The notes under the pieces: model-generated
What the model was told of the DNA's origin: nothing
The model's database searches: none
Seen by the model: only the letters and a program-made list of their open reading frames with translations
In this document: one piece after another, positions 1 to 64,000 of the stretch
Layout: each line of letters begins with the position of its first letter
Position numbering within the stretch: the first letter of the stretch is position 1
Assembly: GCA_024682395.1 (NCBI GenBank)
Contig: JAIKZH010000020.1
Coordinates: 62,001-126,000, forward strand
DNA from: Bacteroidaceae bacterium
GTDB lineage: Bacteria; Bacteroidota; Bacteroidia; Bacteroidales; Bacteroidaceae
Direction of reading: 5' to 3'
DNA: 64,000 nucleotides
Translations under genes and position numbers: made by a program

Positions 1-188
1 ACTTTATGAATCAACCAGGTCAGGTAATGCCAGAGTTGACAGATGAATTTGTAAATTCTATTACTGACAGATATGTTGAATTGTATGAGCATATCACAGG
101 TGATAAATTCGATAAAAGTGGAACTGCAGATGAAGATATAGCAAAACGCATAGAAAAGAACGTTTTGAACTATCTTCAATCTATTTGA
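1..188 (+). CDS. purC: Phosphoribosylaminoimidazole-succinocarboxamide synthase, C-terminal fragment (5' end outside window)
   Basis: The reading frame enters from the left edge and ends at 188, leaving about 61 residues. The tail (GQVMPELTDEF, then DRYVELYEHITG and a closing IEKNVLNYL) matches my memory of the C-terminal helices of Bacteroidales PurC. PurC joins aspartate to CAIR in purine biosynthesis. The ATG at 6 is internal and should not be taken as the start. Only 16 nt separate it from the methyltransferase that follows, and purC-menaquinone methyltransferase-aroE is a familiar Bacteroidales order, so the three are probably co-transcribed. The catalytic N-terminal part is not visible here. 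Confidence 0.8.
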   Translation, partial: FMNQPGQVMPELTDEFVNSITDRYVELYEHITGDKFDKSGTADEDIAKRIEKNVLNYLQSI

Positions 189-204
189 TAGTGTATCCAT
201 TCTC

Positions 205-939
205 ATGATAAATGATGTAACTCCATACCATTCAAATGAGAGCAAACGTAAACAAGTAGAGGCGATGTTTGATAACATTGCCTCCACTTATGATTCGTTG
301 AATCATACGATGTCCTTGGGAATTGATAGGAAATGGAGAAACTGCGTTGTTAATTATCTGAAAGATATTGGCTCGTGGCCTATGCGAGTTCTTGATGTGG
401 CAACAGGTACTGGCGATTTGGCTTTGCTTGCTGCGATAGAATTAGGCTCAGACGAGGTTGTGGGTGCTGATATCTCAGATAAGATGATGAAAATAGGCGA
501 GGAAAAAGCCAAAGCATTAAATCTGTCTCAGATTGTTCGTTTTGTAAAAGAAGATTGCTCCTCAATGACATTTTCTGATAAATCATTTGAAGCAGTAATA
601 TCAGCTTTTGCATTACGCAATTTTGAGAATATCCCACAGTGCTTGAGCGAGATGAGGCGCGTGTTGCAACCTAACGGCGATATAGTCGTTATAGATTTGT
701 GCGCTCCACGTAAGTTTCCTATGCGTCAAGTGTTTTATGTGTATAAAAAGATTATAATGCCATGTTTGGGAGCCAAAATAGCAAAAGATAAATTGGCGTT
801 CCAGTATTTGCCAGAAACCATGTCTGAAGTACCTCAAGGGGAAGATATGGCAGAACTATTTCGTGCGGCAGGTTTTAGTGATGTTAAATATAAGTATTTG
901 AATTTTGGGATGTGCTGTATGTACACAGCAAAAAGATAA
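205..939 (+). CDS. ubiE: Demethylmenaquinone/ubiquinone C-methyltransferase (UbiE/MenG)
   Basis: This 244-residue class I SAM methyltransferase has the SAM-binding glycine motif DVATGTGD at residues 64-71 and a UbiE-type N-terminus containing FDNIASTYD. UbiE/MenG performs the last C-methylation of menaquinone; Bacteroidales use menaquinone, so the menaquinone role is the likelier one. The length is normal for the family. It lies 16 nt after purC and 3 nt before aroE, which suggests a single transcript. The functional assignment rests on family motifs; the quinone substrate is inferred from lineage. Confidence 0.92.
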   Translation: MINDVTPYHSNESKRKQVEAMFDNIASTYDSLNHTMSLGIDRKWRNCVVNYLKDIGSWPMRVLDVATGTGDLALLAAIELGSDEVVGADISDKMMKIGEEKAKALNLSQIVRFVKEDCSSMTFSDKSFEAVISAFALRNFENIPQCLSEMRRVLQPNGDIVVIDLCAPRKFPMRQVFYVYKKIIMPCLGAKIAKDKLAFQYLPETMSEVPQGEDMAELFRAAGFSDVKYKYLNFGMCCMYTAKR

Positions 940-942
940 GTT

Positions 943-1704
943 ATGGATTTATACGGATTATTAGGCTTGACCTTACAACATTCATTCTCGCATAGTTATT
1001 TTAACGATAAATTCTCACGTGAGAATATAGATGCAAAGTATGTCAATTTTGAGATACCTCAGATTGGGGATGTGCTCGATGTCTTTCGTAATCATCCAAA
1101 TCTACGAGGAATGAATGTAACAATTCCATATAAACGTGAAATCATCCCATTTTTGACAGAACTAAACGATGATGCACGTGAAATAGGGGCGGTAAATGTC
1201 GTGAAAATAGTGCATGATGATAAGTGTAATGATAAAAATGGATTACCGATAAAGTTAATAGGATATAATACTGATTATCTTGGTTTTACGCAATCCATTC
1301 AGCCACTGCTTCAAGAGAAGCATAAGAAGGCTTTGATTCTTGGTACCGGTGGAGCATCACAGGCAGTAGAGTATGGCTTGAAGAAACTTGGCATATCTTG
1401 TCAGAAAGTCTCTCGTCGTAAAAGCGATAACTGTATATCATACGATGACATGACTTCAGAAGTGATGGCAGAACATGCTGTAATTGTGAATACTACACCA
1501 TTGGGTACAAGTCCAAATGTAGATGAATGCCCAGATATTCCTTATGATACTCTGACTTCTGAACATTTGTTGTATGACTTGATTTATAATCCTGCAGAAA
1601 CATTGTTCCTCAAGAAAGGTAAAGAACATGGCTGTGTAATAAAAAATGGACTGGAGATGCTTCAGATTCAAGCCGATTGGTCTTGGAAAATCTGGAATAT
1701 GTAG
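943..1704 (+). CDS. aroE: Shikimate dehydrogenase
   Basis: AroE reduces 3-dehydroshikimate to shikimate in aromatic amino acid synthesis. The 253-residue protein shows the substrate-binding SHS near residues 16-18, NVTIPYK at 58-64 with the catalytic Lys64, the NTD motif at 109-111 carrying the partner Asp, a nucleotide-binding GTGGAS at 134-139, and the C-terminal NGLEMLQIQ helix. It starts 3 nt after the methyltransferase stop and ends the leading operon. About 270 nt without a gene follow, holding the promoter of the polysaccharide locus. Confidence 0.95.
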   Translation: MDLYGLLGLTLQHSFSHSYFNDKFSRENIDAKYVNFEIPQIGDVLDVFRNHPNLRGMNVTIPYKREIIPFLTELNDDAREIGAVNVVKIVHDDKCNDKNGLPIKLIGYNTDYLGFTQSIQPLLQEKHKKALILGTGGASQAVEYGLKKLGISCQKVSRRKSDNCISYDDMTSEVMAEHAVIVNTTPLGTSPNVDECPDIPYDTLTSEHLLYDLIYNPAETLFLKKGKEHGCVIKNGLEMLQIQADWSWKIWNM

Positions 1705-1784
1705 TCTTCATATATTTCATATATGGTTTTTTGGTCTTATTTGCCTTATTGTCATGATAATAATGTGAAAAAGCTAATTATTAA

Positions 1785-1816
1785 TTTGCATACTTATTGT
1801 TTTTTTTGTAAATTTG
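1785..1816 (+). promoter_or_regulatory. Bacteroidetes-type promoter of the polysaccharide locus
   Basis: TTTG at 1785-1788, a 20-bp spacer, then TAAATTTG at 1809-1816 fit the Bacteroidetes primary sigma consensus. Transcription should start near 1822, giving a leader of about 150 nt before the sugar transferase. No UpxY-like antiterminator gene is present between promoter and first gene. Confidence 0.7.
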
Positions 1817-1972
1817 CATGAATTTTTACAATAAGACAATTAATATGTGCAAAATAACAAGATTTGGTACGAGAAATTCATTGTTGAAATGAAAAAAAAT
1901 GTTACTATTCACAATAATAACTAAAAATCTTCGTTATTGTATATATAATAACCTAAAAATGCTGAAAATTTT

Positions 1973-2638
1973 ATGCTTCGTATTAAACAAATGCCACCAG
2001 TTCAAATCGGCGACGTGATGTGTACTTCTTATATAGATGGTTTAGATTTCTTGAAATGTTTTGTTAAACGCTCATTTCATGTTGTAACTTCGTTTCTGGG
2101 TTTACTACTTACATCTCCTCTTTTTATAATTATCTCAATTATATTGAAAATTGAAGGAGAAGGACCAATCTTCTTTAATCAAGAACGAATTGGGAAGGGA
2201 GGTAAACCATTTTATATTCATAAATTCCGTACCATGAAAGTGTCAGCTGAAAGTGCAGGGCCTCAATTAGCTCAAAAAAATGATGACCGATTGACAAAAG
2301 TTGGAAAATTCCTCCGCGCTCATCATTTGGATGAACTTCCTCAATTGTGGAATGTTTTTGTGGGCGATATGGATTATGTTGGTTATCGACCAGAAAGACG
2401 TTTCTTTATTGATAAAATCATGAAAGTTCGTCCTGATTACGCACTTTTATTCAATGATCGTCCAGGCGTTACTTCAATGGCAACAGTGTATAATGGATAT
2501 ACAGATACCATTGATAAAATGATTCGCCGATTAGATATGGATTTAGAATATTCACGAAATAAGAGTTTTCTTTTGGATATAAAGATTGTTTTATCAACTA
2601 TAACCAATTGTGTTGTAAAATCTGATAAACGAGATTAA
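1973..2638 (+). CDS. Undecaprenyl-phosphate sugar phosphotransferase (initiating sugar transferase)
   Basis: This 221-residue member of the bacterial sugar transferase family (WcaJ/WbaP catalytic domain) transfers a sugar-1-phosphate to undecaprenyl phosphate, which starts repeat-unit assembly at the inner membrane. A hydrophobic segment at about 36-58 is followed by QERIG (70-74), KFRTM (84-88), LDELPQLWNV (119-128) and GYRPE (137-141). The usual VGPRP motif reads VGYRPE here. The protein is short and lacks the multi-spanning N-terminal domain of WcaJ. The start is uncertain: Met7 or Met16 are alternatives. It is the first gene of the capsule locus. The sugar cannot be read from sequence. 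Confidence 0.9.
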   Translation: MLRIKQMPPVQIGDVMCTSYIDGLDFLKCFVKRSFHVVTSFLGLLLTSPLFIIISIILKIEGEGPIFFNQERIGKGGKPFYIHKFRTMKVSAESAGPQLAQKNDDRLTKVGKFLRAHHLDELPQLWNVFVGDMDYVGYRPERRFFIDKIMKVRPDYALLFNDRPGVTSMATVYNGYTDTIDKMIRRLDMDLEYSRNKSFLLDIKIVLSTITNCVVKSDKRD

Positions 2639-2716
2639 TGTTGATGCTCTTTTGGGAAAGATTTAGCATGTACATAATCTTCTTGAAAAGAAAATAGTTC
2701 TATAATTAAGTTTTGT

Positions 2717-5272
2717 ATGTTTAAGAAATTTATTGCGTTATCAATTATACTTTTTTCCGCATGTCAGCTTTCTTATGTGAAAGCACAGTCAATGAGTGAC
2801 GACCAAGTTATACAGTTTGTTCAAGAACAAAATGAAAAAGGAGAAGATCAGGCTTCTATTGTTCAGAAATTGTTACAACGTGGTGTCAGTGTGCAGCAAC
2901 TACAAAAGATAAGAAAGAAATATGAGGCGCAAAAGAAGCAACTTGGAGCAGTTGATGTAACAAGTTCAAAATCAGGTGCTGATAATAGTCGTTTGCGTAC
3001 CAATAAACAATTGGAAGGTGAAAAGTATCAGCAGAAGAATAATTACATGGTTCGCAGTAAGGCTCGAGGATACTCAGGTCAGGAAGGTTATTCGCGTGAA
3101 GAACGACTTGAGATGATGAACAACGAAATCGAGTTTTTGGACGTGGATTCAATATTGTATTATCGCAATAAATTAGAAGATGAATCACAGGTGTTTGGAC
3201 GTAACTTGTTTAATAACAAAGAATTAACTTTTCAACCAGCTATGAATATCGCAACTCCTGCTAATTATAGATTGGGAGCTGGCGATGTCGTTATTATAGA
3301 CATATGGGGAGCCTCTCAAGAAACATTTGAAGGTACTATTTCTCCAGATGGAACTGTTACTATACAAGGAGTTGGTCCAATAAAACTTAGCGGTCTCACT
3401 GTATCTCAAGCCACAGGTGTCTTAAAATCACGCCTTGGCCGTTTTTATTCAGGCTGTAACATCAGTTTGAGTGTGGGAGACACACGTTCAATTCAAGTTC
3501 AGGTTATGGGAGAAGTTAGAGTGCCTGGAACTTATACAATGAATTCATTATCAACCGCTTTTAATGCTTTATATGCAGCAGGTGGCATCAATGATATAGG
3601 TACTTTGCGTGATATCAAGGTTTATCGTTCTGGTCGTCAGATAGCATCTATTGACGTATATGATTATATATTAAATGGAAATGCATCAGGAGATGTCAGA
3701 CTTCAAGATAATGATATTATTGTTGTCGGAGCATACGATTGCCTTGTAAGAGTTAAAGGTCGTGTAAAACGTCCGATGTTCTATGAAATGAAATCTTCAG
3801 AAAGCGTTTCTACACTCTTAAGTTATGCTGGTGGATTCGCTGGTGATGCTTATAGAAAGAATGTAAGATTGATTCGCAAGAACGGAGCAGAATATTCAAT
3901 TCATACTATAGGTGAGTTTGATATGAATAGTTTCAACCTGAATGATGGTGACTCTGTATATGTTGATTCAGTTGTAGCAAGATATTCAAATATGGTTGAA
4001 GTCCGTGGTGCTGTTATGCATCCTGGAATGTTTCAAATCGGAGGTAATATAAGTTCTGTTCGCGATTTGATTCTTGCAGCTGAAGGATTAAGCGAAGATG
4101 CTTTCGTAAATCGTGCTGTAATGCATCGTGAACGTGAAGATAAGAGTCTTGAGGTTATTCCAGTTAATGTAAAAGATATACTTCAGGGAACAGCTCCAGA
4201 TGTACCATTAAAGAAAAACGATGTCTTGTTTATTGCAAGCCGTAAGGATTATCTCACCGAGCAGACAATAACTATTGATGGTGAGGTTTTATATCCAGGA
4301 ACATATCAATATGCAGATAATACCTCATTGGAGGATATCGTTTTGCAGGCAGGAGGACTTACAAATTCAGCTTCAACATCAAAGGTCGATATTTTCCGTC
4401 GCATCTTTGATCCAGCAGCAACAGAAACATCAAATGAAATAACTCAGACATACTCATTCTCATTAAAAGATGGTTTTGTGATTGATGGAGAGTCAGACTT
4501 TAAATTGCAACCTTTCGATATGGTTGTAGTTCGTCAGAGTCCATCATATGTGCCTACTAAGAATGTGTTTATTTCTGGTTCTGTAAACTTCGCAGGTACT
4601 TATGCTGCTTCAAGTAAGAATTACAAACTTTTGGATTTGGTAAAAGCTGCAGGTGGTCTTTCTTTCGACGCATATGTAAAAGGCGCACGTCTTGAACGTC
4701 AGATGACACCAGATGAAAGACTGCAACGTGAAACAAGTTTGCGTAGTCAGCAAATCGCCTTGTATGAGGCAAGTCTTGATGCAAACAGTACATTTAATCT
4801 TCACCGAGCAGATTCTATATTGTCAATGAAAATGGATATAGGTAACACATATCCAGTGGCAATTAACTTGGAACGGGCACTTGCTGATCCTGATTGTGAA
4901 GATAATATCACACTTCGTGAAGGTGACCATTTGATTGTCCCACAATATTCAGGAACAGTTAAGGTTAGTGGCGAGGTAATGTATCCAATATCAATGAATT
5001 ATAAGAAGGGAAAACCTCTAAGTTATTATATCAAGCGAGCTGGCGGATATGGCAATAAAGCAAGTAAGAAAAAGGTTTATGCTATATATATGAATGGTGC
5101 GGTAGAATCAATAAATCACCGTTCATCTAAGGATATACAGCCAGGTTGTGAGATTGTTGTACCTTCAAAACAGAAGAGAGACAAGATGTCAACTGCCGAG
5201 ATTATGAGTATGGGTACATCTGCAACATCCATTGCTACGATGATGATTACTGTTGCAAATATTCTAAAATAG
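2717..5272 (+). CDS. Wza-like polysaccharide export protein with multiple SLBB domains
   Basis: This 851-residue outer-membrane polysaccharide exporter has an N-terminal signal (with a possible but poor lipobox FSAC ending at Cys16; AQS near 25 could be a signal peptidase I site), a charged Gln/Lys-rich linker, the polysaccharide export domain from about residue 183 (YRLGAGDVVIIDIWG), then a series of soluble ligand-binding beta-grasp (SLBB) repeats, recognisable by recurrent VxVxGEVxxPGTY-like strings. The last 28 residues form a small hydrophobic helix, which would fit the membrane-crossing helix of Wza. It is more than twice the size of E. coli Wza, which is common in Bacteroidales. A Wzz-like gene follows after 6 nt. 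Confidence 0.92.
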   Translation: MFKKFIALSIILFSACQLSYVKAQSMSDDQVIQFVQEQNEKGEDQASIVQKLLQRGVSVQQLQKIRKKYEAQKKQLGAVDVTSSKSGADNSRLRTNKQLEGEKYQQKNNYMVRSKARGYSGQEGYSREERLEMMNNEIEFLDVDSILYYRNKLEDESQVFGRNLFNNKELTFQPAMNIATPANYRLGAGDVVIIDIWGASQETFEGTISPDGTVTIQGVGPIKLSGLTVSQATGVLKSRLGRFYSGCNISLSVGDTRSIQVQVMGEVRVPGTYTMNSLSTAFNALYAAGGINDIGTLRDIKVYRSGRQIASIDVYDYILNGNASGDVRLQDNDIIVVGAYDCLVRVKGRVKRPMFYEMKSSESVSTLLSYAGGFAGDAYRKNVRLIRKNGAEYSIHTIGEFDMNSFNLNDGDSVYVDSVVARYSNMVEVRGAVMHPGMFQIGGNISSVRDLILAAEGLSEDAFVNRAVMHREREDKSLEVIPVNVKDILQGTAPDVPLKKNDVLFIASRKDYLTEQTITIDGEVLYPGTYQYADNTSLEDIVLQAGGLTNSASTSKVDIFRRIFDPAATETSNEITQTYSFSLKDGFVIDGESDFKLQPFDMVVVRQSPSYVPTKNVFISGSVNFAGTYAASSKNYKLLDLVKAAGGLSFDAYVKGARLERQMTPDERLQRETSLRSQQIALYEASLDANSTFNLHRADSILSMKMDIGNTYPVAINLERALADPDCEDNITLREGDHLIVPQYSGTVKVSGEVMYPISMNYKKGKPLSYYIKRAGGYGNKASKKKVYAIYMNGAVESINHRSSKDIQPGCEIVVPSKQKRDKMSTAEIMSMGTSATSIATMMITVANILK

Positions 5273-5278
5273 AATTTT

Positions 5279-6367
5279 ATGAAGGAAAAGGAAATAGTTC
5301 AATTAACTATAATAGATCTACAACGAGTTAAGAAGCATTTGTTGAAGAAATGGAAATTACTTTTATTTCCAACACTCATTGTGGCTGTTTTATCAGCTAT
5401 AATAATAGTACAGATACCAAGATATTACACAACTAAGGTGATGCTTGCTCCTGAGGAAGATGGTACATCTGTAAGTTCTTTAAGTGATTTGGCTTCTTCA
5501 TTCGGTTTTGATTTAGGATCAATGACTTCATCTGATGCAATCTATCCAATGTTGTATCCTGATCTGTTTGAATCTAATGATTTCGTTGTCGGTTTGTTTG
5601 ACATTCATGTTGAAACATTAGATGGGAAGGTAAAGACAACATATCTTGATTATTTACAAAATCATCTAAAGTATGCTCCATGGGATCCTGTTTTTGCAGG
5701 AATTAAGGAATTCTTTTCTCCTAAAAAAGAAATAAAGAAGCCAGCAGGAACAGAAAATACCGTAGATCCATTTATGCTTTCAGACTCTGAATTTCAGCTT
5801 GTGGAAGGTGTAAAGAACTGTATTCAATGTTCAGTTGATAAGAAAACAAACGTTATTACTATTAACGTAACCGATCAAGACCCATTGGTTTGTGCTACTT
5901 TAGCAGATTCTGTGTGCTCTCGTCTGCAAAACTTCATTACCAACTATCGTACAAGCAAATCACGCAAAGACTATGAGTATTATAGTAAATTAGCTAAAGA
6001 AGCAAAATATGAATATGATATTGCAACAGCAAAATATTCTGCTTATTGTGATAGTCACCGCGATGCAATTCTGCAAGCTTATATTTCTGAACGTGATGAT
6101 TTAGAAAATGAGATGCAGTCAAAATATAATGCTTATAATCTTCTGAATACTCAGTTGCAGGCAGCTAAAGCAAAAATTCAGGAACGTACTCCTGCATTTA
6201 CAATGTTGCAAAATGCTTCTGTCCCAACTAAACCAGAAGGACCAAAACGTATGATCTTTGTAGTTGTAATGACATTCCTTGCGTTTGTGGTTTCATTGTC
6301 AATTGCAATTAGTTCATTGTTGAAGTCAAATCCTGAAGAAACAGATATTGAGGAGAAAAATTCATAA
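5279..6367 (+). CDS. Chain-length determinant (Wzz-like) protein without kinase domain
   Basis: This 362-residue polysaccharide co-polymerase has transmembrane helices at about 26-45 and about 325-347 enclosing a periplasmic domain with a long alanine/lysine/tyrosine-rich helical stretch (about 235-300). A Pro-rich PTKPEGPKR precedes the second helix, as in Wzz proteins. It sets polymer length at the inner membrane. There is no cytoplasmic tyrosine kinase domain after the second helix and no Wzc kinase elsewhere in the locus. It follows the Wza-like gene by 6 nt and is closely followed by the flippase. Confidence 0.88.
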   Translation: MKEKEIVQLTIIDLQRVKKHLLKKWKLLLFPTLIVAVLSAIIIVQIPRYYTTKVMLAPEEDGTSVSSLSDLASSFGFDLGSMTSSDAIYPMLYPDLFESNDFVVGLFDIHVETLDGKVKTTYLDYLQNHLKYAPWDPVFAGIKEFFSPKKEIKKPAGTENTVDPFMLSDSEFQLVEGVKNCIQCSVDKKTNVITINVTDQDPLVCATLADSVCSRLQNFITNYRTSKSRKDYEYYSKLAKEAKYEYDIATAKYSAYCDSHRDAILQAYISERDDLENEMQSKYNAYNLLNTQLQAAKAKIQERTPAFTMLQNASVPTKPEGPKRMIFVVVMTFLAFVVSLSIAISSLLKSNPEETDIEEKNS

Positions 6368-6374
6368 GCATAAT

Positions 6375-7925
6375 ATGAGTGAAGAGAATATAGGAACACC
6401 GGTCTCTAAACCATCAGGACGAATAGCAAAGAATACTTTCTTGTTATTGGTCCGTATGTTTATATTGATGGTAATCAGTCTATATTCTCAACGTATATTA
6501 TTGGATACTCTTGGTGACGATGATTATGGATTGTTTAATGCGGTTGCAGGAGTTGTCATCATGTTAACTTGTGTAAGTACAGTACTTTCCATATCTACGC
6601 AACGCTTTTTCTCATGTGAGTTAGCAAATAATGACAAGAAGAAGCTCAGCGAAATATTTTCTAAGAGTCTTAATCTTAATGTAGCATTAGCTTTTCTGAC
6701 TTTAGTATTGTTTGAAACAATAGGTCTTTGGTATGTTTCATGTAAAATGATTATACCGCCAGATAGAGTTTTTGCATCACACTGGATTTTTCAATTCTCC
6801 ATTTTTTCTTTTATCAATATCCTCATTCAGACTCCTTTCATGGCTGCTGTCATGGCCCATGAAGATATGGGCATATATACCATAATTACCACAGTGGAAT
6901 GTTTCTTGAAGTTTGCTGTTGTACTTCTTATTGGAGTGTTTGATATTGATAATATTATTTTTTATGGATTAGGTTTGTGGGGCGTGTCGTTGCTGGTCTT
7001 AGTCTCATACATATCAGTGTCAGTCATTAGATATCAAGAATGTCACTATAAATGGCAGAAGAATAAAAAACTATATCATGAATTGCTCACTTTCTCAGGA
7101 TGGACTTTTTATGGTTCGCTTGCTGGTACTGCAATGATACAAGGAAATCTCTTGTTGTTAAATCAGTTTTATAGATTTTCAGAATCGGCTTTTGTCATTT
7201 CAATGCAGATATATAATGCATTTATGCAATTATGTGGAAGTGTTATTTTGGCAATACGTCCTGCAATGATTAAGAATTATTCAATAAATGAATATGGAAA
7301 ACTGAATTTATTGTTTTCGTTCTGCAATAAGACTCTATTACTTTTTATTACTATAATCGGTATTCCTTTAATCCTTGAGATGCCTACAGTTTTGGATATT
7401 TGGTTGCCAGATGTTTCGGAGTTGAAAATAAAGTTTGCCCGTTTGATGATTATTTACGTAACGGTAATTACTATGCAGAATCCAATTACAATTATCATGC
7501 AGGCAACAGGAAATATAAAGAACTATCATTTATATATTGATACTATATTATTGTTGTGTATTCCTGTGTCATGTGGATTATTTTATTATGATTATCCACC
7601 AGAAACGGTTATATATTCAATGATAACTGTATGTATAATCGCACATTTTATTAGATTATATCTCTTAAAATCGAATTACCCAGATTTCTCTATAAAGGAT
7701 TATTTACTGAATTTTCTGACAAGATCTATTATAGTAACAGTTTTAACCTTCATATGTATTTGGGGTATTCATGGATTAATTGAAGATCGAATCTTAAGAC
7801 TAATTGTTGTTTTCTCCTCAACAGTTGTTTTGCAGATTGGGTTATGCTATTTATTTGTAATTGGTCGAAGTGAGAAACTGCTAGTTAACATGCATGTTTC
7901 TAAATTAATAAAACGTATAATATGA
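6375..7925 (+). CDS. Polysaccharide flippase (Wzx/MATE-like, oligosaccharide exporter)
   Basis: The product is a highly hydrophobic protein of 516 residues with about 12-14 predicted membrane helices, consistent with a Wzx-type flippase that moves undecaprenyl-linked repeat units across the inner membrane. Sequence features include an N-terminal AKNTFLLLVRMFI helix followed by YSQRILLDTLGDDDYGLFN, a string typical of this family. I chose ATG 6375 (MSEENIG) because the upstream in-frame ATG at 6348 would overlap wzz by 20 nt. The stop overlaps the polymerase start by 4 nt (ATGA), which implies translational coupling. Confidence 0.88.
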   Translation: MSEENIGTPVSKPSGRIAKNTFLLLVRMFILMVISLYSQRILLDTLGDDDYGLFNAVAGVVIMLTCVSTVLSISTQRFFSCELANNDKKKLSEIFSKSLNLNVALAFLTLVLFETIGLWYVSCKMIIPPDRVFASHWIFQFSIFSFINILIQTPFMAAVMAHEDMGIYTIITTVECFLKFAVVLLIGVFDIDNIIFYGLGLWGVSLLVLVSYISVSVIRYQECHYKWQKNKKLYHELLTFSGWTFYGSLAGTAMIQGNLLLLNQFYRFSESAFVISMQIYNAFMQLCGSVILAIRPAMIKNYSINEYGKLNLLFSFCNKTLLLFITIIGIPLILEMPTVLDIWLPDVSELKIKFARLMIIYVTVITMQNPITIIMQATGNIKNYHLYIDTILLLCIPVSCGLFYYDYPPETVIYSMITVCIIAHFIRLYLLKSNYPDFSIKDYLLNFLTRSIIVTVLTFICIWGIHGLIEDRILRLIVVFSSTVVLQIGLCYLFVIGRSEKLLVNMHVSKLIKRII

Positions 7926-9277
7926 ATCCTACGCTGAGTGATAATATACTAATATGTGGTTACTTCCTAATATGGATAGTGACCTTTGTTGTTTATCACT
8001 GGAAGTTTCATAATGTGGATGCTGGTACAACAATTATTGGTTCATATGTTTTTTATGCTTTTTTCTCAATTATAACCCTTAATAATCCGATTTTCTTTCT
8101 TGATTATTATGATTTTAAACCATTAACGTTATTTCCGTTTATATATCTGTATATAATGTTAATGATAGCATTAAGTCCTACAATATATCACCATTATCAT
8201 CCTGTAGAAAAATTAGTTCCGCTCAATACTAAACTCCTTTATATACTATCAGTGGCAATGATAATAAGTGCAATAGTTATGTTGCCAGAAGTTCTGATGA
8301 ATTTCCAAGATGGTATCATAAAACTGATTACCGATACAGATGCAGGAAAAGATGCGTATTCGGAGCAACTGGAGGAGGCCTCTGATTCGGGTGGAGTTGC
8401 AACAAATGTATTATCAATATTCTTTAATGCATGTTCTGAAATCGCAATCTTCACGTGGTTTTATTTCATGACAATGAAAAAGAAAAATCTTTGGTTAATT
8501 TTTGGTTTGCTTATCTGCATAGTCGTTGCAATATTACAGCCAATTATGCTCGGACAACGTGGTCCTGTGATGTATACAGTAATGACATTGTTATTAGCTT
8601 ATTCATTGTTTAGACGTTTTTTATCAAAAGCAATAAATCGTATAGTAAATATAACAGGAATAATTGGCGCAATTTTGGTTATTGTCCCAATTTCAGCAAT
8701 TACAGTTAGCCGCTTCTCTACAATGAAGCAGTCAACCGTAACGGATTATATAAACTGGTATATTGGTCAAGGCAATATTTATTTCAATAATTATGGATTG
8801 GATAATAATGGGATTAGATATGGTGACCGAACATTTAATCTAATAAAACGTTTCATTGATCCGAATGCATCTATCAACTTTATGGATCGTCGTGCTTATT
8901 TCCATAATCTATTGATTAATGATGATGTGTTCACTACATTTGTGGGTGATTTTACTATAGATTTTGGCCCAGTTGTAGCCTTTTTAATATTTGTTGTCTT
9001 TAATATATTGGTACTTAGGGGAATACAAACAAAAAATAAAGAGATGAAAGTACATCAATTATTGTTGTTGTATTTTACTATGTGTATTTGTATGCAAGGA
9101 GGAATGACTTTGTTCCCATTTTCAGATACAGCAAACTTGAAAATGGCTTGTTTCCTAATGCTATATATTTATTTATATTTGTACGAGAAACTAATAAAGA
9201 AATATCCAAAACGAATATATATCGTAAAACATAAATCAAAGAAATTCCCAAAGATTAATATTAGTGTAAAAAAATAA
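7922..9277 (+). CDS. Putative repeat-unit polymerase (Wzy-like)
   Basis: This 451-residue multi-spanning membrane protein has about 10-12 hydrophobic helices and a large loop near the middle (about residues 255-335, containing YIGQGNIYFNNYG). Its topology and position between flippase and transferases fit a Wzy-type polymerase that joins repeat units in the periplasm. Wzy proteins are poorly conserved, so the call depends on topology and context more than on motifs. The C-terminus is Lys-rich. The start overlaps the flippase stop by 4 nt and the acetyltransferase begins 5 nt after its stop. Confidence 0.75.
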   Translation: MNPTLSDNILICGYFLIWIVTFVVYHWKFHNVDAGTTIIGSYVFYAFFSIITLNNPIFFLDYYDFKPLTLFPFIYLYIMLMIALSPTIYHHYHPVEKLVPLNTKLLYILSVAMIISAIVMLPEVLMNFQDGIIKLITDTDAGKDAYSEQLEEASDSGGVATNVLSIFFNACSEIAIFTWFYFMTMKKKNLWLIFGLLICIVVAILQPIMLGQRGPVMYTVMTLLLAYSLFRRFLSKAINRIVNITGIIGAILVIVPISAITVSRFSTMKQSTVTDYINWYIGQGNIYFNNYGLDNNGIRYGDRTFNLIKRFIDPNASINFMDRRAYFHNLLINDDVFTTFVGDFTIDFGPVVAFLIFVVFNILVLRGIQTKNKEMKVHQLLLLYFTMCICMQGGMTLFPFSDTANLKMACFLMLYIYLYLYEKLIKKYPKRIYIVKHKSKKFPKINISVKK

Positions 9278-9282
9278 GTTTT

Positions 9283-9849
9283 ATGTCAATAATAAACAAA
9301 ATAATAAGTCATATTTACTCAATATTGATAAGCCACAAATTATCATATTGTGGTAAACGTGTCCTATTTTGTTATCCGTCAACGTTGCTGTATGGTTTGA
9401 AATATATCTCAGTTGATTCAATGACGACATTTGGAAAGGGAATGCGTTTGACTGCTTGGGATACCTATGCCGGTGAATGTTTTCATCCAAGTATAACTAT
9501 TGGCAAAGATTGTCATTTCGGTGATAACTGTCATATCACATCATGCAACAAAATTTCTATTGGTGATAATCTGTTAACTGGAACAAATGTTCTCATAACA
9601 GATAATGCTCATGGGCAATTCGATAAAAACATTATCGTTATGCCTCCAATTGATCGTCCTTTGTATTCTAAAGGACCTGTAACTATTGGAAAGAATGTAT
9701 GGTTAGGCAATAATGTTTGTATTATGCCTGGTGTATCAGTAGGCGACGGTGTGATTGTGGCAGCAAATAGTGTTGTAACAAAAGATGTACCATCAAATAC
9801 GATGGTAGCGGGTGTTCCTGCAAGAATCGTTAAACAGATTGAATTATGA
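9283..9849 (+). CDS. Hexapeptide-repeat O-acetyltransferase
   Basis: This 188-residue left-handed beta-helix acyltransferase carries imperfect hexapeptide repeats from about residue 60, closing with IGKNVWLGNNVCIMPG and VAANSVVTKDVP before the standard AGVPARIV tail. The TDNAHG segment (about 106-111) carries the probable catalytic His. It most resembles capsule and LPS acetyltransferases of the WcaF/maltose acetyltransferase type and probably O-acetylates the polysaccharide from acetyl-CoA. It overlaps the following WbsX-like gene by 4 nt. Confidence 0.88.
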   Translation: MSIINKIISHIYSILISHKLSYCGKRVLFCYPSTLLYGLKYISVDSMTTFGKGMRLTAWDTYAGECFHPSITIGKDCHFGDNCHITSCNKISIGDNLLTGTNVLITDNAHGQFDKNIIVMPPIDRPLYSKGPVTIGKNVWLGNNVCIMPGVSVGDGVIVAANSVVTKDVPSNTMVAGVPARIVKQIEL

Positions 9850-11000
9850 AAGCAAGAGTTATTGCATTATATTTACCTCAGTTTCACCCAATCCCAGAGA
9901 ATGACGAGTGGTGGGGAAAGGGATTTACGGAATGGACTAATGTAGGACGAGCTAAGCCTTTGTTTAGAGGGCATTACCAACCAAAGGTCCCAGCAGATTT
10001 AGGCTATTATGATTTGCGTGTACCAGAAGTTCGTGAACAACAAGCTGCTTTAGCACGTGAAGCCGGAGTAGAAGGATTTTGCTATTATCATTATTGGTTT
10101 GGTAAGGGCAAGCAATTGTTGGAACGTCCGTTTAATGAAGTGGTAGCATCTGGAAAGCCAGATTTCCCATTCTGTATCTGTTGGGCAAATCATACATGGT
10201 CAAATAAAACATGGGAGCAATCTTCTGCACGTGTGAAAACTTCTGTGCTTATGGAACAGTGTTATGAAGGCGTTGATGATTATACTGAGCATTTTTATAC
10301 ATTGTTGAATGCTTTCAAGGATCGTAGATATATGACCGTTGATGGTAAGTTGATTTTTGTCATCTATGATATATTGACATTCTCTGATGTGAAGACATTC
10401 ATGTCTGTTTGGCAAAATCTGGCAAAAGAAAACGGATTGCCAGGATTCTATTTCATAGCGATGATGCCGTCAACATTATCTGCGACAATTGATTCTTCAG
10501 GAAAACAACATAGAGCATTGCCAAATTTGAAAAGTAGTGCGGATTTATATAATTATGCGTTGTCTTTGGGATTTGATGCAGTAAACTCTTTTGGAAAACG
10601 TCGAGGTGAATTGTTAAGTAAGGGAAAATATCTGAATCTAACAGAGGCTGTATTAAATAAGTTTGGGTTAAACAAACATTCAAATTATAACTATTCTAAG
10701 ACTGTAAAGGGATATTTCGCACCAGAGGATAAATGGGAAAATGTATATCCAACCATATTACCTCAGTGGGATAGAACTGCTCGAGTAGGCAATTCGGATG
10801 GTGTATATGTGGGCAGTTCTCCAGATAAGTTTGCTGAGCATGTTCGCCATGCCTTGACTTTTTTGGAAGACAGAGAACCAGAACACAGAATCTTGTTCCT
10901 GAAATCATGGAACGAATGGGCTGAAGGTAATTATATGGAACCCGACTTGAAAGATGGACATGGGTATATAAATGCTCTACGCTCTGTGATAGATGAATGA
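9846..11000 (+). CDS. WbsX-like / GH99-like protein of polysaccharide biosynthesis
   Basis: This 384-residue protein belongs to the WbsX family with a GH99-like (endo-mannanase fold) domain. The N-terminal IALYLPQFHPIPENDEWWG, FTEWTNV and HYQPKVP motifs and the C-terminal LKSWNEWAEGNYMEPD motif are hallmarks. Members occur in many O-antigen and capsule loci and are often annotated as glycosyltransferases, but the biochemical role is not settled: the fold suggests glycan cleavage or transfer. There is no signal peptide, so it should be cytoplasmic. It starts inside the acetyltransferase stop (4-nt overlap). Confidence 0.88.
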   Translation: MKARVIALYLPQFHPIPENDEWWGKGFTEWTNVGRAKPLFRGHYQPKVPADLGYYDLRVPEVREQQAALAREAGVEGFCYYHYWFGKGKQLLERPFNEVVASGKPDFPFCICWANHTWSNKTWEQSSARVKTSVLMEQCYEGVDDYTEHFYTLLNAFKDRRYMTVDGKLIFVIYDILTFSDVKTFMSVWQNLAKENGLPGFYFIAMMPSTLSATIDSSGKQHRALPNLKSSADLYNYALSLGFDAVNSFGKRRGELLSKGKYLNLTEAVLNKFGLNKHSNYNYSKTVKGYFAPEDKWENVYPTILPQWDRTARVGNSDGVYVGSSPDKFAEHVRHALTFLEDREPEHRILFLKSWNEWAEGNYMEPDLKDGHGYINALRSVIDE

Positions 11001-11042
11001 TTATTACTAATTATGAAGTGCTGTATAAAAATAAGATAGATT

Positions 11043-12200
11043 ATGAAGAGAGTTATGCTTGTTTTCGGTACACGTCCAGAAGCAATAAAGATGTGCCCGT
11101 TAGTAAAAGAATTTCAGAAACACCCAAGTGATTTTCAAACGATTGTGTGTGTGACTGGACAGCATAGGGAGATGTTGGATCAAGTATTAAACATATTCAA
11201 TGTAAAACCCGATTATGACTTGAATATAATGAAACAAGGACAAGACCTGACTGATATCACGTCACGTGTGTTGACAGGTATGCGAGATATATTCAAAGAA
11301 ATTAAACCCGATGTTGTGCTTGTTCATGGTGATACAACAACCTCAACAGCTGCAGCTCTTGCTGCATTCTATCAACAAATCCCTGTAGGACATGTTGAGG
11401 CTGGATTAAGAACACATAATATATATTCTCCATGGCCAGAGGAGATGAACCGACAGATAACAGGTAGAATTTCAACATATAATTTCTCTCCAACTCCTTT
11501 ATCTGAAAGTAATCTCAAGAAAGAATCAGCGCAAGGTGAGATTTATGTGACAGGAAATACTGTTATCGATGCATTGCATTTGGTGGTGGATAAATTGCAA
11601 AACGACGAAAAACTTGCAAAAGAACAGATAAACATCTTAGCAAAATCAGGATATGATATGTCACGTCTTGCCGATGGACGAAAATTGGTTTTGATAACAG
11701 GTCATAGACGTGAAAATTTTGGTGAAGGATTTATCAATATCGTTAATGCAATAAAAGATTTGACACAGAAATATCCTGATGTCGATTTTGTTTATCCGAT
11801 GCATCTTAACCCAAATGTACGTAAACCAATTCATGAGATTTTTGGTGATGATTTAAGTAATCTTGGTAATATGTTTTTCATAGAACCATTACAATATCTT
11901 GAGTTTGTATATTTGATGAATCACTCTACGTTGGTGTTGACAGACTCTGGAGGTATTCAGGAAGAAGCACCAGGTTTAGGAAAGCCCGTCCTTGTAATGC
12001 GTGACACCACAGAGCGTCCAGAAGCTTTGGATAGTGGAACCGTACATCTTGTTGGTACTAATCGCAAACTAATTGTTGACGAAGTAAGTACATTGCTTGA
12101 AGATAAATCTGCTTATGAAAAGATGAGTAAAGCAGTTAATCCATATGGCGACGGATTGGCATGTAAACGTATTGTTGAGATATTACATAATAATTTATAA
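11043..12200 (+). CDS. wecB: UDP-N-acetylglucosamine 2-epimerase (non-hydrolysing)
   Basis: WecB interconverts UDP-GlcNAc and UDP-ManNAc. The 385-residue protein is full length and has GTRPEAIK (9-16), HGDTTT (95-100), HVEAGLRT (117-124, with the conserved Glu), PEEMNRQ (132-138), GHRREN (220-225) and the C-terminal UDP-binding TDSGGIQEE string. No UDP-ManNAc dehydrogenase (WecC) accompanies it in the window, so either ManNAc itself enters the polymer or the dehydrogenase lies elsewhere. It is separated from the WbsX-like gene by 42 nt and belongs to the same strand and probable operon. Confidence 0.95.
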   Translation: MKRVMLVFGTRPEAIKMCPLVKEFQKHPSDFQTIVCVTGQHREMLDQVLNIFNVKPDYDLNIMKQGQDLTDITSRVLTGMRDIFKEIKPDVVLVHGDTTTSTAAALAAFYQQIPVGHVEAGLRTHNIYSPWPEEMNRQITGRISTYNFSPTPLSESNLKKESAQGEIYVTGNTVIDALHLVVDKLQNDEKLAKEQINILAKSGYDMSRLADGRKLVLITGHRRENFGEGFINIVNAIKDLTQKYPDVDFVYPMHLNPNVRKPIHEIFGDDLSNLGNMFFIEPLQYLEFVYLMNHSTLVLTDSGGIQEEAPGLGKPVLVMRDTTERPEALDSGTVHLVGTNRKLIVDEVSTLLEDKSAYEKMSKAVNPYGDGLACKRIVEILHNNL

Positions 12201-12281
12201 AGAATAACGTTATATAAGCATAATGTTCCTTCCATCGTTGAGATTAATGGTGGACGATTAAATCATAATAAGATTGTTTTC

Positions 12282-13388
12282 ATGATAGATAATATTAAAA
12301 AGATCGTTTTGGTGGATGAGAGTGTTCCTATTAATACCAGAAACACTAAGATATTGGATTCCTTGGCATTAAGTTTTCCCAATGCCGAGATTCATGTCAT
12401 TTCGTGGGATCGCGAGAATAAATATCAGGAAGATTCATCAGACAAGCATTATCACTTATTTAAGCGTCCAGCAAAATACGGAAATAAGGTTCATAAATTA
12501 TTAGGATTATTCGATTATAGAAAATTCTGTTGCGCTGAAATAAAGGATATTAATCCCGATATTATCATAGCTTCGCATTGGAATAATTTGCTGATGCTTC
12601 CATCGTTACGCAAGAACCAGATGCTTATTTACGAAAATCTTGATGCACCTACAGGACCATTACTCGGTCGTAAATTCTTGAATCTCATAGAACATTATTA
12701 TATGAATAAAGCCGCATTGACTATTCATGCCTCTCGTTTCTATACTCAGATTTATCCTAAGAAATATCCACAATTGGTGTTGGAAAATAAACCAACCATT
12801 CAGACACAAAGTGTAGATTATTCTCCTCAACTACCCTTACGTGTTGTTTTTCTTGGTAACATAAGATATGTCAACATATTAAAAAATCTTGCAGATGCCG
12901 TTCGGGATGATAATCGTTTTCAGCTATACTATCATGGGTATGGTCCAGATTATGAAACGTTGAAGAAATATACTCAATCATTAAATAATATTCATTGTAC
13001 AGGTGAATATAAGTATGAAGATATAGGACAGTTGTATGGAGATTCGGATGTGATTTGGGCAGCATATCCAAATAAGGACTTCAATGTGAAGTATGCTATT
13101 TCAAATAAATTTCATGAATCTATCTCATATACAATTCCTGCAGTCTATTCTGATCAGACTATGCTGGGGGATTATGTAGATGCTAATAAGATTGGTTTTA
13201 AGGTAAATCCTTATTCCGTTGAGGCTATTAAAGATTTATTGAATGGATTCGTGAGTGATAAGACTCGCTTGAGTAGTGTTCATGATAATTTGGTGGAGTT
13301 CAAACGTCATGAAACGACATGGAACGAAGATTTTAAGAAATTAGAATCTGCAATCCTACAATTTTTCGAAAAAACAAATAATTATTGA
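12282..13388 (+). CDS. Glycosyltransferase, GT4-like (GT-B fold)
   Basis: This 368-residue probable GT-B glycosyltransferase has an N-terminal half containing IIIASHWNNLL and YENLDAP, and a C-terminal half with the nucleotide-sugar domain: LRVVFLGNIRY (about 188-198), YHGYGPDYETLK, IHCTGEYKYEDIGQLY and a late SNKFHESISYTIPAV region where GT4 enzymes hold their EX7E-type motif. That motif is weak here, so the family assignment is moderate. It lacks a signal peptide and should act on the cytoplasmic face. It is the last gene before an internal promoter; an AT-only inverted repeat follows at 13393-13419. Confidence 0.75.
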   Translation: MIDNIKKIVLVDESVPINTRNTKILDSLALSFPNAEIHVISWDRENKYQEDSSDKHYHLFKRPAKYGNKVHKLLGLFDYRKFCCAEIKDINPDIIIASHWNNLLMLPSLRKNQMLIYENLDAPTGPLLGRKFLNLIEHYYMNKAALTIHASRFYTQIYPKKYPQLVLENKPTIQTQSVDYSPQLPLRVVFLGNIRYVNILKNLADAVRDDNRFQLYYHGYGPDYETLKKYTQSLNNIHCTGEYKYEDIGQLYGDSDVIWAAYPNKDFNVKYAISNKFHESISYTIPAVYSDQTMLGDYVDANKIGFKVNPYSVEAIKDLLNGFVSDKTRLSSVHDNLVEFKRHETTWNEDFKKLESAILQFFEKTNNY

Positions 13389-13459
13389 AAAGTTAAAAAA
13401 TCTTACATTTATTTTTTAATTTCTGATAATTACATCAAGAAAAGTGATAATTTTTTATT

Positions 13460-13467
13460 ACTTTTGT
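13460..13467 (+). promoter_or_regulatory. Probable promoter (-7 element) of the GT2 gene
   Basis: TACTTTTG fits TAnnTTTG and sits 30 nt before the ATG at 13498. No clear TTTG lies 19-21 bp upstream, so the -33 element is weak or absent. The AT-only inverted repeat at 13393-13419 just upstream may partly terminate the preceding transcript. Confidence 0.5.
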
Positions 13468-13497
13468 ACGCAAATAAATTAAATAATCATAAAGATT

Positions 13498-14247
13498 ATG
13501 CCATTAGTATCAATTATAACTCCATGCTATAATTCTGGTGAGTATTTGCCAGTGGTTATAGATTCAGTCATTGCTCAAACGTTCAATGACTGGGAGATGA
13601 TTATAGTTGATGATGGCTCAACCGACAATAGCCGACAAGTTATAGAGGATTATATAGCGAAAGACTCAAGAATCCGTTATTATCGATTAGAGAAATCTTC
13701 GGGCTCACCTGCCAAACCACGAAATATGGCTATAGATTATGCAAAAGGCAAATATATAGCATTCTTGGATAGTGATGATGTTTGGTTGGCTGATAAATTA
13801 CAATGTCAGGTAGATTTTGCCGAGAAGAACAATTATCATATGGTTTTCTCATATTACGAGAAAATATCTCCTTCGGGCGAAAGAAAAAATAGGGTTGTTA
13901 AATCTTCTGCTTCTTACAATTATAATCAATTGCTAAAATCTAATAGTATTCCATGGTTAACTTTATTGATAACTAAAGAAGCGATTGGCAATGATCGATT
14001 CTTGAATACAGATGTTGAAGATTATATCTTTTTGCTTACAATTCTGAAAAAAGGCTACATAGCACATAATACCCAGAAACTTCATGCACTTTATAGAGAG
14101 TCTAAAAGTTCTCGTTCGGGTAATAAATTCCAAACAGCAAGGTTTCAATGGAATATCTATAGAAAATATCTACATTTAGGCTTTTTTACATCATTATATT
14201 ATTTTGCCCATTATGCTTTTTATGGTCTTAAAAAATATATGATATAA
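13498..14247 (+). CDS. Family 2 glycosyltransferase
   Basis: This 249-residue GT-A glycosyltransferase has the nucleotide-sugar motif VDDGSTD at 37-43, the conserved PRNMAID segment near 74-80 and the metal-binding LDSDDVW at 90-96. The C-terminal 60 residues end in aromatic helices (FTSLYYFAHYAFYGLKKY) that could associate with the membrane. It probably adds one sugar to the lipid-linked repeat unit. It appears to have its own promoter and is followed by a bidirectional terminator, so it closes the polysaccharide locus. Donor and acceptor cannot be inferred. Confidence 0.9.
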   Translation: MPLVSIITPCYNSGEYLPVVIDSVIAQTFNDWEMIIVDDGSTDNSRQVIEDYIAKDSRIRYYRLEKSSGSPAKPRNMAIDYAKGKYIAFLDSDDVWLADKLQCQVDFAEKNNYHMVFSYYEKISPSGERKNRVVKSSASYNYNQLLKSNSIPWLTLLITKEAIGNDRFLNTDVEDYIFLLTILKKGYIAHNTQKLHALYRESKSSRSGNKFQTARFQWNIYRKYLHLGFFTSLYYFAHYAFYGLKKYMI

Positions 14248-14268
14248 AATAATAACCCTTTAATAATA

Positions 14269-14303
14269 AGAATCACAATCCGTCGCATTCGAACTGTGAT
14301 TCT
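14269..14303. terminator. Bidirectional terminator
   Basis: A perfect 9-bp stem (AGAATCACA with TGTGATTCT) and a 17-nt loop is followed by TTTATT on the plus strand, and by TTATTATT on the minus strand. It lies between the converging GT2 and lipoprotein genes and should end both transcripts. Confidence 0.75.
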
Positions 14304-14358
14304 TTTATTCGTCTTTATCAAGTCTTAATTGATGTACATATTTGTGTAAGCGAAGGAA

Positions 14359-14796
14359 TTAGTATTTTCTAAAAGATAATGTGTTTTCATCATTCTGAAG
14401 TATCATTTCAGATGATGTCAGTTTTGTTATTTTGAATTTACCATCATTTGTAACTCCAAATTGAGCTAATGCTTCTGTTGTTGAGGGAATATCGTTGTTT
14501 GCGGTATTTTGGAACACCTGTCCGAGAATCAGATTATCGTCAGTATATTCGAAATATGCAAAATAAGGCGATTGTCCATTTTTACAATCTCTGAATTGGA
14601 TGAGCTCCAATTTTATGGTATAGAACAGCAAGTCATGTTTATCGGCAACGACTCTCCCTGTGCTGTTTTGCATCCATTCGGTTAGTTGCCAATTTCCATC
14701 AAGTTTGCCGTTCTTATCAAGTTTGTCGCAACTCAGTAGGGTGAACAACACTATGAGAAAATATACTGATGTTTCTATGTTTTTTCTGATATTCAT
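14359..14796 (-). CDS. Lipocalin-like lipoprotein, function unknown
   Basis: This 145-residue predicted lipoprotein has a signal sequence with a lipobox ending at Cys23 (TLLSC). The mature part begins DKLDKNGKLDGNWQLTEW, the start seen in small lipocalin-like beta-barrel lipoproteins of Bacteroidales, and ends with alternating strands (KFKITKLTSSEMIL, TLSFRKY). No catalytic motif is visible. It starts only 2 nt after the Wzi stop, so it is translated from the same message and may assist capsule assembly at the outer membrane; that link is inferred from position only. Confidence 0.75.
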   Translation of the reverse strand: MNIRKNIETSVYFLIVLFTLLSCDKLDKNGKLDGNWQLTEWMQNSTGRVVADKHDLLFYTIKLELIQFRDCKNGQSPYFAYFEYTDDNLILGQVFQNTANNDIPSTTEALAQFGVTNDGKFKITKLTSSEMILQNDENTLSFRKY

Positions 14797-14798
14797 TG

Positions 14799-16304
14799 CT
14801 AAAATAGTTTTCCTGTTTTACGAATTGTGATAGAACATCCTGTACTGTTATTCAGAAGATGTCCTTGATTATAACCATAACATAAAGATCCTGACCATCC
14901 TTTTAGTATGCGTGGCTTGTAGGATACTTCTGCCATGAAATAATCTTGACTTACTGGGTCAATGAGAGGGTAGTCGTATGTGCCCAATGATTTCATCTTA
15001 GAATACAAGATTTTGTAATGAAATTCATCAGATGGATCACCAGAGATTCCAAAATGTAGTGCGCTTATTCTGTTGTGTAAGCACGAAATCTGTCCGTTGG
15101 CATTGTATATAGGTGATAATAATAATGGATTTCCTATGTTTTGTCCCCAATGTTGCCATGCTCCATACACATGGTTGTTGTAGTAATTATCTTTTCCACT
15201 GATTTGTATAGGCAGAATATCGTTTTCGTCATGATACAAGCCTCCGGTTTGGTCCTTTGTATATACATATTCCGCTAATACGTTGCTGACAAAATGGTTT
15301 TGAGGTAATTGGGCTTCAATACCCCATAACATGTCTTTCCAACCATATTGTACAAACATCTGACTGTGGTCTTCGAAGAAATGTTGTGCATAAGCTTTTA
15401 TGTTCCATTTTGGTGCTTTGTAGTTTAACTCGAAGTACCAGTTACCAGTTTGGTTTCCTGCAACGTTATTATAATCACCATCGTTAACGTCTTTTCCTCC
15501 TGGGATGAATGCGTCCCAAAAACTCTTTATTCCGTTTCCCAAATCAACTCCATTAAGTTGGGTCATGTCATCGTCTCTTTCAGTAAGATTATATCCTTTT
15601 CCTCCAAACTGACATGCCATTTGTAGTCCGAAAGTGAAGGAAAGAGGGAAAAACTCTTCATTTCCAACTCTTAAAAAGCCCGACTTGCTGTGAAAGAACG
15701 AATTCTTTGTATAGATGCTGTTTTCGGCAGCAAAGTCTTTTTGCCAACCATTATCGGTATAGATGCCATAAGCAATATGTCCTTTTATTGCCAACCAGTT
15801 TCCTGTGAAATACAGATTCCAGAATTCAGGCATTTCCAATCTCACTTGTGGTATCGGACGGAAATTATTTGAAATTGTCATACCTCCCGAACTGAGTTCG
15901 CTGTTAAGCATCTCTTGTGGTATTTCTTTAGCCCCGACTGTAATTCTAAAGTTCTTGTATTGAACGTCTCCGTATGCTTGTTGGATAATGAACTTTGACG
16001 TATGTTTAATAGGAACTACAAGATCTAAGCCATAACCATATCGCCAGTTGAGTAACGAATCAGTTTCTAATGAACGAGCAAATCCAGCCCGTAAATATCC
16101 TGAATTAGGTTCAATTGACGATAAACCATGTTTGTTGGATGAAAACCAAAGAGGTGCCTGATCACCATCGGTGAATATGGCATTAGTTTCAACAGAGTAG
16201 TATGTGTTGTCTGTTAGTCCATCAATTTGTGCATTTGTTATTACTGGAGTCAGTAATGATATGCAAGTGATGATATGGCGGATATAGTTGTTTTTATACT
16301 TCAC
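14799..16304 (-). CDS. Capsule assembly protein, Wzi family
   Basis: This 501-residue outer-membrane protein has a cleavable signal peptide (ending near TNAQ, residue 26) and a long run of amphipathic beta strands ending in an aromatic Phe, as in outer-membrane barrels. The N-terminal YYSVETNAIFTDGDQAPLWF and SSNKHG strings are diagnostic of the Bacteroidetes capsule assembly Wzi family. In E. coli, Wzi is a lectin that anchors group 1 capsule at the surface. The gene lies next to the polysaccharide locus but on the opposite strand, in an operon behind mltG (29-nt gap). Confidence 0.88.
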   Translation of the reverse strand: MKYKNNYIRHIITCISLLTPVITNAQIDGLTDNTYYSVETNAIFTDGDQAPLWFSSNKHGLSSIEPNSGYLRAGFARSLETDSLLNWRYGYGLDLVVPIKHTSKFIIQQAYGDVQYKNFRITVGAKEIPQEMLNSELSSGGMTISNNFRPIPQVRLEMPEFWNLYFTGNWLAIKGHIAYGIYTDNGWQKDFAAENSIYTKNSFFHSKSGFLRVGNEEFFPLSFTFGLQMACQFGGKGYNLTERDDDMTQLNGVDLGNGIKSFWDAFIPGGKDVNDGDYNNVAGNQTGNWYFELNYKAPKWNIKAYAQHFFEDHSQMFVQYGWKDMLWGIEAQLPQNHFVSNVLAEYVYTKDQTGGLYHDENDILPIQISGKDNYYNNHVYGAWQHWGQNIGNPLLLSPIYNANGQISCLHNRISALHFGISGDPSDEFHYKILYSKMKSLGTYDYPLIDPVSQDYFMAEVSYKPRILKGWSGSLCYGYNQGHLLNNSTGCSITIRKTGKLF

Positions 16305-16333
16305 TTTGTTGTTTTTGAATTATAAATCATGTG

Positions 16334-17356
16334 TTATTTGATTCCACGTTCATTTAATGCTTGTACATATCTGCGTGCGTTAGCATAATGTTCAGCCAAA
16401 CTAACTGCATAGTTGTGAGTTCCTGAGAAATCTTCTTTGGCACACATATACAGATAGTCGTTATGCTCATAGTTGAGAACAGCATCAAGACCTGCAATAG
16501 ATGGGATTCTGATTGGGCCTGGTGGCAATCCATGAACCTTGTATGTGTTGTATGGCGACTCAACTTGAAGATGTTTGTTTAGAACTCTTCTTATAGTGAA
16601 ATCGCCTACAGCGTATATTACGGTAGGATCGCTCTGCAACAAAATATTTTTATGCAGTCTGTTCATATATAATCCGGCGATTCTGTTTTTCTCTCCGTTG
16701 TTTGCAGTTTCGCTATCAACAATGCTTGCAAGAGTACTTACCTCAAGTTCTGTAAGGCCAATTTTCTTTGCCAATGCCTTGCGATTATTATTCCAGAAAG
16801 CATTATGCTCTTTCACCATTCTTGCAATCAAGTCTTCTGCAGATATCTCCCAATATACCTCATATGTGTTTGGAATAAATAGTGAAGGAATGGATGTGTG
16901 GGTGTATCCGATACTCTTGAGATACTCATCAGATTCGAGTAATGATATTATCTCAGCAGAATCAACCATAAGTTCGTTAGAAAGTCTTGATGCCATGATT
17001 TGAATTGTTCTCACTGACGGAACAACCAATTGGATAGGCTCAGAATTATGATTTCTTATGTTTCGGAATAATTCAAGTGTGTTAATATCAGATGATACTC
17101 TGTAACGTCCAGGGCGAATTGTGTTGCTTTGTTTATTACGGCTGGAAAGAAATTTAAATCCTTCTTCAGAAAAGTCCGCTCCAGTATTTTTTATTTTAGT
17201 TATAACAGAGTCTGCGTTATCATCTTTGTCGATATATATGTATTCAGTTTCTGCTATATTGATATTTGATAGGAAAAGATTATATGAGATTATTCCAATA
17301 ATAAGTATTATCAAACATATAATAGCAATTATCCCTGTAGTGATTTTTCTCTTCAT
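16334..17356 (-). CDS. mltG: Endolytic murein transglycosylase MltG
   Basis: MltG cleaves nascent peptidoglycan and is thought to end glycan strand synthesis. The 340-residue protein has one N-terminal membrane helix (about 7-29), a LysM-like region, and the YceG catalytic domain with ASIVDSET (210-217; Glu216 is the expected catalytic acid) and QSDPTVIYA (241-249). A PGPIRIPS segment and the GTHNYAVSLAEH C-terminus complete the family signature. It lies 13 nt after the nucleoside phosphorylase and 29 nt before wzi on the same strand, an interesting association of murein and capsule functions. Confidence 0.93.
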   Translation of the reverse strand: MKRKITTGIIAIICLIILIIGIISYNLFLSNINIAETEYIYIDKDDNADSVITKIKNTGADFSEEGFKFLSSRNKQSNTIRPGRYRVSSDINTLELFRNIRNHNSEPIQLVVPSVRTIQIMASRLSNELMVDSAEIISLLESDEYLKSIGYTHTSIPSLFIPNTYEVYWEISAEDLIARMVKEHNAFWNNNRKALAKKIGLTELEVSTLASIVDSETANNGEKNRIAGLYMNRLHKNILLQSDPTVIYAVGDFTIRRVLNKHLQVESPYNTYKVHGLPPGPIRIPSIAGLDAVLNYEHNDYLYMCAKEDFSGTHNYAVSLAEHYANARRYVQALNERGIK

Positions 17357-17369
17357 TCTTTAATTTGTT

Positions 17370-18248
17370 TTAAATTCTGTCTAATACTATTTCTATTAAA
17401 TCATCAATTCTGTCTTTATATTCAGTATCAGTATCTTTAGCTATTCGATTTGCTACAACCATACACACTGTCATTGCTTTGTGACCGAGTAGTGCAGAAA
17501 GACCAGCTAAAGCAGCCGATTCCATTTCAAAATTAGTTATTTTGTAGCCATTCCAATTGAATGAACATATTTTTTCATTCCGTTTAGGGTCAGACAAAGG
17601 TATGCGTAGTTCTCGTCCTTGTGGACCATAAAAACCACCACAAGAGATTGTAACGCCCTTAATCATTCCTAATTCAGGTTCGTAGATTCTATTTAATAAG
17701 TCTTTATCGTTGTCCACCACATATGGCGATGGCAGATTGTGATAATCCCAGTTGAGGTGTTGTGTGAAATATTTTTCAAATTCCAAGTCACAAATCTTCT
17801 CTCGTCCAGCATAGTAGTTGATAAGTCCTTCAATGCCTATAGATTTCTCCGAACAGATAAATGTGCCCGCAGGTGTGTTTTCTTGCAAACCTCCACATGT
17901 TCCGATTCGAACCATTTCGAGAGAGGTAAGATGCTCTTTTTCAGTACGTGTGGCGAAATCGATATTTTTTAGTGCATCAAGTTCGTTTACCACTATATCG
18001 ATATTGTCGCATCCAATACCATGTGAAATGGCTGTTATTCTTTTCCCCTTATATGTACCAGTTATGGTATGAAATTCTCTGCTCTGAACATCGCATTCCT
18101 TTGATTCAAAGTGAGATGCGATAAGAGATACTCTGTCAGGATCACCACACATAACAATTTTATCAGCCAGTTGCTCTGGAGTAATGTGCAAATGGAATGA
18201 ACTATTATCGGGGTTGATTATTAATTCAGATTGTGCAAATGATTTCAT
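17370..18248 (-). CDS. Nucleoside phosphorylase (uridine phosphorylase-like)
   Basis: This 292-residue member of the NP-I nucleoside phosphorylase family has the phosphate/ribose-binding CGDPDRV segment (about 34-40), ISHGIGCDN (about 74-82), a RIGTCGGLQ segment and the nucleoside-binding NFEMESAAL near residue 239. These resemble uridine phosphorylase, which splits uridine to uracil and ribose-1-phosphate, although substrate specificity within NP-I is hard to read. It is the first gene of the mltG-wzi operon and has a good -7 element about 55 nt upstream. Confidence 0.85.
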   Translation of the reverse strand: MKSFAQSELIINPDNSSFHLHITPEQLADKIVMCGDPDRVSLIASHFESKECDVQSREFHTITGTYKGKRITAISHGIGCDNIDIVVNELDALKNIDFATRTEKEHLTSLEMVRIGTCGGLQENTPAGTFICSEKSIGIEGLINYYAGREKICDLEFEKYFTQHLNWDYHNLPSPYVVDNDKDLLNRIYEPELGMIKGVTISCGGFYGPQGRELRIPLSDPKRNEKICSFNWNGYKITNFEMESAALAGLSALLGHKAMTVCMVVANRIAKDTDTEYKDRIDDLIEIVLDRI

Positions 18249-18300
18249 GACCTTTAATTGTTATTTAGGTATATTCAGTGTGTACACACACTATTCTGTG

Positions 18301-18308
18301 CAAAGATA
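18301..18308 (-). promoter_or_regulatory. Promoter (-7 element) of the phosphorylase-mltG-wzi operon
   Basis: On the minus strand this reads TATCTTTG followed by CAC, a perfect TAnnTTTG element 53 nt before the start codon at 18248. No clear -33 TTTG is found at the expected distance. Confidence 0.6.
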
Positions 18309-18347
18309 ATAATATTTTATGAAATAAGTCGGTTTACATAAATAAAA

Positions 18348-18380
18348 AAGAGGACAACCGATTTGTATGGTTATCCTCTT
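18348..18380 (-). terminator. Rho-independent terminator of the AICAR transformylase-serS-Nfn operon
   Basis: Read on the minus strand, AAGAGGATAACC pairs with GGTTGTCCTCTT across a 9-nt loop (one G-U pair) and is followed by a T-rich tract. It lies 28 nt after the stop of the flavoprotein gene. Confidence 0.85.
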
Positions 18381-18407
18381 ATTGTGAATTTTGGAATAAT
18401 CAGAAGA

Positions 18408-20759
18408 TTATCCTAATAATTTCTCGCTCATATGTTTTGCAGCGCGACGTCCGTCACCCATTGCAAGGATAACAGTTGCACCACCACGTACGATATCACC
18501 ACCAGCGAATATAGTTGGGATTGATGATTGCATGTCGTCGTTTACAGCGATAGTGTTCTTACGTCCTAATTCAAGTCCCTTGATTGACTTAGGAACGATT
18601 GGGTTTGGACTAACACCTACAGCTACGATTGCCATGTCGATATCAATTGTTTCAATTGCGCCTTCAATTGGAATAGGGCTGCGACGTCCTGAAGCATCAG
18701 GTTCTCCAAGTTCCATCTTCTGGAGTTTAACTTGACATACAGCACCTTTTTCGTCTGCAATATATTCGATAGGGTTGTGAAGAGTTAAAAATTCGATTCC
18801 TTCTTCCTTAGCGTGTTTAACTTCTTCAAGACGTGCAGGCATTTCTTCTTCGCTACGACGATATGCGATGAATACTCGTTCTGCTCCAAGACGTTTTGCT
18901 GTACGGCATGAGTCCATAGCTGTGTTACCACCACCAACAACCATTACGCTCTTAGCTTTGTTGATTGGAGTGTCAGAGCATGGGTTAGATGCATCCATCA
19001 AGTTAACACGTGTGAGGTATTCGTTTGATGACATGATACCAGTGCTGTTCTCGCCTGGAATGTTCATAAAGTTAGGAAGACCTGCTCCAGATGCAACGAA
19101 GATACCTTTGAATCCTTCAGCTTCAAGTTGTTCAGTGCTTATAGTCTTACCGATGATGCAGTCTTTAACGAACTTAACACCAATCTTTTCAAGATTCTTT
19201 ATTTCTACGTCTACGATTGCGTTTGGAAGACGGAATTCAGGAATACCATATTTTAATACACCACCAATTTCATGAAGAGCTTCAAATACAGTTACATCGA
19301 AACCATTCTTAGCCATGTCGCCAGCGAAGCTAAGTCCAGCAGGACCAGAACCTACAACTGCAACTTTGATACCATTAGCTGGTTTGCATTTTGGAAGTGA
19401 CATCTTACCGCTTTCTCTTTCGAAATCAGCAGCGAAACGCTCAAGATAACCGATTGCAACTGGTTTCTTACCCATCTTAAGGTGTACACACTTGCTTTCG
19501 CACTGCTTTTCTTGTGGACAAACACGTCCGCAGACTGCAGGGAGTGAAGAAGTGCTCTTCAAAACCTTTGCAGCATCGAGGAATTGTCCTCTTTCTATGC
19601 TCTTGATGAATGAAGGAATGTTGATATTAACAGGACATCCTTCCATACATGTAGGTTTTGGACAATCGAGACAACGTTTAGCTTCTGTAAGAGCTTGAAT
19701 CTCAGTAAGTCCTTGGTTAACTTCTTCAGTACGAGTAGTAGCACGGTAAACAGGATCTAATTCGTTCATTATGCAACGTTCGATATCTGTTCTTTCCTTT
19801 GGCTTCATGCTCTTGCGAAGTTCTTCACGCCAAGGTTGGTTACGATCGATAAGTTCTTCAATTGGAGTGTCAAGTTGTTCTGCAGAGGCTTTAACAGCTT
19901 CTTTCTTAGATGTTTCTGCTGCATTTTGGCATCCACATACGTGAGCTTCCAACTTCTTCATTTCAGCAAGTTCAGCTTCTTTGAATGCTCCCATACGTTT
20001 GAACATCTCATCGAAATCAACTTCATGACCATCGAATTCAGGACCGTCAACGCATACGAATTTAGTTTTACCTCCTACAGTGATACGGCATGCACCACAC
20101 ATACCAGTACCGTCAACCATGATAGTGTTGAGTGATACATCTGTTGGTACATTATATTTCTTAGTGAGCAAGCAACAGAATTTCATCATTATAGCAGGAC
20201 CGATAGCGAAACATTTGTTTACAGTTTCGCGTTGGATAACCTGTTCGATACCGACTGTAACTACACCTTTCTGGCCATAGCTACCATCGTCAGTCATGAT
20301 GATTACTTCATCTGAATGTTTGCGAACTTCATCCTCTAATATGATGAGTTCTTTTGTTCGTCCTGCAAGTACACTGACAACTTTGTTTCCAGCAGCCTTT
20401 AGTGCCTTAATGATAGGAAGCATTGGAGCCACACCGACACCACCACCAGCACATACCACAGTTCCGTAGTTTTCAATGTGAGTTGCTTGTCCGAGTGGAC
20501 CAACAACGTCAGTGATATAATCGCCCTCGTTAAGACTACAAAGTTTTGTAGAAGAATAACCTACTGTTTGTACAACAAGTGTGATTGTTCCTTTTTCTAC
20601 ATCTGAGTCTGCAATAGTGAGAGGCATACGTTCTCCTTGTTCGCCGACGCGAACGATGACGAAGTGACCAGCTTTGCGAGATTTAGCAATAAGTGGTGCT
20701 TCGACTTCAAGTTTAAACACTTTCTCTGAGAATTGTGTTTTACTTACAATCTTATTCAT
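18408..20759 (-). CDS. Fused NfnAB-type NAD(P)H:ferredoxin oxidoreductase (DHOD-B-like / glutamate synthase small-subunit-like)
   Basis: This 783-residue fusion has an N-terminal ferredoxin-reductase module (about 1-260) with a GGGVGVAP nucleotide loop (105-112) and [2Fe-2S] cysteines at 221, 224 and 236. The C-terminal GltD-like module (about 300-783) has two cysteine sets for [4Fe-4S] clusters (363/366/371/375 and 410/414/420/424), FAD-binding GSGPAG (470-475) and a second VGGGNTAMD loop. Clostridial and Thermotoga NfnA and NfnB are separate subunits that perform flavin-based electron bifurcation between NADH, NADPH and ferredoxin. Databases often label the fusion as dihydroorotate dehydrogenase electron subunit plus glutamate synthase. 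Bifurcation activity is inference. Confidence 0.88.
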   Translation of the reverse strand: MNKIVSKTQFSEKVFKLEVEAPLIAKSRKAGHFVIVRVGEQGERMPLTIADSDVEKGTITLVVQTVGYSSTKLCSLNEGDYITDVVGPLGQATHIENYGTVVCAGGGVGVAPMLPIIKALKAAGNKVVSVLAGRTKELIILEDEVRKHSDEVIIMTDDGSYGQKGVVTVGIEQVIQRETVNKCFAIGPAIMMKFCCLLTKKYNVPTDVSLNTIMVDGTGMCGACRITVGGKTKFVCVDGPEFDGHEVDFDEMFKRMGAFKEAELAEMKKLEAHVCGCQNAAETSKKEAVKASAEQLDTPIEELIDRNQPWREELRKSMKPKERTDIERCIMNELDPVYRATTRTEEVNQGLTEIQALTEAKRCLDCPKPTCMEGCPVNINIPSFIKSIERGQFLDAAKVLKSTSSLPAVCGRVCPQEKQCESKCVHLKMGKKPVAIGYLERFAADFERESGKMSLPKCKPANGIKVAVVGSGPAGLSFAGDMAKNGFDVTVFEALHEIGGVLKYGIPEFRLPNAIVDVEIKNLEKIGVKFVKDCIIGKTISTEQLEAEGFKGIFVASGAGLPNFMNIPGENSTGIMSSNEYLTRVNLMDASNPCSDTPINKAKSVMVVGGGNTAMDSCRTAKRLGAERVFIAYRRSEEEMPARLEEVKHAKEEGIEFLTLHNPIEYIADEKGAVCQVKLQKMELGEPDASGRRSPIPIEGAIETIDIDMAIVAVGVSPNPIVPKSIKGLELGRKNTIAVNDDMQSSIPTIFAGGDIVRGGATVILAMGDGRRAAKHMSEKLLG

Positions 20760-20819
20760 GTTTTTTGTTATTGAGTATTTGTTGTATTCTTTTTGTTTCT
20801 TTTTAATATTTTAATGTGT

Positions 20820-22148
20820 TTAATCTAATTTGTCATCGAGATATTCGAATCCGCAGTATGGAACAAGAGCCTTTGGAACTCTGATACCTTGTTCGGTTTG
20901 GTTGTTCTCAATGATTGTTGCTACTATACGTGGCAATGCAAGTGCAGAACCGTTGAGTGTGTGGCAGAGTTCGGTTTTCTTGTCGCTACTACGACGATAA
21001 CGACATTTGAGACGATTTGCTTGATAAGTGTCGAAGTTACTTACAGATGAAACCTCGAGCCAGCGGCCTTGTGCTTCTGAATATACTTCGAAATCGTAGC
21101 ATATTGCAGATGTGAAACTTTGGTCGCCTCCACACAAACGAAGGATTCGGTATGGTAGTTCAAGCTTTTTAAGAAGTCCTTCTACATGTTCGAGCATTTC
21201 TTTGTGGCTTTCTTCAGAATGCTCAGGAGTATCGATTCTTACTATCTCAATCTTACTGAATTCGTGTAGTCTGTTAAGTCCTCTAACGTCTTTACCATAG
21301 CTACCAGCTTCGCGACGGAAACATTGAGTGTATGCGCAATTCTTGATAGGGAGATCTTTCTCGTCAAGAATAACATCGCGGTAGATATTTGTTACAGGAA
21401 CCTCAGCTGTTGGTATTAGATATAAATCATCAACCTCACAATGATACATCTGACCTTCCTTATCAGGTAATTGGCCTGTGCCATATCCAGATGCGGCATT
21501 AACTACTGTTGGTGGCATGATTTCTTTATATCCGCTTTTACGTGCTTCGTCAAGGAAGAAGTTTATAAGTGCACGTTGAAGACGTGCGCCTTTTCCTACA
21601 TAGACAGGGAAACCAGCACCAGTAATTTTAACACCGAGGTCAAAATCGATTAAGTTATATTTCTTAGCTAATTCCCAGTGTGGTAGTTTAGCTTCATTAT
21701 TGGTTGGTATAGTTGTCCAGTTTCCGACAGTGTCGCCTTCCTTACATTCTCTTAATGATGATTTAACAACAACGTTGTCTTCTGCACAAGAACCTTCAGG
21801 TACAATGTCATAAGGGAGGTTAGGTATTGTACATAAATGAGCTGTCAGTTGTTGTTCTGCATCCGACATTGTTGCTTGAAGAACTTGAGATTCTTCTTTT
21901 AACTTAGCAACTTCGGATTTTGCAGTTTCAGCGTCTTCTTTTTTGCCTTGTTTCATTAATGCACCAATTTGTGAAGCTAATTTCTTTTGATTAGCTAAAC
22001 ATGCATCAAGTTTTGTCTGAGCCTCGCGACGTTTTTTGTCGAGTTCAATGGCTTTGGCTACAGCCTCTTCTGCACCCTGAAAGTGCTTTTTGTTCAGACC
22101 TTTAATAACTTTTTCGGTCTGTTCTGTGATGACTTTGATTGTTAACAT
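20820..22148 (-). CDS. serS: Seryl-tRNA synthetase
   Basis: SerS charges tRNA-Ser. The 442-residue protein has the N-terminal long antiparallel coiled-coil arm (about 30-105, Lys/Glu/Ala-rich) that contacts the tRNA variable arm, and a class II catalytic core with motif 2 (FRREAGSYGKDVRGLNRLHEF-type region near 280-300) and motif 3 near the C-terminus (LNGSALALPRIVATIIE). The size is normal. It sits 60 nt upstream of the flavoprotein and about 70 nt downstream of the small basic protein; no promoter element was seen in either gap, so co-transcription is likely. Confidence 0.96.
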   Translation of the reverse strand: MLTIKVITEQTEKVIKGLNKKHFQGAEEAVAKAIELDKKRREAQTKLDACLANQKKLASQIGALMKQGKKEDAETAKSEVAKLKEESQVLQATMSDAEQQLTAHLCTIPNLPYDIVPEGSCAEDNVVVKSSLRECKEGDTVGNWTTIPTNNEAKLPHWELAKKYNLIDFDLGVKITGAGFPVYVGKGARLQRALINFFLDEARKSGYKEIMPPTVVNAASGYGTGQLPDKEGQMYHCEVDDLYLIPTAEVPVTNIYRDVILDEKDLPIKNCAYTQCFRREAGSYGKDVRGLNRLHEFSKIEIVRIDTPEHSEESHKEMLEHVEGLLKKLELPYRILRLCGGDQSFTSAICYDFEVYSEAQGRWLEVSSVSNFDTYQANRLKCRYRRSSDKKTELCHTLNGSALALPRIVATIIENNQTEQGIRVPKALVPYCGFEYLDDKLD

Positions 22149-22218
22149 CGTCTTATATTTTTATTATTGCAATATCATTGTCATTTATGGCATAAAACAT
22201 AAAAGCATATGTGAAAAA

Positions 22219-22425
22219 TCATTTCCTTTTCTGTGAAGCACGATTTTTTACTCTCTGGCGTATTTCAGCCTTATGCTTAGATGAGCCAGAACCATGTGCG
22301 CCAGTTTTATATGATTTTCCTCGTGCTTTGGTTTTTACCTTATCGGTATTGGATTTTTCTTTCTTTTTCCCACCAAAGTTGATGCCATTCATCATGGCGT
22401 ATAAGATTTCGTTGTCTGATGCCAT
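22219..22425 (-). CDS. Small basic protein, function unknown
   Basis: This 68-residue, strongly basic product has a short N-terminal part (MASDNEILYAMMNGINFGG) followed by Lys/Arg-rich sequence with GSGSSKHK and a closing KNRASQKRK. It has no signal peptide or cysteine. It begins 9 nt after the AICAR transformylase stop and continues the same transcript towards serS, which favours a real gene. The opposite strand also has an open frame of similar length, so coding strand is supported mostly by operon position and spacing. A nucleic-acid or ribosome association would fit the charge but is speculation. Confidence 0.55.
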   Translation of the reverse strand: MASDNEILYAMMNGINFGGKKKEKSNTDKVKTKARGKSYKTGAHGSGSSKHKAEIRQRVKNRASQKRK

Positions 22426-22434
22426 ATATATATA

Positions 22435-23616
22435 TTAATGATGGAATAAGCGAATGCCTGTAAATGCCATGGTAATACCATACTTATCACATGTTTCGAT
22501 AACATTATCATCGCGTACAGATCCACCTGCTTGAGCAATGTATTGAACACCACTCTTGTGTGCACGTTCGATATTGTCGCCGAATGGGAAGAAGGCATCA
22601 CTACCAAGGCTTACCTGTGTGTTTTTTGCAAGCCATGCCTTTTTCTCTTCACGAGTTAATGGCTCTGGTTTTTCTGTAAAGAATTTTTGCCAAGTTCCTT
22701 CTGCAAGTACGTCTTCGTATTCATCTCCCATATACACATCGATTGTGTTGTCTCGGTCAGCACGTCTGATATCGTCTTTGAAAGGCAGATTCATAACTTT
22801 TGGACATTGTCTTAACCACCATAAGTCAGCTTTTTGTCCTGCAAGACGAGTACAGTGGATACGGCTTTGTTGTCCAGCACCAATACCGATTGCTTGTCCG
22901 TCTTTTACATAACATACTGAGTTAGACTGAGTATATTTAAGTGTTATGAGAGCAATTTTTAAGTCACGTTTAGCTTCTTCGCTTAATTCTTTGTTTTGAG
23001 TAGGGATGTTATCGAAGAGGCTGTCGCTTGTAAGGTCAATCTCATTGCGACCTTGTTCAAAAGTGATACCGAATACTTGCTTATGTTCGATTGGTTCAGG
23101 ACGATACTCTGTTGACATCTTGATTACGCAATATGTTCCGTTACGTTTTTGACGTAATATTTCAAGAGCTTCAGGAGTATAGTCAGGTGCAATGATACCA
23201 TCAGATACTTCACGTTTGATAAGTAAAGCTGTTGCTTCGTCGCAAGTGTCGCTTAAAGCAATGAAATCACCAAAACTTGACATACGGTCAGCTCCACGAG
23301 CTCGTGCATAAGCAGTTGCTATTGGTGAGAGTTCGAATTTCAAATCATCAACCCAATAGATCTTTTTTAGCGTGTCACTCATTGGAATACCTATAGCTGC
23401 ACCTGCTGGACTTACGTGTTTAAATGAAGCAGCAGCAGGAACACCTGTTGCATTTTTAAGTTCACGTACTAATTGCCAGCTATTGAATGCGTCAAGTAGA
23501 TTTATGTAACCAGGACGTCCACATAATACTTCGAATGGAAGTTCTCCTTCGTTCATAAAAACGCATGATGGCTTTTGATTTGGATTGCAGCCATATTTAA
23601 GTTCGAGTTTTTTCAT
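22435..23616 (-). CDS. AICAR transformylase (phosphoribosylaminoimidazolecarboxamide formyltransferase), stand-alone domain
   Basis: This 393-residue protein corresponds to the transformylase part of PurH without the N-terminal IMP cyclohydrolase domain. KYGCNPNQKP near the start, GRPGYINLLDAFNSWQLV, and KHVSPAGAAIG (about 64-74) are the family motifs, and the C-terminal DAFFPFGDNIERA and YIAQAGGSVRDD strings complete the active site. It formylates AICAR in purine biosynthesis. Bacteroidales commonly have such a stand-alone enzyme alongside a full PurH. It leads the operon with serS and the flavoprotein. Confidence 0.9.
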   Translation of the reverse strand: MKKLELKYGCNPNQKPSCVFMNEGELPFEVLCGRPGYINLLDAFNSWQLVRELKNATGVPAAASFKHVSPAGAAIGIPMSDTLKKIYWVDDLKFELSPIATAYARARGADRMSSFGDFIALSDTCDEATALLIKREVSDGIIAPDYTPEALEILRQKRNGTYCVIKMSTEYRPEPIEHKQVFGITFEQGRNEIDLTSDSLFDNIPTQNKELSEEAKRDLKIALITLKYTQSNSVCYVKDGQAIGIGAGQQSRIHCTRLAGQKADLWWLRQCPKVMNLPFKDDIRRADRDNTIDVYMGDEYEDVLAEGTWQKFFTEKPEPLTREEKKAWLAKNTQVSLGSDAFFPFGDNIERAHKSGVQYIAQAGGSVRDDNVIETCDKYGITMAFTGIRLFHH

Positions 23617-23711
23617 TTTCTTTATACCTAGCTTTATTATCTGATAAATTTTTGTGTTGAAAAATAATCAAATTTTGTTATTTATTTCAAATAGAACTAT
23701 ATTTCAATTTG

Positions 23712-23719
23712 CAAAGATA
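23712..23719 (-). promoter_or_regulatory. Promoter (-7 element) of the AICAR transformylase operon
   Basis: On the minus strand this reads TATCTTTG followed by CAAATTG. It would give a leader of roughly 90 nt before the start at 23616. No obvious -33 element. Confidence 0.55.
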
Positions 23720-23888
23720 ATAAATTCTTGAGAATTGCTATGTATGAAAGAATGATTATTTTACTTATTATATATTAAGATGTGCTTTTTTCTTAAAAAT
23801 CGGCTTGTTCATTGACACTTGTGTATTGATGTTATGAGATTGATGACATTTAGTTTTTTGTGTGTATTCATAAAAACTTTGTTACTTA

Positions 23889-23919
23889 TTGTAGTATATG
23901 AAAAGTTTTTGTAAATTTG
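23889..23919 (+). promoter_or_regulatory. Promoter of the poly-Asp protein gene
   Basis: TTG at 23889-23891, a 20-bp spacer and TAAATTTG at 23912-23919 match the Bacteroidetes consensus. The start codon is 38 nt further on. Confidence 0.65.
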
Positions 23920-23957
23920 CAGCCGAATTATTAGTTTTAAATATATAAAAATATACA

Positions 23958-24803
23958 ATGGCTAAGGAAAAATCAAAAAAAGAACGTGACAGATTTGATA
24001 AAGATAGCGAAACTGTGAGTTCATATGCAATCGATGAGATGTCTAAGGGTAACATCTGGTCATATGACGTTGAAGATATTTATAGAATGTTGGCTGAAGT
24101 GATGATGTCTGACAGATATAAAGAAAACAAGGTCCATTATCATAATATAATACGTCCAGTTTTTGATCTGCAGATGATTAAACGTGAGAATGATGAGTTG
24201 GTCGCTTCATTGGAGGCTCAGAATTTCCAGATTTTCTCAACTCCTGACTATGAAGGAACAAATGCTATTGCAATCCGTAAGCGTCAAATCAAGAAAGTGA
24301 CAGACTTGACTCTTGAAAATATATTTCACCTAACTCCTCGTGAGGTTCTGTATCTGATTAATGAAAATATGGGTACAGGTTGGCAGGGTTTACCTCTCGC
24401 TATTCAAGATATAATTCAAGCTGCGTTTTATGTTGACTGCAGTGTTATGCCTGCTGCTGCGATGCGCCGTCCAGGAGGACTTATAGATCGCAGAAAAGAA
24501 GATGGTTACGAGGTGTTGGAAATTGAACGTGGTTCATGGGTTGAGGCTGTTTTCCTTAAGGTTAAGCCTAAGATGGAAAAACTTCATTTTGAGATTCTTG
24601 TCGATGGTAAGAGTAAGTCACAACGTGATGATTTGGATGACGACGATGATGACGACGATGATGACGACGATGATGACGACGACAACTTGCCAGATGATAA
24701 TGACAACGACAATGATTATGATATGGATGAACCTGATGAGGCTGAAGCAACAATTGAAGATATTGATGCTATTGATGAGTCCACAGAAGATGATGACGAA
24801 TAA
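23958..24803 (+). CDS. Conserved-looking acidic protein with a 16-Asp tract, function unknown
   Basis: This 281-residue protein is of a kind I do not recognise. The N-terminus is highly charged (MAKEKSKKERDRFDKD), and residues about 20-225 look like a compact globular domain (YAIDEMSKGNIWSYDVEDIY, LTPREVLYLINENMG, MRRPGGLIDRRKEDGYEV). Residues 227-242 are sixteen consecutive Asp, and the remaining 39 residues are Asp/Glu-rich and disordered. There is no signal peptide or membrane helix. It stands alone with its own promoter and terminator. The acidic tail could bind basic proteins, metal or mimic nucleic acid; none of these can be shown here. Confidence 0.8.
   Translation: MAKEKSKKERDRFDKDSETVSSYAIDEMSKGNIWSYDVEDIYRMLAEVMMSDRYKENKVHYHNIIRPVFDLQMIKRENDELVASLEAQNFQIFSTPDYEGTNAIAIRKRQIKKVTDLTLENIFHLTPREVLYLINENMGTGWQGLPLAIQDIIQAAFYVDCSVMPAAAMRRPGGLIDRRKEDGYEVLEIERGSWVEAVFLKVKPKMEKLHFEILVDGKSKSQRDDLDDDDDDDDDDDDDDDDNLPDDNDNDNDYDMDEPDEAEATIEDIDAIDESTEDDDE
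24636..24683 (+). repeat. Four tandem copies of a 12-bp unit encoding poly-Asp
   Basis: Four in-frame copies of GATGACGACGAT (the last ends in C) encode 16 Asp in the acidic protein. The repeat length is a multiple of three, so gain or loss of units would change tail length without a frameshift. Confidence 0.9.
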
Positions 24804-24820
24804 TCCAATTTAGATAAATA

Positions 24821-24860
24821 AAAAACTGTATATTCGGGATGCCCTGGATATACAGTTTTT
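24821..24860. terminator. Bidirectional terminator
   Basis: AAAAACTGTATAT pairs with ATATACAGTTTTT, with an inner GGG/CCC pairing near the loop. U-rich tracts follow on both strands. It separates the converging poly-Asp and pgeF genes. Confidence 0.85.
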
Positions 24861-24887
24861 TTATGTCTTATAGTTTGATTGTGAAAA

Positions 24888-25664
24888 TCAGAATGTTGTT
24901 TCTGAACGTATTATTATACCAGTGAAGAGTCGTCCGGAATTTATACCTAATCTTCTGGCAGAGAAATATTTATTGTATTCTGTATAAGTGCAGACATTAG
25001 ATACATGGATGTTCTCTTGCTTTATTCCTTTGTTCATTAATTGTAGTTTATTGCATTCTTTAAGGTCTATGTGGTATTTTTCTTTCTTTATTGCAATTTT
25101 AGTCATGTCGAATCCGGCATTGTAGAATGATTCATAAACCTCATTTCCGATTTCGAAAGCATCAACTCCGATACATGGTCCAATCACAGCATTACAATCT
25201 GCTCCGTTCGTGTTGTATGTAGAGTGCATCTTGTCGATGGTTAATTCAACAATGTGTTTGAGGGTTCCTCTCCAACCTGCGTGTATTGCAGCAGTTGCTT
25301 TGTTTTTCTTGTCGTAGATGAGTACAGGAACGCAATCGGCGGTACTTACTCCAATACAAGTGTCTGGTATATTTGTAATGAGTGCGTCGGCTTCGAATTG
25401 TTTTGAGTAGTTCGATGTGTTGTCGATAATGGTGATATCTGTGCCGTGTATTTGGTGCGGCATAATGAGTGATTCCTGTTTTATATTAAGCAGGTCGCAT
25501 AATAATTTTTTGTTTGTTGAAATGTGTTCAATGGTATCACCGCAAAAAGGATTTATATTCATTGATGAATAGTTATCAATGCTACAGCCTCCACCATTTC
25601 TTGTAGTAGTGAAGGCTGTAATATTGTTCCCTATATTGTATGATAAAACGTCAGATTTATTCAT
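24888..25664 (-). CDS. pgeF: Peptidoglycan editing factor PgeF (YfiH/laccase-domain family)
   Basis: This 258-residue enzyme of the YfiH family has the His-Cys-His metal site visible as His73 (HQIHGTD), Cys111 (STADCVPV) and His128 (AAIHAGWRG). In E. coli PgeF removes mis-incorporated L-Ser from peptidoglycan precursors; older annotations call the family polyphenol oxidase. I chose the ATG at 25664 ([10 protein letters not shown]), which overlaps the obg stop by 8 nt; an in-frame ATG at 25742 would overlap obg by 86 nt and add an unlikely Thr/Met-rich extension. It is the last gene of the hpt-adk-obg-pgeF operon. Confidence 0.9.
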
Positions 25665-26811
25665 CTTCGTATTCGTAATCATCAAGTTCTTCAATCTCGT
25701 TAATCTCTGTGTCGATGACATCGATATCATCGAAGTCTTCAAATTCTTCTTGCATACGTGAGAAATCTTTAGAATGGTGTACTATATTTTCCTGTGTTAC
25801 TATTGCTGCAATTTTGTTACTTTCACTATTCATTTCCTCCCATAACACGTCTTTTAACTCTTCAAGTCCTTGATTGGTGACTGCAGAGATAAATACGGTT
25901 GGGACATCTTTGGGAAGTGTGTCGCGCAATAAGTCTATCAATTCTTCATCGAGCAGGTCGCATTTAGTAATAGCAAGGACTCTACCTTTATCCAATAATT
26001 CTGGATTGAAGGTGGTGAGTTCGTTTAATAGAATGTCGTACTCTTTTTTTATGGCGTCGGTATCTCCTGGAATCATAAAGAGTAAGAGTGAGTTACGTTC
26101 TATATGTCTAAGAAATCTTAATCCTAATCCTTTTCCTTGACTGGCTCCTTCTATGATGCCCGGAATGTCGGCCATGACGAACGATCTGTTATCGCGGTAT
26201 GACACGATTCCTAATGAAGGTTCCAATGTGGTGAAAGGGTAGTTTGCTATTTTTGGTTTTGCCGATGATAGTGCGCTTACTAATGTTGACTTTCCTGCGT
26301 TAGGGAACCCAACCAAACCGACGTCTGCAAGCAGTTTCAGCTCTAATATTACTGTCATTTCTTGCATTGGTTCACCTGGTTGTGCATAACGCGGTGCTTG
26401 ATTGGTAGGTGTGGCGAAATTGAAATTTCCCAATCCGCCACGTCCACCTTTTAATAATACTACTTCTTGTCCGTCACTTGTTACGTCGCAAAGATACTGT
26501 CCGGTTTCTGCGTTATATGCAACAGTGCCCAATGGTACTTCAATTATCTTATCAGCACCTTGCTTTCCGGAACTCTTTGACTTTGAGCCATTTCCTCCAT
26601 GCTCGGCATAGACGTGACGATCGTAGCGAAGGTGTAAAAGAGTCCAATAATTACGATTGCCTCTTAATATTACACTACCTCCGTTTCCTCCGTTTCCTCC
26701 GTCTGGACCACCTTTAGGCATGTATTTTGCACGGTGCATGTGGCATGAGCCACGTCCTCCTTTTCCGGAACGACAGAATATTTTAACGTAATCAATAAAG
26801 TTGGTTTCCAT
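25657..26811 (-). CDS. obg: GTPase Obg (ribosome assembly)
   Basis: Obg is an essential GTPase that binds the large ribosomal subunit. The 384-residue protein has the glycine-rich Obg fold (1-160, including [12 protein letters not shown]), then the G domain with GFPNAGKST (168-176), switch II DIPG (215-218), a TKCD base-recognition motif (about 288) and an SAV motif (about 310). The C-terminal 40 residues are very acidic (Glu/Asp/Tyr), as in many Obg proteins. It lies between adk and pgeF in one transcript. Confidence 0.95.
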
Positions 26812-26885
26812 TCATTATTTAATTAAAGTGAAAACTCTATTGTGACAGATAGTAAGAGTTTAAATCCTTTTTATATTAATTGGGA

Positions 26886-27458
26886 TTATTTCAATGTGTC
26901 AAGGAATGCGAAGATTTCGCTTAACATTGTTTCTTTTGAACCTTTCCAAGTGAAAGTGTTGCGCATACCTTCTTTTTCGAACCATTCAGCAAGAGGGGCA
27001 GTCTGGCTATGATATACAGCGAAACGTTTCTTGATTGTTTCTTCGTTGTCGTCAGCTCTTCCTTGCTCTATTGCTCTGTTGAGCAAACGTGCTAACAATG
27101 TTTCTTCGTCAACGATAAGTTCAATCATAACTCCCATGTCGTGATTGCGTTCAGCAAGCATCTTCTTGAGTGCTTCTGCTTGAGCGATTGTGCGTGGGAA
27201 TCCGTCGAAGATTACACCTTTTCCTGCAGGCATAGCATCGTAAGTTTTTGCAAGAATGCTTATCATTAGGTCATCTGGAATTAGTTGGCCGTTCTGAATG
27301 TATCCTTCAGCGATTTTACCTAATTCTGTACCATTTTTAATTTCACCACGAAGAACATCTCCAGTTGAGATGTGTCCCATGTTGTAGCGATTTACAATCT
27401 CATCGCTATATGTGCCTTTACCAGAACCTGGGGCACCAAAGATAATGATATTTTTCAT
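26886..27458 (-). CDS. adk: Adenylate kinase
   Basis: Adk interconverts ATP + AMP and 2 ADP. The 190-residue protein is of the short type, without the large zinc-binding LID insertion. It has the P-loop GAPGSGKGT at 8-16, an NMP-binding region with HISTGDVLR, GKGVIFDGFPRT (about 78-89), and the Arg-rich RLLNRAIEQGRADDN lid segment. It lies between hpt (61-nt gap) and obg (74-nt gap), a recurrent Bacteroidales order. Confidence 0.95.
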   Translation of the reverse strand: MKNIIIFGAPGSGKGTYSDEIVNRYNMGHISTGDVLRGEIKNGTELGKIAEGYIQNGQLIPDDLMISILAKTYDAMPAGKGVIFDGFPRTIAQAEALKKMLAERNHDMGVMIELIVDEETLLARLLNRAIEQGRADDNEETIKKRFAVYHSQTAPLAEWFEKEGMRNTFTWKGSKETMLSEIFAFLDTLK

Positions 27459-27519
27459 TTTTTATTAATTAATAAATATATGTTATGCTTTTATTCTTTA
27501 ATTGTTTGTGTCTTAGTTG

Positions 27520-28053
27520 CTATTGTTTTTCAGATAAAATGTAAATATCTTTTAAGTTACGTCCGAATCCATCATAATCGAGTCCATATCCAATAATGAA
27601 ATCGTTTTTTATGCTAAGTGCGCAATAGTCAACTTTTATGTCTTTTATAAGTTTGTCGGGTTTTTGTAGTAAACATGCAACTTTTACTGATGCGGCCCCT
27701 TTTTCTTTGAAGTCACAAAGAATCTTCTCCATGGTGCATCCTGTGTCGATTATATCTTCTATAACGATAATATCTCGGCCTTCGATGCTTTTAGGCAAGT
27801 CGGTAACTTTATTAACTATACCAGTTGTTCCTAATCCTTCATATGAAGAATATTTCATGAATTCAATTTCTACAGGGAATTGCACTTCTCTTACTAAGTC
27901 TGCGGCAAAAACAAAAGCTCCGTTAAGAATGCAAACCATGATAGGGCATTTGTCTTTATATTCTTTGTTTAATTCTTCTGCCAATGCTTTAATCCTTTTT
28001 TGAATTTCATCATAAGTAATGTATAATTCAAATTCTTTATCTAAAACTTGCAT
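27520..28053 (-). CDS. hpt: Hypoxanthine phosphoribosyltransferase
   Basis: Hpt salvages hypoxanthine or guanine to IMP or GMP using PRPP. The PRPP-binding loop reads IVIEDIIDTGCTM (about residues 92-104 of this model), preceded by KYSSYEGLGTTG, and the C-terminal FIIGYGLDYDGFGRN region contacts the purine. I chose ATG 28053 (MQVLDKEFELYI), where family similarity begins; an in-frame ATG at 28089 would add 12 residues. It is the first gene of the hpt-adk-obg-pgeF operon and has a perfect -7 element upstream. Confidence 0.9.
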   Translation of the reverse strand: MQVLDKEFELYITYDEIQKRIKALAEELNKEYKDKCPIMVCILNGAFVFAADLVREVQFPVEIEFMKYSSYEGLGTTGIVNKVTDLPKSIEGRDIIVIEDIIDTGCTMEKILCDFKEKGAASVKVACLLQKPDKLIKDIKVDYCALSIKNDFIIGYGLDYDGFGRNLKDIYILSEKQ

Positions 28054-28115
28054 ATTTGTTTGTTTTGGTAAGTTGTTGTAAGAGTGCAATTAATGCATGA
28101 TTAATAAAATCGCTA

Positions 28116-28123
28116 CAAAGTTA
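28116..28123 (-). promoter_or_regulatory. Promoter (-7 element) of the hpt-adk-obg-pgeF operon
   Basis: On the minus strand this reads TAACTTTG. Transcription would start near 28110, leaving a leader of about 55 nt to the start at 28053. A -33 element is not clear. Confidence 0.55.
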
Positions 28124-28445
28124 ACAATATTTTTTTGTATTAGAAACCTTTTGTGTAAGAAAAACTTATTCGTGCTTGCAATTGGATATTTTTTTTATGA
28201 AGTAGAAAATATAACTTGTTGAAATATCAATATAAATGAAAGACAATCCTTTTTTCAGTAACTATTCAGCGTTTAAGTTAACTTTCCATAGGATGTACCA
28301 TACCCCCCCCTTACGCTCTGTAATATCATGTCGGGATACGAACTTTCAACTTGTTATGTTATAGCACTGCATTTGATTTTGTTTCAATATTATTCATTTT
28401 CGTATCAACATAAGAATGATGTTTTTTTATGTTGTAATAATCATA

Positions 28446-28453
28446 TACATTTG
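28446..28453 (+). promoter_or_regulatory. Promoter-like -7 element before the gene remnant
   Basis: TACATTTG followed by CGG fits TAnnTTTG. It lies about 130 nt before the ATG at 28583; no -33 TTTG is at the expected spacing. It may be the surviving promoter of a decayed gene. Confidence 0.4.
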
Positions 28454-28582
28454 CGGCAGTTAAATCGTACGTGTTTATAATGCAACTATGTTTATAATTA
28501 ACATCTAAATAAGATATTAAAAGCATAGATATAAACCAATTGAGTGTATTAATTATTATGAACTAATTTAAATTCTACTGAC

Positions 28583-28720
28583 ATGAAACCTGTGAAAATA
28601 TTATTTATTACTATTGCATTGGCTGGTATATCGTTAACGATAAATGCAAAGAATTGCTATGTTGCCATGAATGGTTCCGTAGATTCGCTGAATAGTTGCT
28701 TTTTTCTAAATTTGTCTTAA
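28583..28720 (+). pseudogene. Truncated start of a secreted protein gene (signal peptide plus about 20 residues)
   Basis: The frame encodes 45 residues: a good signal peptide (MKPVKILFITIALAG, cleavage near NAK), then NCYVAMNGSVDSLNS and a premature stop. The mature start resembles the YVxxNGSDSNPGT-type opening of right-handed beta-helix proteins such as pectate lyases, which would normally continue for hundreds of residues. I therefore read it as the 5' remnant of a lost gene. A short secreted peptide is the alternative. Confidence 0.4.
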
Positions 28721-28736
28721 AAAACTATAATAATAC

Positions 28737-28767
28737 TTGTTATTATACACTTTATTATGTATATTTG
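28737..28767 (+). promoter_or_regulatory. Promoter of the small secreted protein / beta-helix operon
   Basis: TTG at 28737-28739, a 20-bp spacer and TATATTTG at 28760-28767, with the start codon 35 nt downstream. Confidence 0.65.
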
Positions 28768-28801
28768 TCGGATTCAATAAAAATATTTCTCAATAAACAA
28801 C

Positions 28802-29182
28802 ATGAAAAATTTCTTGTTTTTAGTATGTCTAATATCGGGCATCTTGTCTGCTAATGCCGCAGATTTAGTTTACCCATATTTGACTTTTGAAACGACAGAC
28901 GGTAAAAAGATGTCTGTTGAAGTATCAAATCTATCATTAATGCTTAATGGTTCAACATTGAATGTTGGAATCCAATCTTTTCCCTTGGTTAACTTAACTA
29001 AGATGTACTTCTCGGTTGCTGATGAAACAGTTAATGGTATTTGTGAATCTGTTATTACATCTGAAGATGAGATTGTAGAATTTTATGATCTTAATGGTGT
29101 TCTGGCAGATAAGAAACAACCTCTCAAAGGTGTTTATGTTGCAAAAATGAAAGACGGAACTTTTAAACTTGTATTGAAATGA
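28802..29182 (+). CDS. Small secreted protein with a T9SS-like C-terminal tail, function unknown
   Basis: This 126-residue protein has a signal peptide ending near ANA (residues 1-19). Residues about 25-70 (FETTDGKKMSV, NGSTLNVG, FPLVNLTKMYFS) resemble the N-terminus of the next protein in spacing and motif: TxDG, GSTLxV, then F-x-L and a Met. The last 35 residues (VEFYDLNGVLADKK, LKGVYVAKMKDGTFKLVLK) look like a short type A C-terminal sorting domain of the type IX secretion system or a related adhesive tail. The two genes overlap by 4 nt, so the products are probably made together. Confidence 0.75.
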   Translation: MKNFLFLVCLISGILSANAADLVYPYLTFETTDGKKMSVEVSNLSLMLNGSTLNVGIQSFPLVNLTKMYFSVADETVNGICESVITSEDEIVEFYDLNGVLADKKQPLKGVYVAKMKDGTFKLVLK

Positions 29183-31452
29183 AAAAGGTTTATTTGTTTA
29201 TTTTAACCTTGTTTGTGGTGATGGCGGCTCAAGCCCAGACTTTGAATATCACAACAAGTGATGGAGTCGTTTATAGATTCCCTGCAGCGCGCACTGGAGA
29301 GATGCTTTATAATGAAGGTTCTACATTGACAGTTATGGGAAAAACATTTGCGTTGTCCGAAATAACGGACATGTCGGTTGATAACACAAGTGTTACTGAT
29401 AATGAGATAATTATTAGATATAATGGTAGTTCTGTAAATGTTATTATTGCAGGTAATGCTGCGCAATATGTCACTCCTTCAATCGATGGTGCGCATGTCT
29501 CTATCGCTCAGACTAATACCTCGGCTGTAGATAACGACGAACTTACGTATGTTCTTTCAGGTGAGACCGACAATGGAGGCTTTGATCTTTCAGGCTCGTA
29601 TAAATGCACAATTTCGTTAGCAGGTCTGACAATGACAAATCTCGAAGGTGCTGCCATTAACGTAACCAATGGCAAACGTATTCAGATAAGTGCTAAAAGA
29701 GATACGCAGAATACCTTGGCAGATTGTTCTGGTGGTTCTCAAAAAGCATGTATATATAGTAAAGGACAGATTCAGTTGCAAGGTAATGGCGTCTTGAATG
29801 TTGTTGGAAATACGAAACACGCTATAAAGAGCGGAGATTATATTTCAGTAAAGAATCTGACTCTTAACATAACATCGGCAGTAGGTGATGGGGTAAATTG
29901 CGAGGAGTATTTGCTTGTGAAAAGTGGTACTGTGAATATCTGCGGTGTAGGTGATGACGGAATTCAGTGTGATTTAGGCGGTTCTGTCGCTTCGCCAGCA
30001 GTTGATGATGACCATACAGATGAAGATACGGGAAATATCTATCTTGAAGGTGGAACATTGTCTGTTACAGCAGATGCGCTTGCTGCAAAATGTGTGAAGA
30101 ATGTCGGTGATGCTTTTGTTAGTGGCGGAACATTCACGCTTAATGCAAACGGTGGCGTAGATACAAGTGATGCAACAGATTTGTCTTATGCCTCAGGATT
30201 TAAGTCTGACGGTAATTTTACGTATAGTGGTGGTGATATTACAATAAATGTGAATGGTGCTGCAGGACGTGGAATCGGTTCGGAGGGTGTGTTTACTTCA
30301 TCGGAAGGTAATACTGGGAAAATTACTATCGTAAATAATGGCGCACTCGTCAGCTCAGGCAGTAGTTATTTCGCTACAGCTAAAGGTATTAAGGCTGGTG
30401 AAGTCGTTGTTGATGGCGGTAATATAGATATTACGATGAAAGGCGCAGCAGCCAAAGGAATAAAGGCCGACAAAAGTGATGGCTCAGGTAATATAACGAT
30501 TACGGAAGGCGTGTTGACCGTTAATACAAGTGGAACTGGCGCATATGACGGGACGGAGGCAGATGCAAAAGGTTCAAGTTGTCTGAAGGCAGATAACAAT
30601 ATGACTGTCAGTGGTGGAACTCAGACTTTGGAATCTACAGGTTCTGGTGGTAAGTGTATAAAAGTAGATGGAATATTGAATATTAGTGGTAATCCAGTGC
30701 TTACAGCTAAAACCACAGGGGCAACATTTAGTTCGAACAATAAAAAAGCTCAGCCAAAGGCAATAAAGAGCGATGGTAATATGACGATCACTGGTGGCAG
30801 TATAAATGCGACATCAAATGGTCATGAAGCAATTGAAACAAAAGGTGTTATGACAATCAGCGATGGTGAAGTGTTTGCTTTCAGTCCTGCAGATGACGCA
30901 ATCAATTCGGCAAGTCACATGTATTTGCAAGGAGGTGATATAACAGGTGTGTCAAACGCAAATGACGGAATCGACAGTAACGGAAATCTTTATATCTCTG
31001 GCGGTGTGATTATGGCATGTGGAGCAGGCACTCCTGAATGTGGCTTGGATGCTGCTGAACGTTATTGTCTGTACATCACAGGTGGAACAGTGCTGGGTGT
31101 TGGAGGAGGTAATAATACCGTTACTTCAACCACTGGCTCTCAATGTGTTTTGAGTACTTCTGGCTCTCCTGCAGCCAATACCATTGTCAGTGTGGTAAAC
31201 GGTTCTACCAAAATGGCTAATTTTACTATTCCGAGTGTTTATTCACCAAATACAGGTGGCTTTGGCGGAGGTTCGTTCCCTAGTGGCGGAATGCGTCCGG
31301 GTGGAGGATCTATGTCGGGCGGCTCTAATAATACATCTAATTTTAGCTATGTTATAAGCTGTCCGGGACTGATTTCCGGTAATAATTATACGGTTACCAT
31401 AGGCTCTGCATCTACAACGGCAAAGGCCTCAACTAGTTATTCTGGCAGATGA
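29179..31452 (+). CDS. Secreted carbohydrate-binding beta-helix protein, Cthe_2159 family
   Basis: This 757-residue protein has a signal peptide ending near AQAQ (residue 20), an N-terminal module of about 50 residues (LNITTSDG, GSTLTVMGKTFAL, ITDMSVD), then a long repetitive beta-helix region from about residue 105 with recurring short units such as GGTL, GGDIT and GDGV. KCTISLAGLTMTN and KHAIKSGDYISVKNLTLNI mark the Cthe_2159-like domain; Cthe_2159 of Clostridium thermocellum is a cellulose- and acid-sugar-binding beta-helix protein. A Gly/Ser-rich linker (about 690-720) precedes a final beta domain. Surface glycan binding is likely; enzymatic activity is not evident. Confidence 0.85.
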   Translation: MKKVYLFILTLFVVMAAQAQTLNITTSDGVVYRFPAARTGEMLYNEGSTLTVMGKTFALSEITDMSVDNTSVTDNEIIIRYNGSSVNVIIAGNAAQYVTPSIDGAHVSIAQTNTSAVDNDELTYVLSGETDNGGFDLSGSYKCTISLAGLTMTNLEGAAINVTNGKRIQISAKRDTQNTLADCSGGSQKACIYSKGQIQLQGNGVLNVVGNTKHAIKSGDYISVKNLTLNITSAVGDGVNCEEYLLVKSGTVNICGVGDDGIQCDLGGSVASPAVDDDHTDEDTGNIYLEGGTLSVTADALAAKCVKNVGDAFVSGGTFTLNANGGVDTSDATDLSYASGFKSDGNFTYSGGDITINVNGAAGRGIGSEGVFTSSEGNTGKITIVNNGALVSSGSSYFATAKGIKAGEVVVDGGNIDITMKGAAAKGIKADKSDGSGNITITEGVLTVNTSGTGAYDGTEADAKGSSCLKADNNMTVSGGTQTLESTGSGGKCIKVDGILNISGNPVLTAKTTGATFSSNNKKAQPKAIKSDGNMTITGGSINATSNGHEAIETKGVMTISDGEVFAFSPADDAINSASHMYLQGGDITGVSNANDGIDSNGNLYISGGVIMACGAGTPECGLDAAERYCLYITGGTVLGVGGGNNTVTSTTGSQCVLSTSGSPAANTIVSVVNGSTKMANFTIPSVYSPNTGGFGGGSFPSGGMRPGGGSMSGGSNNTSNFSYVISCPGLISGNNYTVTIGSASTTAKASTSYSGR

Positions 31453-31670
31453 TATAGTATGACTCTATAATTTATACAGTCGTAGTTTTGTGTAAGACAG
31501 AGATAATGTCTTGTTGATGGTTTAGACAATTTGATGTAATCATGGTTGTTTCAAACTCACAAACATGCATTGTCGCTGTCTTATTTTATGCCAAGTAAAT
31601 CGGTCTTACTTACAATTATAGCGAAAAAGATACTAAAAAGCTTATACTTTAGTGAATAAACGTAAATTTA

Positions 31671-31702
31671 TTTGCAGTGATATTTGTTTTTTTGTACCTT
31701 TG
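31671..31702 (+). promoter_or_regulatory. Promoter of the bamD-rpoZ operon
   Basis: TTTG at 31671-31674, a 20-bp spacer and TACCTTTG at 31695-31702: a perfect Bacteroidetes promoter. It lies inside a longer open frame and shows that translation starts at 31723, not at the ATG at 31684. Confidence 0.8.
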
Positions 31703-31722
31703 CACACGTAATTATTAAAAAT

Positions 31723-32553
31723 ATGAAGAATGTATTATTTTCTATAGCTTTGGGATGTGTTATTGTTATGACTTCATGTAACAGTTACAATAATGTTCTC
31801 AAGGCAGAAGACTATGATTATAGATATGAAGCTGCTAAGGAGTATTTTGCTGCTAAACAATACTCCAAATGTGTTCAGTTATTCGAGATTGATAATATCG
31901 TTTTAACCATGAAAGGAACCGATCATGGTGAAGAGAGTCTGATGCTGTTAGCGATGAGCTATTATAATATGGGGGATTATGAAACAGCAGGTACTTCATT
32001 TGAGAGTTATTATAAATCATATCCAAAAGGAACATATACAGAATTAGCTCGTTATTATGCTGGTGTGTCTGCTTTTAAATTGTCCCCAGATCCACGTTTG
32101 GATCAGACAGCAACATATGCAGCAATAAGCCGTTTGCAAGAATATCTTGAATATTATCCATATTCAGATAAACGTGAAGAAATAAGTGATATGATTTTCC
32201 AACTCCAGAATAATCTGGTTGAGAAAGAATTGGAAACAGTAAAACTTTATTATAATCTGGGTGCATACAACGGTAATAGCAGATATGACGGCAATAATTA
32301 CGAAGCATGTATAATTACAGCTGAAAACACTCTCAAGTCATATCCATATACAGCACTTCGTGAGGAATTGTATATTTATATACTACGTTCACGTTATCGT
32401 TTGGCTGTCAATAGTGTGGATTATAAGGCTGAAGAACGCTATCGCGAAGCTATAGATGAATATTATGGTTTCAAGAATGAGTTCCCAGATAGTAAATACA
32501 TGAAAGAAGCAGAACAGATTTTCCGCCACTGTAGTGGTAAGGTGAAATCATAA
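31723..32553 (+). CDS. bamD: Outer membrane assembly lipoprotein BamD
   Basis: BamD is the essential lipoprotein of the beta-barrel assembly machine on the periplasmic face of the outer membrane. The 276-residue product has a signal sequence with lipobox ending at Cys19 (MTSC), followed by tetratricopeptide-like helical repeats rich in Tyr and Ala (KEYFAAKQYSKCVQLFE, LLAMSYYNMGDYETAG, YPKGTYTELARYYAG). The start at 31723 is fixed by the promoter just upstream. rpoZ and DUF4293 follow, a conserved Bacteroidales order. Confidence 0.9.
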   Translation: MKNVLFSIALGCVIVMTSCNSYNNVLKAEDYDYRYEAAKEYFAAKQYSKCVQLFEIDNIVLTMKGTDHGEESLMLLAMSYYNMGDYETAGTSFESYYKSYPKGTYTELARYYAGVSAFKLSPDPRLDQTATYAAISRLQEYLEYYPYSDKREEISDMIFQLQNNLVEKELETVKLYYNLGAYNGNSRYDGNNYEACIITAENTLKSYPYTALREELYIYILRSRYRLAVNSVDYKAEERYREAIDEYYGFKNEFPDSKYMKEAEQIFRHCSGKVKS

Positions 32554-32607
32554 CTGTACAGACTAAGGAATAGAAATTAACAGAAAAATCGTAAATACAA
32601 TAAGAAG

Positions 32608-32943
32608 ATGGATTTAAAGAAAACAAATGCGCCAACCACTACGGTTACACGTAACTTAATGGATTTATGTCAGGAAACTGGTAATATTTATGAAAGCGTT
32701 GCAATTATAGGAAAGCGCGCAAATCAAATCTCTGCAGCATTGAAAGAGGAACTTAGCAAGAAATTGCAAGAGTTCGGAACTGCAGCTGAAGGTATAGAAG
32801 AAGAATTCCATAATGATGAACAAATAACAGTGTCAAAGCATTACGAACGTTTGCCAAAACCTTCTTTGATGGCAACACAAGAGTTTATAGAAGATAAACT
32901 TTATTATCGTAATCCATCAAAGGACGCACAGGGGAAGTTCTAA
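32608..32943 (+). CDS. rpoZ: RNA polymerase omega subunit, Bacteroidetes type
   Basis: This 111-residue protein resembles the Bacteroidetes RpoZ/Rpb6-like family. The central VAIIGKRANQISAALKEEL corresponds to the conserved omega helix that wraps the beta' C-terminus, and KTNAPTTTVTRNLMDL opens the protein as in its relatives. Omega assists RNA polymerase assembly. Its place between bamD and the DUF4293 gene supports the call. The stop overlaps the next ATG by 1 nt (TAATG). Confidence 0.82.
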   Translation: MDLKKTNAPTTTVTRNLMDLCQETGNIYESVAIIGKRANQISAALKEELSKKLQEFGTAAEGIEEEFHNDEQITVSKHYERLPKPSLMATQEFIEDKLYYRNPSKDAQGKF

Positions 32944-33404
32944 TGATACAACGTATTCAGACCGTTTACTTAGCTCTGGTAGTCATTTTCTGTCTGCTAG
33001 GGCTTTGTTTGCCTATAGGCCAATATTTTGACGGAACAACAATGGTTGGTTCGTTTAATAATTTCGTGTATAGTTCCACAGAGAAAGATGCTGTCTGGGA
33101 TTGGGGACCATGTGCGTTGGGTATTGTACAAATACTCGTGGTATTGTTGACCCTTGTTAGTATCATGCTGTTCAGATTCCGTATGCGTCAATTACGTTTG
33201 GTAATATTCAGTACCATCCTTTTGGTTGGATATTTGATATACTATGCTGTTTTGGCATGGAAATACCAATTGATGACAGAGGCTTCTTATCATCTGCCTT
33301 TTGTCGCAGTTTTGCCTGTCTTAAGTATTATATTAAATTGTTTAGCAATTCATGGAATACGTAAAGATGAGGCACTTGTACGTTCACTCGACAGATTAAG
33401 ATAA
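32943..33404 (+). CDS. DUF4293 family membrane protein
   Basis: This 153-residue integral membrane protein has four hydrophobic segments (about 8-27, 55-78, 82-103 and 118-138) and the characteristic opening MIQRIQTVYLAL of the DUF4293 family, which is common in Bacteroidetes and uncharacterised. It overlaps rpoZ by 1 nt, so the two are translationally linked. Confidence 0.88.
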   Translation: MIQRIQTVYLALVVIFCLLGLCLPIGQYFDGTTMVGSFNNFVYSSTEKDAVWDWGPCALGIVQILVVLLTLVSIMLFRFRMRQLRLVIFSTILLVGYLIYYAVLAWKYQLMTEASYHLPFVAVLPVLSIILNCLAIHGIRKDEALVRSLDRLR

Positions 33405-33415
33405 AAAATAAGACA

Positions 33416-33934
33416 ATGGATTTTAAAGAAATAGTACAACGTCGTCGCAGTATTCGTAAATTCACAGAAAAACAAATTTCTGACGATGACTTGAAAACAA
33501 TATTACGTGCAGCACTTATGTCACCTACAGGACATAGTAAGCGTGCATGGAAATTATTTGTAATCCGTGATAAAGAACAATTACAATTAATTTCTCAATG
33601 TAAATCTGCTGGTGCTGAGTTTTTAGCAACTGCATCAGTAGCTGTTGTTGTAGCATACGATACCGATGCTACAGATGTTTGGATTGAAGATGCTTCAATT
33701 GCTGCTGTCTCAATGCAATATCAGGCAACAGAACTCGGAATTGGAAGTTGTTGGAGTCAGATCCGCCTTCGTGGTACAGAAGATGGAGCAACTGCTGATG
33801 CAAATCTACGTGCCTTGTTGAAATACGAAGATAATTTCCAAACTCTCTGTGTGTTAGGATTTGGATATCCTGATGCAGAAAGAAAAATGCAGGATGAATC
33901 TCGATTGAAGTGGGATTCAGTTGTAGGACTTTGA
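33416..33934 (+). CDS. Nitroreductase-family flavoprotein
   Basis: This 172-residue FMN-dependent nitroreductase fold protein has the N-terminal VQRRRSIRKFTEKQI flavin-binding motif, SPTGHSKRAWKLFVI near 36-51, and ELGIGSCWSQIRLRG (about 102-116). It is of the short type, and reductase substrate cannot be predicted. It follows the DUF4293 gene by 11 nt and lies in the same operon. Confidence 0.9.
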   Translation: MDFKEIVQRRRSIRKFTEKQISDDDLKTILRAALMSPTGHSKRAWKLFVIRDKEQLQLISQCKSAGAEFLATASVAVVVAYDTDATDVWIEDASIAAVSMQYQATELGIGSCWSQIRLRGTEDGATADANLRALLKYEDNFQTLCVLGFGYPDAERKMQDESRLKWDSVVGL

Positions 33935-33980
33935 TATAATTAGTCGTATCAGTTTTATATAACTATAATGGTTTGATAAG

Positions 33981-34745
33981 ATGAATGTGGTAATTATTGG
34001 TGCGGGAAATCTCGCAACAAATTTAGCTTACGCAATACATTCAAAAGGTCATGATATAAGGCAAGTATATAGTCGAACATATGAATCGGCGTATATGCTT
34101 GCCAAGTGTTTTGATGCAGAACCTGTTATTGAAACTGAAAGAATAATCCCAGATGCTGATATATATGTATTGAGTGTGAGCGATAAGGCGTTAGCTGAGG
34201 TTGCTTCTAAAATATATATAGGTCGTGAAGATTGTCTGTTTGTTCATACTGCAGGCAGTATGCCAATGGATGTACTCCCAGCGAAACGCAGAGGCGTGTT
34301 TTATCCAATGCAATCGTTTAGTAAACAACGTATTGTCGATTTTTCTGATATTCCAATCTTTCTGGAGGTTTCAGATTTAAAAGACAAGACTCTTGTTGCT
34401 GATTTAGCCAACTCCATGTCGGGGAAAGTCTATTGGTTGTCTTCTGCCGAACGTCAGTTTTTACATCTGGCAGCTGTGTTTGCGAGTAATTTCAGTAATC
34501 ACTGTTATCGTTTAAGTGAGAAAATCCTACAAGAACATGGAATTCCTTTCGAGGTGATGCTTCCGTTGATTGATGAAGTAACTCAGAAAGTCCATGTGTT
34601 GCCTCCTAAAGATGCTCAGACAGGTCCAGCATCCCGTCAAGATAATAATGTTATAAATAAACATATTCAGATGTTATCAGGAAATCCTGATTTACAGAAT
34701 ATTTATGAATTAATGTCAAAAAGTATAATTAATGATAAATTATGA
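33981..34745 (+). CDS. DUF2520 Rossmann-fold dehydrogenase-like protein
   Basis: This 254-residue protein starts with an NAD(P)-binding Rossmann motif ([21 protein letters not shown], loop at about 4-13), includes YPMQSFSK (about 113-120), and has an all-helical C-terminal DUF2520 domain ([17 protein letters not shown]). It resembles the pyrroline-5-carboxylate reductase/ketopantoate reductase superfamily but its reaction is unknown. It overlaps the HAD phosphatase gene by 14 nt, an association that may reflect a shared pathway. Confidence 0.85.
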
Positions 34746-35250
34746 TTTGACCAAGATACGCGCCATATTCTTCGATGTTGATGGTGTTTTAAGTTCTGAA
34801 ACAATAAACTTACATCCTTCAGGAGAACCAATGCGTAGCGTGAACATAAAGGATGGATATTCCATTCAACATGCAGTTAAAACCGATATGTTGATCGCCA
34901 TTATTACTGGTGGTAAGACCGAAGCCGTTTATAAGCGTTTTGCTGGATTAGGCGTTAAGGAAATCTATTTAGGGGCGTCGGTGAAGATTCATACATATAA
35001 TGAACTTTGTGCTAAGTATAATCTGTCAGATGATGAGGTGATGTATATGGGTGATGATATCCCAGATTATGAAGTAATGAAACGCTGTGGATGTCCAGTT
35101 TGTCCAGCTGACGCATGTCATGAGATACAGTCAATTTCTACATATATTTCACCAAGAAAGGGTGGTGAAGGATGTGCTCGCGATGTAATAGAACAAGTAC
35201 TTGTTGCTCAAAATAAATGGATGCATAATGATGAAGCTTTTGGATGGTAA
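34732..35250 (+). CDS. KdsC-like HAD phosphatase (3-deoxy-D-manno-octulosonate 8-phosphate phosphatase)
   Basis: This 172-residue HAD-superfamily phosphatase has the nucleophile motif [11 protein letters not shown] (about 13-23; Asp15 and Asp17 in DVDG), [10 protein letters not shown] (motif II) and [15 protein letters not shown] (motif IV). The size and lack of a cap domain fit KdsC, which dephosphorylates KDO-8-phosphate for LPS core synthesis. It overlaps the DUF2520 gene by 14 nt and the Maf gene by 23 nt. Confidence 0.88.
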
Positions 35251-35827
35251 ACATATTGTGTTGGCAAGTAATTCACCACGACGAAAAGAATTACTAAAAG
35301 GATTGGAACTTGATTTTGAAGTGCGAATACTTCAAGATATAGACGAGTCATATCCTGATTCGTTGCAAGGTGAAGAAATACCTAAGTATATCTCTTTGCA
35401 GAAGGCACGTGCATATTTACCAACAGTGAAATCAGACGAAGTTCTTATTACAAGCGATACCATTGTTTATCTTAATGGTAGAGTATTGGGTAAACCAAAA
35501 GATGAAGATGATGCTTTCAATATGTTGAGAGCTCTTTCGGGGTGTACGCATGAGGTGATTACAGGGGTGACGGTGGTATATGGTCAAAAAGATGCAGAAC
35601 CTCGAATCAATAGTTTTGCAACAACAACTAAAGTGACATTCAAGGAATTGACAGACGAGGAAATACTTCATTATGTAAAGGTGTATAAACCTTTCGACAA
35701 AGCGGGAGCCTATGGTATTCAAGAATGGATAGGATATATAGGAGTGCGTGCCATCGAAGGAAGTTATTTCAATGTTATGGGGTTGCCCGTACAACGATTG
35801 TATGAAGAATTAACTAATAATCAATAA
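35228..35827 (+). CDS. maf: Maf-family nucleoside triphosphate pyrophosphatase
   Basis: Maf proteins hydrolyse non-canonical or cell-cycle-linked nucleoside triphosphates. The 199-residue model has the opening [31 protein letters not shown] (about 75-91), and the [12 protein letters not shown] region. I chose the ATG at 35228 ([11 protein letters not shown]), which keeps the normal distance to the SNSPRR motif; the upstream ATG at 35201 would add nine residues. It overlaps the kdsC-like gene by 23 nt. Confidence 0.9.
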
Positions 35828-35838
35828 ACTTAGTTTAT

Positions 35839-36933
35839 ATGCAATATGATTATCTTATAGTAGGTGCAGGGCTGTATGGCTCAGTTGTTGCACACCGATT
35901 ACATAAAGCTGGTAAAAGGGTTCTTGTTGTTGATAAGCGAGAATCTGTAGGAGGTAATCTACGTTGTGAGAACGTTCACGGCATAAATGTGCATATGTAT
36001 GGCGCACACATCTTTCATACAAACAATAAAAACGTATGGGATTTTGTCAATTCTATAGTCCCATTTAACAGATATACAAATTGTCCGATAGCTAATTATA
36101 AGGGTAAGTTGTTCAATCTACCCTTTAATATGAATACCTTTTATCAGATGTGGGGCGTGACAACCCCTGATGAGGCAAGGAAGAAAATTGAAGAACAGAA
36201 ATATCATGGCGAGATTTCAAATTTGGAACAGCAAGCTTTGTCGCTTGTAGGACGTGAAATCTATGAAACATTGATTCGTGATTATACTGAGAAACAATGG
36301 GGAAGACCATGCAGCGAGTTGCCTTCGTTCATTATCCGTCGTCTGCCTTTACGTTTTACCTTCGATAACAACTATTTTGTGGCACTATATCAAGGTATTC
36401 CTATTGGTGGTTATAATAAACTGATAGATGGACTGCTTGAAGGTGTGGAAATTAGAACCAATTGTGATTATTTCGCTCATAGAGCTGAATTAGATGCTAT
36501 AGCTGAAAAAATTGTATATACAGGTCCGATAGATCAGTTTTATGATTATGAATTTGGCGCATTGCAGTATCGTACAGTCAGTTTTGAACATCAAACATTG
36601 GAAACAGCAAACTATCAAGGTAATGCAGTGGTTAATTACACACATAAAAGTGTGCCATATACAAGAATAATTGAGCATAAACATTTTGAGATGTTTGGTG
36701 ATTCAGTTAATGAAATACCATATACGGTGATTTCTAAGGAATATTCTTGTGAGTGGAAACTTGGAATGGAACCATATTATCCAATAAATGACGAGACCAA
36801 TAAGTCGGTATATGAGAAATATAAGGCCTTGTCTGAGAAGGAATCACGAGTGATTTTCGGCGGTCGTTTAGCCCAATATGCATATTTTGATATGGATAGG
36901 GTTGTGGAAGAAGCCTTAAAGGTGGAATTGTAA
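35839..36933 (+). CDS. glf: UDP-galactopyranose mutase
   Basis: Glf converts UDP-galactopyranose to UDP-galactofuranose. The 364-residue flavoprotein has the FAD-binding VGAGLYGSVVAHRL (about 7-20), the ESVGGN motif, HMYGAHIFHTN (about 52-62), RDYTEKQWGRP and a C-terminal FGGRLAQYAYFDMD. The size is normal. It lies 11 nt after maf at the end of the bamD operon, some 22 kb from the polysaccharide locus; it may still supply galactofuranose for that polymer. A strong terminator follows. Confidence 0.95.
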   Translation: MQYDYLIVGAGLYGSVVAHRLHKAGKRVLVVDKRESVGGNLRCENVHGINVHMYGAHIFHTNNKNVWDFVNSIVPFNRYTNCPIANYKGKLFNLPFNMNTFYQMWGVTTPDEARKKIEEQKYHGEISNLEQQALSLVGREIYETLIRDYTEKQWGRPCSELPSFIIRRLPLRFTFDNNYFVALYQGIPIGGYNKLIDGLLEGVEIRTNCDYFAHRAELDAIAEKIVYTGPIDQFYDYEFGALQYRTVSFEHQTLETANYQGNAVVNYTHKSVPYTRIIEHKHFEMFGDSVNEIPYTVISKEYSCEWKLGMEPYYPINDETNKSVYEKYKALSEKESRVIFGGRLAQYAYFDMDRVVEEALKVEL

Positions 36934-36979
36934 TAAATAACTATCTTATTGTTATAAATAAGAATAAGTATAAAAAATA

Positions 36980-37007
36980 ATCGGGTTATCAAATTTGATA
37001 GCCCGAT
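36980..37007. terminator. Bidirectional terminator
   Basis: A near-perfect inverted repeat (ATCGGGTTATCAAA with TTTGATAGCCCGAT, one mismatch) is flanked by AT-rich tracts on both sides. It separates the converging glf and GH97 genes. Confidence 0.8.
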
Positions 37008-37035
37008 AATTTTTATTTGTTATTTCAGATGGAAG

Positions 37036-38982
37036 TTACATGATAACCACACCGCCATTGCTTGGTATCACAACGTCCATTGTGCGCTTCTTGTTAACCT
37101 TAGCATTGCTTACGTTGTTGTTAAGGTAAACCTTAACTTGTTGACCTGCTTCAAACATTGGAATTGCAATGTTGAGTTTCAATGGCTCTTTTGTTGCGTT
37201 TACACCTGCAACATACCATTTGCCATCTATTGACTTACGTGCCAAAACAACGTATTTGCCTGGGTAGCCGTCGATAAACTTAACATCTTGCCAAGAAGTA
37301 GGAACAGCCTTCATGAAGTCGATTGCCCATGCAGGAGCATCAGTAAGGTTGTTTGGAGCAAGTGCGAAGTTCTGTACAGGTGTTTGGAAAAGGATAGCTG
37401 TTGCAAGAGCGTAAACATCAGAAGTGATACGTTTGCGACCGCGGTTATTTCCTTTGTTGTAGAACTTATTGAGTGCAGAACCACCGAAGTCCATGTTTGC
37501 AACGGCATTACGGAGTACTGGGTGGATAGTTGCAGCAAGAGCTTCAATGTCGTTGTCGTGTTGACCGAATGAAAGGTTTTCACTTGCACGTACAGCTTCG
37601 CTTGCTACGAAGTTAGGATACATACGTTCCCAACCGCGTGGTAATGTACATCCGTGGAAAATGATTTCAAGTCCGTATTCGTTAGCATCAGCAAGGATGT
37701 CTTCGTACATTTGCATAGTCTGTTGCTTGTCAGAACCAACGAAGTCGATCTTGAGACCTTTAACACCAGTTTTCTTCAACCAAGCCATTTCTTTTCTGCG
37801 TTCAATTAATGAATGCATCTTGCCACGTGGACCTTGTGGGGCATCGTTCCAGTAACCATTAGAGTTGTACCAGAGGAATACACCAACGTTCTTACTTGCA
37901 GCATAGCTTACAAGTTCAGCCATTTTTTCGTAACCGATATTTGTGTCCCAGAGAGCATCGATAAGAATGTATTCCCATCCAAGTTCAGCAGCGAAGTCAA
38001 TATATTCCTTTTGTTCATCGTAGTTGCAACTTGCATCCATTCTGATGATCCAGCTCCATACAGAACGTCCATATTTGTAGTTTTGGCTTGCTTCATATTT
38101 TGGAGAAACAAGGTCCCACATGATACTTGTTTCAGCCATTGGCTTTAATGAATTTCCAATAGTGATGGTTCTCCATGGAGTAAATCCAGGAAGCATGATA
38201 CCAGGAGCACTTGTACCAACACCGCCGAATTCAGCATCTTCTGGGTATGCTACGATATATTTGTTACCTTTGCATTCAAGACGTGAACCGCAATATGTGC
38301 CGTCAACACCTGTCTCGCAGAGCATAACCCATATGTTTGCGTTCTTTTGTTTTGAACCCTTAGACGATTGAAGTTTGAAAAGTGCAGGGAATGTGAATCC
38401 ACGTCCGTGACCATTCTTACCCATTTCTGCATCATATTCATAGAATGTTTCATAACTTGGTGCAGTGCGCGCAAAACCACCTTGAGGTCCCATAGCAGGG
38501 CACAAGAAAGTAGTTGTTCCTTCAGGCATAGTGAAAGTAGTAGATTCGTTCTTTACCATACATGAAAGACGGTCTCTTTGTGGATACATCTTGTATCTGA
38601 ATGCAATGTTGTTATTGTCAATGTGGAAAGTAACATCAAACGCTTCTTTGTCTTCTTTTGCGTAAGTGATAGTCTTTTCGTTTGCGTTGAATGTAAAATG
38701 GCTTGCTTTACCATTTCTCATGTCGTATGCACCATTAACAGACTTTGTTTCTGATTCAGACTTGACTTTTAGACCTTGTGTAAAATCTCCTATTGAGGTG
38801 TTTAGACCAAGTGGAGAATTCTCGATAATTTTGGTGCCATCATAGGTAACGCAGTACATAGGTTGGCCATTTTCAGCGGTTGTAAGATCAACTTTGATTT
38901 TGCCGTCAGGACTTGTTATTGTTTGTGCCTGAGTTGTAATACACGCTAAGCTAAGCGCAATAAATGATAGGATCTGTTTCAT
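37036..38982 (-). CDS. Glycoside hydrolase family 97 (SusB-like alpha-glucosidase/galactosidase)
   Basis: This 648-residue secreted enzyme has a signal peptide ending near TQAQT (residue 20), an N-terminal beta-sandwich, a TIM-barrel core containing GVKGLKIDFVGSDKQ and IIFHGCTLPRGWERMYPN, and a C-terminal beta domain. GH97 enzymes, including SusB of Bacteroides thetaiotaomicron, hydrolyse alpha-glucosides by inversion or alpha-galactosides by retention; the subfamily was not resolved. ATG 38982 is chosen because it begins the signal peptide; the upstream in-frame extension to 39057 crosses the promoter and is not coding. Confidence 0.92.
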   Translation of the reverse strand: MKQILSFIALSLACITTQAQTITSPDGKIKVDLTTAENGQPMYCVTYDGTKIIENSPLGLNTSIGDFTQGLKVKSESETKSVNGAYDMRNGKASHFTFNANEKTITYAKEDKEAFDVTFHIDNNNIAFRYKMYPQRDRLSCMVKNESTTFTMPEGTTTFLCPAMGPQGGFARTAPSYETFYEYDAEMGKNGHGRGFTFPALFKLQSSKGSKQKNANIWVMLCETGVDGTYCGSRLECKGNKYIVAYPEDAEFGGVGTSAPGIMLPGFTPWRTITIGNSLKPMAETSIMWDLVSPKYEASQNYKYGRSVWSWIIRMDASCNYDEQKEYIDFAAELGWEYILIDALWDTNIGYEKMAELVSYAASKNVGVFLWYNSNGYWNDAPQGPRGKMHSLIERRKEMAWLKKTGVKGLKIDFVGSDKQQTMQMYEDILADANEYGLEIIFHGCTLPRGWERMYPNFVASEAVRASENLSFGQHDNDIEALAATIHPVLRNAVANMDFGGSALNKFYNKGNNRGRKRITSDVYALATAILFQTPVQNFALAPNNLTDAPAWAIDFMKAVPTSWQDVKFIDGYPGKYVVLARKSIDGKWYVAGVNATKEPLKLNIAIPMFEAGQQVKVYLNNNVSNAKVNKKRTMDVVIPSNGGVVIM

Positions 38983-39013
38983 TTGTATAATAATGTATTT
39001 GTTGATTGAGTTG

Positions 39014-39045
39014 CAAAGGTAGGAAAAATTAATCATAAATCCAAA
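39014..39045 (-). promoter_or_regulatory. Promoter of the GH97 gene
   Basis: On the minus strand, TTTG (39045-39042), a 20-bp spacer and TACCTTTG (39021-39014) match the consensus exactly. The leader to the ATG at 38982 is about 25 nt. Confidence 0.8.
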
Positions 39046-39266
39046 TATGCCTCTCAATATGTTTTCGTAATAGGTGGCATTATAACAATTGACATTGAAT
39101 AATTAGCCCTCCTTATTGTTAAAAATAGATGGGTTCTTATGAAAAACTCAACCTTTTTGTGCTTTTTGCGAAAATATTTTAATAATAAAACGAAATATGT
39201 GTCCCGATATGGAATTTATGAATTAGTTTTTTGTGGTTAGAAAGCTGAAATAACAAAAAAATGTTG

Positions 39267-39274
39267 TAACTTTG
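39267..39274 (+). promoter_or_regulatory. Promoter (-7 element) of pheT
   Basis: TAACTTTG followed by CAC fits the consensus, 40 nt before the start at 39315. No -33 TTTG is seen at the expected distance. Confidence 0.6.
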
Positions 39275-39314
39275 CACTCAAATATGTAATTAGGTAAAAA
39301 TAAGATATAACACG

Positions 39315-41819
39315 ATGAACGTAAGTTATAAATGGCTTAAGGAATATGTCGATTTTGACATGACTCCTGATGAAGTAGCTAAAGCTCTTACCAGTGTAGG
39401 ATTAGAGGTTGGAGCAGTTGAAGAAGTTCAGTCAATTCGAGGCGGATTGAAAGGACTTGTAGTTGCAGAGGTTCTTTCATGTGAACCACATCCAGATAGT
39501 GATCATATGCACGTATGTAGCGTTAATATAGGACAGGAAGAACCTGTACAGATTGTATGTGGCGCACCAAATTGTCGTAAAGGCTTAAAAGTTATTGCGG
39601 CAACACTTGGTACAGTGTTATATGATGGAGATAAAGAGTTTGTAATTAAGAAATCAAAGTTGCGCGGTGTCGAATCATTCGGTATGCTGTGCGCTGAAGA
39701 TGAAATAGGAGTTGGCAATGATCATGCAGGTATCATAGAACTCCCTTCTGATGCAGTTGTTGGAACTCCAGCTGCTGCTTTTTATGGTTTGGAAAGCGAC
39801 TATGTGATAGAAGTTGATATAACACCAAACCATTCAGATGCTTGTAGCCACTGGGGCGTAGCACGCGATTTTTATGCTTATTTACGTCAGAATGGATACG
39901 AGACATCATTACACCGTCCATCTGTTGATGATTTCAAGGTAGATAATAATGACTATCCAATAGATGTAGTTATTGAAAATGCAGAGGCATGTCCACGATA
40001 TGTAGCATTGACAGTGAAGGATTGTGAGGTAAAAGACTCACCAAAATGGTTGCAAGATAAACTGACAACTATCGGATTGCGTCCAATCAATAACATTGTA
40101 GATATTACCAACTATATTATGATGGCATACGGACAGCCATTACACTGTTTCGATGCAGATATGGTTAAAGGTGGTAAGATCGTTGTAAAGACAATGCCAG
40201 ATGGAACTCCATTCGTTACACTTGATGGAGTTGAACATAAATTGTCAGATCGTGATTTGGCTATCTGTAATGCAGAAGAACCAATGTGTATTGCAGGTGT
40301 GTTCGGAGGAAAGGGTAGTGGTACTTATGATACAACACGCAATGTACTTTTCGAATCAGCTTATTTCCACCCAACATGGATCCGTAAGTCAGCACGCCGT
40401 CATCAGTTACAGACTGATGCATCATTCCGTTTTGAACGCGGAATAGATCCAGAAGGTCAGTTGTACGCAGTGAAAATGGCTGCAAAGATGGCAAAAGAAC
40501 TTGCTGGAGGTGTTATATCAATGGATATCGTTGATGTTAAGAACGACTCGTTGCCAAAGAACGCAATAGTAACTCTTGAATATCAATATCTTTGGGAACT
40601 CTCAGGAAAAGAAATCCCAACAGACACAATAAAATCTATCTGTGTAGATTTGGGTATGAAAATCCTTAAAGAAGACGACAAGAGTGTAGAATTGGAAGTC
40701 CCTGCATTCCGAGTTGATGTTACCCGTCCTTGCGATGTAGTAGAGGAAGTATTAAGAATATACGGATACAACAATATCGAGATACCAACACAGTTGAAGT
40801 CTTCATTGACAACTAAAGGTGACTTGGATAAATCTTACAAGCAACAGAATATAATTGCAGAACAACTTGTGGGATGTGGTTTCAACGAAATCCTAAACAA
40901 TTCACTTACAAAAGTGTCTTATTATGATAATTGTGAGACATTCAAGTCTGAAAATCTTGTAAAACTGATGAACCCTCTCAGTCAAGATTTAGGAGTAATG
41001 CGTCAGACTTTACTTTTTGGCGGTCTTGAATGTATAAGTCATAATATAAACAGACAGATGCCAAATCTTAGACTTTTTGAATATGGCAATTGTTATTATT
41101 ATGATGAAAGCCGTAAATTGAATCTTGACGGTCAATTATCAAATGCGGAAAATTCAAAACAAGTGTTAGCTCCATATTCAGAAGATTATCATCTTGGACT
41201 TTGGATCACAGGAAAACGTATAAGTGGAAGTTGGGCACATGCCGACGAACTTCTCGACGTTTATCAATTGAAAGCATATGTTGAGAATATCTTGTCACGT
41301 TTAGGCGTTCCATTCGGAGCATTAGTATTTGGTGAAGAATCAAATGATATATTTGCTAAATCAGTGAAGATAACTAATCGTGGTGGAAAACTCATCGCAC
41401 AATATGGTATTGTAAGTAAGAAACAAACCTCAAAATTTGATATAGACCAACAAGTATGCTATGCAGATATCAACTGGAATAATCTGTATAAGACAATCAA
41501 AGGTAAATCAGTTAGTTTCTATGAAATACCAAAATATCCAGCAGTAAGTCGCGACTTGGCATTATTGTTAGATAAGTCAGTGGAATTCCAACAGATTTCT
41601 GATATCGCTCATCAAACAGAAAAGAAACTGCTCAAGGCTGTTAAACTGTTCGACGTGTATGAAGGAAAGAACTTGGAAGAAGGCAAGAAGAGCTATGCTG
41701 TTAATTTCTTGCTTCAAGACGAAACAAAGACCCTCAACGATAAGCAGATTGAACAGATTATGAACAAGATCGAAAATAACCTTGTTCAGAAATTGGGCGC
41801 AAAGGTTCGTGGTAAATAA
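39315..41819 (+). CDS. pheT: Phenylalanine-tRNA ligase beta subunit
   Basis: PheT forms the alpha2-beta2 synthetase with PheS, which is not in this window. The 834-residue protein has an N-terminal EMAP-like tRNA-binding domain (VAEVLSCEPHPDSDHMHVC near 50-70), the B3/B4 editing domain (RYVALTVKDCEVKDSP onward), the B5 domain (about 405-480), a synthetase-like core (LMNPLSQDLGVMRQTLL) and a C-terminal FDX-ACB anticodon-binding domain (YPAVSRDLALLLD). Length and order are normal. It is 70 nt upstream of yebC. Confidence 0.96.
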   Translation: MNVSYKWLKEYVDFDMTPDEVAKALTSVGLEVGAVEEVQSIRGGLKGLVVAEVLSCEPHPDSDHMHVCSVNIGQEEPVQIVCGAPNCRKGLKVIAATLGTVLYDGDKEFVIKKSKLRGVESFGMLCAEDEIGVGNDHAGIIELPSDAVVGTPAAAFYGLESDYVIEVDITPNHSDACSHWGVARDFYAYLRQNGYETSLHRPSVDDFKVDNNDYPIDVVIENAEACPRYVALTVKDCEVKDSPKWLQDKLTTIGLRPINNIVDITNYIMMAYGQPLHCFDADMVKGGKIVVKTMPDGTPFVTLDGVEHKLSDRDLAICNAEEPMCIAGVFGGKGSGTYDTTRNVLFESAYFHPTWIRKSARRHQLQTDASFRFERGIDPEGQLYAVKMAAKMAKELAGGVISMDIVDVKNDSLPKNAIVTLEYQYLWELSGKEIPTDTIKSICVDLGMKILKEDDKSVELEVPAFRVDVTRPCDVVEEVLRIYGYNNIEIPTQLKSSLTTKGDLDKSYKQQNIIAEQLVGCGFNEILNNSLTKVSYYDNCETFKSENLVKLMNPLSQDLGVMRQTLLFGGLECISHNINRQMPNLRLFEYGNCYYYDESRKLNLDGQLSNAENSKQVLAPYSEDYHLGLWITGKRISGSWAHADELLDVYQLKAYVENILSRLGVPFGALVFGEESNDIFAKSVKITNRGGKLIAQYGIVSKKQTSKFDIDQQVCYADINWNNLYKTIKGKSVSFYEIPKYPAVSRDLALLLDKSVEFQQISDIAHQTEKKLLKAVKLFDVYEGKNLEEGKKSYAVNFLLQDETKTLNDKQIEQIMNKIENNLVQKLGAKVRGK

Positions 41820-41889
41820 GTTTAAGGAATGTCATATTTATTAATGACAAAAAGATTGTTGAAAAATAAATAACAAAACAAAATAAAAT

Positions 41890-42621
41890 ATGGGAAGAGC
41901 ATTTGAATTTAGAAAAGCCCGTAAACTGAAACGTTGGGGCAATATGGCAAAGACTTTTACTCGTCTTGGAAAACAAATAGCAATCGCAGTAGCTGAAGGT
42001 GGACCAGATCCTGATAATAACGCACATCTTCGTGCAATCATTGCTACATGCCGTCATGAGAACATGCCAAAAGATAATATCGACCGTGCAATCAAGAATG
42101 CAGTTGGTAAGGATAAATCAGCATGGAAGACAATGACATACGAAGGATACGGACCTCACGGAATCGCTGTGTTTGTTGATACTTTGACAGATAATACAAC
42201 ACGTACAGTTGCTGACGTACGTAGTATCTTCAATAAGTTCTCAGGCACACTTGGTACTATGGGTTCATTGGCTTACCTCTTTGATCATTATGCAATGTTC
42301 TCATTCAAGAAACCTGCTGATTTAGATACCGACGAGATGATTCTTGAACTTATCGATTTGGGTGTAAACGACGAATTCGATGAGGAATACGATGAAGATA
42401 AGGACGAGACAATCATCACACTCTACGGCGATCCTAAATCATTTGCATTGATTCAGAAGTATCTCGAGGAACATAACTATGAAATCACTACAGCAGAATT
42501 CACATATGTTCCAAACGACCTTAAGGAAGTAACTGATGAACAACGTGAAACAATCGAAAAGATGGTAGAGCGTCTTGAAGAATTTGATGATGTTCAGAAC
42601 GTATATACAAATATGAAGTAA
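41890..42621 (+). CDS. YebC/PmpR-family regulator
   Basis: This 243-residue protein starts MGRAFEFRKARKLKRWGNMAKTF, a variant of the GHSKWANIK-type opening, and has HENMPKDNIDRAIKNA (about 56-71) and MTYEGYGPHGIAVFVD (about 83-98). YebC proteins were described as DNA-binding regulators; newer work links them to translation of polyproline stretches. The central acidic insertion (EFDEEYDEDKDE) is more pronounced than I would expect. The gene begins a run of small proteins downstream. Confidence 0.9.
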   Translation: MGRAFEFRKARKLKRWGNMAKTFTRLGKQIAIAVAEGGPDPDNNAHLRAIIATCRHENMPKDNIDRAIKNAVGKDKSAWKTMTYEGYGPHGIAVFVDTLTDNTTRTVADVRSIFNKFSGTLGTMGSLAYLFDHYAMFSFKKPADLDTDEMILELIDLGVNDEFDEEYDEDKDETIITLYGDPKSFALIQKYLEEHNYEITTAEFTYVPNDLKEVTDEQRETIEKMVERLEEFDDVQNVYTNMK

Positions 42622-42653
42622 TTAATATATCATATTATATATTATTAAATAAG

Positions 42654-42923
42654 GTGAAAGGTATATATAAAACACATGGCACCTGTTCACAACAGATAGA
42701 AATAGAAATGGATGACAATACACATGTTATCCATTCTGTTCTATTTATTGGGGGCTGTCCAGGAAATACCATTGGAATCTCTCAATTGGTTGTCGGACAG
42801 AAGGCTGAAGATGTAATAGCTCGTTTACAGGGTATAACATGTGGAGTTAAACCAACTTCATGCCCCGATCAGTTAGCTAAAGCTCTAACTGCTTTTATAG
42901 ATAAAATCGAACAGAATAAATAA
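42654..42923 (+). CDS. TSCPD domain-containing small protein (TIGR03905-like)
   Basis: This 89-residue protein starts with GTG. It contains the eponymous TSCPD motif (about 72-76), with FIGGCPGNTIGI, YKTHGTCSQQIEIEMD and four conserved-looking cysteines (11, 34, 67, 74), consistent with a metal-binding domain of unknown function also found at the C-terminus of some ribonucleotide reductases. It follows yebC by 32 nt and precedes a lipoprotein gene by 22 nt. Confidence 0.85.
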   Translation: MKGIYKTHGTCSQQIEIEMDDNTHVIHSVLFIGGCPGNTIGISQLVVGQKAEDVIARLQGITCGVKPTSCPDQLAKALTAFIDKIEQNK

Positions 42924-42945
42924 CAATAATATTTTATAATATCAT

Positions 42946-43356
42946 ATGAGAAAACTTGCTTTATTATTCGGCGTTGTGATTTTTTCATTTTTCTTCCACT
43001 CATGTCAGGAAACCAAAATGGAAAGATTTGTGCGTGAAACAGCTGAATATACAAAGAAAAATTGTCCTCAACGTATAGGAAATGATAATATAATTATTCT
43101 TGATAGTCTTGTATTTCACGACGACGGAACCAGAGACTATATTAATTATTATTCTGTTCATGCCGATTCCGCACAGAAAGAGTATTTAAAAACACAAAAA
43201 CAGACTCTACACGATGCACTGCTTAGCGGAATAGTTAATTCTGTAGAATTAAAGAATGTAAAGATCGCAGGACTTAACATCGTACATCGCTATTATACTG
43301 CAGATACACATGATTTAATCTTTGAATTCAGATTCACTCCAAAGGATTATAATTAA
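42946..43356 (+). CDS. Small lipoprotein, function unknown
   Basis: This 136-residue predicted lipoprotein has a signal with lipobox ending at Cys20 (FFHSC). The mature region is mostly beta-strand-like, with NIIILDSLVFHDDGTRDYINYYSVHAD and LNIVHRYYTADT, ending DLIFEFRFTPKDYN. I do not recognise the family. It lies 22 nt after the TSCPD gene and 32 nt before the next gene on the same strand. Confidence 0.75.
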   Translation: MRKLALLFGVVIFSFFFHSCQETKMERFVRETAEYTKKNCPQRIGNDNIIILDSLVFHDDGTRDYINYYSVHADSAQKEYLKTQKQTLHDALLSGIVNSVELKNVKIAGLNIVHRYYTADTHDLIFEFRFTPKDYN

Positions 43357-43388
43357 TAATATAAATCAATCATAACTTATTTTGATAT

Positions 43389-43850
43389 ATGACAACCGAA
43401 GAAAGAAAACTCAAGGCACGTGAACTGTTTCTAAATGGATATAATTGTTCGCAAGCTGTATTTTGTGCGTATGCAGAGGACTATGGCATCCCTATGGAAC
43501 TCGCATTGAAAGTATCGGCATCTTTTGGAGGAGGAATCGCCAGAATGCGTGAAACATGTGGCGCTGTGTGTGGAATGTCAATGCTTGTTGGATTAGAAAA
43601 AGGAGAAACTGAGCCAAACGACTCAAAGGCAAAACAAGAGAACTATAAAGCTGCACAAGCCTTGATAGAAAAGTTCAGACAGGTTAACGGAAGCATCAAG
43701 TGTTCAGAACTATTGAATTTACGTAAAGATGCTATTATAACATCAGTTCCAGATGAACGAACTGCTGAGTATTATAAGAAACGCCCATGTCTTATGATGG
43801 TTGAATCAGCAGTTGAAATCTTTGAAAAGAGAAACGAATATTACAAATAA
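43389..43850 (+). CDS. C_GCAxxG_C_C family redox protein
   Basis: This 153-residue protein matches the C_GCAxxG_C_C family: NGYNCSQAVFCAY (about 13-25), FGGGIARMRETCGAVCGMSM (about 43-62) and later cysteines at SIKCSELL and RPCLMM. The name-giving motif appears as TCGAVCG. Its function is unknown; members are thought to carry a redox-active or metal cofactor. It closes the yebC-TSCPD-lipoprotein group. Confidence 0.88.
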   Translation: MTTEERKLKARELFLNGYNCSQAVFCAYAEDYGIPMELALKVSASFGGGIARMRETCGAVCGMSMLVGLEKGETEPNDSKAKQENYKAAQALIEKFRQVNGSIKCSELLNLRKDAIITSVPDERTAEYYKKRPCLMMVESAVEIFEKRNEYYK

Positions 43851-43903
43851 TTGTGTGTTCGCACACAATTATAGTGTAATCAATGTTTTTTTATATAAAA
43901 ACA

Positions 43904-43934
43904 TTTGTTTATTAAAGATTTTGTTGTATCTTTG
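43904..43934 (+). promoter_or_regulatory. Promoter of the winged-helix protein gene
   Basis: TTTG at 43904-43907, a 19-bp spacer and TATCTTTG at 43927-43934. It lies inside a longer open frame and indicates that the start is ATG 43998 rather than 43905. Confidence 0.75.
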
Positions 43935-43997
43935 CGCAGAGATAAATCTCATGCGAAAACAATTATTATTGATTTACAAGGTAAAAAGGTAAAGGAT

Positions 43998-44207
43998 ATG
44001 TTACAGGAGAAAGCAGGGAATATTGCAGGACTAATTTGGAACGCATTAGCTGCAAATAATTCACAAAGTTACAAGCAAATTAAAAAAACTACTAAGTTGG
44101 CTGAGAAAGATTTCAATCTAGGCCTTGGTTGGTTGCTTAGAGAGAACAAACTCACCGTGTCAGAATCTGGTGATGAAAAAGATCCATATATATATACTTT
44201 GAAATAA
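43998..44207 (+). CDS. Small winged helix-turn-helix protein (DUF2582-like)
   Basis: This 69-residue protein reads MLQEKAGNIAGLIWNAL, then SYKQIKKTTKLAEKDFNLGLGWLLRENKLTVSE, matching the small winged-helix family common in Bacteroidetes. The recognition helix would be DFNLGLGWLL. It may bind DNA, but no target is known. The start is chosen from the promoter position. The tmRNA gene follows immediately. Confidence 0.8.
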   Translation: MLQEKAGNIAGLIWNALAANNSQSYKQIKKTTKLAEKDFNLGLGWLLRENKLTVSESGDEKDPYIYTLK

Positions 44208-44245
44208 TATTTATATATCGGATTTGTGAAACAATATTACGTCTT

Positions 44246-44645
44246 GGGGTTGACATGGATTTGACAGCAAGATGAGGTGGTATGTAAGCATGCAGAGCGC
44301 TGATGAAAGGCTCTTAAAAACTGCATCATAAAAATTTATCTGGCAACAATACTTATGCTCTCGCAGCTTAAACCGAAGTATAGTAGGTTTGCTACATTCC
44401 TTTGTTAGACATTGGAACGAGACGTCGCCCTGAAAGCTCCCTTCCTGAAGCGGTCAGACCAGCGGCGCAGTAAATTCGGGAATAGTTATAGACAGCCTCG
44501 TGTCTATAATGAAATCTTAGAGGATAAGGTTATGATTGGTGGTTCAGGTCTTGTCATAACACGAAAACTGAAGGCTGAAATAAGCATGTAGAAAGCGTAT
44601 GGTCTCCTTGTTTGGACGAGGGTTCAATTCCCTCCAGCTCCACGA
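44246..44645 (+). ncRNA. ssrA: Transfer-messenger RNA (tmRNA)
   Basis: tmRNA rescues stalled ribosomes and tags the unfinished protein. The 5' GGGGTTGACATGGATTTGACA and the 3' TGGACGAGGGTTCAATTCCCT (T-arm) with CTCCAGCTCC acceptor form the tRNA-Ala-like end; GGGGTTG pairs with CAGCTCC. The discriminator A at 44642 is followed by CGA, so CCA is not encoded. The tag frame at 44342-44371 reads GNNTYALAA then TAA. A strong terminator lies just downstream. Confidence 0.95.
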
Positions 44646-44662
44646 ATAGTCTTACGGAATAA

Positions 44663-44704
44663 ACGAGAGCCTCTATAATTTTTGTGAATTATGGAGGCTC
44701 TCGT
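44663..44704 (+). terminator. Terminator of ssrA
   Basis: An 18-bp perfect stem (ACGAGAGCCTC and onward, paired with GAGGCTCTCGT) with a 6-nt loop (TTTGTG) is followed by TTTTGTTG. Confidence 0.9.
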
Positions 44705-44748
44705 TTTGTTGTAATGATATGACATAATGATTATTGACTGACCTTTGA

Positions 44749-45729
44749 TTATGGCTGACTTTCTTTTGTTATTGCATAAACCTTCAGATAGTCTTTCAGT
44801 TTGAATAATTTATTGCCGGCTCCACCTTGCGAATCGTTTATAATCATAATGGTTTGTGTGTCGCCATTGATTTTAGGACCTAAGGTTATACCTTCGTAGT
44901 TAGCAAAATCCAGATTTGTGTAATATATATGTGTTGTAAATTCATGAAGAAGTTTTTTATCCCTATTTGTCGGATTGAAATGATACAGACGGATAGTACA
45001 CCATCCTCCTACGTTTTTCTTAGGAATAAATAGTTCTCTTTCCATAACGATGAGAGTATTGTCGTCTAAGGCTAATATGTCTGAAATTCCATTAGCATAT
45101 TTTCCTTTCTTTCTCATCTTTATGCATTTCTGTTCGTCAAATGACTCTGTGCAATATGTAACTCCTTCTGATATATGTTGTAATGACACATCGTCAAAAC
45201 ATAATATACGATGTATGTTTATTGAATCGGATTTTAATCCTTGTTCTGTTGTACACCAGAAACGATGTGTATTTTTGTTGTATGTGAGTGCTTCAAAACC
45301 TGCATTTCTGCGTCGGTTTTCAGGACGAAAATCTTTTGGTATGTTCAACTCTCTGCCTGTTCTTTCGCCCTCAAGGTTATATTCTATAACTCTTTGGTCT
45401 TCCTCACCTGATATAAAAAGAGTTCCTGCAGAATGTAAGTAGGCAATCCCCTCTGGATCTCTTCCGTTGATATCAAATTTTGTGGCTCCTTTATATCTTA
45501 CGTTAAAATCATTGTCGACAGATATGAAGAAGATGCTATCGGATTTGTCATGCACTAATGCAAAAGTGGTATCGTTGATTGCTGTAATACCAGAATATTG
45601 CCCGTATGTAATGCCTCGTTTGTTTAATTTGATACGTTTGATTGGTGTTATGCTCCATTGTGAGAAACACGATAATGTAATTGTGAGCAGTATAAATGAT
45701 GTAAGGATTTTTTTACTCAGATTTCTCAT
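44749..45729 (-). CDS. Phytase-like esterase domain protein, secreted
   Basis: This 326-residue protein has a signal peptide (about 1-24; TLSC at 18-21 could be a weak lipobox). The body resembles the esterase-like phytase domain family: YSGITAINDTTFALVHDKSDS, RDPEGIAYL, NAGFEALTYN and ANYEGITLGPKINGDTQTIMIINDSQ are recurrent beta-propeller motifs. A phosphatase or esterase reaction is suggested by the family name only. Its own -7 element lies at 45768-45775, just after the upstream gene's stop. Confidence 0.82.
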   Translation of the reverse strand: MRNLSKKILTSFILLTITLSCFSQWSITPIKRIKLNKRGITYGQYSGITAINDTTFALVHDKSDSIFFISVDNDFNVRYKGATKFDINGRDPEGIAYLHSAGTLFISGEEDQRVIEYNLEGERTGRELNIPKDFRPENRRRNAGFEALTYNKNTHRFWCTTEQGLKSDSINIHRILCFDDVSLQHISEGVTYCTESFDEQKCIKMRKKGKYANGISDILALDDNTLIVMERELFIPKKNVGGWCTIRLYHFNPTNRDKKLLHEFTTHIYYTNLDFANYEGITLGPKINGDTQTIMIINDSQGGAGNKLFKLKDYLKVYAITKESQP

Positions 45730-45767
45730 TTTTGTCCTTCTTTTATGGTCGTTACCTATTATGAAAG

Positions 45768-45775
45768 CAAAGGTA
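45768..45775 (-). promoter_or_regulatory. Promoter (-7 element) of the phytase-like gene
   Basis: On the minus strand this reads TACCTTTG, 38 nt before the start at 45729. A TTG occurs 22 bp further upstream, slightly too far. Confidence 0.55.
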
Positions 45776-45800
45776 AATAAAAAAACTGAGAATGTGTCAA

Positions 45801-46367
45801 TTATTTAAACAAAGAGGCATAAAATTCGGCTTTTCTTTCCAATTTCATCGGGTATGCTCTTGATGATGACGGCATCCTAAACCATGTTCCACTCCAATTA
45901 TTATCAATAGTTATATGTTGAGATTCACCTACTTTAGGAACGAAGTCGAGGGCAAGTATGTTTTTGAGTTCTGTACTTGCTTTACCGCCTGTTGTGACAA
46001 TTATTCTGCATGAAGGTATTTTATTGAGAAGTTCTTTTACATCAGTTGATTTTATAATTTGCAGAAATTCATCTGAGGCATTGTCACGCAGTCTGCATAC
46101 TTGTGTAGCAGTATCGAAGAATGCCAATCCGTTTTCGTTTGCGAATCTGACAATGGAGTCATAATCAAAGATTTTCTTATCCTGTATTACGAAATGGTCC
46201 TTATTGTTGAAATGAATCAATCCCATGAGGCGCCAGAAGTCATTATTGAAGTTCGGATAGAAGAACTCCATGCTCCATCTTTGTTTTGGTGGAGGAAAAC
46301 TTCCTAAAAAAAGAATTCTCGCATTGGTTGGAAGAAAAGGGGTGAGTGGGTGTGATTCTATTGTCAT
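45801..46367 (-). CDS. Uracil-DNA glycosylase superfamily protein (Mug-like)
   Basis: This 188-residue member of the UDG superfamily has the opening RILFLGSFPPPKQRWSMEFFYPNFNNDFWRLMG-type segment (LGSFPPP at about 21-27) and GLAFFDTATQVCRLRDNASDE, followed by IIVTTGGKAS and a late MPSSSRAY. These fit the hypoxanthine/uracil glycosylase branch that excises deaminated or mismatched bases. It begins 15 nt after the outer-membrane receptor, an unlikely functional partner. Confidence 0.85.
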   Translation of the reverse strand: MTIESHPLTPFLPTNARILFLGSFPPPKQRWSMEFFYPNFNNDFWRLMGLIHFNNKDHFVIQDKKIFDYDSIVRFANENGLAFFDTATQVCRLRDNASDEFLQIIKSTDVKELLNKIPSCRIIVTTGGKASTELKNILALDFVPKVGESQHITIDNNWSGTWFRMPSSSRAYPMKLERKAEFYASLFK

Positions 46368-46382
46368 CTTTTAATAATTTAA

Positions 46383-49343
46383 TTATAAGTTTGAATTGCC
46401 TGCTTCTGCTTGAGCACTGAAGGCATTACGTTCTCTTCTTTGTTCGCGTAATTCTTTTCTTTGTTTTGCTGAGCCGAAGAAATTGAATCTATATGTGAAG
46501 TTAAGCATAGCATAGCAATTCACGGCATTGCTCCATGTGTCAGTACGTCCTGATGTGTTGATGGTACGACTGAAATTACTGCGTTGGTTTAGAATGTCGA
46601 ATACTTGTAATCTAAGTGTTGCAGGTCGTCCAGAAAGGAATCTGTAGCTTACTTGAGCATTCCAGATTAATTCATTTGAGTTAGCTTCTTTTGAAGCATA
46701 TCCACGTCGGCTGCTCATTTTTATGTTTGTTGCATATCCCCATCCGTTACTAAAGTTACCATTAGATTCAATTCCATAACTGAAGTTAAATGTGTTAGGG
46801 CTTGTTACGTCAATATATTTATTGTCTTGATGACGATAATTGAATGCTCCATTAAATCCTACGTCCCATGTGTCGGTGCGATATGTGAGACGGATTTCCT
46901 CTCCTAATTTTAAGTCGTTTGTTTTATTCTCGAGAGTGATAGGCTCAAAGTTCGGCGACAGATAACCCATGTTGTTTTGCCTGAGAGTTCTTTGGTCCAG
47001 ATACACGTAACTCATGTTGTTGTTATATGAACATGAAGTATTTGTGTTCAGTGTAAGATGTTCGTTTGAGAATAAAGGCGTGTTGAATCCTACAGAACCA
47101 CTGATGTTCCAGTTACCATTGATGTTCATTGGTTTTGAGGTGGATTTACCCGTCTCTGCATCATACTCTGTACGTGTTGTGATGTTATTATTTGTATTAT
47201 TGAATTCAAAGTATGTTGTTAATGATTGCATGGTTGATGTGAAGTAATCATTCCATCTGAATGAGAAATTATTAGAGAATGAAGGCTTTAAATCAGGATT
47301 TCCTAATCTGATGTTTAGTGGATTACTATCGTCGGTAATGGCAAACAAATCGGTGATTTGAGGTTGACTCACACGTCCTCGATATGAGAAATTAAGTTGA
47401 TTTTGTCTGTTGAAACGATATCTGAAATTGAGTGTAGGAGATACGTTCAGGATATTTCTGCTGGCGATAGTGTCAATATTCTTATATTGGTAATTGATTT
47501 TTTGATGTTGAGGCTGGATTTGTATACCTACAGACGAAGTGATGAAATCAGAATTCCAACGAAATTGCAGATTGATATTCTGATTACGTTTCACATCTGT
47601 TGTATAGTTACTTAAGTCTTTGCTTATATATTCTTTATATATATCATATTCAGGTAAGTAACCGAGTTTGTCAATAAGGTCATTGCGTATTGCTTCAATG
47701 GATGGTTCTGTACCTAAATCGTATGTGTCACTATTACTTTTTCTATAACTATAGTTAAAGTTATAGCTCAGTTGTAATATCAGATTTCGTAATATCGGTT
47801 CGCTGTAAGAGAATCCTAAGTCAAAGTTCGAACTTGTGTTAGGTGTGTTTCTAAAACGATATATAAGGGATGTTGAATCTCTTAGATAATAATTTACATC
47901 AGATGTGTTGAAATTTCGTCCATCAGAATCACTATAACTTCCATTTGCATTAAATGAGATATTACGACCTTGTTTCTTGAATCTGTGATTCAATGTTAAC
48001 GAAGTGGAAATATTTGAGTTTTTGCTGAAAGAACGTGAGCCAGATATGCTTTTATTGACTTTGATATTATTTGGAATCAACTCAAAGTTGTTTAATGGAT
48101 TGTCTGTAAACTCATATGGGTCTTGATTAAACTGTGCATTTTGTCCATTACCATGTGAGGCAGAATTACCAATACCAAGTACCGGACGAACGAGTAGGGT
48201 GGTAAGTGAATCAAGTTTCCATTCTAATTTAAATTCAGCATTTGCATTATCGTTATGACTCGCATTTTTATTTGTATTGTCAGAGAATGTAGTAGGTGTA
48301 GTGTTATATCGTTGACTTGCTGAGCGACGAATCGTCTCATTTTGTCTTGCGTTATAGCGAATATTTCCACCTAATTCGTATTTGTCTTTCTTTGAGGCAA
48401 CCAGATTTAATCCTGTGCTGAATGTGTGGTTCTTATTACCTGAATTTCCACGTCCAGAGCTCATACCACCACCTCCGTTGGAGTTGAGGTTTGTAATCAA
48501 AGACGACTGGAAATTATCTTGAAAGCGATTCAATATAACTCGGTTTGCATATTGATCTTTAGTACCATAACCTAAGTTAAAGTTACCGAACCAACCTTTT
48601 TTCATTCCTTTTTTGATAGTAAGATCTATAACAGTTTCTTCATTGCCATCGGCAATTCCTGTAAGTCTTTCCTGGTCGGATGCTTTGTCGTATGTCTTTA
48701 TCTTATCAATTATTTCAGTTGGAAGGTTTTTCATGGCAGTGCTATTATCGCCAGAAAAGAATTCTTTACCATCAACTAATATCTTTTTTATACTTTTTCC
48801 ATTAATTGTGATTTTTCCGTCGCTATCTACTTGAGCACCAGGTAATTTTTTTACTAAGTCTTCTAATACACTACCTTCTTCAACCTTGAAAGCGTCGGCA
48901 TTGAAAATAATTGTATCTTCTTTGACTACAGCTTGTTGTAATGCTGCTGTGACAACAGCTTCTTTCAATATTATGCTGGTTGGAGTCATTATAATCGTTC
49001 CAACATTATGTATGGTCTCTTTGTTTCGTATAGTTACGGCACGGAAGAACTTGTGATATCCTAAATAAGATATCTTTATGATATAATTACCTTCATTTAC
49101 TCCTTTAATGGTGAAACCGCCAAGATTATTTGTTGTTATACCCGTTACCATTCTTGCTGTATCAGGAGTCATGAGTTGAATGGTTGCCCTTACTAATGCT
49201 TCGCCGCTTTCGGAGTCCTTAACAAATCCAGTAACATTTGCTTTTGTTTGTTTTTTCTCATCAGACACCGTTTCTGAATTCGCCGTGATGCTCATGGCAA
49301 ATAATGAAATGAATATAAAAAAGGATAGAATTTGTTTCATCAA
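46383..49343 (-). CDS. TonB-receptor-like outer membrane beta-barrel protein
   Basis: This 986-residue outer-membrane protein has a signal peptide (about 1-22), a carboxypeptidase-regulatory-like domain (ANVTGFVKDSESGEALVRATIQL-type, about 36-115), a plug-like domain (about 140-225; KLPGAQVDSDGKITINGKSIKK) and a long Asn- and aromatic-rich barrel of the OMP_b-brl_3 type. No SusD partner is adjacent and no TonB box could be assigned, so the cargo is unknown. It shares a transcript with the DNA glycosylase (15-nt gap). Confidence 0.88.
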   Translation of the reverse strand: MMKQILSFFIFISLFAMSITANSETVSDEKKQTKANVTGFVKDSESGEALVRATIQLMTPDTARMVTGITTNNLGGFTIKGVNEGNYIIKISYLGYHKFFRAVTIRNKETIHNVGTIIMTPTSIILKEAVVTAALQQAVVKEDTIIFNADAFKVEEGSVLEDLVKKLPGAQVDSDGKITINGKSIKKILVDGKEFFSGDNSTAMKNLPTEIIDKIKTYDKASDQERLTGIADGNEETVIDLTIKKGMKKGWFGNFNLGYGTKDQYANRVILNRFQDNFQSSLITNLNSNGGGGMSSGRGNSGNKNHTFSTGLNLVASKKDKYELGGNIRYNARQNETIRRSASQRYNTTPTTFSDNTNKNASHNDNANAEFKLEWKLDSLTTLLVRPVLGIGNSASHGNGQNAQFNQDPYEFTDNPLNNFELIPNNIKVNKSISGSRSFSKNSNISTSLTLNHRFKKQGRNISFNANGSYSDSDGRNFNTSDVNYYLRDSTSLIYRFRNTPNTSSNFDLGFSYSEPILRNLILQLSYNFNYSYRKSNSDTYDLGTEPSIEAIRNDLIDKLGYLPEYDIYKEYISKDLSNYTTDVKRNQNINLQFRWNSDFITSSVGIQIQPQHQKINYQYKNIDTIASRNILNVSPTLNFRYRFNRQNQLNFSYRGRVSQPQITDLFAITDDSNPLNIRLGNPDLKPSFSNNFSFRWNDYFTSTMQSLTTYFEFNNTNNNITTRTEYDAETGKSTSKPMNINGNWNISGSVGFNTPLFSNEHLTLNTNTSCSYNNNMSYVYLDQRTLRQNNMGYLSPNFEPITLENKTNDLKLGEEIRLTYRTDTWDVGFNGAFNYRHQDNKYIDVTSPNTFNFSYGIESNGNFSNGWGYATNIKMSSRRGYASKEANSNELIWNAQVSYRFLSGRPATLRLQVFDILNQRSNFSRTINTSGRTDTWSNAVNCYAMLNFTYRFNFFGSAKQRKELREQRRERNAFSAQAEAGNSNL

Positions 49344-49445
49344 ACAATACTTTAGGTTAATGTTAAATACAAGATAGATTTGTTATTAAGATAAAGTAAA
49401 TCTAATAAAGTTTAAAATTATTATCTAATAAGATGAAAAAATGTG

Positions 49446-49453
49446 CAAATTTA
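49446..49453 (-). promoter_or_regulatory. Probable promoter (-7 element) of the outer-membrane barrel gene
   Basis: On the minus strand this reads TAAATTTG followed by CAC. The leader would be about 100 nt. No -33 TTTG found. Confidence 0.5.
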
Positions 49454-49517
49454 TATGAAAAGTAAACCTGATGAGACTCGTGATAACAGTAGTTATAAAA
49501 CTATTTTTGCGATTATA

Positions 49518-51314
49518 TTATATATCACTTAGCTCTAACCATCTCATTGATTTTTCGTCCAACTCATCGTTTAGAATTGGGAGACGTTTTGACATTGTTA
49601 TGATTTGATCCACAGGTATTTTTCCCTCACTTAATGCCTTCTCAATGTCTTTTTTCTCTTGTTCCAACTTTTCGATGTCAATGGTCAGTTGGTTGAGTTC
49701 CTGTTTTTCCTTAAATGTGAGTTTGCGTACTTCTGTACGTGGTTTTTGACGTTTAGTGTCTGTGGATTGTGCTGCGTTTGATGTTGTACTGGCAGATTTT
49801 GCAGTTTGTTCGTTTTCCAAACATTTCTGTCTATATAATGTATAACTTCCAGGAAAATCTTGTATTTCACCTTCTCCGTGGAATACAAAAATATGATCCA
49901 CGACTTTATCCATGAAATATCTGTCGTGGCTGACAACGATTAGACAACCATTGAATTTAGTGAGATAATCTTCTAATATCTGCAATGTGACAATGTCGAG
50001 ATCATTAGTTGGCTCGTCTAATATAAGAAAGTTTGGATTGCGCATCAATACGGTGCATAGGTATAAGCGTCGTTGTTCGCCTCCACTTAGTTTGTAAATG
50101 TAATTGTGCTGTTCTTTTGGAGAAAACAAGAAATGTTGTAAGAACTGACTGGCACTTAGTCTGTCGCCATTTCCTAAGTCAACATATTCTGCAATGTCTC
50201 GTACAGCATCAATTACTTTCTGCTGTTGATTGAAATGTAATCCGTCTTGTGAATAATATCCGAATCTGATTGTTTCGCCAATGTCGAAATGTCCTTCATC
50301 AAGAGGTTCTAATCCCAATAATGTTTTAATGAATGTAGATTTTCCAGCTCCGTTATTTCCAACAATACCCAATTTTTCGTATCTTGAGAATGTGTAATTG
50401 AAATTCTTTAAGATGACTTTATTTCCGTACGATTTTGAAACATCATGAGCAACGAATATCTTGTTGCCTATGTAGCCTCCGCTCATTTCTAAACGTACAT
50501 TCCGCTCATTGATACGTTGTTTAGCGATTGATTCTAATTCATAAAAAGCATCTTCTCGATATTTTGCTTTATGGCCGCGTGCTTGTGGCATTCGTCGCAT
50601 CCATTCGAGTTCTGTGCGATATAGGTTGTTGGCACGTGTTATTTCGTTTGTAAGGTTCTCAATTCGTTCTTGGCGTTTTTCAAGATAATAATTATAATTA
50701 CCTTTGTAGGTGTAAATACGCGAATCGTCCATCTCGATAATAGAAGAGCAGATTCTATCCAGAAAATAGCGGTCGTGCGTAACCATTAAAATCGCCATGG
50801 TTGTTTTGCATAAGTAGTTTTCTAACCATTCAATCATTTCAAGATCAAGATGGTTGGTAGGTTCGTCTAATATCAAGAGTTCAGGCTCTTGAATCAATAC
50901 TTTTGCCAATGCAATTCGTTTGGTTTGTCCGCCACTCAGTTGATTTATTTTCTGTTGTAAATCAGTTATTTTTAACTGAGTGAGAATCTGTTTCGCTTTG
51001 ATTAGTAGTTCGTCGTCTTGTGTAGTCTGTTCTGAGAACCCAATGGCTTGTAGAATGGTACTATTTTCCTTGAATGAAGGTTTTTGTTCTAAATAACCGA
51101 TTTTCAAGTCTTTTTTGAAGATGATATTTCCTCCGTCGTATCCTTCTTCGCCTGCAAGGATGGAAAGCAACGTTGATTTCCCAGTACCGTTTTTTGCAAT
51201 AAGTCCTACATGTTCACGTTCGTTGATAGTAAACGAAATATCATGGAAAAGTATTCTATCTCCGATACGTTTTTCCAATTTTTGTACATCCATGTATGGT
51301 AATATTGCGGCCAT
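49518..51314 (-). CDS. ABC-F ATPase (Uup-like)
   Basis: This 598-residue soluble protein has two ABC domains: Walker A GLIAKNGTGKST, signature LSGGQTKRIAL and Walker B LLILDEPTNHLDL in the first; GIVGNNGAGKST, LSGGEQRRLYL and FLILDEPTNDLD in the second. A C-terminal coiled coil rich in Glu/Lys (about 535-590) is typical of Uup. ABC-F proteins act on the ribosome rather than as transporters. The start is ATG 51314 (MAAILPYMDVQKLEKRIGD); the in-frame extension to 51377 crosses the hairpin at 51351-51382. Confidence 0.9.
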   Translation of the reverse strand: MAAILPYMDVQKLEKRIGDRILFHDISFTINEREHVGLIAKNGTGKSTLLSILAGEEGYDGGNIIFKKDLKIGYLEQKPSFKENSTILQAIGFSEQTTQDDELLIKAKQILTQLKITDLQQKINQLSGGQTKRIALAKVLIQEPELLILDEPTNHLDLEMIEWLENYLCKTTMAILMVTHDRYFLDRICSSIIEMDDSRIYTYKGNYNYYLEKRQERIENLTNEITRANNLYRTELEWMRRMPQARGHKAKYREDAFYELESIAKQRINERNVRLEMSGGYIGNKIFVAHDVSKSYGNKVILKNFNYTFSRYEKLGIVGNNGAGKSTFIKTLLGLEPLDEGHFDIGETIRFGYYSQDGLHFNQQQKVIDAVRDIAEYVDLGNGDRLSASQFLQHFLFSPKEQHNYIYKLSGGEQRRLYLCTVLMRNPNFLILDEPTNDLDIVTLQILEDYLTKFNGCLIVVSHDRYFMDKVVDHIFVFHGEGEIQDFPGSYTLYRQKCLENEQTAKSASTTSNAAQSTDTKRQKPRTEVRKLTFKEKQELNQLTIDIEKLEQEKKDIEKALSEGKIPVDQIITMSKRLPILNDELDEKSMRWLELSDI

Positions 51315-51350
51315 TGTATATTTTTTATTTTTTAGTTGATGAATAATAAA

Positions 51351-51382
51351 TTTAGGTGTGCCATAGAATAGACACACCTAAA
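51351..51382 (-). terminator. Probable terminator of the MFS gene
   Basis: TTTAGGTGTG pairs with CACACCTAAA across a 12-nt loop. The following minus-strand tract (TTTATTATT) is only moderately T-rich, so termination may be partial. Confidence 0.55.
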
Positions 51383-51402
51383 AGATTTAAAGCAATTATT
51401 TG

Positions 51403-52866
51403 TTAAACGTTGATTGGTTTATATTTAGGTACCAAAATCTTCATTATGCACCAAGCTATCAAATAAGCAACAGCGCAATAACAGAATACAATCATGTATG
51501 CGGCAGGTTTGCCAGTAACACCCATGAATACAAATGCATCACCTTGTCCGCCGGCATAATCGAATAACATACCAGAGAATTTATTGATAGCAAACGAACA
51601 TAGACCTCCAAACATAGTACCAATACCAGTAATAGTGGCAATAGCAGATTTAGGGAACATATCGCCAATAGTAGAGTAGAGGTTTGCAGACCAAGCCTGG
51701 TGTCCAGCTCCGGCAACACCGATGATAATACATGGCCACCATACAGAAACGCTTGCTAATGGTTGTGCAAACATCGCAAATATAGGTAAGAATGCAAATA
51801 TTAACATTGCCAACATACGACCAGGATATGGGTGCATGCCTTTTTTCTCAACAAATATTTTTGGAAGATAACCACCAAGAATTGAAACTAAAGTGACAAT
51901 GAGGTATAGCACGAAGATGAGGATTTGTCCTGTTGTTGATGATGAAGGGAAACCGAGCTCTGAGAAATATGCTGGAGCCCAGAATAAGAAAAACCACCAT
52001 ACACCATCTGTCAGGAATTTACCTACTATAAATGCCCAAGTCTGACGATATTTGAAGCAGTCGATAATTGAAAATTTAGGACCGTCGTTGGCTGTTTCTT
52101 CAGCGATTGTTTCTTCTTTTTCAGAAACTTTATCAGATTCGATATATTCGAGTTCGGCCTTGTTCACAAATTTACTTTCAGATGGGGCAGAGTATAAGAA
52201 AAGCCATGCACCAGCCCAAATGAATCCGAGTGTACCGATTATGATAAATGCCATCTCCCACCCCATGTGCTTAGCTAACAACGGAATTGATAGTGGAGCT
52301 ACTAATGCACCTACAGAAGCACCTGCATTGAATATAGATGTAGCATATGCACGGTCTTTCTTTGGGAAGTATTCAGCAGTGACCTTGATTGCTGCAGGGA
52401 AGTTTCCAGATTCACCAGTTGCAAGGATTATACGACAAGCAAGGAAGAGCCATACACTTATTGTAGATATTGTGAGTGCTATTTCAGAGCCTTTTGCGAC
52501 ATTACGCAATGACTCAACGTTGTCGATACCCACAAATTTCATAGTTGCCCATCCACAAGCAGCATGAAGACATGCACCTAAAGACCAAATGATGATAGCC
52601 CATATATAGCCTTTCTTAGTTCCCATCCAGTCGATAAATTTACCAGCGAACAGCGATACAAACGCATAGAAGATAGAGAATGTAGCGGTGATGTTGCCGT
52701 AGTCCTCGTCTGTCCAATGAAAATCTAAGGCTATGAAGTCTTTCCAAGTGAGTGACAGCACTTGGCGGTCTAGATAATTAATTGTAGTTGCAACAAAGAG
52801 TAATGAGCAAAGCCACCATCTCCAGTTTGTCATAAGTTTTTGTTGCGTAGATTGATTCTGTGACAT
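51403..52866 (-). CDS. MFS transporter, hexuronate (ExuT-like) family
   Basis: This 487-residue MFS permease has about 12 hydrophobic helices and the ExuT-type opening RWWLCSLLFVATTINYLDRQVLSL, characteristic of anion:cation symporters for glucuronate and galacturonate. Loops carry FIDWMGTKKGY, equivalent to the MFS GXXXDRXGR motif, and RIILATGESGNFPAAIK. No uronate catabolic genes are nearby, so substrate is inferred. DUF3256 lies 43 nt upstream on the same strand. Confidence 0.9.
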   Translation of the reverse strand: MSQNQSTQQKLMTNWRWWLCSLLFVATTINYLDRQVLSLTWKDFIALDFHWTDEDYGNITATFSIFYAFVSLFAGKFIDWMGTKKGYIWAIIIWSLGACLHAACGWATMKFVGIDNVESLRNVAKGSEIALTISTISVWLFLACRIILATGESGNFPAAIKVTAEYFPKKDRAYATSIFNAGASVGALVAPLSIPLLAKHMGWEMAFIIIGTLGFIWAGAWLFLYSAPSESKFVNKAELEYIESDKVSEKEETIAEETANDGPKFSIIDCFKYRQTWAFIVGKFLTDGVWWFFLFWAPAYFSELGFPSSSTTGQILIFVLYLIVTLVSILGGYLPKIFVEKKGMHPYPGRMLAMLIFAFLPIFAMFAQPLASVSVWWPCIIIGVAGAGHQAWSANLYSTIGDMFPKSAIATITGIGTMFGGLCSFAINKFSGMLFDYAGGQGDAFVFMGVTGKPAAYMIVFCYCAVAYLIAWCIMKILVPKYKPINV

Positions 52867-52909
52867 AAGTTTAATTTTTTTTTATTTGATTAGTTTTTTA
52901 TAAGCATAT

Positions 52910-53608
52910 TTATTCAAAATTTCTTCCATTCCAATGTAAAGTTATACTTTTATTGATATATGGTTTTAATTCAGTGTCGTAATCTATATTTTTTATAGCT
53001 GATGATTCATATGTGATGGTCAAGTCATCTGAATCCTTATTAAATTCCATATAATAATAAGGTATGTCTGCTTTATTGAGTATATTCTGATAATCAGTAT
53101 CATTCATGTCGTCAGTTTTTTGAATGAATGTTTCAACAGCTGGCAGAGAGAAAAAATCGTTTGAAGAAAGTTCTTCCCAATTCAGGCTATAGAACTTTAT
53201 GTAGCTGTCCCATGCATCAATTTTAGCAGATCTTATAATGCTGATAATAGTGTCGTTATTCTCTCTTTTTAACAACTTTATCTCCATACTGCTGTTTTCA
53301 GCCAACTTGATTCTGCAATAATTGTCAGTTAACGTTTCCATTGTAGTGAATCCATCCAAGCGATTTCTGACTTTTGCTTGCATGTTATTATCAATATAGT
53401 CAATTAAATCAAGTCGGGAGTTCTTTGTAAGTATAGGCAAAATCTCATCCTTCATGTTTGAGAATACTGTATGCATATTTGTTGATTGTGCAAAAGTATT
53501 CATACATGGAAGTATCATTAGTAATAATAATACTTTTAATTTGAGTGATTGTTTTGCGTATGATGATAAATGATTTTTTTTAGTTTTGATGAGTATTGTT
53601 TGTCGCAT
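52910..53608 (-). CDS. DUF3256 family protein
   Basis: This 232-residue secreted protein has a signal peptide (about 24-41, LKVLLLLMILPCMNTFAQS), then ILPILTKNSRLDLIDYIDNNMQAKV, LTDNYCRIKLAENSSMEIKLL and a closing TLHWNGRNFE, matching the Bacteroidales DUF3256 family. Function is unknown. I chose ATG 53608 because the -7 element at 53642 places transcription start near 53635, downstream of the far upstream ATG at 53671; ATG 53632 remains possible. Confidence 0.8.
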   Translation of the reverse strand: MRQTILIKTKKNHLSSYAKQSLKLKVLLLLMILPCMNTFAQSTNMHTVFSNMKDEILPILTKNSRLDLIDYIDNNMQAKVRNRLDGFTTMETLTDNYCRIKLAENSSMEIKLLKRENNDTIISIIRSAKIDAWDSYIKFYSLNWEELSSNDFFSLPAVETFIQKTDDMNDTDYQNILNKADIPYYYMEFNKDSDDLTITYESSAIKNIDYDTELKPYINKSITLHWNGRNFE

Positions 53609-53641
53609 CGTGCTGTTATTTTTTATAAACATACTTAGGTG

Positions 53642-53671
53642 CAAAGTTAATAAATAATTCACAAAATACAA
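53642..53671 (-). promoter_or_regulatory. Promoter of the DUF3256 gene
   Basis: On the minus strand, TTG (53671-53669), a 19-bp spacer and TAACTTTG (53649-53642). It is divergent from the PAP2 promoter. Confidence 0.6.
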
Positions 53672-53722
53672 TCCTTTATTTATTATTTTTATTAATTAGA
53701 ACGTAAACTGAACAGATTTTCG

Positions 53723-53730
53723 TAACTTTG
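53723..53730 (+). promoter_or_regulatory. Promoter (-7 element) of the PAP2 phosphatase gene
   Basis: TAACTTTG followed by CAG fits the consensus. It lies only 11 nt before the ATG at 53741, which favours the downstream ATG at 53765 as the real start. Confidence 0.6.
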
Positions 53731-53764
53731 CAGCCGAATAATGATTGTTAAGATTGTGAATGCA

Positions 53765-55060
53765 ATGAAAGATATATTTGAAGAAACATTATCTTTGAAG
53801 AAAATTTTGATGCCAGTTGTCGGACTCATTTTTTTTCTGCAACCTTGTCATTCTCAGGATAATTCTGTTGTAGTGTACGATTCAACATATATGGCAGAAA
53901 TTGAATCTTTGATGGTGCAAGCCGAGAAAGAGCAGAAAGTCCGAGATGTGTGGGACGAATTTGAAAAGGGAATGTTAAAACATGAGATGAGTTTTCATCT
54001 TGACGGTGTCGGAGAATTGTTGCGAGGAAGTATAGATTCGTGGCGACGTAAGGGATTTTATCAAAATGAAACCACATGGCCTCAACGTGGAAATAGTTAT
54101 ATCGATTACGGATTAGCTTTTTCTCCGCTTGCAGCTACATGGGGACTCAAAATGCTTGGGGTAGAATCACGAAGTACTACAAAACGTATGATAGCGGCCA
54201 ATTCGTTGGCATTAGGACTTTCGGTAGGTGTAAGTTCTATATGGAAACGTAGTGTAGAGGAACCACGACCTAATAAAAGCGGAATCCATGGAATGCCTTC
54301 ACGTCATAGTGCTGTGGCGTTCTCATGTGCTACTATATTACATCGAGAATATGGTCATGTCAGTCCATTTATCAGTGTTGGAGCCTATTCGGCAGCAACG
54401 ATGACCGAAATTATGCGTTTACATAATAACGACCATTGGGTAAAAGATATATATGTGGGTGCTGGTATAGGAACAGTTGCAACCAACCTTTCGTATTTTT
54501 TAGTTGACAAGATGATGGGTAAGAAAGGTGTGAACAAGCCCAAATTGACAATGGCTGATATGCAACGAGTTCTAAAATATAATATGCAGCCAACATCATT
54601 GAGTTTGGTTTCTGGAATTGAGTCGGGCAGTAATCATGATGGGACAGATTTTTACGGAACAACCATTACTGCAGGTATGGAGTATTCATATTTCTTTGAC
54701 TCACATCTCGCAATTGAGGGAATGGGGCGTTATGCTACAACTCAAGGATATGATGAAAACGAACCCTCAGTAGGTTATAATATAGATATGGCTCATTTCG
54801 ATTTAGGAACAAAATATTCATGGCTACTTGCTCCTGATACTCGTTTTGGCTGTCGCGCTTTTGCTGGAACAAGGTTGCTGTTTACGACAAAACAAGCAGC
54901 AAAAAATGAATGTTGCGCAGAATGTGGTATTGGCGGTTCATTGAACCTTATCAATAAGGAAAAATATGCTGCAGGAGTTAATTTTGACTATGTCCATGCA
55001 TTCTCGTCAAAGATGACCGACAGACTCGTTATAAATGCCGTCTGGCAGATTATTTTATGA
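53765..55060 (+). CDS. PAP2 phosphatase with predicted C-terminal outer-membrane barrel
   Basis: This 431-residue protein (from ATG 53765) has a signal sequence (about 12-31), a PAP2 domain with the three signature motifs KRSVEEPRP (161-169), GMPSRHS (176-182) and R-x5-H-x3-D (218-228), then about 170 residues of alternating strands ending NAVWQIIL with a terminal hydrophobic residue, as in outer-membrane barrels. PAP2 enzymes dephosphorylate lipid phosphates such as undecaprenyl pyrophosphate or lipid A. Few membrane helices are evident, so outer-membrane localisation is plausible. Confidence 0.82.
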   Translation: MKDIFEETLSLKKILMPVVGLIFFLQPCHSQDNSVVVYDSTYMAEIESLMVQAEKEQKVRDVWDEFEKGMLKHEMSFHLDGVGELLRGSIDSWRRKGFYQNETTWPQRGNSYIDYGLAFSPLAATWGLKMLGVESRSTTKRMIAANSLALGLSVGVSSIWKRSVEEPRPNKSGIHGMPSRHSAVAFSCATILHREYGHVSPFISVGAYSAATMTEIMRLHNNDHWVKDIYVGAGIGTVATNLSYFLVDKMMGKKGVNKPKLTMADMQRVLKYNMQPTSLSLVSGIESGSNHDGTDFYGTTITAGMEYSYFFDSHLAIEGMGRYATTQGYDENEPSVGYNIDMAHFDLGTKYSWLLAPDTRFGCRAFAGTRLLFTTKQAAKNECCAECGIGGSLNLINKEKYAAGVNFDYVHAFSSKMTDRLVINAVWQIIL

Positions 55061-55154
55061 TGTGATATGCTCAATAACGAAGTTGACTAAACTGATAGTA
55101 ATAAATTGTTTTTAGAATATAATAATTGACACTCTTTTCTAATTTTAAATTGGT

Positions 55155-56063
55155 ATGTGGTTGTTTTTAGCGTTTATGTCTGCATTCTTTCTCGGTTTCT
55201 ATGATGTGTTCAAAAAACGAGCGTTGAGAGGTAATGCGGTAATTCCTGTACTTCTTCTTAATGTGACTATTTCCAGTTTGATATTTCTTCCGTTCATAAT
55301 TGGTTCGTCAAATGGATTGATTAGTGACGATTCCTTGTTCTATACACATTCGTACGGATGGGACGGACATAAATATATCTTATTGAAATCGTTTATAGTA
55401 CTGACATCATGGATTTTCGGTTATCTTGGAATAAAAAACCTGCCATTGACTATAGTCGGTCCTATCAATGCGACACGTCCAGTTATGGTGTTAATCGGAG
55501 CATTGACACTTATGGGCGAGAGTTTGAATGTGTGGCAGTGGATCGGCGTTTCTATAGCTATTCTGTCGTTTTATCTGATGAGTCGTAGCGGCAAGAAAGA
55601 AGGAGTAGATTTTAAGCATAACAAATGGATTGTTTTTGTGATGCTTGCCAATGTATTTGGAGCCTTGAGTGGGTTATACGACAGATATCTTTTAAGTCCG
55701 GACGGGGTAGGGCTTGATAAAATGGCAGTGCAGTCATGGTTTAATATTTACCAAGTTGGTATGATGCTGTTGGTACTTATATTTCTGTGGTATCCCAATC
55801 GTAAGAAATCAACCCCATATCATTGGTCATGGTGTATTCCTCTGATTTCAATTGCATTGTCGATTGCCGATTTTGTGTATTTTTATGCTTTAAGTCAAGA
55901 AGATGCGATGATTAGTATTGTGAGTATGATTCGTAGAGGTAGTGTTATCGTTTCATTCCTTTTCGGTGCATTGATGTTTAAAGAGAAGAACCTGAAAGCT
56001 AAAGCTTTCGATTTGTTACTTGTTCTTTTGTCAATGTTGTTCTTATTCTTGGGGTCAAAATAG
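55155..56063 (+). CDS. EamA-family (DMT) transporter
   Basis: This 302-residue membrane protein has about ten helices in two EamA-like halves. It opens MWLFLAFMSAFFLGFYDVFKKRAL and contains LPLTIVGPINATRPVMVLIGALTLMGE, typical of drug/metabolite superfamily permeases, and a YDRYLLSP loop between halves. The substrate is unknown. No clear promoter was seen in the 94-nt gap after the PAP2 gene, so read-through is possible. Confidence 0.88.
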   Translation: MWLFLAFMSAFFLGFYDVFKKRALRGNAVIPVLLLNVTISSLIFLPFIIGSSNGLISDDSLFYTHSYGWDGHKYILLKSFIVLTSWIFGYLGIKNLPLTIVGPINATRPVMVLIGALTLMGESLNVWQWIGVSIAILSFYLMSRSGKKEGVDFKHNKWIVFVMLANVFGALSGLYDRYLLSPDGVGLDKMAVQSWFNIYQVGMMLLVLIFLWYPNRKKSTPYHWSWCIPLISIALSIADFVYFYALSQEDAMISIVSMIRRGSVIVSFLFGALMFKEKNLKAKAFDLLLVLLSMLFLFLGSK

Positions 56064-56102
56064 TGTAAAAACCATGTAATTAGGCGAAAAAGAGCTGAAA
56101 AT

Positions 56103-56133
56103 TTTGCTAATACATTAAAATGTTGTAATTTCG
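56103..56133 (+). promoter_or_regulatory. Promoter of mscL
   Basis: TTTG at 56103-56106, a 19-bp spacer and TAATTTCG at 56126-56133, one mismatch from TAnnTTTG. The leader to 56233 is about 95 nt. Confidence 0.55.
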
Positions 56134-56232
56134 CACTGAATTTGCAGGAGTATGTTTTATCATTTCCTGTTTTCATTACATGAATAGTATAAAAGATTGT
56201 TATTAATTAGAATTACATAAAAAATAAAGCAT

Positions 56233-56688
56233 ATGAAAAAATTTTTTGAAGACTTTAAAGAATTTGCTCTTCGTGGCAACGTAATGGATATGGCTGTCGG
56301 TGTTATCATCGGTGGTGCATTTGGTAAGATTGTTACTTCAATCGTAGGTGATTTAATCATGCCTCCGCTCGATTATCTTCTTAGTGGCGCAAACGCAGAC
56401 TCAATGAAATGGGTCTTACGTCCAGGTGTTAAGGAAAAATTAGACGATGCAGGCGAAGTGGTAGTTCCAGCGGTAGAAGAAATTGCAGTAAACTTTGGTG
56501 CATTTATCCAAAACTGTATTGACTTCTTATTCATTGCATTTGTAATTTTCCTTATGATAAAACTTATCACCAAACTTAAGAGTTTGAAGAAGAAGAAGGA
56601 CGATGCAGCAGAAGAAGCAGCAGCTGAACCAAGCAAGGAAGAACAACTCCTTACAGAAATACGTGATTTGTTGAAAGAAAAGAAATAA
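56233..56688 (+). CDS. mscL: Large-conductance mechanosensitive channel
   Basis: MscL opens under hypo-osmotic stress. The 151-residue protein has the N-terminal amphipathic FFEDFKEFALRGNVMDMAVG, the pore-lining helix GVIIGGAFGKIVTSIVGDLIMPP (about 23-45), a periplasmic loop, a second helix (about 95-115) and a charged C-terminal helix (KKKKDD, then EEQLLTEIRDLLKEKK). Length is normal. panC lies 56 nt downstream, with a small hairpin (56710-56730) between. Confidence 0.95.
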   Translation: MKKFFEDFKEFALRGNVMDMAVGVIIGGAFGKIVTSIVGDLIMPPLDYLLSGANADSMKWVLRPGVKEKLDDAGEVVVPAVEEIAVNFGAFIQNCIDFLFIAFVIFLMIKLITKLKSLKKKKDDAAEEAAAEPSKEEQLLTEIRDLLKEKK

Positions 56689-56744
56689 AAATAGTTGATC
56701 TAAGAGTATAAAATTGTTTGCAGCAATTTTGAATATACAAAACA

Positions 56745-57608
56745 ATGAAAATTGTAAATTCAATTCAAAACTTGAAGCAAGAACTCCAAGCTTACCGTGA
56801 TAACGGAAAAACAATCGGCTTAGTGCCAACAATGGGTGCATTGCATTGTGGTCATGCTTCTTTAGTAAGTCGTAGCCTCAATGAAAACGATGTAACAGTT
56901 GTAAGTATATTTGTGAATCCAACACAATTCAATGATAAAAACGATTTAGAGAAATATCCTCGCACATTGGAGAAGGATTGCGAATTGTTGAAATCATTAG
57001 TTAGTGAGAATTCTGTACTTATAATATTTGCACCCTCAGTGGAAGAAGTTTATCCAGAACCAGATACTCGTTCTTTCAGCTATCCTCCAACCGATGAGGT
57101 TATGGAAGGTAGTTTCCGACCAGGTCATTTCAATGGTGTGTGTCAGATAGTTAGCAAGTTGTTTATGTATGTTGAGCCAACACGTGCATATTTTGGCGAA
57201 AAAGATTTTCAACAGATAGCTGTGATACGCAGAATGGTTGAGGATCAGAAATTCAATTTGCAGATCTGTGCATGTCCGATTATACGTGAAGACGATGGAT
57301 TGGCTCTTTCAAGTAGAAATGCTTTGCTAAGCGCAGAAGAACGTAAATTGGCTGTGAATATTTCAAAAAATCTTTTTGCGAGTGTTGAATATGCAAAGAC
57401 TCACACATTGTCAGAAACCCGCGAATGGGTTGTAAGACAAATTAATGCAGTCGATGGATTAGAAGTCCAGTATTATGAAATTGTGGATGGAAAATCATTG
57501 CGTAGTCTTGATTCATGGGATGAAAGCAATTATATAGTAGGCTGCATCACTGTATTTTGTGGAGCAATTCCAGTTAGACTTATAGATAATATAAAGTATA
57601 AAGAATAA
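56745..57608 (+). CDS. panC: Pantothenate synthetase
   Basis: PanC joins pantoate and beta-alanine using ATP. The 287-residue enzyme has the nucleotidyltransferase HxGH motif in [13 protein letters not shown] (about 29-41), [12 protein letters not shown] (about 54-65), YFGEKDFQQ (about 149-157) and the KMSKS-like DGLALSSRN (about 183-191). Its stop shares one base with the panD start, which couples the two consecutive pantothenate genes. Confidence 0.96.
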
Positions 57609-57952
57609 TGCAAATAGAAGTATTAAAGTCTAAAATACATTGTGCACATGTAACAGAAGCAAACCTAAATTATATGGGCAGCATAACCATTGATGAAGAT
57701 TTGATGGATGCTGCTAATTTGATTGCAGGGGAAAAAGTGCAGATTGTTGACAATAATAATGGTGAGCGATTCGAAACATATGTGATAAAGGGTGAACGTG
57801 GCTCTGGTTGCGTTTGTCTTAATGGTGCAGCAGCACGTAAGGTACAGGTCGGTGATGTCTGTATTATTATATCATATGCACTAATGGACTTTGAAGAAGC
57901 AAAAATGTTTATACCATCAGTGGTTTTTCCAGACGCAAATAATCGCTTATAA
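57608..57952 (+). CDS. panD: Aspartate 1-decarboxylase proenzyme
   Basis: PanD makes beta-alanine for PanC. The 114-residue proenzyme has the self-cleavage site Gly24-Ser25 in [16 protein letters not shown]; cleavage leaves the catalytic pyruvoyl group on Ser25. The conserved [17 protein letters not shown] and [13 protein letters not shown] regions follow. It shares one nucleotide with the panC stop. Confidence 0.96.
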
Positions 57953-58067
57953 TTAAATCATTTGTTTTTACGATGTTTGATAAACACTCGAGTTGCTTAG
58001 TGGTCTATGCAAAAGAGTGGTTATTTGATAAAAAGTAAAGCGTTTTGGTGAATTTATATTAAAAAGA

Positions 58068-58098
58068 TTGGTATATTCGGTGGAATGTAGTAATTTTG
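58068..58098 (+). promoter_or_regulatory. Promoter of the ilv operon
   Basis: TTG at 58068-58070, a 20-bp spacer and TAATTTTG at 58091-58098. The leader to ilvD is about 110 nt and contains only a weak 5-bp hairpin (58124-58145); no branched-chain-rich leader peptide was seen. Confidence 0.65.
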
Positions 58099-58214
58099 CT
58101 TACTTTTCATCGTGTTATTTCATGGTAGGCTTCAACAAATCTACCTTATATGTTAATGTCACGTATTTAAAAACAAGTTATAATCATTAGCGATACAAAT
58201 ATTATACATAATAT

Positions 58215-60017
58215 ATGAAGCATCAGTTACGTAGTGCAGTTTGCACTGAGGGAAGAAGAATGGCTGGAGCACGTGCTCTATGGGTAGCCAACGGAATGAA
58301 ACGCGAACAATTTGGTAAACCAATTATTGCAATAGTCAATTCGTTTACACAGTTTGTGCCAGGACACACACATCTACACGAAGCTGGTCAAATAGTTAAG
58401 GCAGAAATAGAAAGTCTTGGATGTTATGCGGCAGAATTCAATACCATTGCTATTGATGATGGTATTGCAATGGGTCATGACGGAATGCTTTATTCTCTAC
58501 CTTCAAGAGATATCATTGCTGACTCTGTGGAATACATGGTAAATGCTCACAAGGCTGATGCAATGATTTGTATTAGTAACTGTGATAAGATTACTCCAGG
58601 TATGTTGATGGCAAGTATGCGCCTAAATATCCCTACAGTATTCGTCTCTGGTGGCCCTATGGAGGCTGGTAAATATAAGGGTGAAAATCTCGACCTTATT
58701 GCAGCCATGATAAAAGGTGCAGATCCAACAGTTGGAGATGAAGAATTGGCAGAAGTTGAGAATCGTGCATGCCCAGGATGCGGTTGTTGCTCTGGTATGT
58801 TCACAGCCAATTCTATGAATAATCTTACAGAGGCAATCGGACTTAGTCTTCCAGGTAACGGAACAATATTGGCAACCCACGTAAACCGTGTTGAATTGAT
58901 GAAGGCTGCTGCTCGTCAGATTGTAAAGAATGCTTTTGCATATTATGAAGATGGTGATGAAAGTGTATTACCACGTAGCATTGCAACACGTCAGGCTTTC
59001 CTTAATGCCATGACTCTTGATATTGCAATGGGTGCATCAACAAATACCGTTCTTCACTTATTGGCTGTTGCTCAGGAAGCAGAAGTTGATTTTACAATGT
59101 CAGATATCGATTCATTGTCACGTAAGACACCTTTCTTATGTAAACTTGCTCCTAATTCTCAGAAATATAGCGTTCAAGAATGTGGTCGTGCAGGAGGTAT
59201 GTTGAATCTCTTGGGTGAATTGGCAAAAGGTGGACTTATTGATACATCAGTTAAACGTGTAAATGGTGCCACTTTAGCTGAGGATATTGAAAAATACAGC
59301 ATTTTAAAGACAAATGTAGATCCTGAAGCTAAACGTATTTATTCATCTGCACCAGCAGGCGTGTTCTGCAATAAATTAGGTGCTCAGAATACAAATTATG
59401 AAACATTGGATACCGACCGTGAAAACGGATGTATTCGCGATATAGAACATGCATATACCAAAGATGGTGGTATGGCAATTCTTTTTGGTAATATCGCTCT
59501 CGATGGTTGTGTAGTTAAAACAGCCGGTGTGGATGAGAGTATTTGGAAATTCTCAGGTCCTGCAGTGGTCTTTGACTCACAAGAAGATGCATGTGAAGGA
59601 ATCCTTGGTGGCAAGGTTAAATCAGGTGATGTAGTTGTAATCACTCATGAAGGTCCAAAAGGAGGTCCTGGTATGCAGGAAATGCTTTATCCTACATCAT
59701 ACATAAAATCAATGCATTTAGGTAAAGAATGTGCACTGATAACAGACGGCCGTTTCTCTGGAGGAACAAGTGGCTTGAGTATCGGTCATATCAGTCCTGA
59801 AGCAGCAAACGGCGGTAATATCGGTAAGATCGTTGATGGTGACATTATCGAGATAGATATACCAAACCGTTCAATTAACGTAAAACTTAGTGATGAAGAA
59901 CTTGCAGCACGTCCAATGCAACCATTGAAACGTCAAAGAGTTGTAAGCAAATCACTTCGTGCATATGCTCAGAGTGTAAGTAGTGCTGATAAGGGTGGTG
60001 TTAGAATCATAGATTGA
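58215..60017 (+). CDS. ilvD: Dihydroxy-acid dehydratase
   Basis: IlvD dehydrates dihydroxy acids to the 2-keto precursors of valine and isoleucine. The 600-residue enzyme has the Fe-S ligands in [10 protein letters not shown] (about 121-130) and [17 protein letters not shown] (about 188-204), [12 protein letters not shown], and a C-terminal [20 protein letters not shown]. It is of normal length and leads the ilvD-B-N-C operon. Confidence 0.97.
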
Positions 60018-60076
60018 TTTTTTGTCAGTAAGTAAGAAAAAAGAATATTCATAATTTATAGAAATACTATAAAAAG

Positions 60077-61789
60077 ATGGCAGAAAATATAACAGGTGCA
60101 GAAGCTTTGATGCGTTCACTTGAACATGAAGGTGTAAAAACCCTTTTTGGATATCCAGGTGGAAGCATAATGCCTGTATATGATGCATTATTTGATCATA
60201 AACAAACTCTTAATCATATATTGGTTCGCCATGAGCAAGGTGCTGTACATGCAGCACAAGGTTATGCTCGTGTTTCAGGCGAAGTAGGATGTGTGCTTGT
60301 AACAAGTGGACCAGGTGCCACAAATACAATTACAGGTATCGCTGATGCTATGATTGATAGTACTCCTTTGGTTGTAATATGTGGTCAGGTAGGTACTTCT
60401 TTGTTGGGAACAGATGCTTTTCAGGAGGTCGATTTGGTGAATGTAACCAGCCCTATCACAAAATGGAGTTACCAGATACGTCGTCCTGAGGATGTAGCTT
60501 GGGCTGTCAGCCGTGCTTTCTTCATTGCAAAAAGCGGTCGTCCAGGTCCAGTTGTGTTAGACTTCGCAAAGAATGCTCAGGTGGCAAAGGTTGATTATAA
60601 AACAGAGAATGTAGATTTCATCCGTAGTTATACTCCAGATCCACATCCAACAGAGGAAGCTATCTGTCAGGCTGTAAAACTGATAAATAGTGCAAAACGT
60701 CCTTTTGTGCTTGTTGGTCAAGGTGTTGAACTTGGTAATGCAGGCAATGAACTTCTACAATTCATAGAAAAGATAAATGCTCCTGCAGGTTGCACATTCT
60801 TAGGAATGTCAGCTCTTTCTTCTGATCATCCTCTCAATAAAGGACGATTGGGAATGCATGGAAATTTAGGCCCTAATGTAATGACAAACAAGTGTGATGT
60901 GCTTATCGCTGTGGGTATGCGATTTGATGACCGTGTGACAGGAAACCTTCAAAAATATGCACGTCAGGCAAAGATTATACATTTGGATATCGATCCATCT
61001 GAATTTAACAAGAATGTTAAAGTTGATGTAGCTGTACTTGGTGATTGTAAAAAGACATTGAAACTCATTACAGAACAAGTTTCACCTGCTAACCATGCAG
61101 ATTGGATTGCCGGATTCGAACAGTATGAGAAGAAAGAGTTCGATTCTGTAATAGATAACGCAATTAATCCAAAAGAAGGACCATTGCGTATGGGCGAGAT
61201 CGTTCGCAAGGTTAGTGAAGCTACAAAGAACTCTGCAATAATGGTAACCGATGTAGGTCAGAACCAGATGTTTGCTTGCAGATACTTTAAATTCACAAAA
61301 CCAAGAAGTGTAGTAACTTCAGGCGGATGTGGAACCATGGGATTTGGTCTGCCTGCAGCTATGGGAGCAGCATTCGGAGCATCCGACCGAACAGTTTGTC
61401 TGTTTGTGGGTGATGGCGGATTCCAGATGACTATCCAAGAACTTGGTACTATCATGGAACATAGAATTCCAGTGAAGATAGTGTTGATGAATAATAATTA
61501 TCTTGGTAATGTACGTCAATGGCAAGAAATGTTCTTCAATCACAGATATAGTTTTACTCCAATGGTAAATCCTGACTATGAGTTGATTGCAAAAGGATAC
61601 GATATTCCTTGTCAGACAGTTACTAAGAGAGAAGATATAGATGCAGCTATCAATAAGATGCTTACCACTGATGGCCCATATCTACTTCAATGTGCTGTTA
61701 TGGAAGAAGACAATGTATTCCCAATGACCCCTCCTGGAGCAAATATTGATGAGATGCTTTTAGAATTTAATAACGATAAAGGTTGTTAG
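60077..61789 (+). CDS. ilvB: Acetolactate synthase large subunit
   Basis: IlvB is the thiamine-diphosphate catalytic subunit that condenses pyruvate with pyruvate or 2-ketobutyrate. The 570-residue protein has the catalytic Glu in HEQGAVHAAQGYAR (about 52-65), an SGPGATN loop, FDDRVTGN, and the ThDP/Mg motif from GDGGF to NNNYLGNVRQWQ. The regulatory subunit gene follows directly. Confidence 0.97.
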   Translation: MAENITGAEALMRSLEHEGVKTLFGYPGGSIMPVYDALFDHKQTLNHILVRHEQGAVHAAQGYARVSGEVGCVLVTSGPGATNTITGIADAMIDSTPLVVICGQVGTSLLGTDAFQEVDLVNVTSPITKWSYQIRRPEDVAWAVSRAFFIAKSGRPGPVVLDFAKNAQVAKVDYKTENVDFIRSYTPDPHPTEEAICQAVKLINSAKRPFVLVGQGVELGNAGNELLQFIEKINAPAGCTFLGMSALSSDHPLNKGRLGMHGNLGPNVMTNKCDVLIAVGMRFDDRVTGNLQKYARQAKIIHLDIDPSEFNKNVKVDVAVLGDCKKTLKLITEQVSPANHADWIAGFEQYEKKEFDSVIDNAINPKEGPLRMGEIVRKVSEATKNSAIMVTDVGQNQMFACRYFKFTKPRSVVTSGGCGTMGFGLPAAMGAAFGASDRTVCLFVGDGGFQMTIQELGTIMEHRIPVKIVLMNNNYLGNVRQWQEMFFNHRYSFTPMVNPDYELIAKGYDIPCQTVTKREDIDAAINKMLTTDGPYLLQCAVMEEDNVFPMTPPGANIDEMLLEFNNDKGC

Positions 61790-61791
61790 TC

Positions 61792-62400
61792 ATGATAAAT
61801 AGTGATTGTGATAAATGCGGAAGATGTAATAATAAGAGTGAAAAGGATGTCTCAACATGTGGAAGCCTTTTCACCATACAGGTGTATTCTGAAAACACTC
61901 CAGGACTTCTTTCTCAGATTTCTGCAGTATTTACTCGCCGTCAGGTTAATATAGAAACTCTTAATGTATGTGCATCTTCAACTCCTGGTGTTCATAAATA
62001 CACAATAACATGTGTATGCACCGAGGAAATGGCAAAGATGCTTACAAAACAGATGGAGAAACGAATAGATGTGCTTCAAGCAACATATTATACTGACGAC
62101 CAGTTGTTTATCCTCGAGGCTGCTCTTCTTAAGATTTCAACTCCTGTTTTGTTGGAAAATCCTGAGATATCAAAGATTGCCCGAATACATGGAGGTAGTT
62201 TCGTTGAGGTGAATCCTGTGTATGCAACCTTAGAGAAGACAGGTCGTACTGAGGACGTCTTGTCTCTATATAATAAATTGAATGACTTAGGTGCGGTTCT
62301 GCAGTTTGTTAGAACAGGTAGAATCTGTATTACTAAGGGTACGGAAGAGAAATTGGACAATTATCTTGCCAAACGTGAATCAGAAAGAATAAATAAATAA
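61792..62400 (+). CDS. ilvN: Acetolactate synthase small (regulatory) subunit with Cys-rich N-terminal extension
   Basis: IlvN regulates acetolactate synthase by valine feedback. The ACT domain begins near residue 26 (LFTIQVYSENTPGLLSQISAVF), followed by RRQVNIETLNV, and a C-terminal IlvN-specific domain. The first 25 residues are unusual: Cys6, Cys9, Cys12 and Cys23 (CDKCGRC, then STC) form a CxxCxxC cluster. ATG 61792 is 2 nt after the ilvB stop; a TTG at 61783 is in frame but less likely. Confidence 0.93.
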   Translation: MINSDCDKCGRCNNKSEKDVSTCGSLFTIQVYSENTPGLLSQISAVFTRRQVNIETLNVCASSTPGVHKYTITCVCTEEMAKMLTKQMEKRIDVLQATYYTDDQLFILEAALLKISTPVLLENPEISKIARIHGGSFVEVNPVYATLEKTGRTEDVLSLYNKLNDLGAVLQFVRTGRICITKGTEEKLDNYLAKRESERINK

Positions 62401-62428
62401 TAATATTAAGTTTTTTAAATAAAACATT

Positions 62429-63472
62429 ATGGCAAAAATGAATTTTGGCGGTGTCATTGAAGAAGTTATGACACGCGAAGAGTTTCCTTTAGAGAAAGCT
62501 CGTGAAGTATTGAAAGATGAAACAATCGCAGTTATTGGCTATGGAGTTCAAGGTCCTGGTCAGGCATGTAACCTTCGCGATAATGGTTTCAATGTAATCG
62601 TTGGTCAACGTCAAGGTAAGACATACGAAAAGGCTAAGGCTGACGGTTGGGTTCCAGGTGAGACTCTCTTCTCTATTGAAGAAGCTGCAGAGAAAGGTAC
62701 AATCGTTATGTGTCTTCTTTCTGATGCTGCAGTTATTTCTGTATGGCCAACTTTGAAGAAATATCTTACTCCAGGTAAGGCATTGTATTTCTCACATGGT
62801 TTTGCAATTACATGGAACGATCGCACAGGATGTGTTCCTGCTAAGGATATTGACGTAATCATGGTTGCACCAAAGGGTTCTGGTACATCTCTCCGTACTA
62901 TGTTCCTTGAAGGTCGTGGTTTGAACTCATCATATGCTGTTTATCAGGATGCTACAGGTAAGGCTCTTCAGCGTACACTTGCTCTCGGTATCGGTATTGG
63001 TTCAGGATATATGTTTGAAACAACATTCATCCGTGAAGCAACATCTGACTTAACAGGTGAACGTGGTTCATTGATGGGTGCTATTCAGGGATTGCTTCTT
63101 GCTCAATACGAAGTACTCCGTGAGAATGGTCACACTCCATCTGAAGCATTCAACGAAACAGTAGAAGAACTTACTCAGTCACTTATGCCTCTCTTTGCTG
63201 CAAAAGGTATGGACTGGATGTATGCTAACTGTTCAACAACAGCTCAGCGTGGTGCTCTTGACTGGATGGGCCCATTCCATGATGCAATCAAGCCAGTTGT
63301 AGAAAAATTGTATGCAAGTGTTAAGTCTGGAAACGAAGCTCAAATCAGCATCGACTCTAACAGCCAACCAGATTATCGTGTTAAACTTGAGGCAGAACTC
63401 AAGGCTCTTCACGATAGCGAAATGTGGCGTACAGCTGAAGTAGTTCGTAAACTTCGTCCTGAAAATAACTAA
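62429..63472 (+). CDS. ilvC: Ketol-acid reductoisomerase
   Basis: IlvC isomerises and reduces acetolactate with NAD(P)H. The 347-residue protein has the Rossmann motif GYGVQGPGQA (about 37-46), cofactor-selecting VGQRQGKT, the APKGSGTSLR region, and metal/substrate-binding ETTFIREATSDLTGERGSL-type segment (about 193-211). It is the last gene of the operon and is followed 22 nt later by a strong terminator. Confidence 0.97.
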   Translation: MAKMNFGGVIEEVMTREEFPLEKAREVLKDETIAVIGYGVQGPGQACNLRDNGFNVIVGQRQGKTYEKAKADGWVPGETLFSIEEAAEKGTIVMCLLSDAAVISVWPTLKKYLTPGKALYFSHGFAITWNDRTGCVPAKDIDVIMVAPKGSGTSLRTMFLEGRGLNSSYAVYQDATGKALQRTLALGIGIGSGYMFETTFIREATSDLTGERGSLMGAIQGLLLAQYEVLRENGHTPSEAFNETVEELTQSLMPLFAAKGMDWMYANCSTTAQRGALDWMGPFHDAIKPVVEKLYASVKSGNEAQISIDSNSQPDYRVKLEAELKALHDSEMWRTAEVVRKLRPENN

Positions 63473-63494
63473 TTGTATTTACATACATATATTG

Positions 63495-63528
63495 ACGATG
63501 AGGATATGTCTTAACATGTCCTCATCGT
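63495..63528 (+). terminator. Terminator of the ilv operon
   Basis: ACGATGAGGATATGT pairs with ACATGTCCTCATCGT (one G-U) around a 4-nt loop and is followed by TGTTTTTA. Confidence 0.9.
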
Positions 63529-63619
63529 TGTTTTTATGCGATGATTGTAAACTCTATATTGCAAAACCTTTATGTTTCTTTCTAATAAGAAGTTATAAGT
63601 TAATATTTTTTAGAAAAAT

Positions 63620-63649
63620 TTTGCACATATATATATATATATATCTTTG
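63620..63649 (+). promoter_or_regulatory. Promoter with an (AT)9 repeat in its spacer
   Basis: TTTG at 63620-63623 and TATCTTTG at 63642-63649 are separated by 18 bp, of which most is an uninterrupted AT repeat. The repeat runs into the -7 element. One extra AT unit would give the 20-bp spacing seen in the best promoters of this window. Confidence 0.65.
63627..63644. repeat. (AT)9 dinucleotide repeat
   Basis: Nine uninterrupted AT units lie inside the promoter spacer and first bases of the -7 box. It is the longest dinucleotide repeat noticed in the window. Confidence 0.95.
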
Positions 63650-64000
63650 TGGCGGTTCTGTGTGCGGAATCAATCATAAGTCTTTCTTTATAAGGAAAAA
63701 ATCTCCTTTTAGTCAGACAATCAGACATTTTGATAATACCTAATAGCCTATGCCTAATGGTTTTATTATTGTCTTTACAGTTATTTTTACCAGAAATACA
63801 ATATATACCTATTTAGTTATGAAAACAAAACAAATCACTAAAAATAATAATTAAAAAGAATATAGACCTTGATCAAATCTATATCAATCATCAACTGCAG
63901 ATAAGATGATTGCTGACCTTACAGTGTAAAGGAGCGGAATCCGAAAAGCTTTATCGAGTAGGAATAACAATTATTGAAAGACGTCTTTTTACTAAAAATC

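Follow-up and report, generated by a model that had tools for sequence, protein, structure and literature searches.

Does the (AT)9 microsatellite in the spacer of the promoter at positions 63620 to 63649 act as a slippage-prone switch of transcription, and which genes would it control? The repeat lies in the window, the 64,000-nucleotide stretch of a Bacteroidaceae draft genome analyzed here, and a sequence-only reading had proposed it as a candidate for phase variation. The promoter anatomy is directly legible. The -33 element TTTG (63620 to 63623, forward strand), which aligns with the -33 elements of 20 homologous promoters, is separated by CAC (63624 to 63626) from the (AT)9 array at 63627 to 63644 on the same strand, and CTTTG follows immediately at 63645 to 63649. 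The array fills the spacer and its last part forms the TAT of the -7 element TATCTTTG (63642 to 63649, forward strand), which remains intact whatever the repeat number. Because the repeat itself supplies this TAT, gain or loss of an AT unit would preserve both motifs and alter only the distance between them. The TTTG, the 18-bp spacer, the nine AT units, and the perfect -7 motif described earlier proved exact, and TRF returned the same array with 9.0 copies and a 100% match. Transcription is expected to start near 63655 to 63658.

Pattern searches, on which all genome repeat censuses reported here are based, found two sites of (AT)8 or longer in the 2.6-Mb draft genome, of which the array at 63627 to 63644 is the longer one. 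Of 151 family genomes, only 2 contained the promoter shape TTTG/(AT)7 or more/TTTG. Both motifs of the Bacteroidales TTTG/TAnnTTTG promoter are perfect at this locus, and the spacer is 1 to 2 bp shorter than the genome optimum: exact TTTG-N-TAnnTTTG sites showed a genome-wide spacer peak at 19 to 20 bp (53 of 100 among the matches listed), and 18-bp spacers accounted for 11 of 100 of these listed matches. Sites within the window carrying both exact motifs had spacers of 20, 20, 16, 19, 20, and 16 bp, in addition to the 18 bp considered here. Since 18 bp is below the optimum of 19 to 20 bp, one added AT unit would attain it.

The upstream neighbor, outside the cassette, is a 347-amino-acid open reading frame (62429 to 63472, forward strand), which its sequence and the preceding ilv genes suggest to be ilvC, encoding ketol-acid reductoisomerase. 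A terminator-like hairpin followed by a T run (63495 to 63528, forward strand; 15-nucleotide arms, 93% complementary, 4-nucleotide loop) probably ends the ilv transcription unit, and from this terminator to the next gene the sequence at 63620 to 63649 is the sole consensus promoter. The driven gene had been predicted to lie beyond position 64000, and extension downstream bore this out, revealing a gene for a 96-amino-acid NVEALA-type peptide that starts at 64010. This peptide has a signal-like N terminus and an NVEALA-type motif. It scored 22.1 bits against the PF14055 profile, whose curated cut-off is 27, and it aligns with 13 paralogs, with ENIEALS as the common motif; some of these paralogs exceed the PF14055 cut-off. 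The peptide gene is followed by two more genes, one for a six-bladed-propeller protein of PF17170 whose signal looks lipoprotein-like by eye, and one for a DUF1573 protein.

Alignment directly establishes the homology of this promoter to others. At least 21 homologous promoter-leaders from the genome under study (G000) and that of a sister species (G005), with a single genome per species, could be aligned, and pieces of the leader of the window promoter recur elsewhere in its genome. In these family promoters, a tract lies between a -33 TTTG (or TTGG or CTTG) and a -7 T[AT]nnTTT[GA], that is, inside the promoter spacer, which is the placement found in phase-variable promoters based on simple sequence repeats. 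The poly-T of the paralogs occupies the same alignment columns as (AT)9. Eleven family promoters contain pure spacer repeats, namely, T11 to T17 or, at the window locus, (AT)9. Besides the window locus, G000 has tracts of this family at C6:135993, C7:16624, C37:25350, C51:25783, C88:48575, and C47:121121.

The concentration of such tracts at these cassettes was likewise observed directly. G000 encodes 18 PF17170 proteins scoring over the cut-off. Of its 8 poly-T runs of at least 12 nucleotides, 5 lie in front of a PF17170 cassette encoded on the same strand, as do 4 of the 6 runs in G005. The corresponding enrichments (p of about 4e-6 in G000 and about 6e-5 in G005) are conservative, with just 12% of the genome counted as available. 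A T12 run on contig C4 of G000 (C4:103071), matched on C121 of G005, was considered as a promoter tract and discarded, since it sits in an FtsH-like coding region, assigned by eye, on the opposite strand.

Among 17 congeneric genomes, PF17170 genes were found in G000 and G005 only, and the 15 congeners devoid of them contained 9 poly-T runs of at least 12 nucleotides altogether. The pattern TTTGG-N-T12-N-TTTG occurred at 7 distinct sites in G000, at 5 in G005, and at 7 in the other 299 of the 301 family genomes scanned. These 7 outside sites precede other kinds of genes, and none was seen in front of an NVEALA or propeller gene. The best NVEALA loci in 26 genomes of other genera had no T run of at least 10 and no array of at least 5 AT units within 900 bp upstream; thus, there is no family-wide need of NVEALA genes for such tracts. 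From these genome comparisons, the poly-T/AT spacer trait looks specific to the two-species lineage. When the gap was allowed to vary, a scan of a genome collection with the promoter pattern produced 13 matches, all in unrelated bacteria and judged to be due to chance, and the same scan of viral contigs produced zero matches.

Poly-T spacers are not exclusive to the NVEALA/propeller cassettes, as they also precede a transglutaminase-like gene in G005 and occur at two contig ends in G000. These sites represent a second poly-T-spacer promoter family (G000:C46:32345, G000:C76:44443, and G005:C125:6420). Its G005 member is followed by a 660-amino-acid transglutaminase-like gene and an O-antigen-ligase-like gene, and both G000 copies end at contig ends and are identical in sequence. 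The possibility that these contig-end T13 promoters serve rRNA genes was dismissed, given the transglutaminase-like gene behind the G005 homolog and the lack of rRNA in an Rfam search.

Within the cassette family, a direct count links tract purity to the type of the first gene. Pure tracts were found in 11 of the 15 NVEALA-headed cassettes with their own leader promoter and in 0 of the 11 propeller-headed cassettes (Fisher p 0.0002), an association that was spotted before it was tested. Pure-tract spacers measured 17, 18, 18, 18, 19 (six promoters), and 21 bp, and all 13 interrupted spacers measured 19 or 20 bp. Lengths outside 19 to 20 bp were therefore restricted to pure spacers (5 of 11 versus 0 of 13; p 0.011). 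The promoters are paralogous and the counts not independent, so that these p-values serve as guides only. Placement of the -7 element has some freedom, many family promoters carrying TT instead of TA, and no spacer length was assigned to two promoters of propeller-headed cassettes whose -33 element is degenerate.

Length differences between paralogs and between the sister species are also directly established, all of them being differences between loci or species, with one consensus genome for each species. Three near-identical G000 promoters carry T13, T12, and T11, and their 120-nucleotide downstream flanks are free of indels. One orthologous promoter pair has T13 in G000 and T15 in G005, and two orthologous pairs with interrupted spacers have exactly 20 bp in both species. 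The window promoter region is 93% identical to its G005 counterpart, which contains an interrupted (AT)5, CTTG as the -33 element, and a spacer of 20 bp, 2 bp apart from the 18 bp in G000. This interrupted sister copy speaks against the slippage reading insofar as (AT)9 is no conserved switch, and the absence of a pure (AT)n from it implies a recent origin of the switch at the window locus, should the switch be real. The earlier proposal of a phase-variable switch thus emerges with mixed support: the presence of a single consensus promoter, its conservation in the sister species, the 2-bp spacer shift, and a promoter family of variable length are in its favor, and the pure repeat is unconserved.

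Similarity between the leaders of the two species breaks near 63787. The G005 leader leads directly into a propeller gene, whose ortholog is located 3 kb downstream in G000. As, at this locus, the NVEALA-headed cassette and the pure microsatellite are both present in G000 only, the family-wide association of the two is repeated here. Past the break, about 3 kb of G000 sequence is taken up by an additional NVEALA/propeller/DUF1573 cassette, which is missing from G005 (L009 1787-4850; L036). Reassortment of promoters and genes through conserved leaders is apparent here and also in a comparison of G005:C78 with G000:C51. At another locus, the G005:C3 copy (L186 3750-3860) of the cassette at G000:C47:121142, which has T11 and a 17-bp spacer, has apparently lost the promoter, the leader, and the N terminus of the peptide.

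Considering these sequence comparisons, slippage-tuned, phase-variable transcription of a multilocus cassette family is the best reading, and we regard it as probable. A promoter of the Bacteroidales housekeeping type would serve a cassette encoding an NVEALA peptide and a six-bladed-propeller lipoprotein, and slippage during replication would lengthen or shorten (AT)9 by 2 bp. The spacer would then measure 16 bp (off), 18 bp (weak), or 20 bp (close to optimal), and sibling cells would differ in cassette expression. At the other cassettes, pure poly-T tracts of 11 to 17 nucleotides at the equivalent position would alter the spacer in 1-bp steps, and spacing shifts around the optimum of 19 to 20 bp might tune each cassette independently. 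We infer that spacer length sets transcription, that tract lengths vary within the population, and that this variation is under selection. Besides the interrupted sister copy, the poly-T spacers of the second promoter family and the tract-free NVEALA loci of other genera weigh against this reading. The wider proposition, a lineage-specific multilocus slippage system in which about a dozen NVEALA/propeller-lipoprotein cassettes, each with a pure poly-T or AT tract as its promoter spacer, are phase-varied independently, giving a combinatorial display, appears evenly balanced to us.

The main rival to slippage switching is a structural preference, which we consider possible, if clearly less probable. 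This promoter class might favor T- or AT-rich, flexible or bent spacers for strength. Pure tracts would then be a by-product of composition and neutral slippage, with purifying selection holding the spacer at about 19 to 20 bp and no adaptive switching. Consistent with this, every family promoter has a T-rich spacer, the interrupted ones included; total spacer length stays at about 19 bp despite differences between the tracts, as GAAG plus T17 and GAAGTCTG plus T13 both amount to 19 bp; and a related T-tract promoter is found in front of another type of gene. AT-rich spacers are normal in Bacteroides promoters (PMC7366714). However, the interrupted family spacers are T-rich without containing long pure runs and still measure 19 to 20 bp, which shows that purity is unnecessary for spacing. 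A structural preference also leaves unexplained why purity follows gene type (11/15 versus 0/11) and why 5 of the 11 pure spacers miss the optimum. Moreover, conserved composition alone does not explain the replacement of T by an AT microsatellite at the window locus.

Alternatively, the switch might be brought about by recombination, either through exchange of promoters and leaders among cassettes or through promoter inversion, with the repeat being incidental. The G005 promoter heading the propeller gene instead, with the break at about 63787, the 97% identity of an 88-bp leader segment to that of another cassette, and the combination of one cassette's promoter with another's genes in G005:C78 are in line with such exchange. 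Exchange between species is slow, though, and compatible with slippage rather than a replacement for it, and the inverted-repeat pair that an invertible element would need does not flank the promoter, making recombination an improbable substitute. In the search for flanking inverted repeats, only terminator hairpins, inter-terminator pairing, and the AT palindrome were found, and an invertible promoter was rejected. Least likely of all is that the microsatellite arose neutrally or by chance at a single AT-rich promoter, with no tie to the poly-T family: the pure repeat is indeed absent from the sister species and is the only AT case in G000, but a first-order model of the window predicts just 0.0007 (AT)9 sites per genome, the array lies in the aligned spacer columns of the family, and pure tracts are common on its NVEALA-headed cassettes.

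Slippage within promoters has precedents in other bacteria. In Haemophilus influenzae, a TA repeat in the promoter spacer of hifA/hifB drives phase variation of fimbriae. As at the window locus, a dinucleotide repeat is located in the spacer and spacing changes in 2-bp steps, but the fimbrial promoters are divergent and overlapping, with -10/-35 elements, whereas here a single TTTG/TAnnTTTG promoter precedes a peptide-lipoprotein cassette. The Helicobacter pylori surface protein gene sabA possesses a promoter-region poly-T tract of 13 to 19 nucleotides, which varies in length within a strain (PMC2715451) and whose range overlaps that of T11 to T17 found here. Unlike the cassettes described here, sabA belongs to another phylum and promoter type and has a coding CT repeat as well; the present family comprises many loci and an AT variant and is known from a single genome per species.

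In Bacteroides, invertible promoters are the phase-variation mechanism usually reported for surface loci (PMC11868660). They share with the cassette family the association with surface genes, the bacterial order, and the many loci per genome, but in their case inverted repeats mediate site-specific inversion, and no such flanking repeats were found here. The accessible part of the description of the Bacteroides sigma-ABfr promoter (PMC7366714) makes no mention of repeat-tract spacers, and searches of open-licence papers yielded no description of promoters switched by repeats in Bacteroidales. If true, the promoter-slippage family would represent a second, inversion-free mechanism of phase variation in Bacteroidales, attached to a poorly understood cassette for a secreted peptide and a lipoprotein, and reference genomes of such species would record one arbitrary expression state. 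The slippage reading predicts that tract length correlates with expression.

The 5' leader of about 355 nucleotides in total (63650 to 64000 in the window and on to 64009, forward strand) is homologous to those of other cassettes. The 88-bp segment (63880 to 63967, forward strand) recurs before other NVEALA genes, with 97% identity on C74 and 80 to 82% on C7 and C51. It includes a full-length match to a DUF805b-like RNA motif (RF02914; 63931 to 63964, forward strand), scoring 33.7 bits against a gathering threshold of 35.6. A structured leader RNA was rejected, as fold stability did not exceed that of shuffled sequences (z -0.73), and an Rfam scan of eight cassette loci yielded no family over threshold. 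Similar DUF805b-like motifs, most of them under the Rfam threshold, are present in several NVEALA leaders and at a few other sites in the same genome (C74:5091, C7:16304, C51:25453, C26:22412, C88:22222, and C85:88935). Alignment of the G000 and G005 cassette leaders also revealed a conserved block, CAATCAAACAAGTCTTTATGG ... TTCTTTACCATAAGTCTTACC, matched by no Rfam family at threshold, in which CTTTATGG could pair with CCATAAG (e.g., L121 1880-1960).
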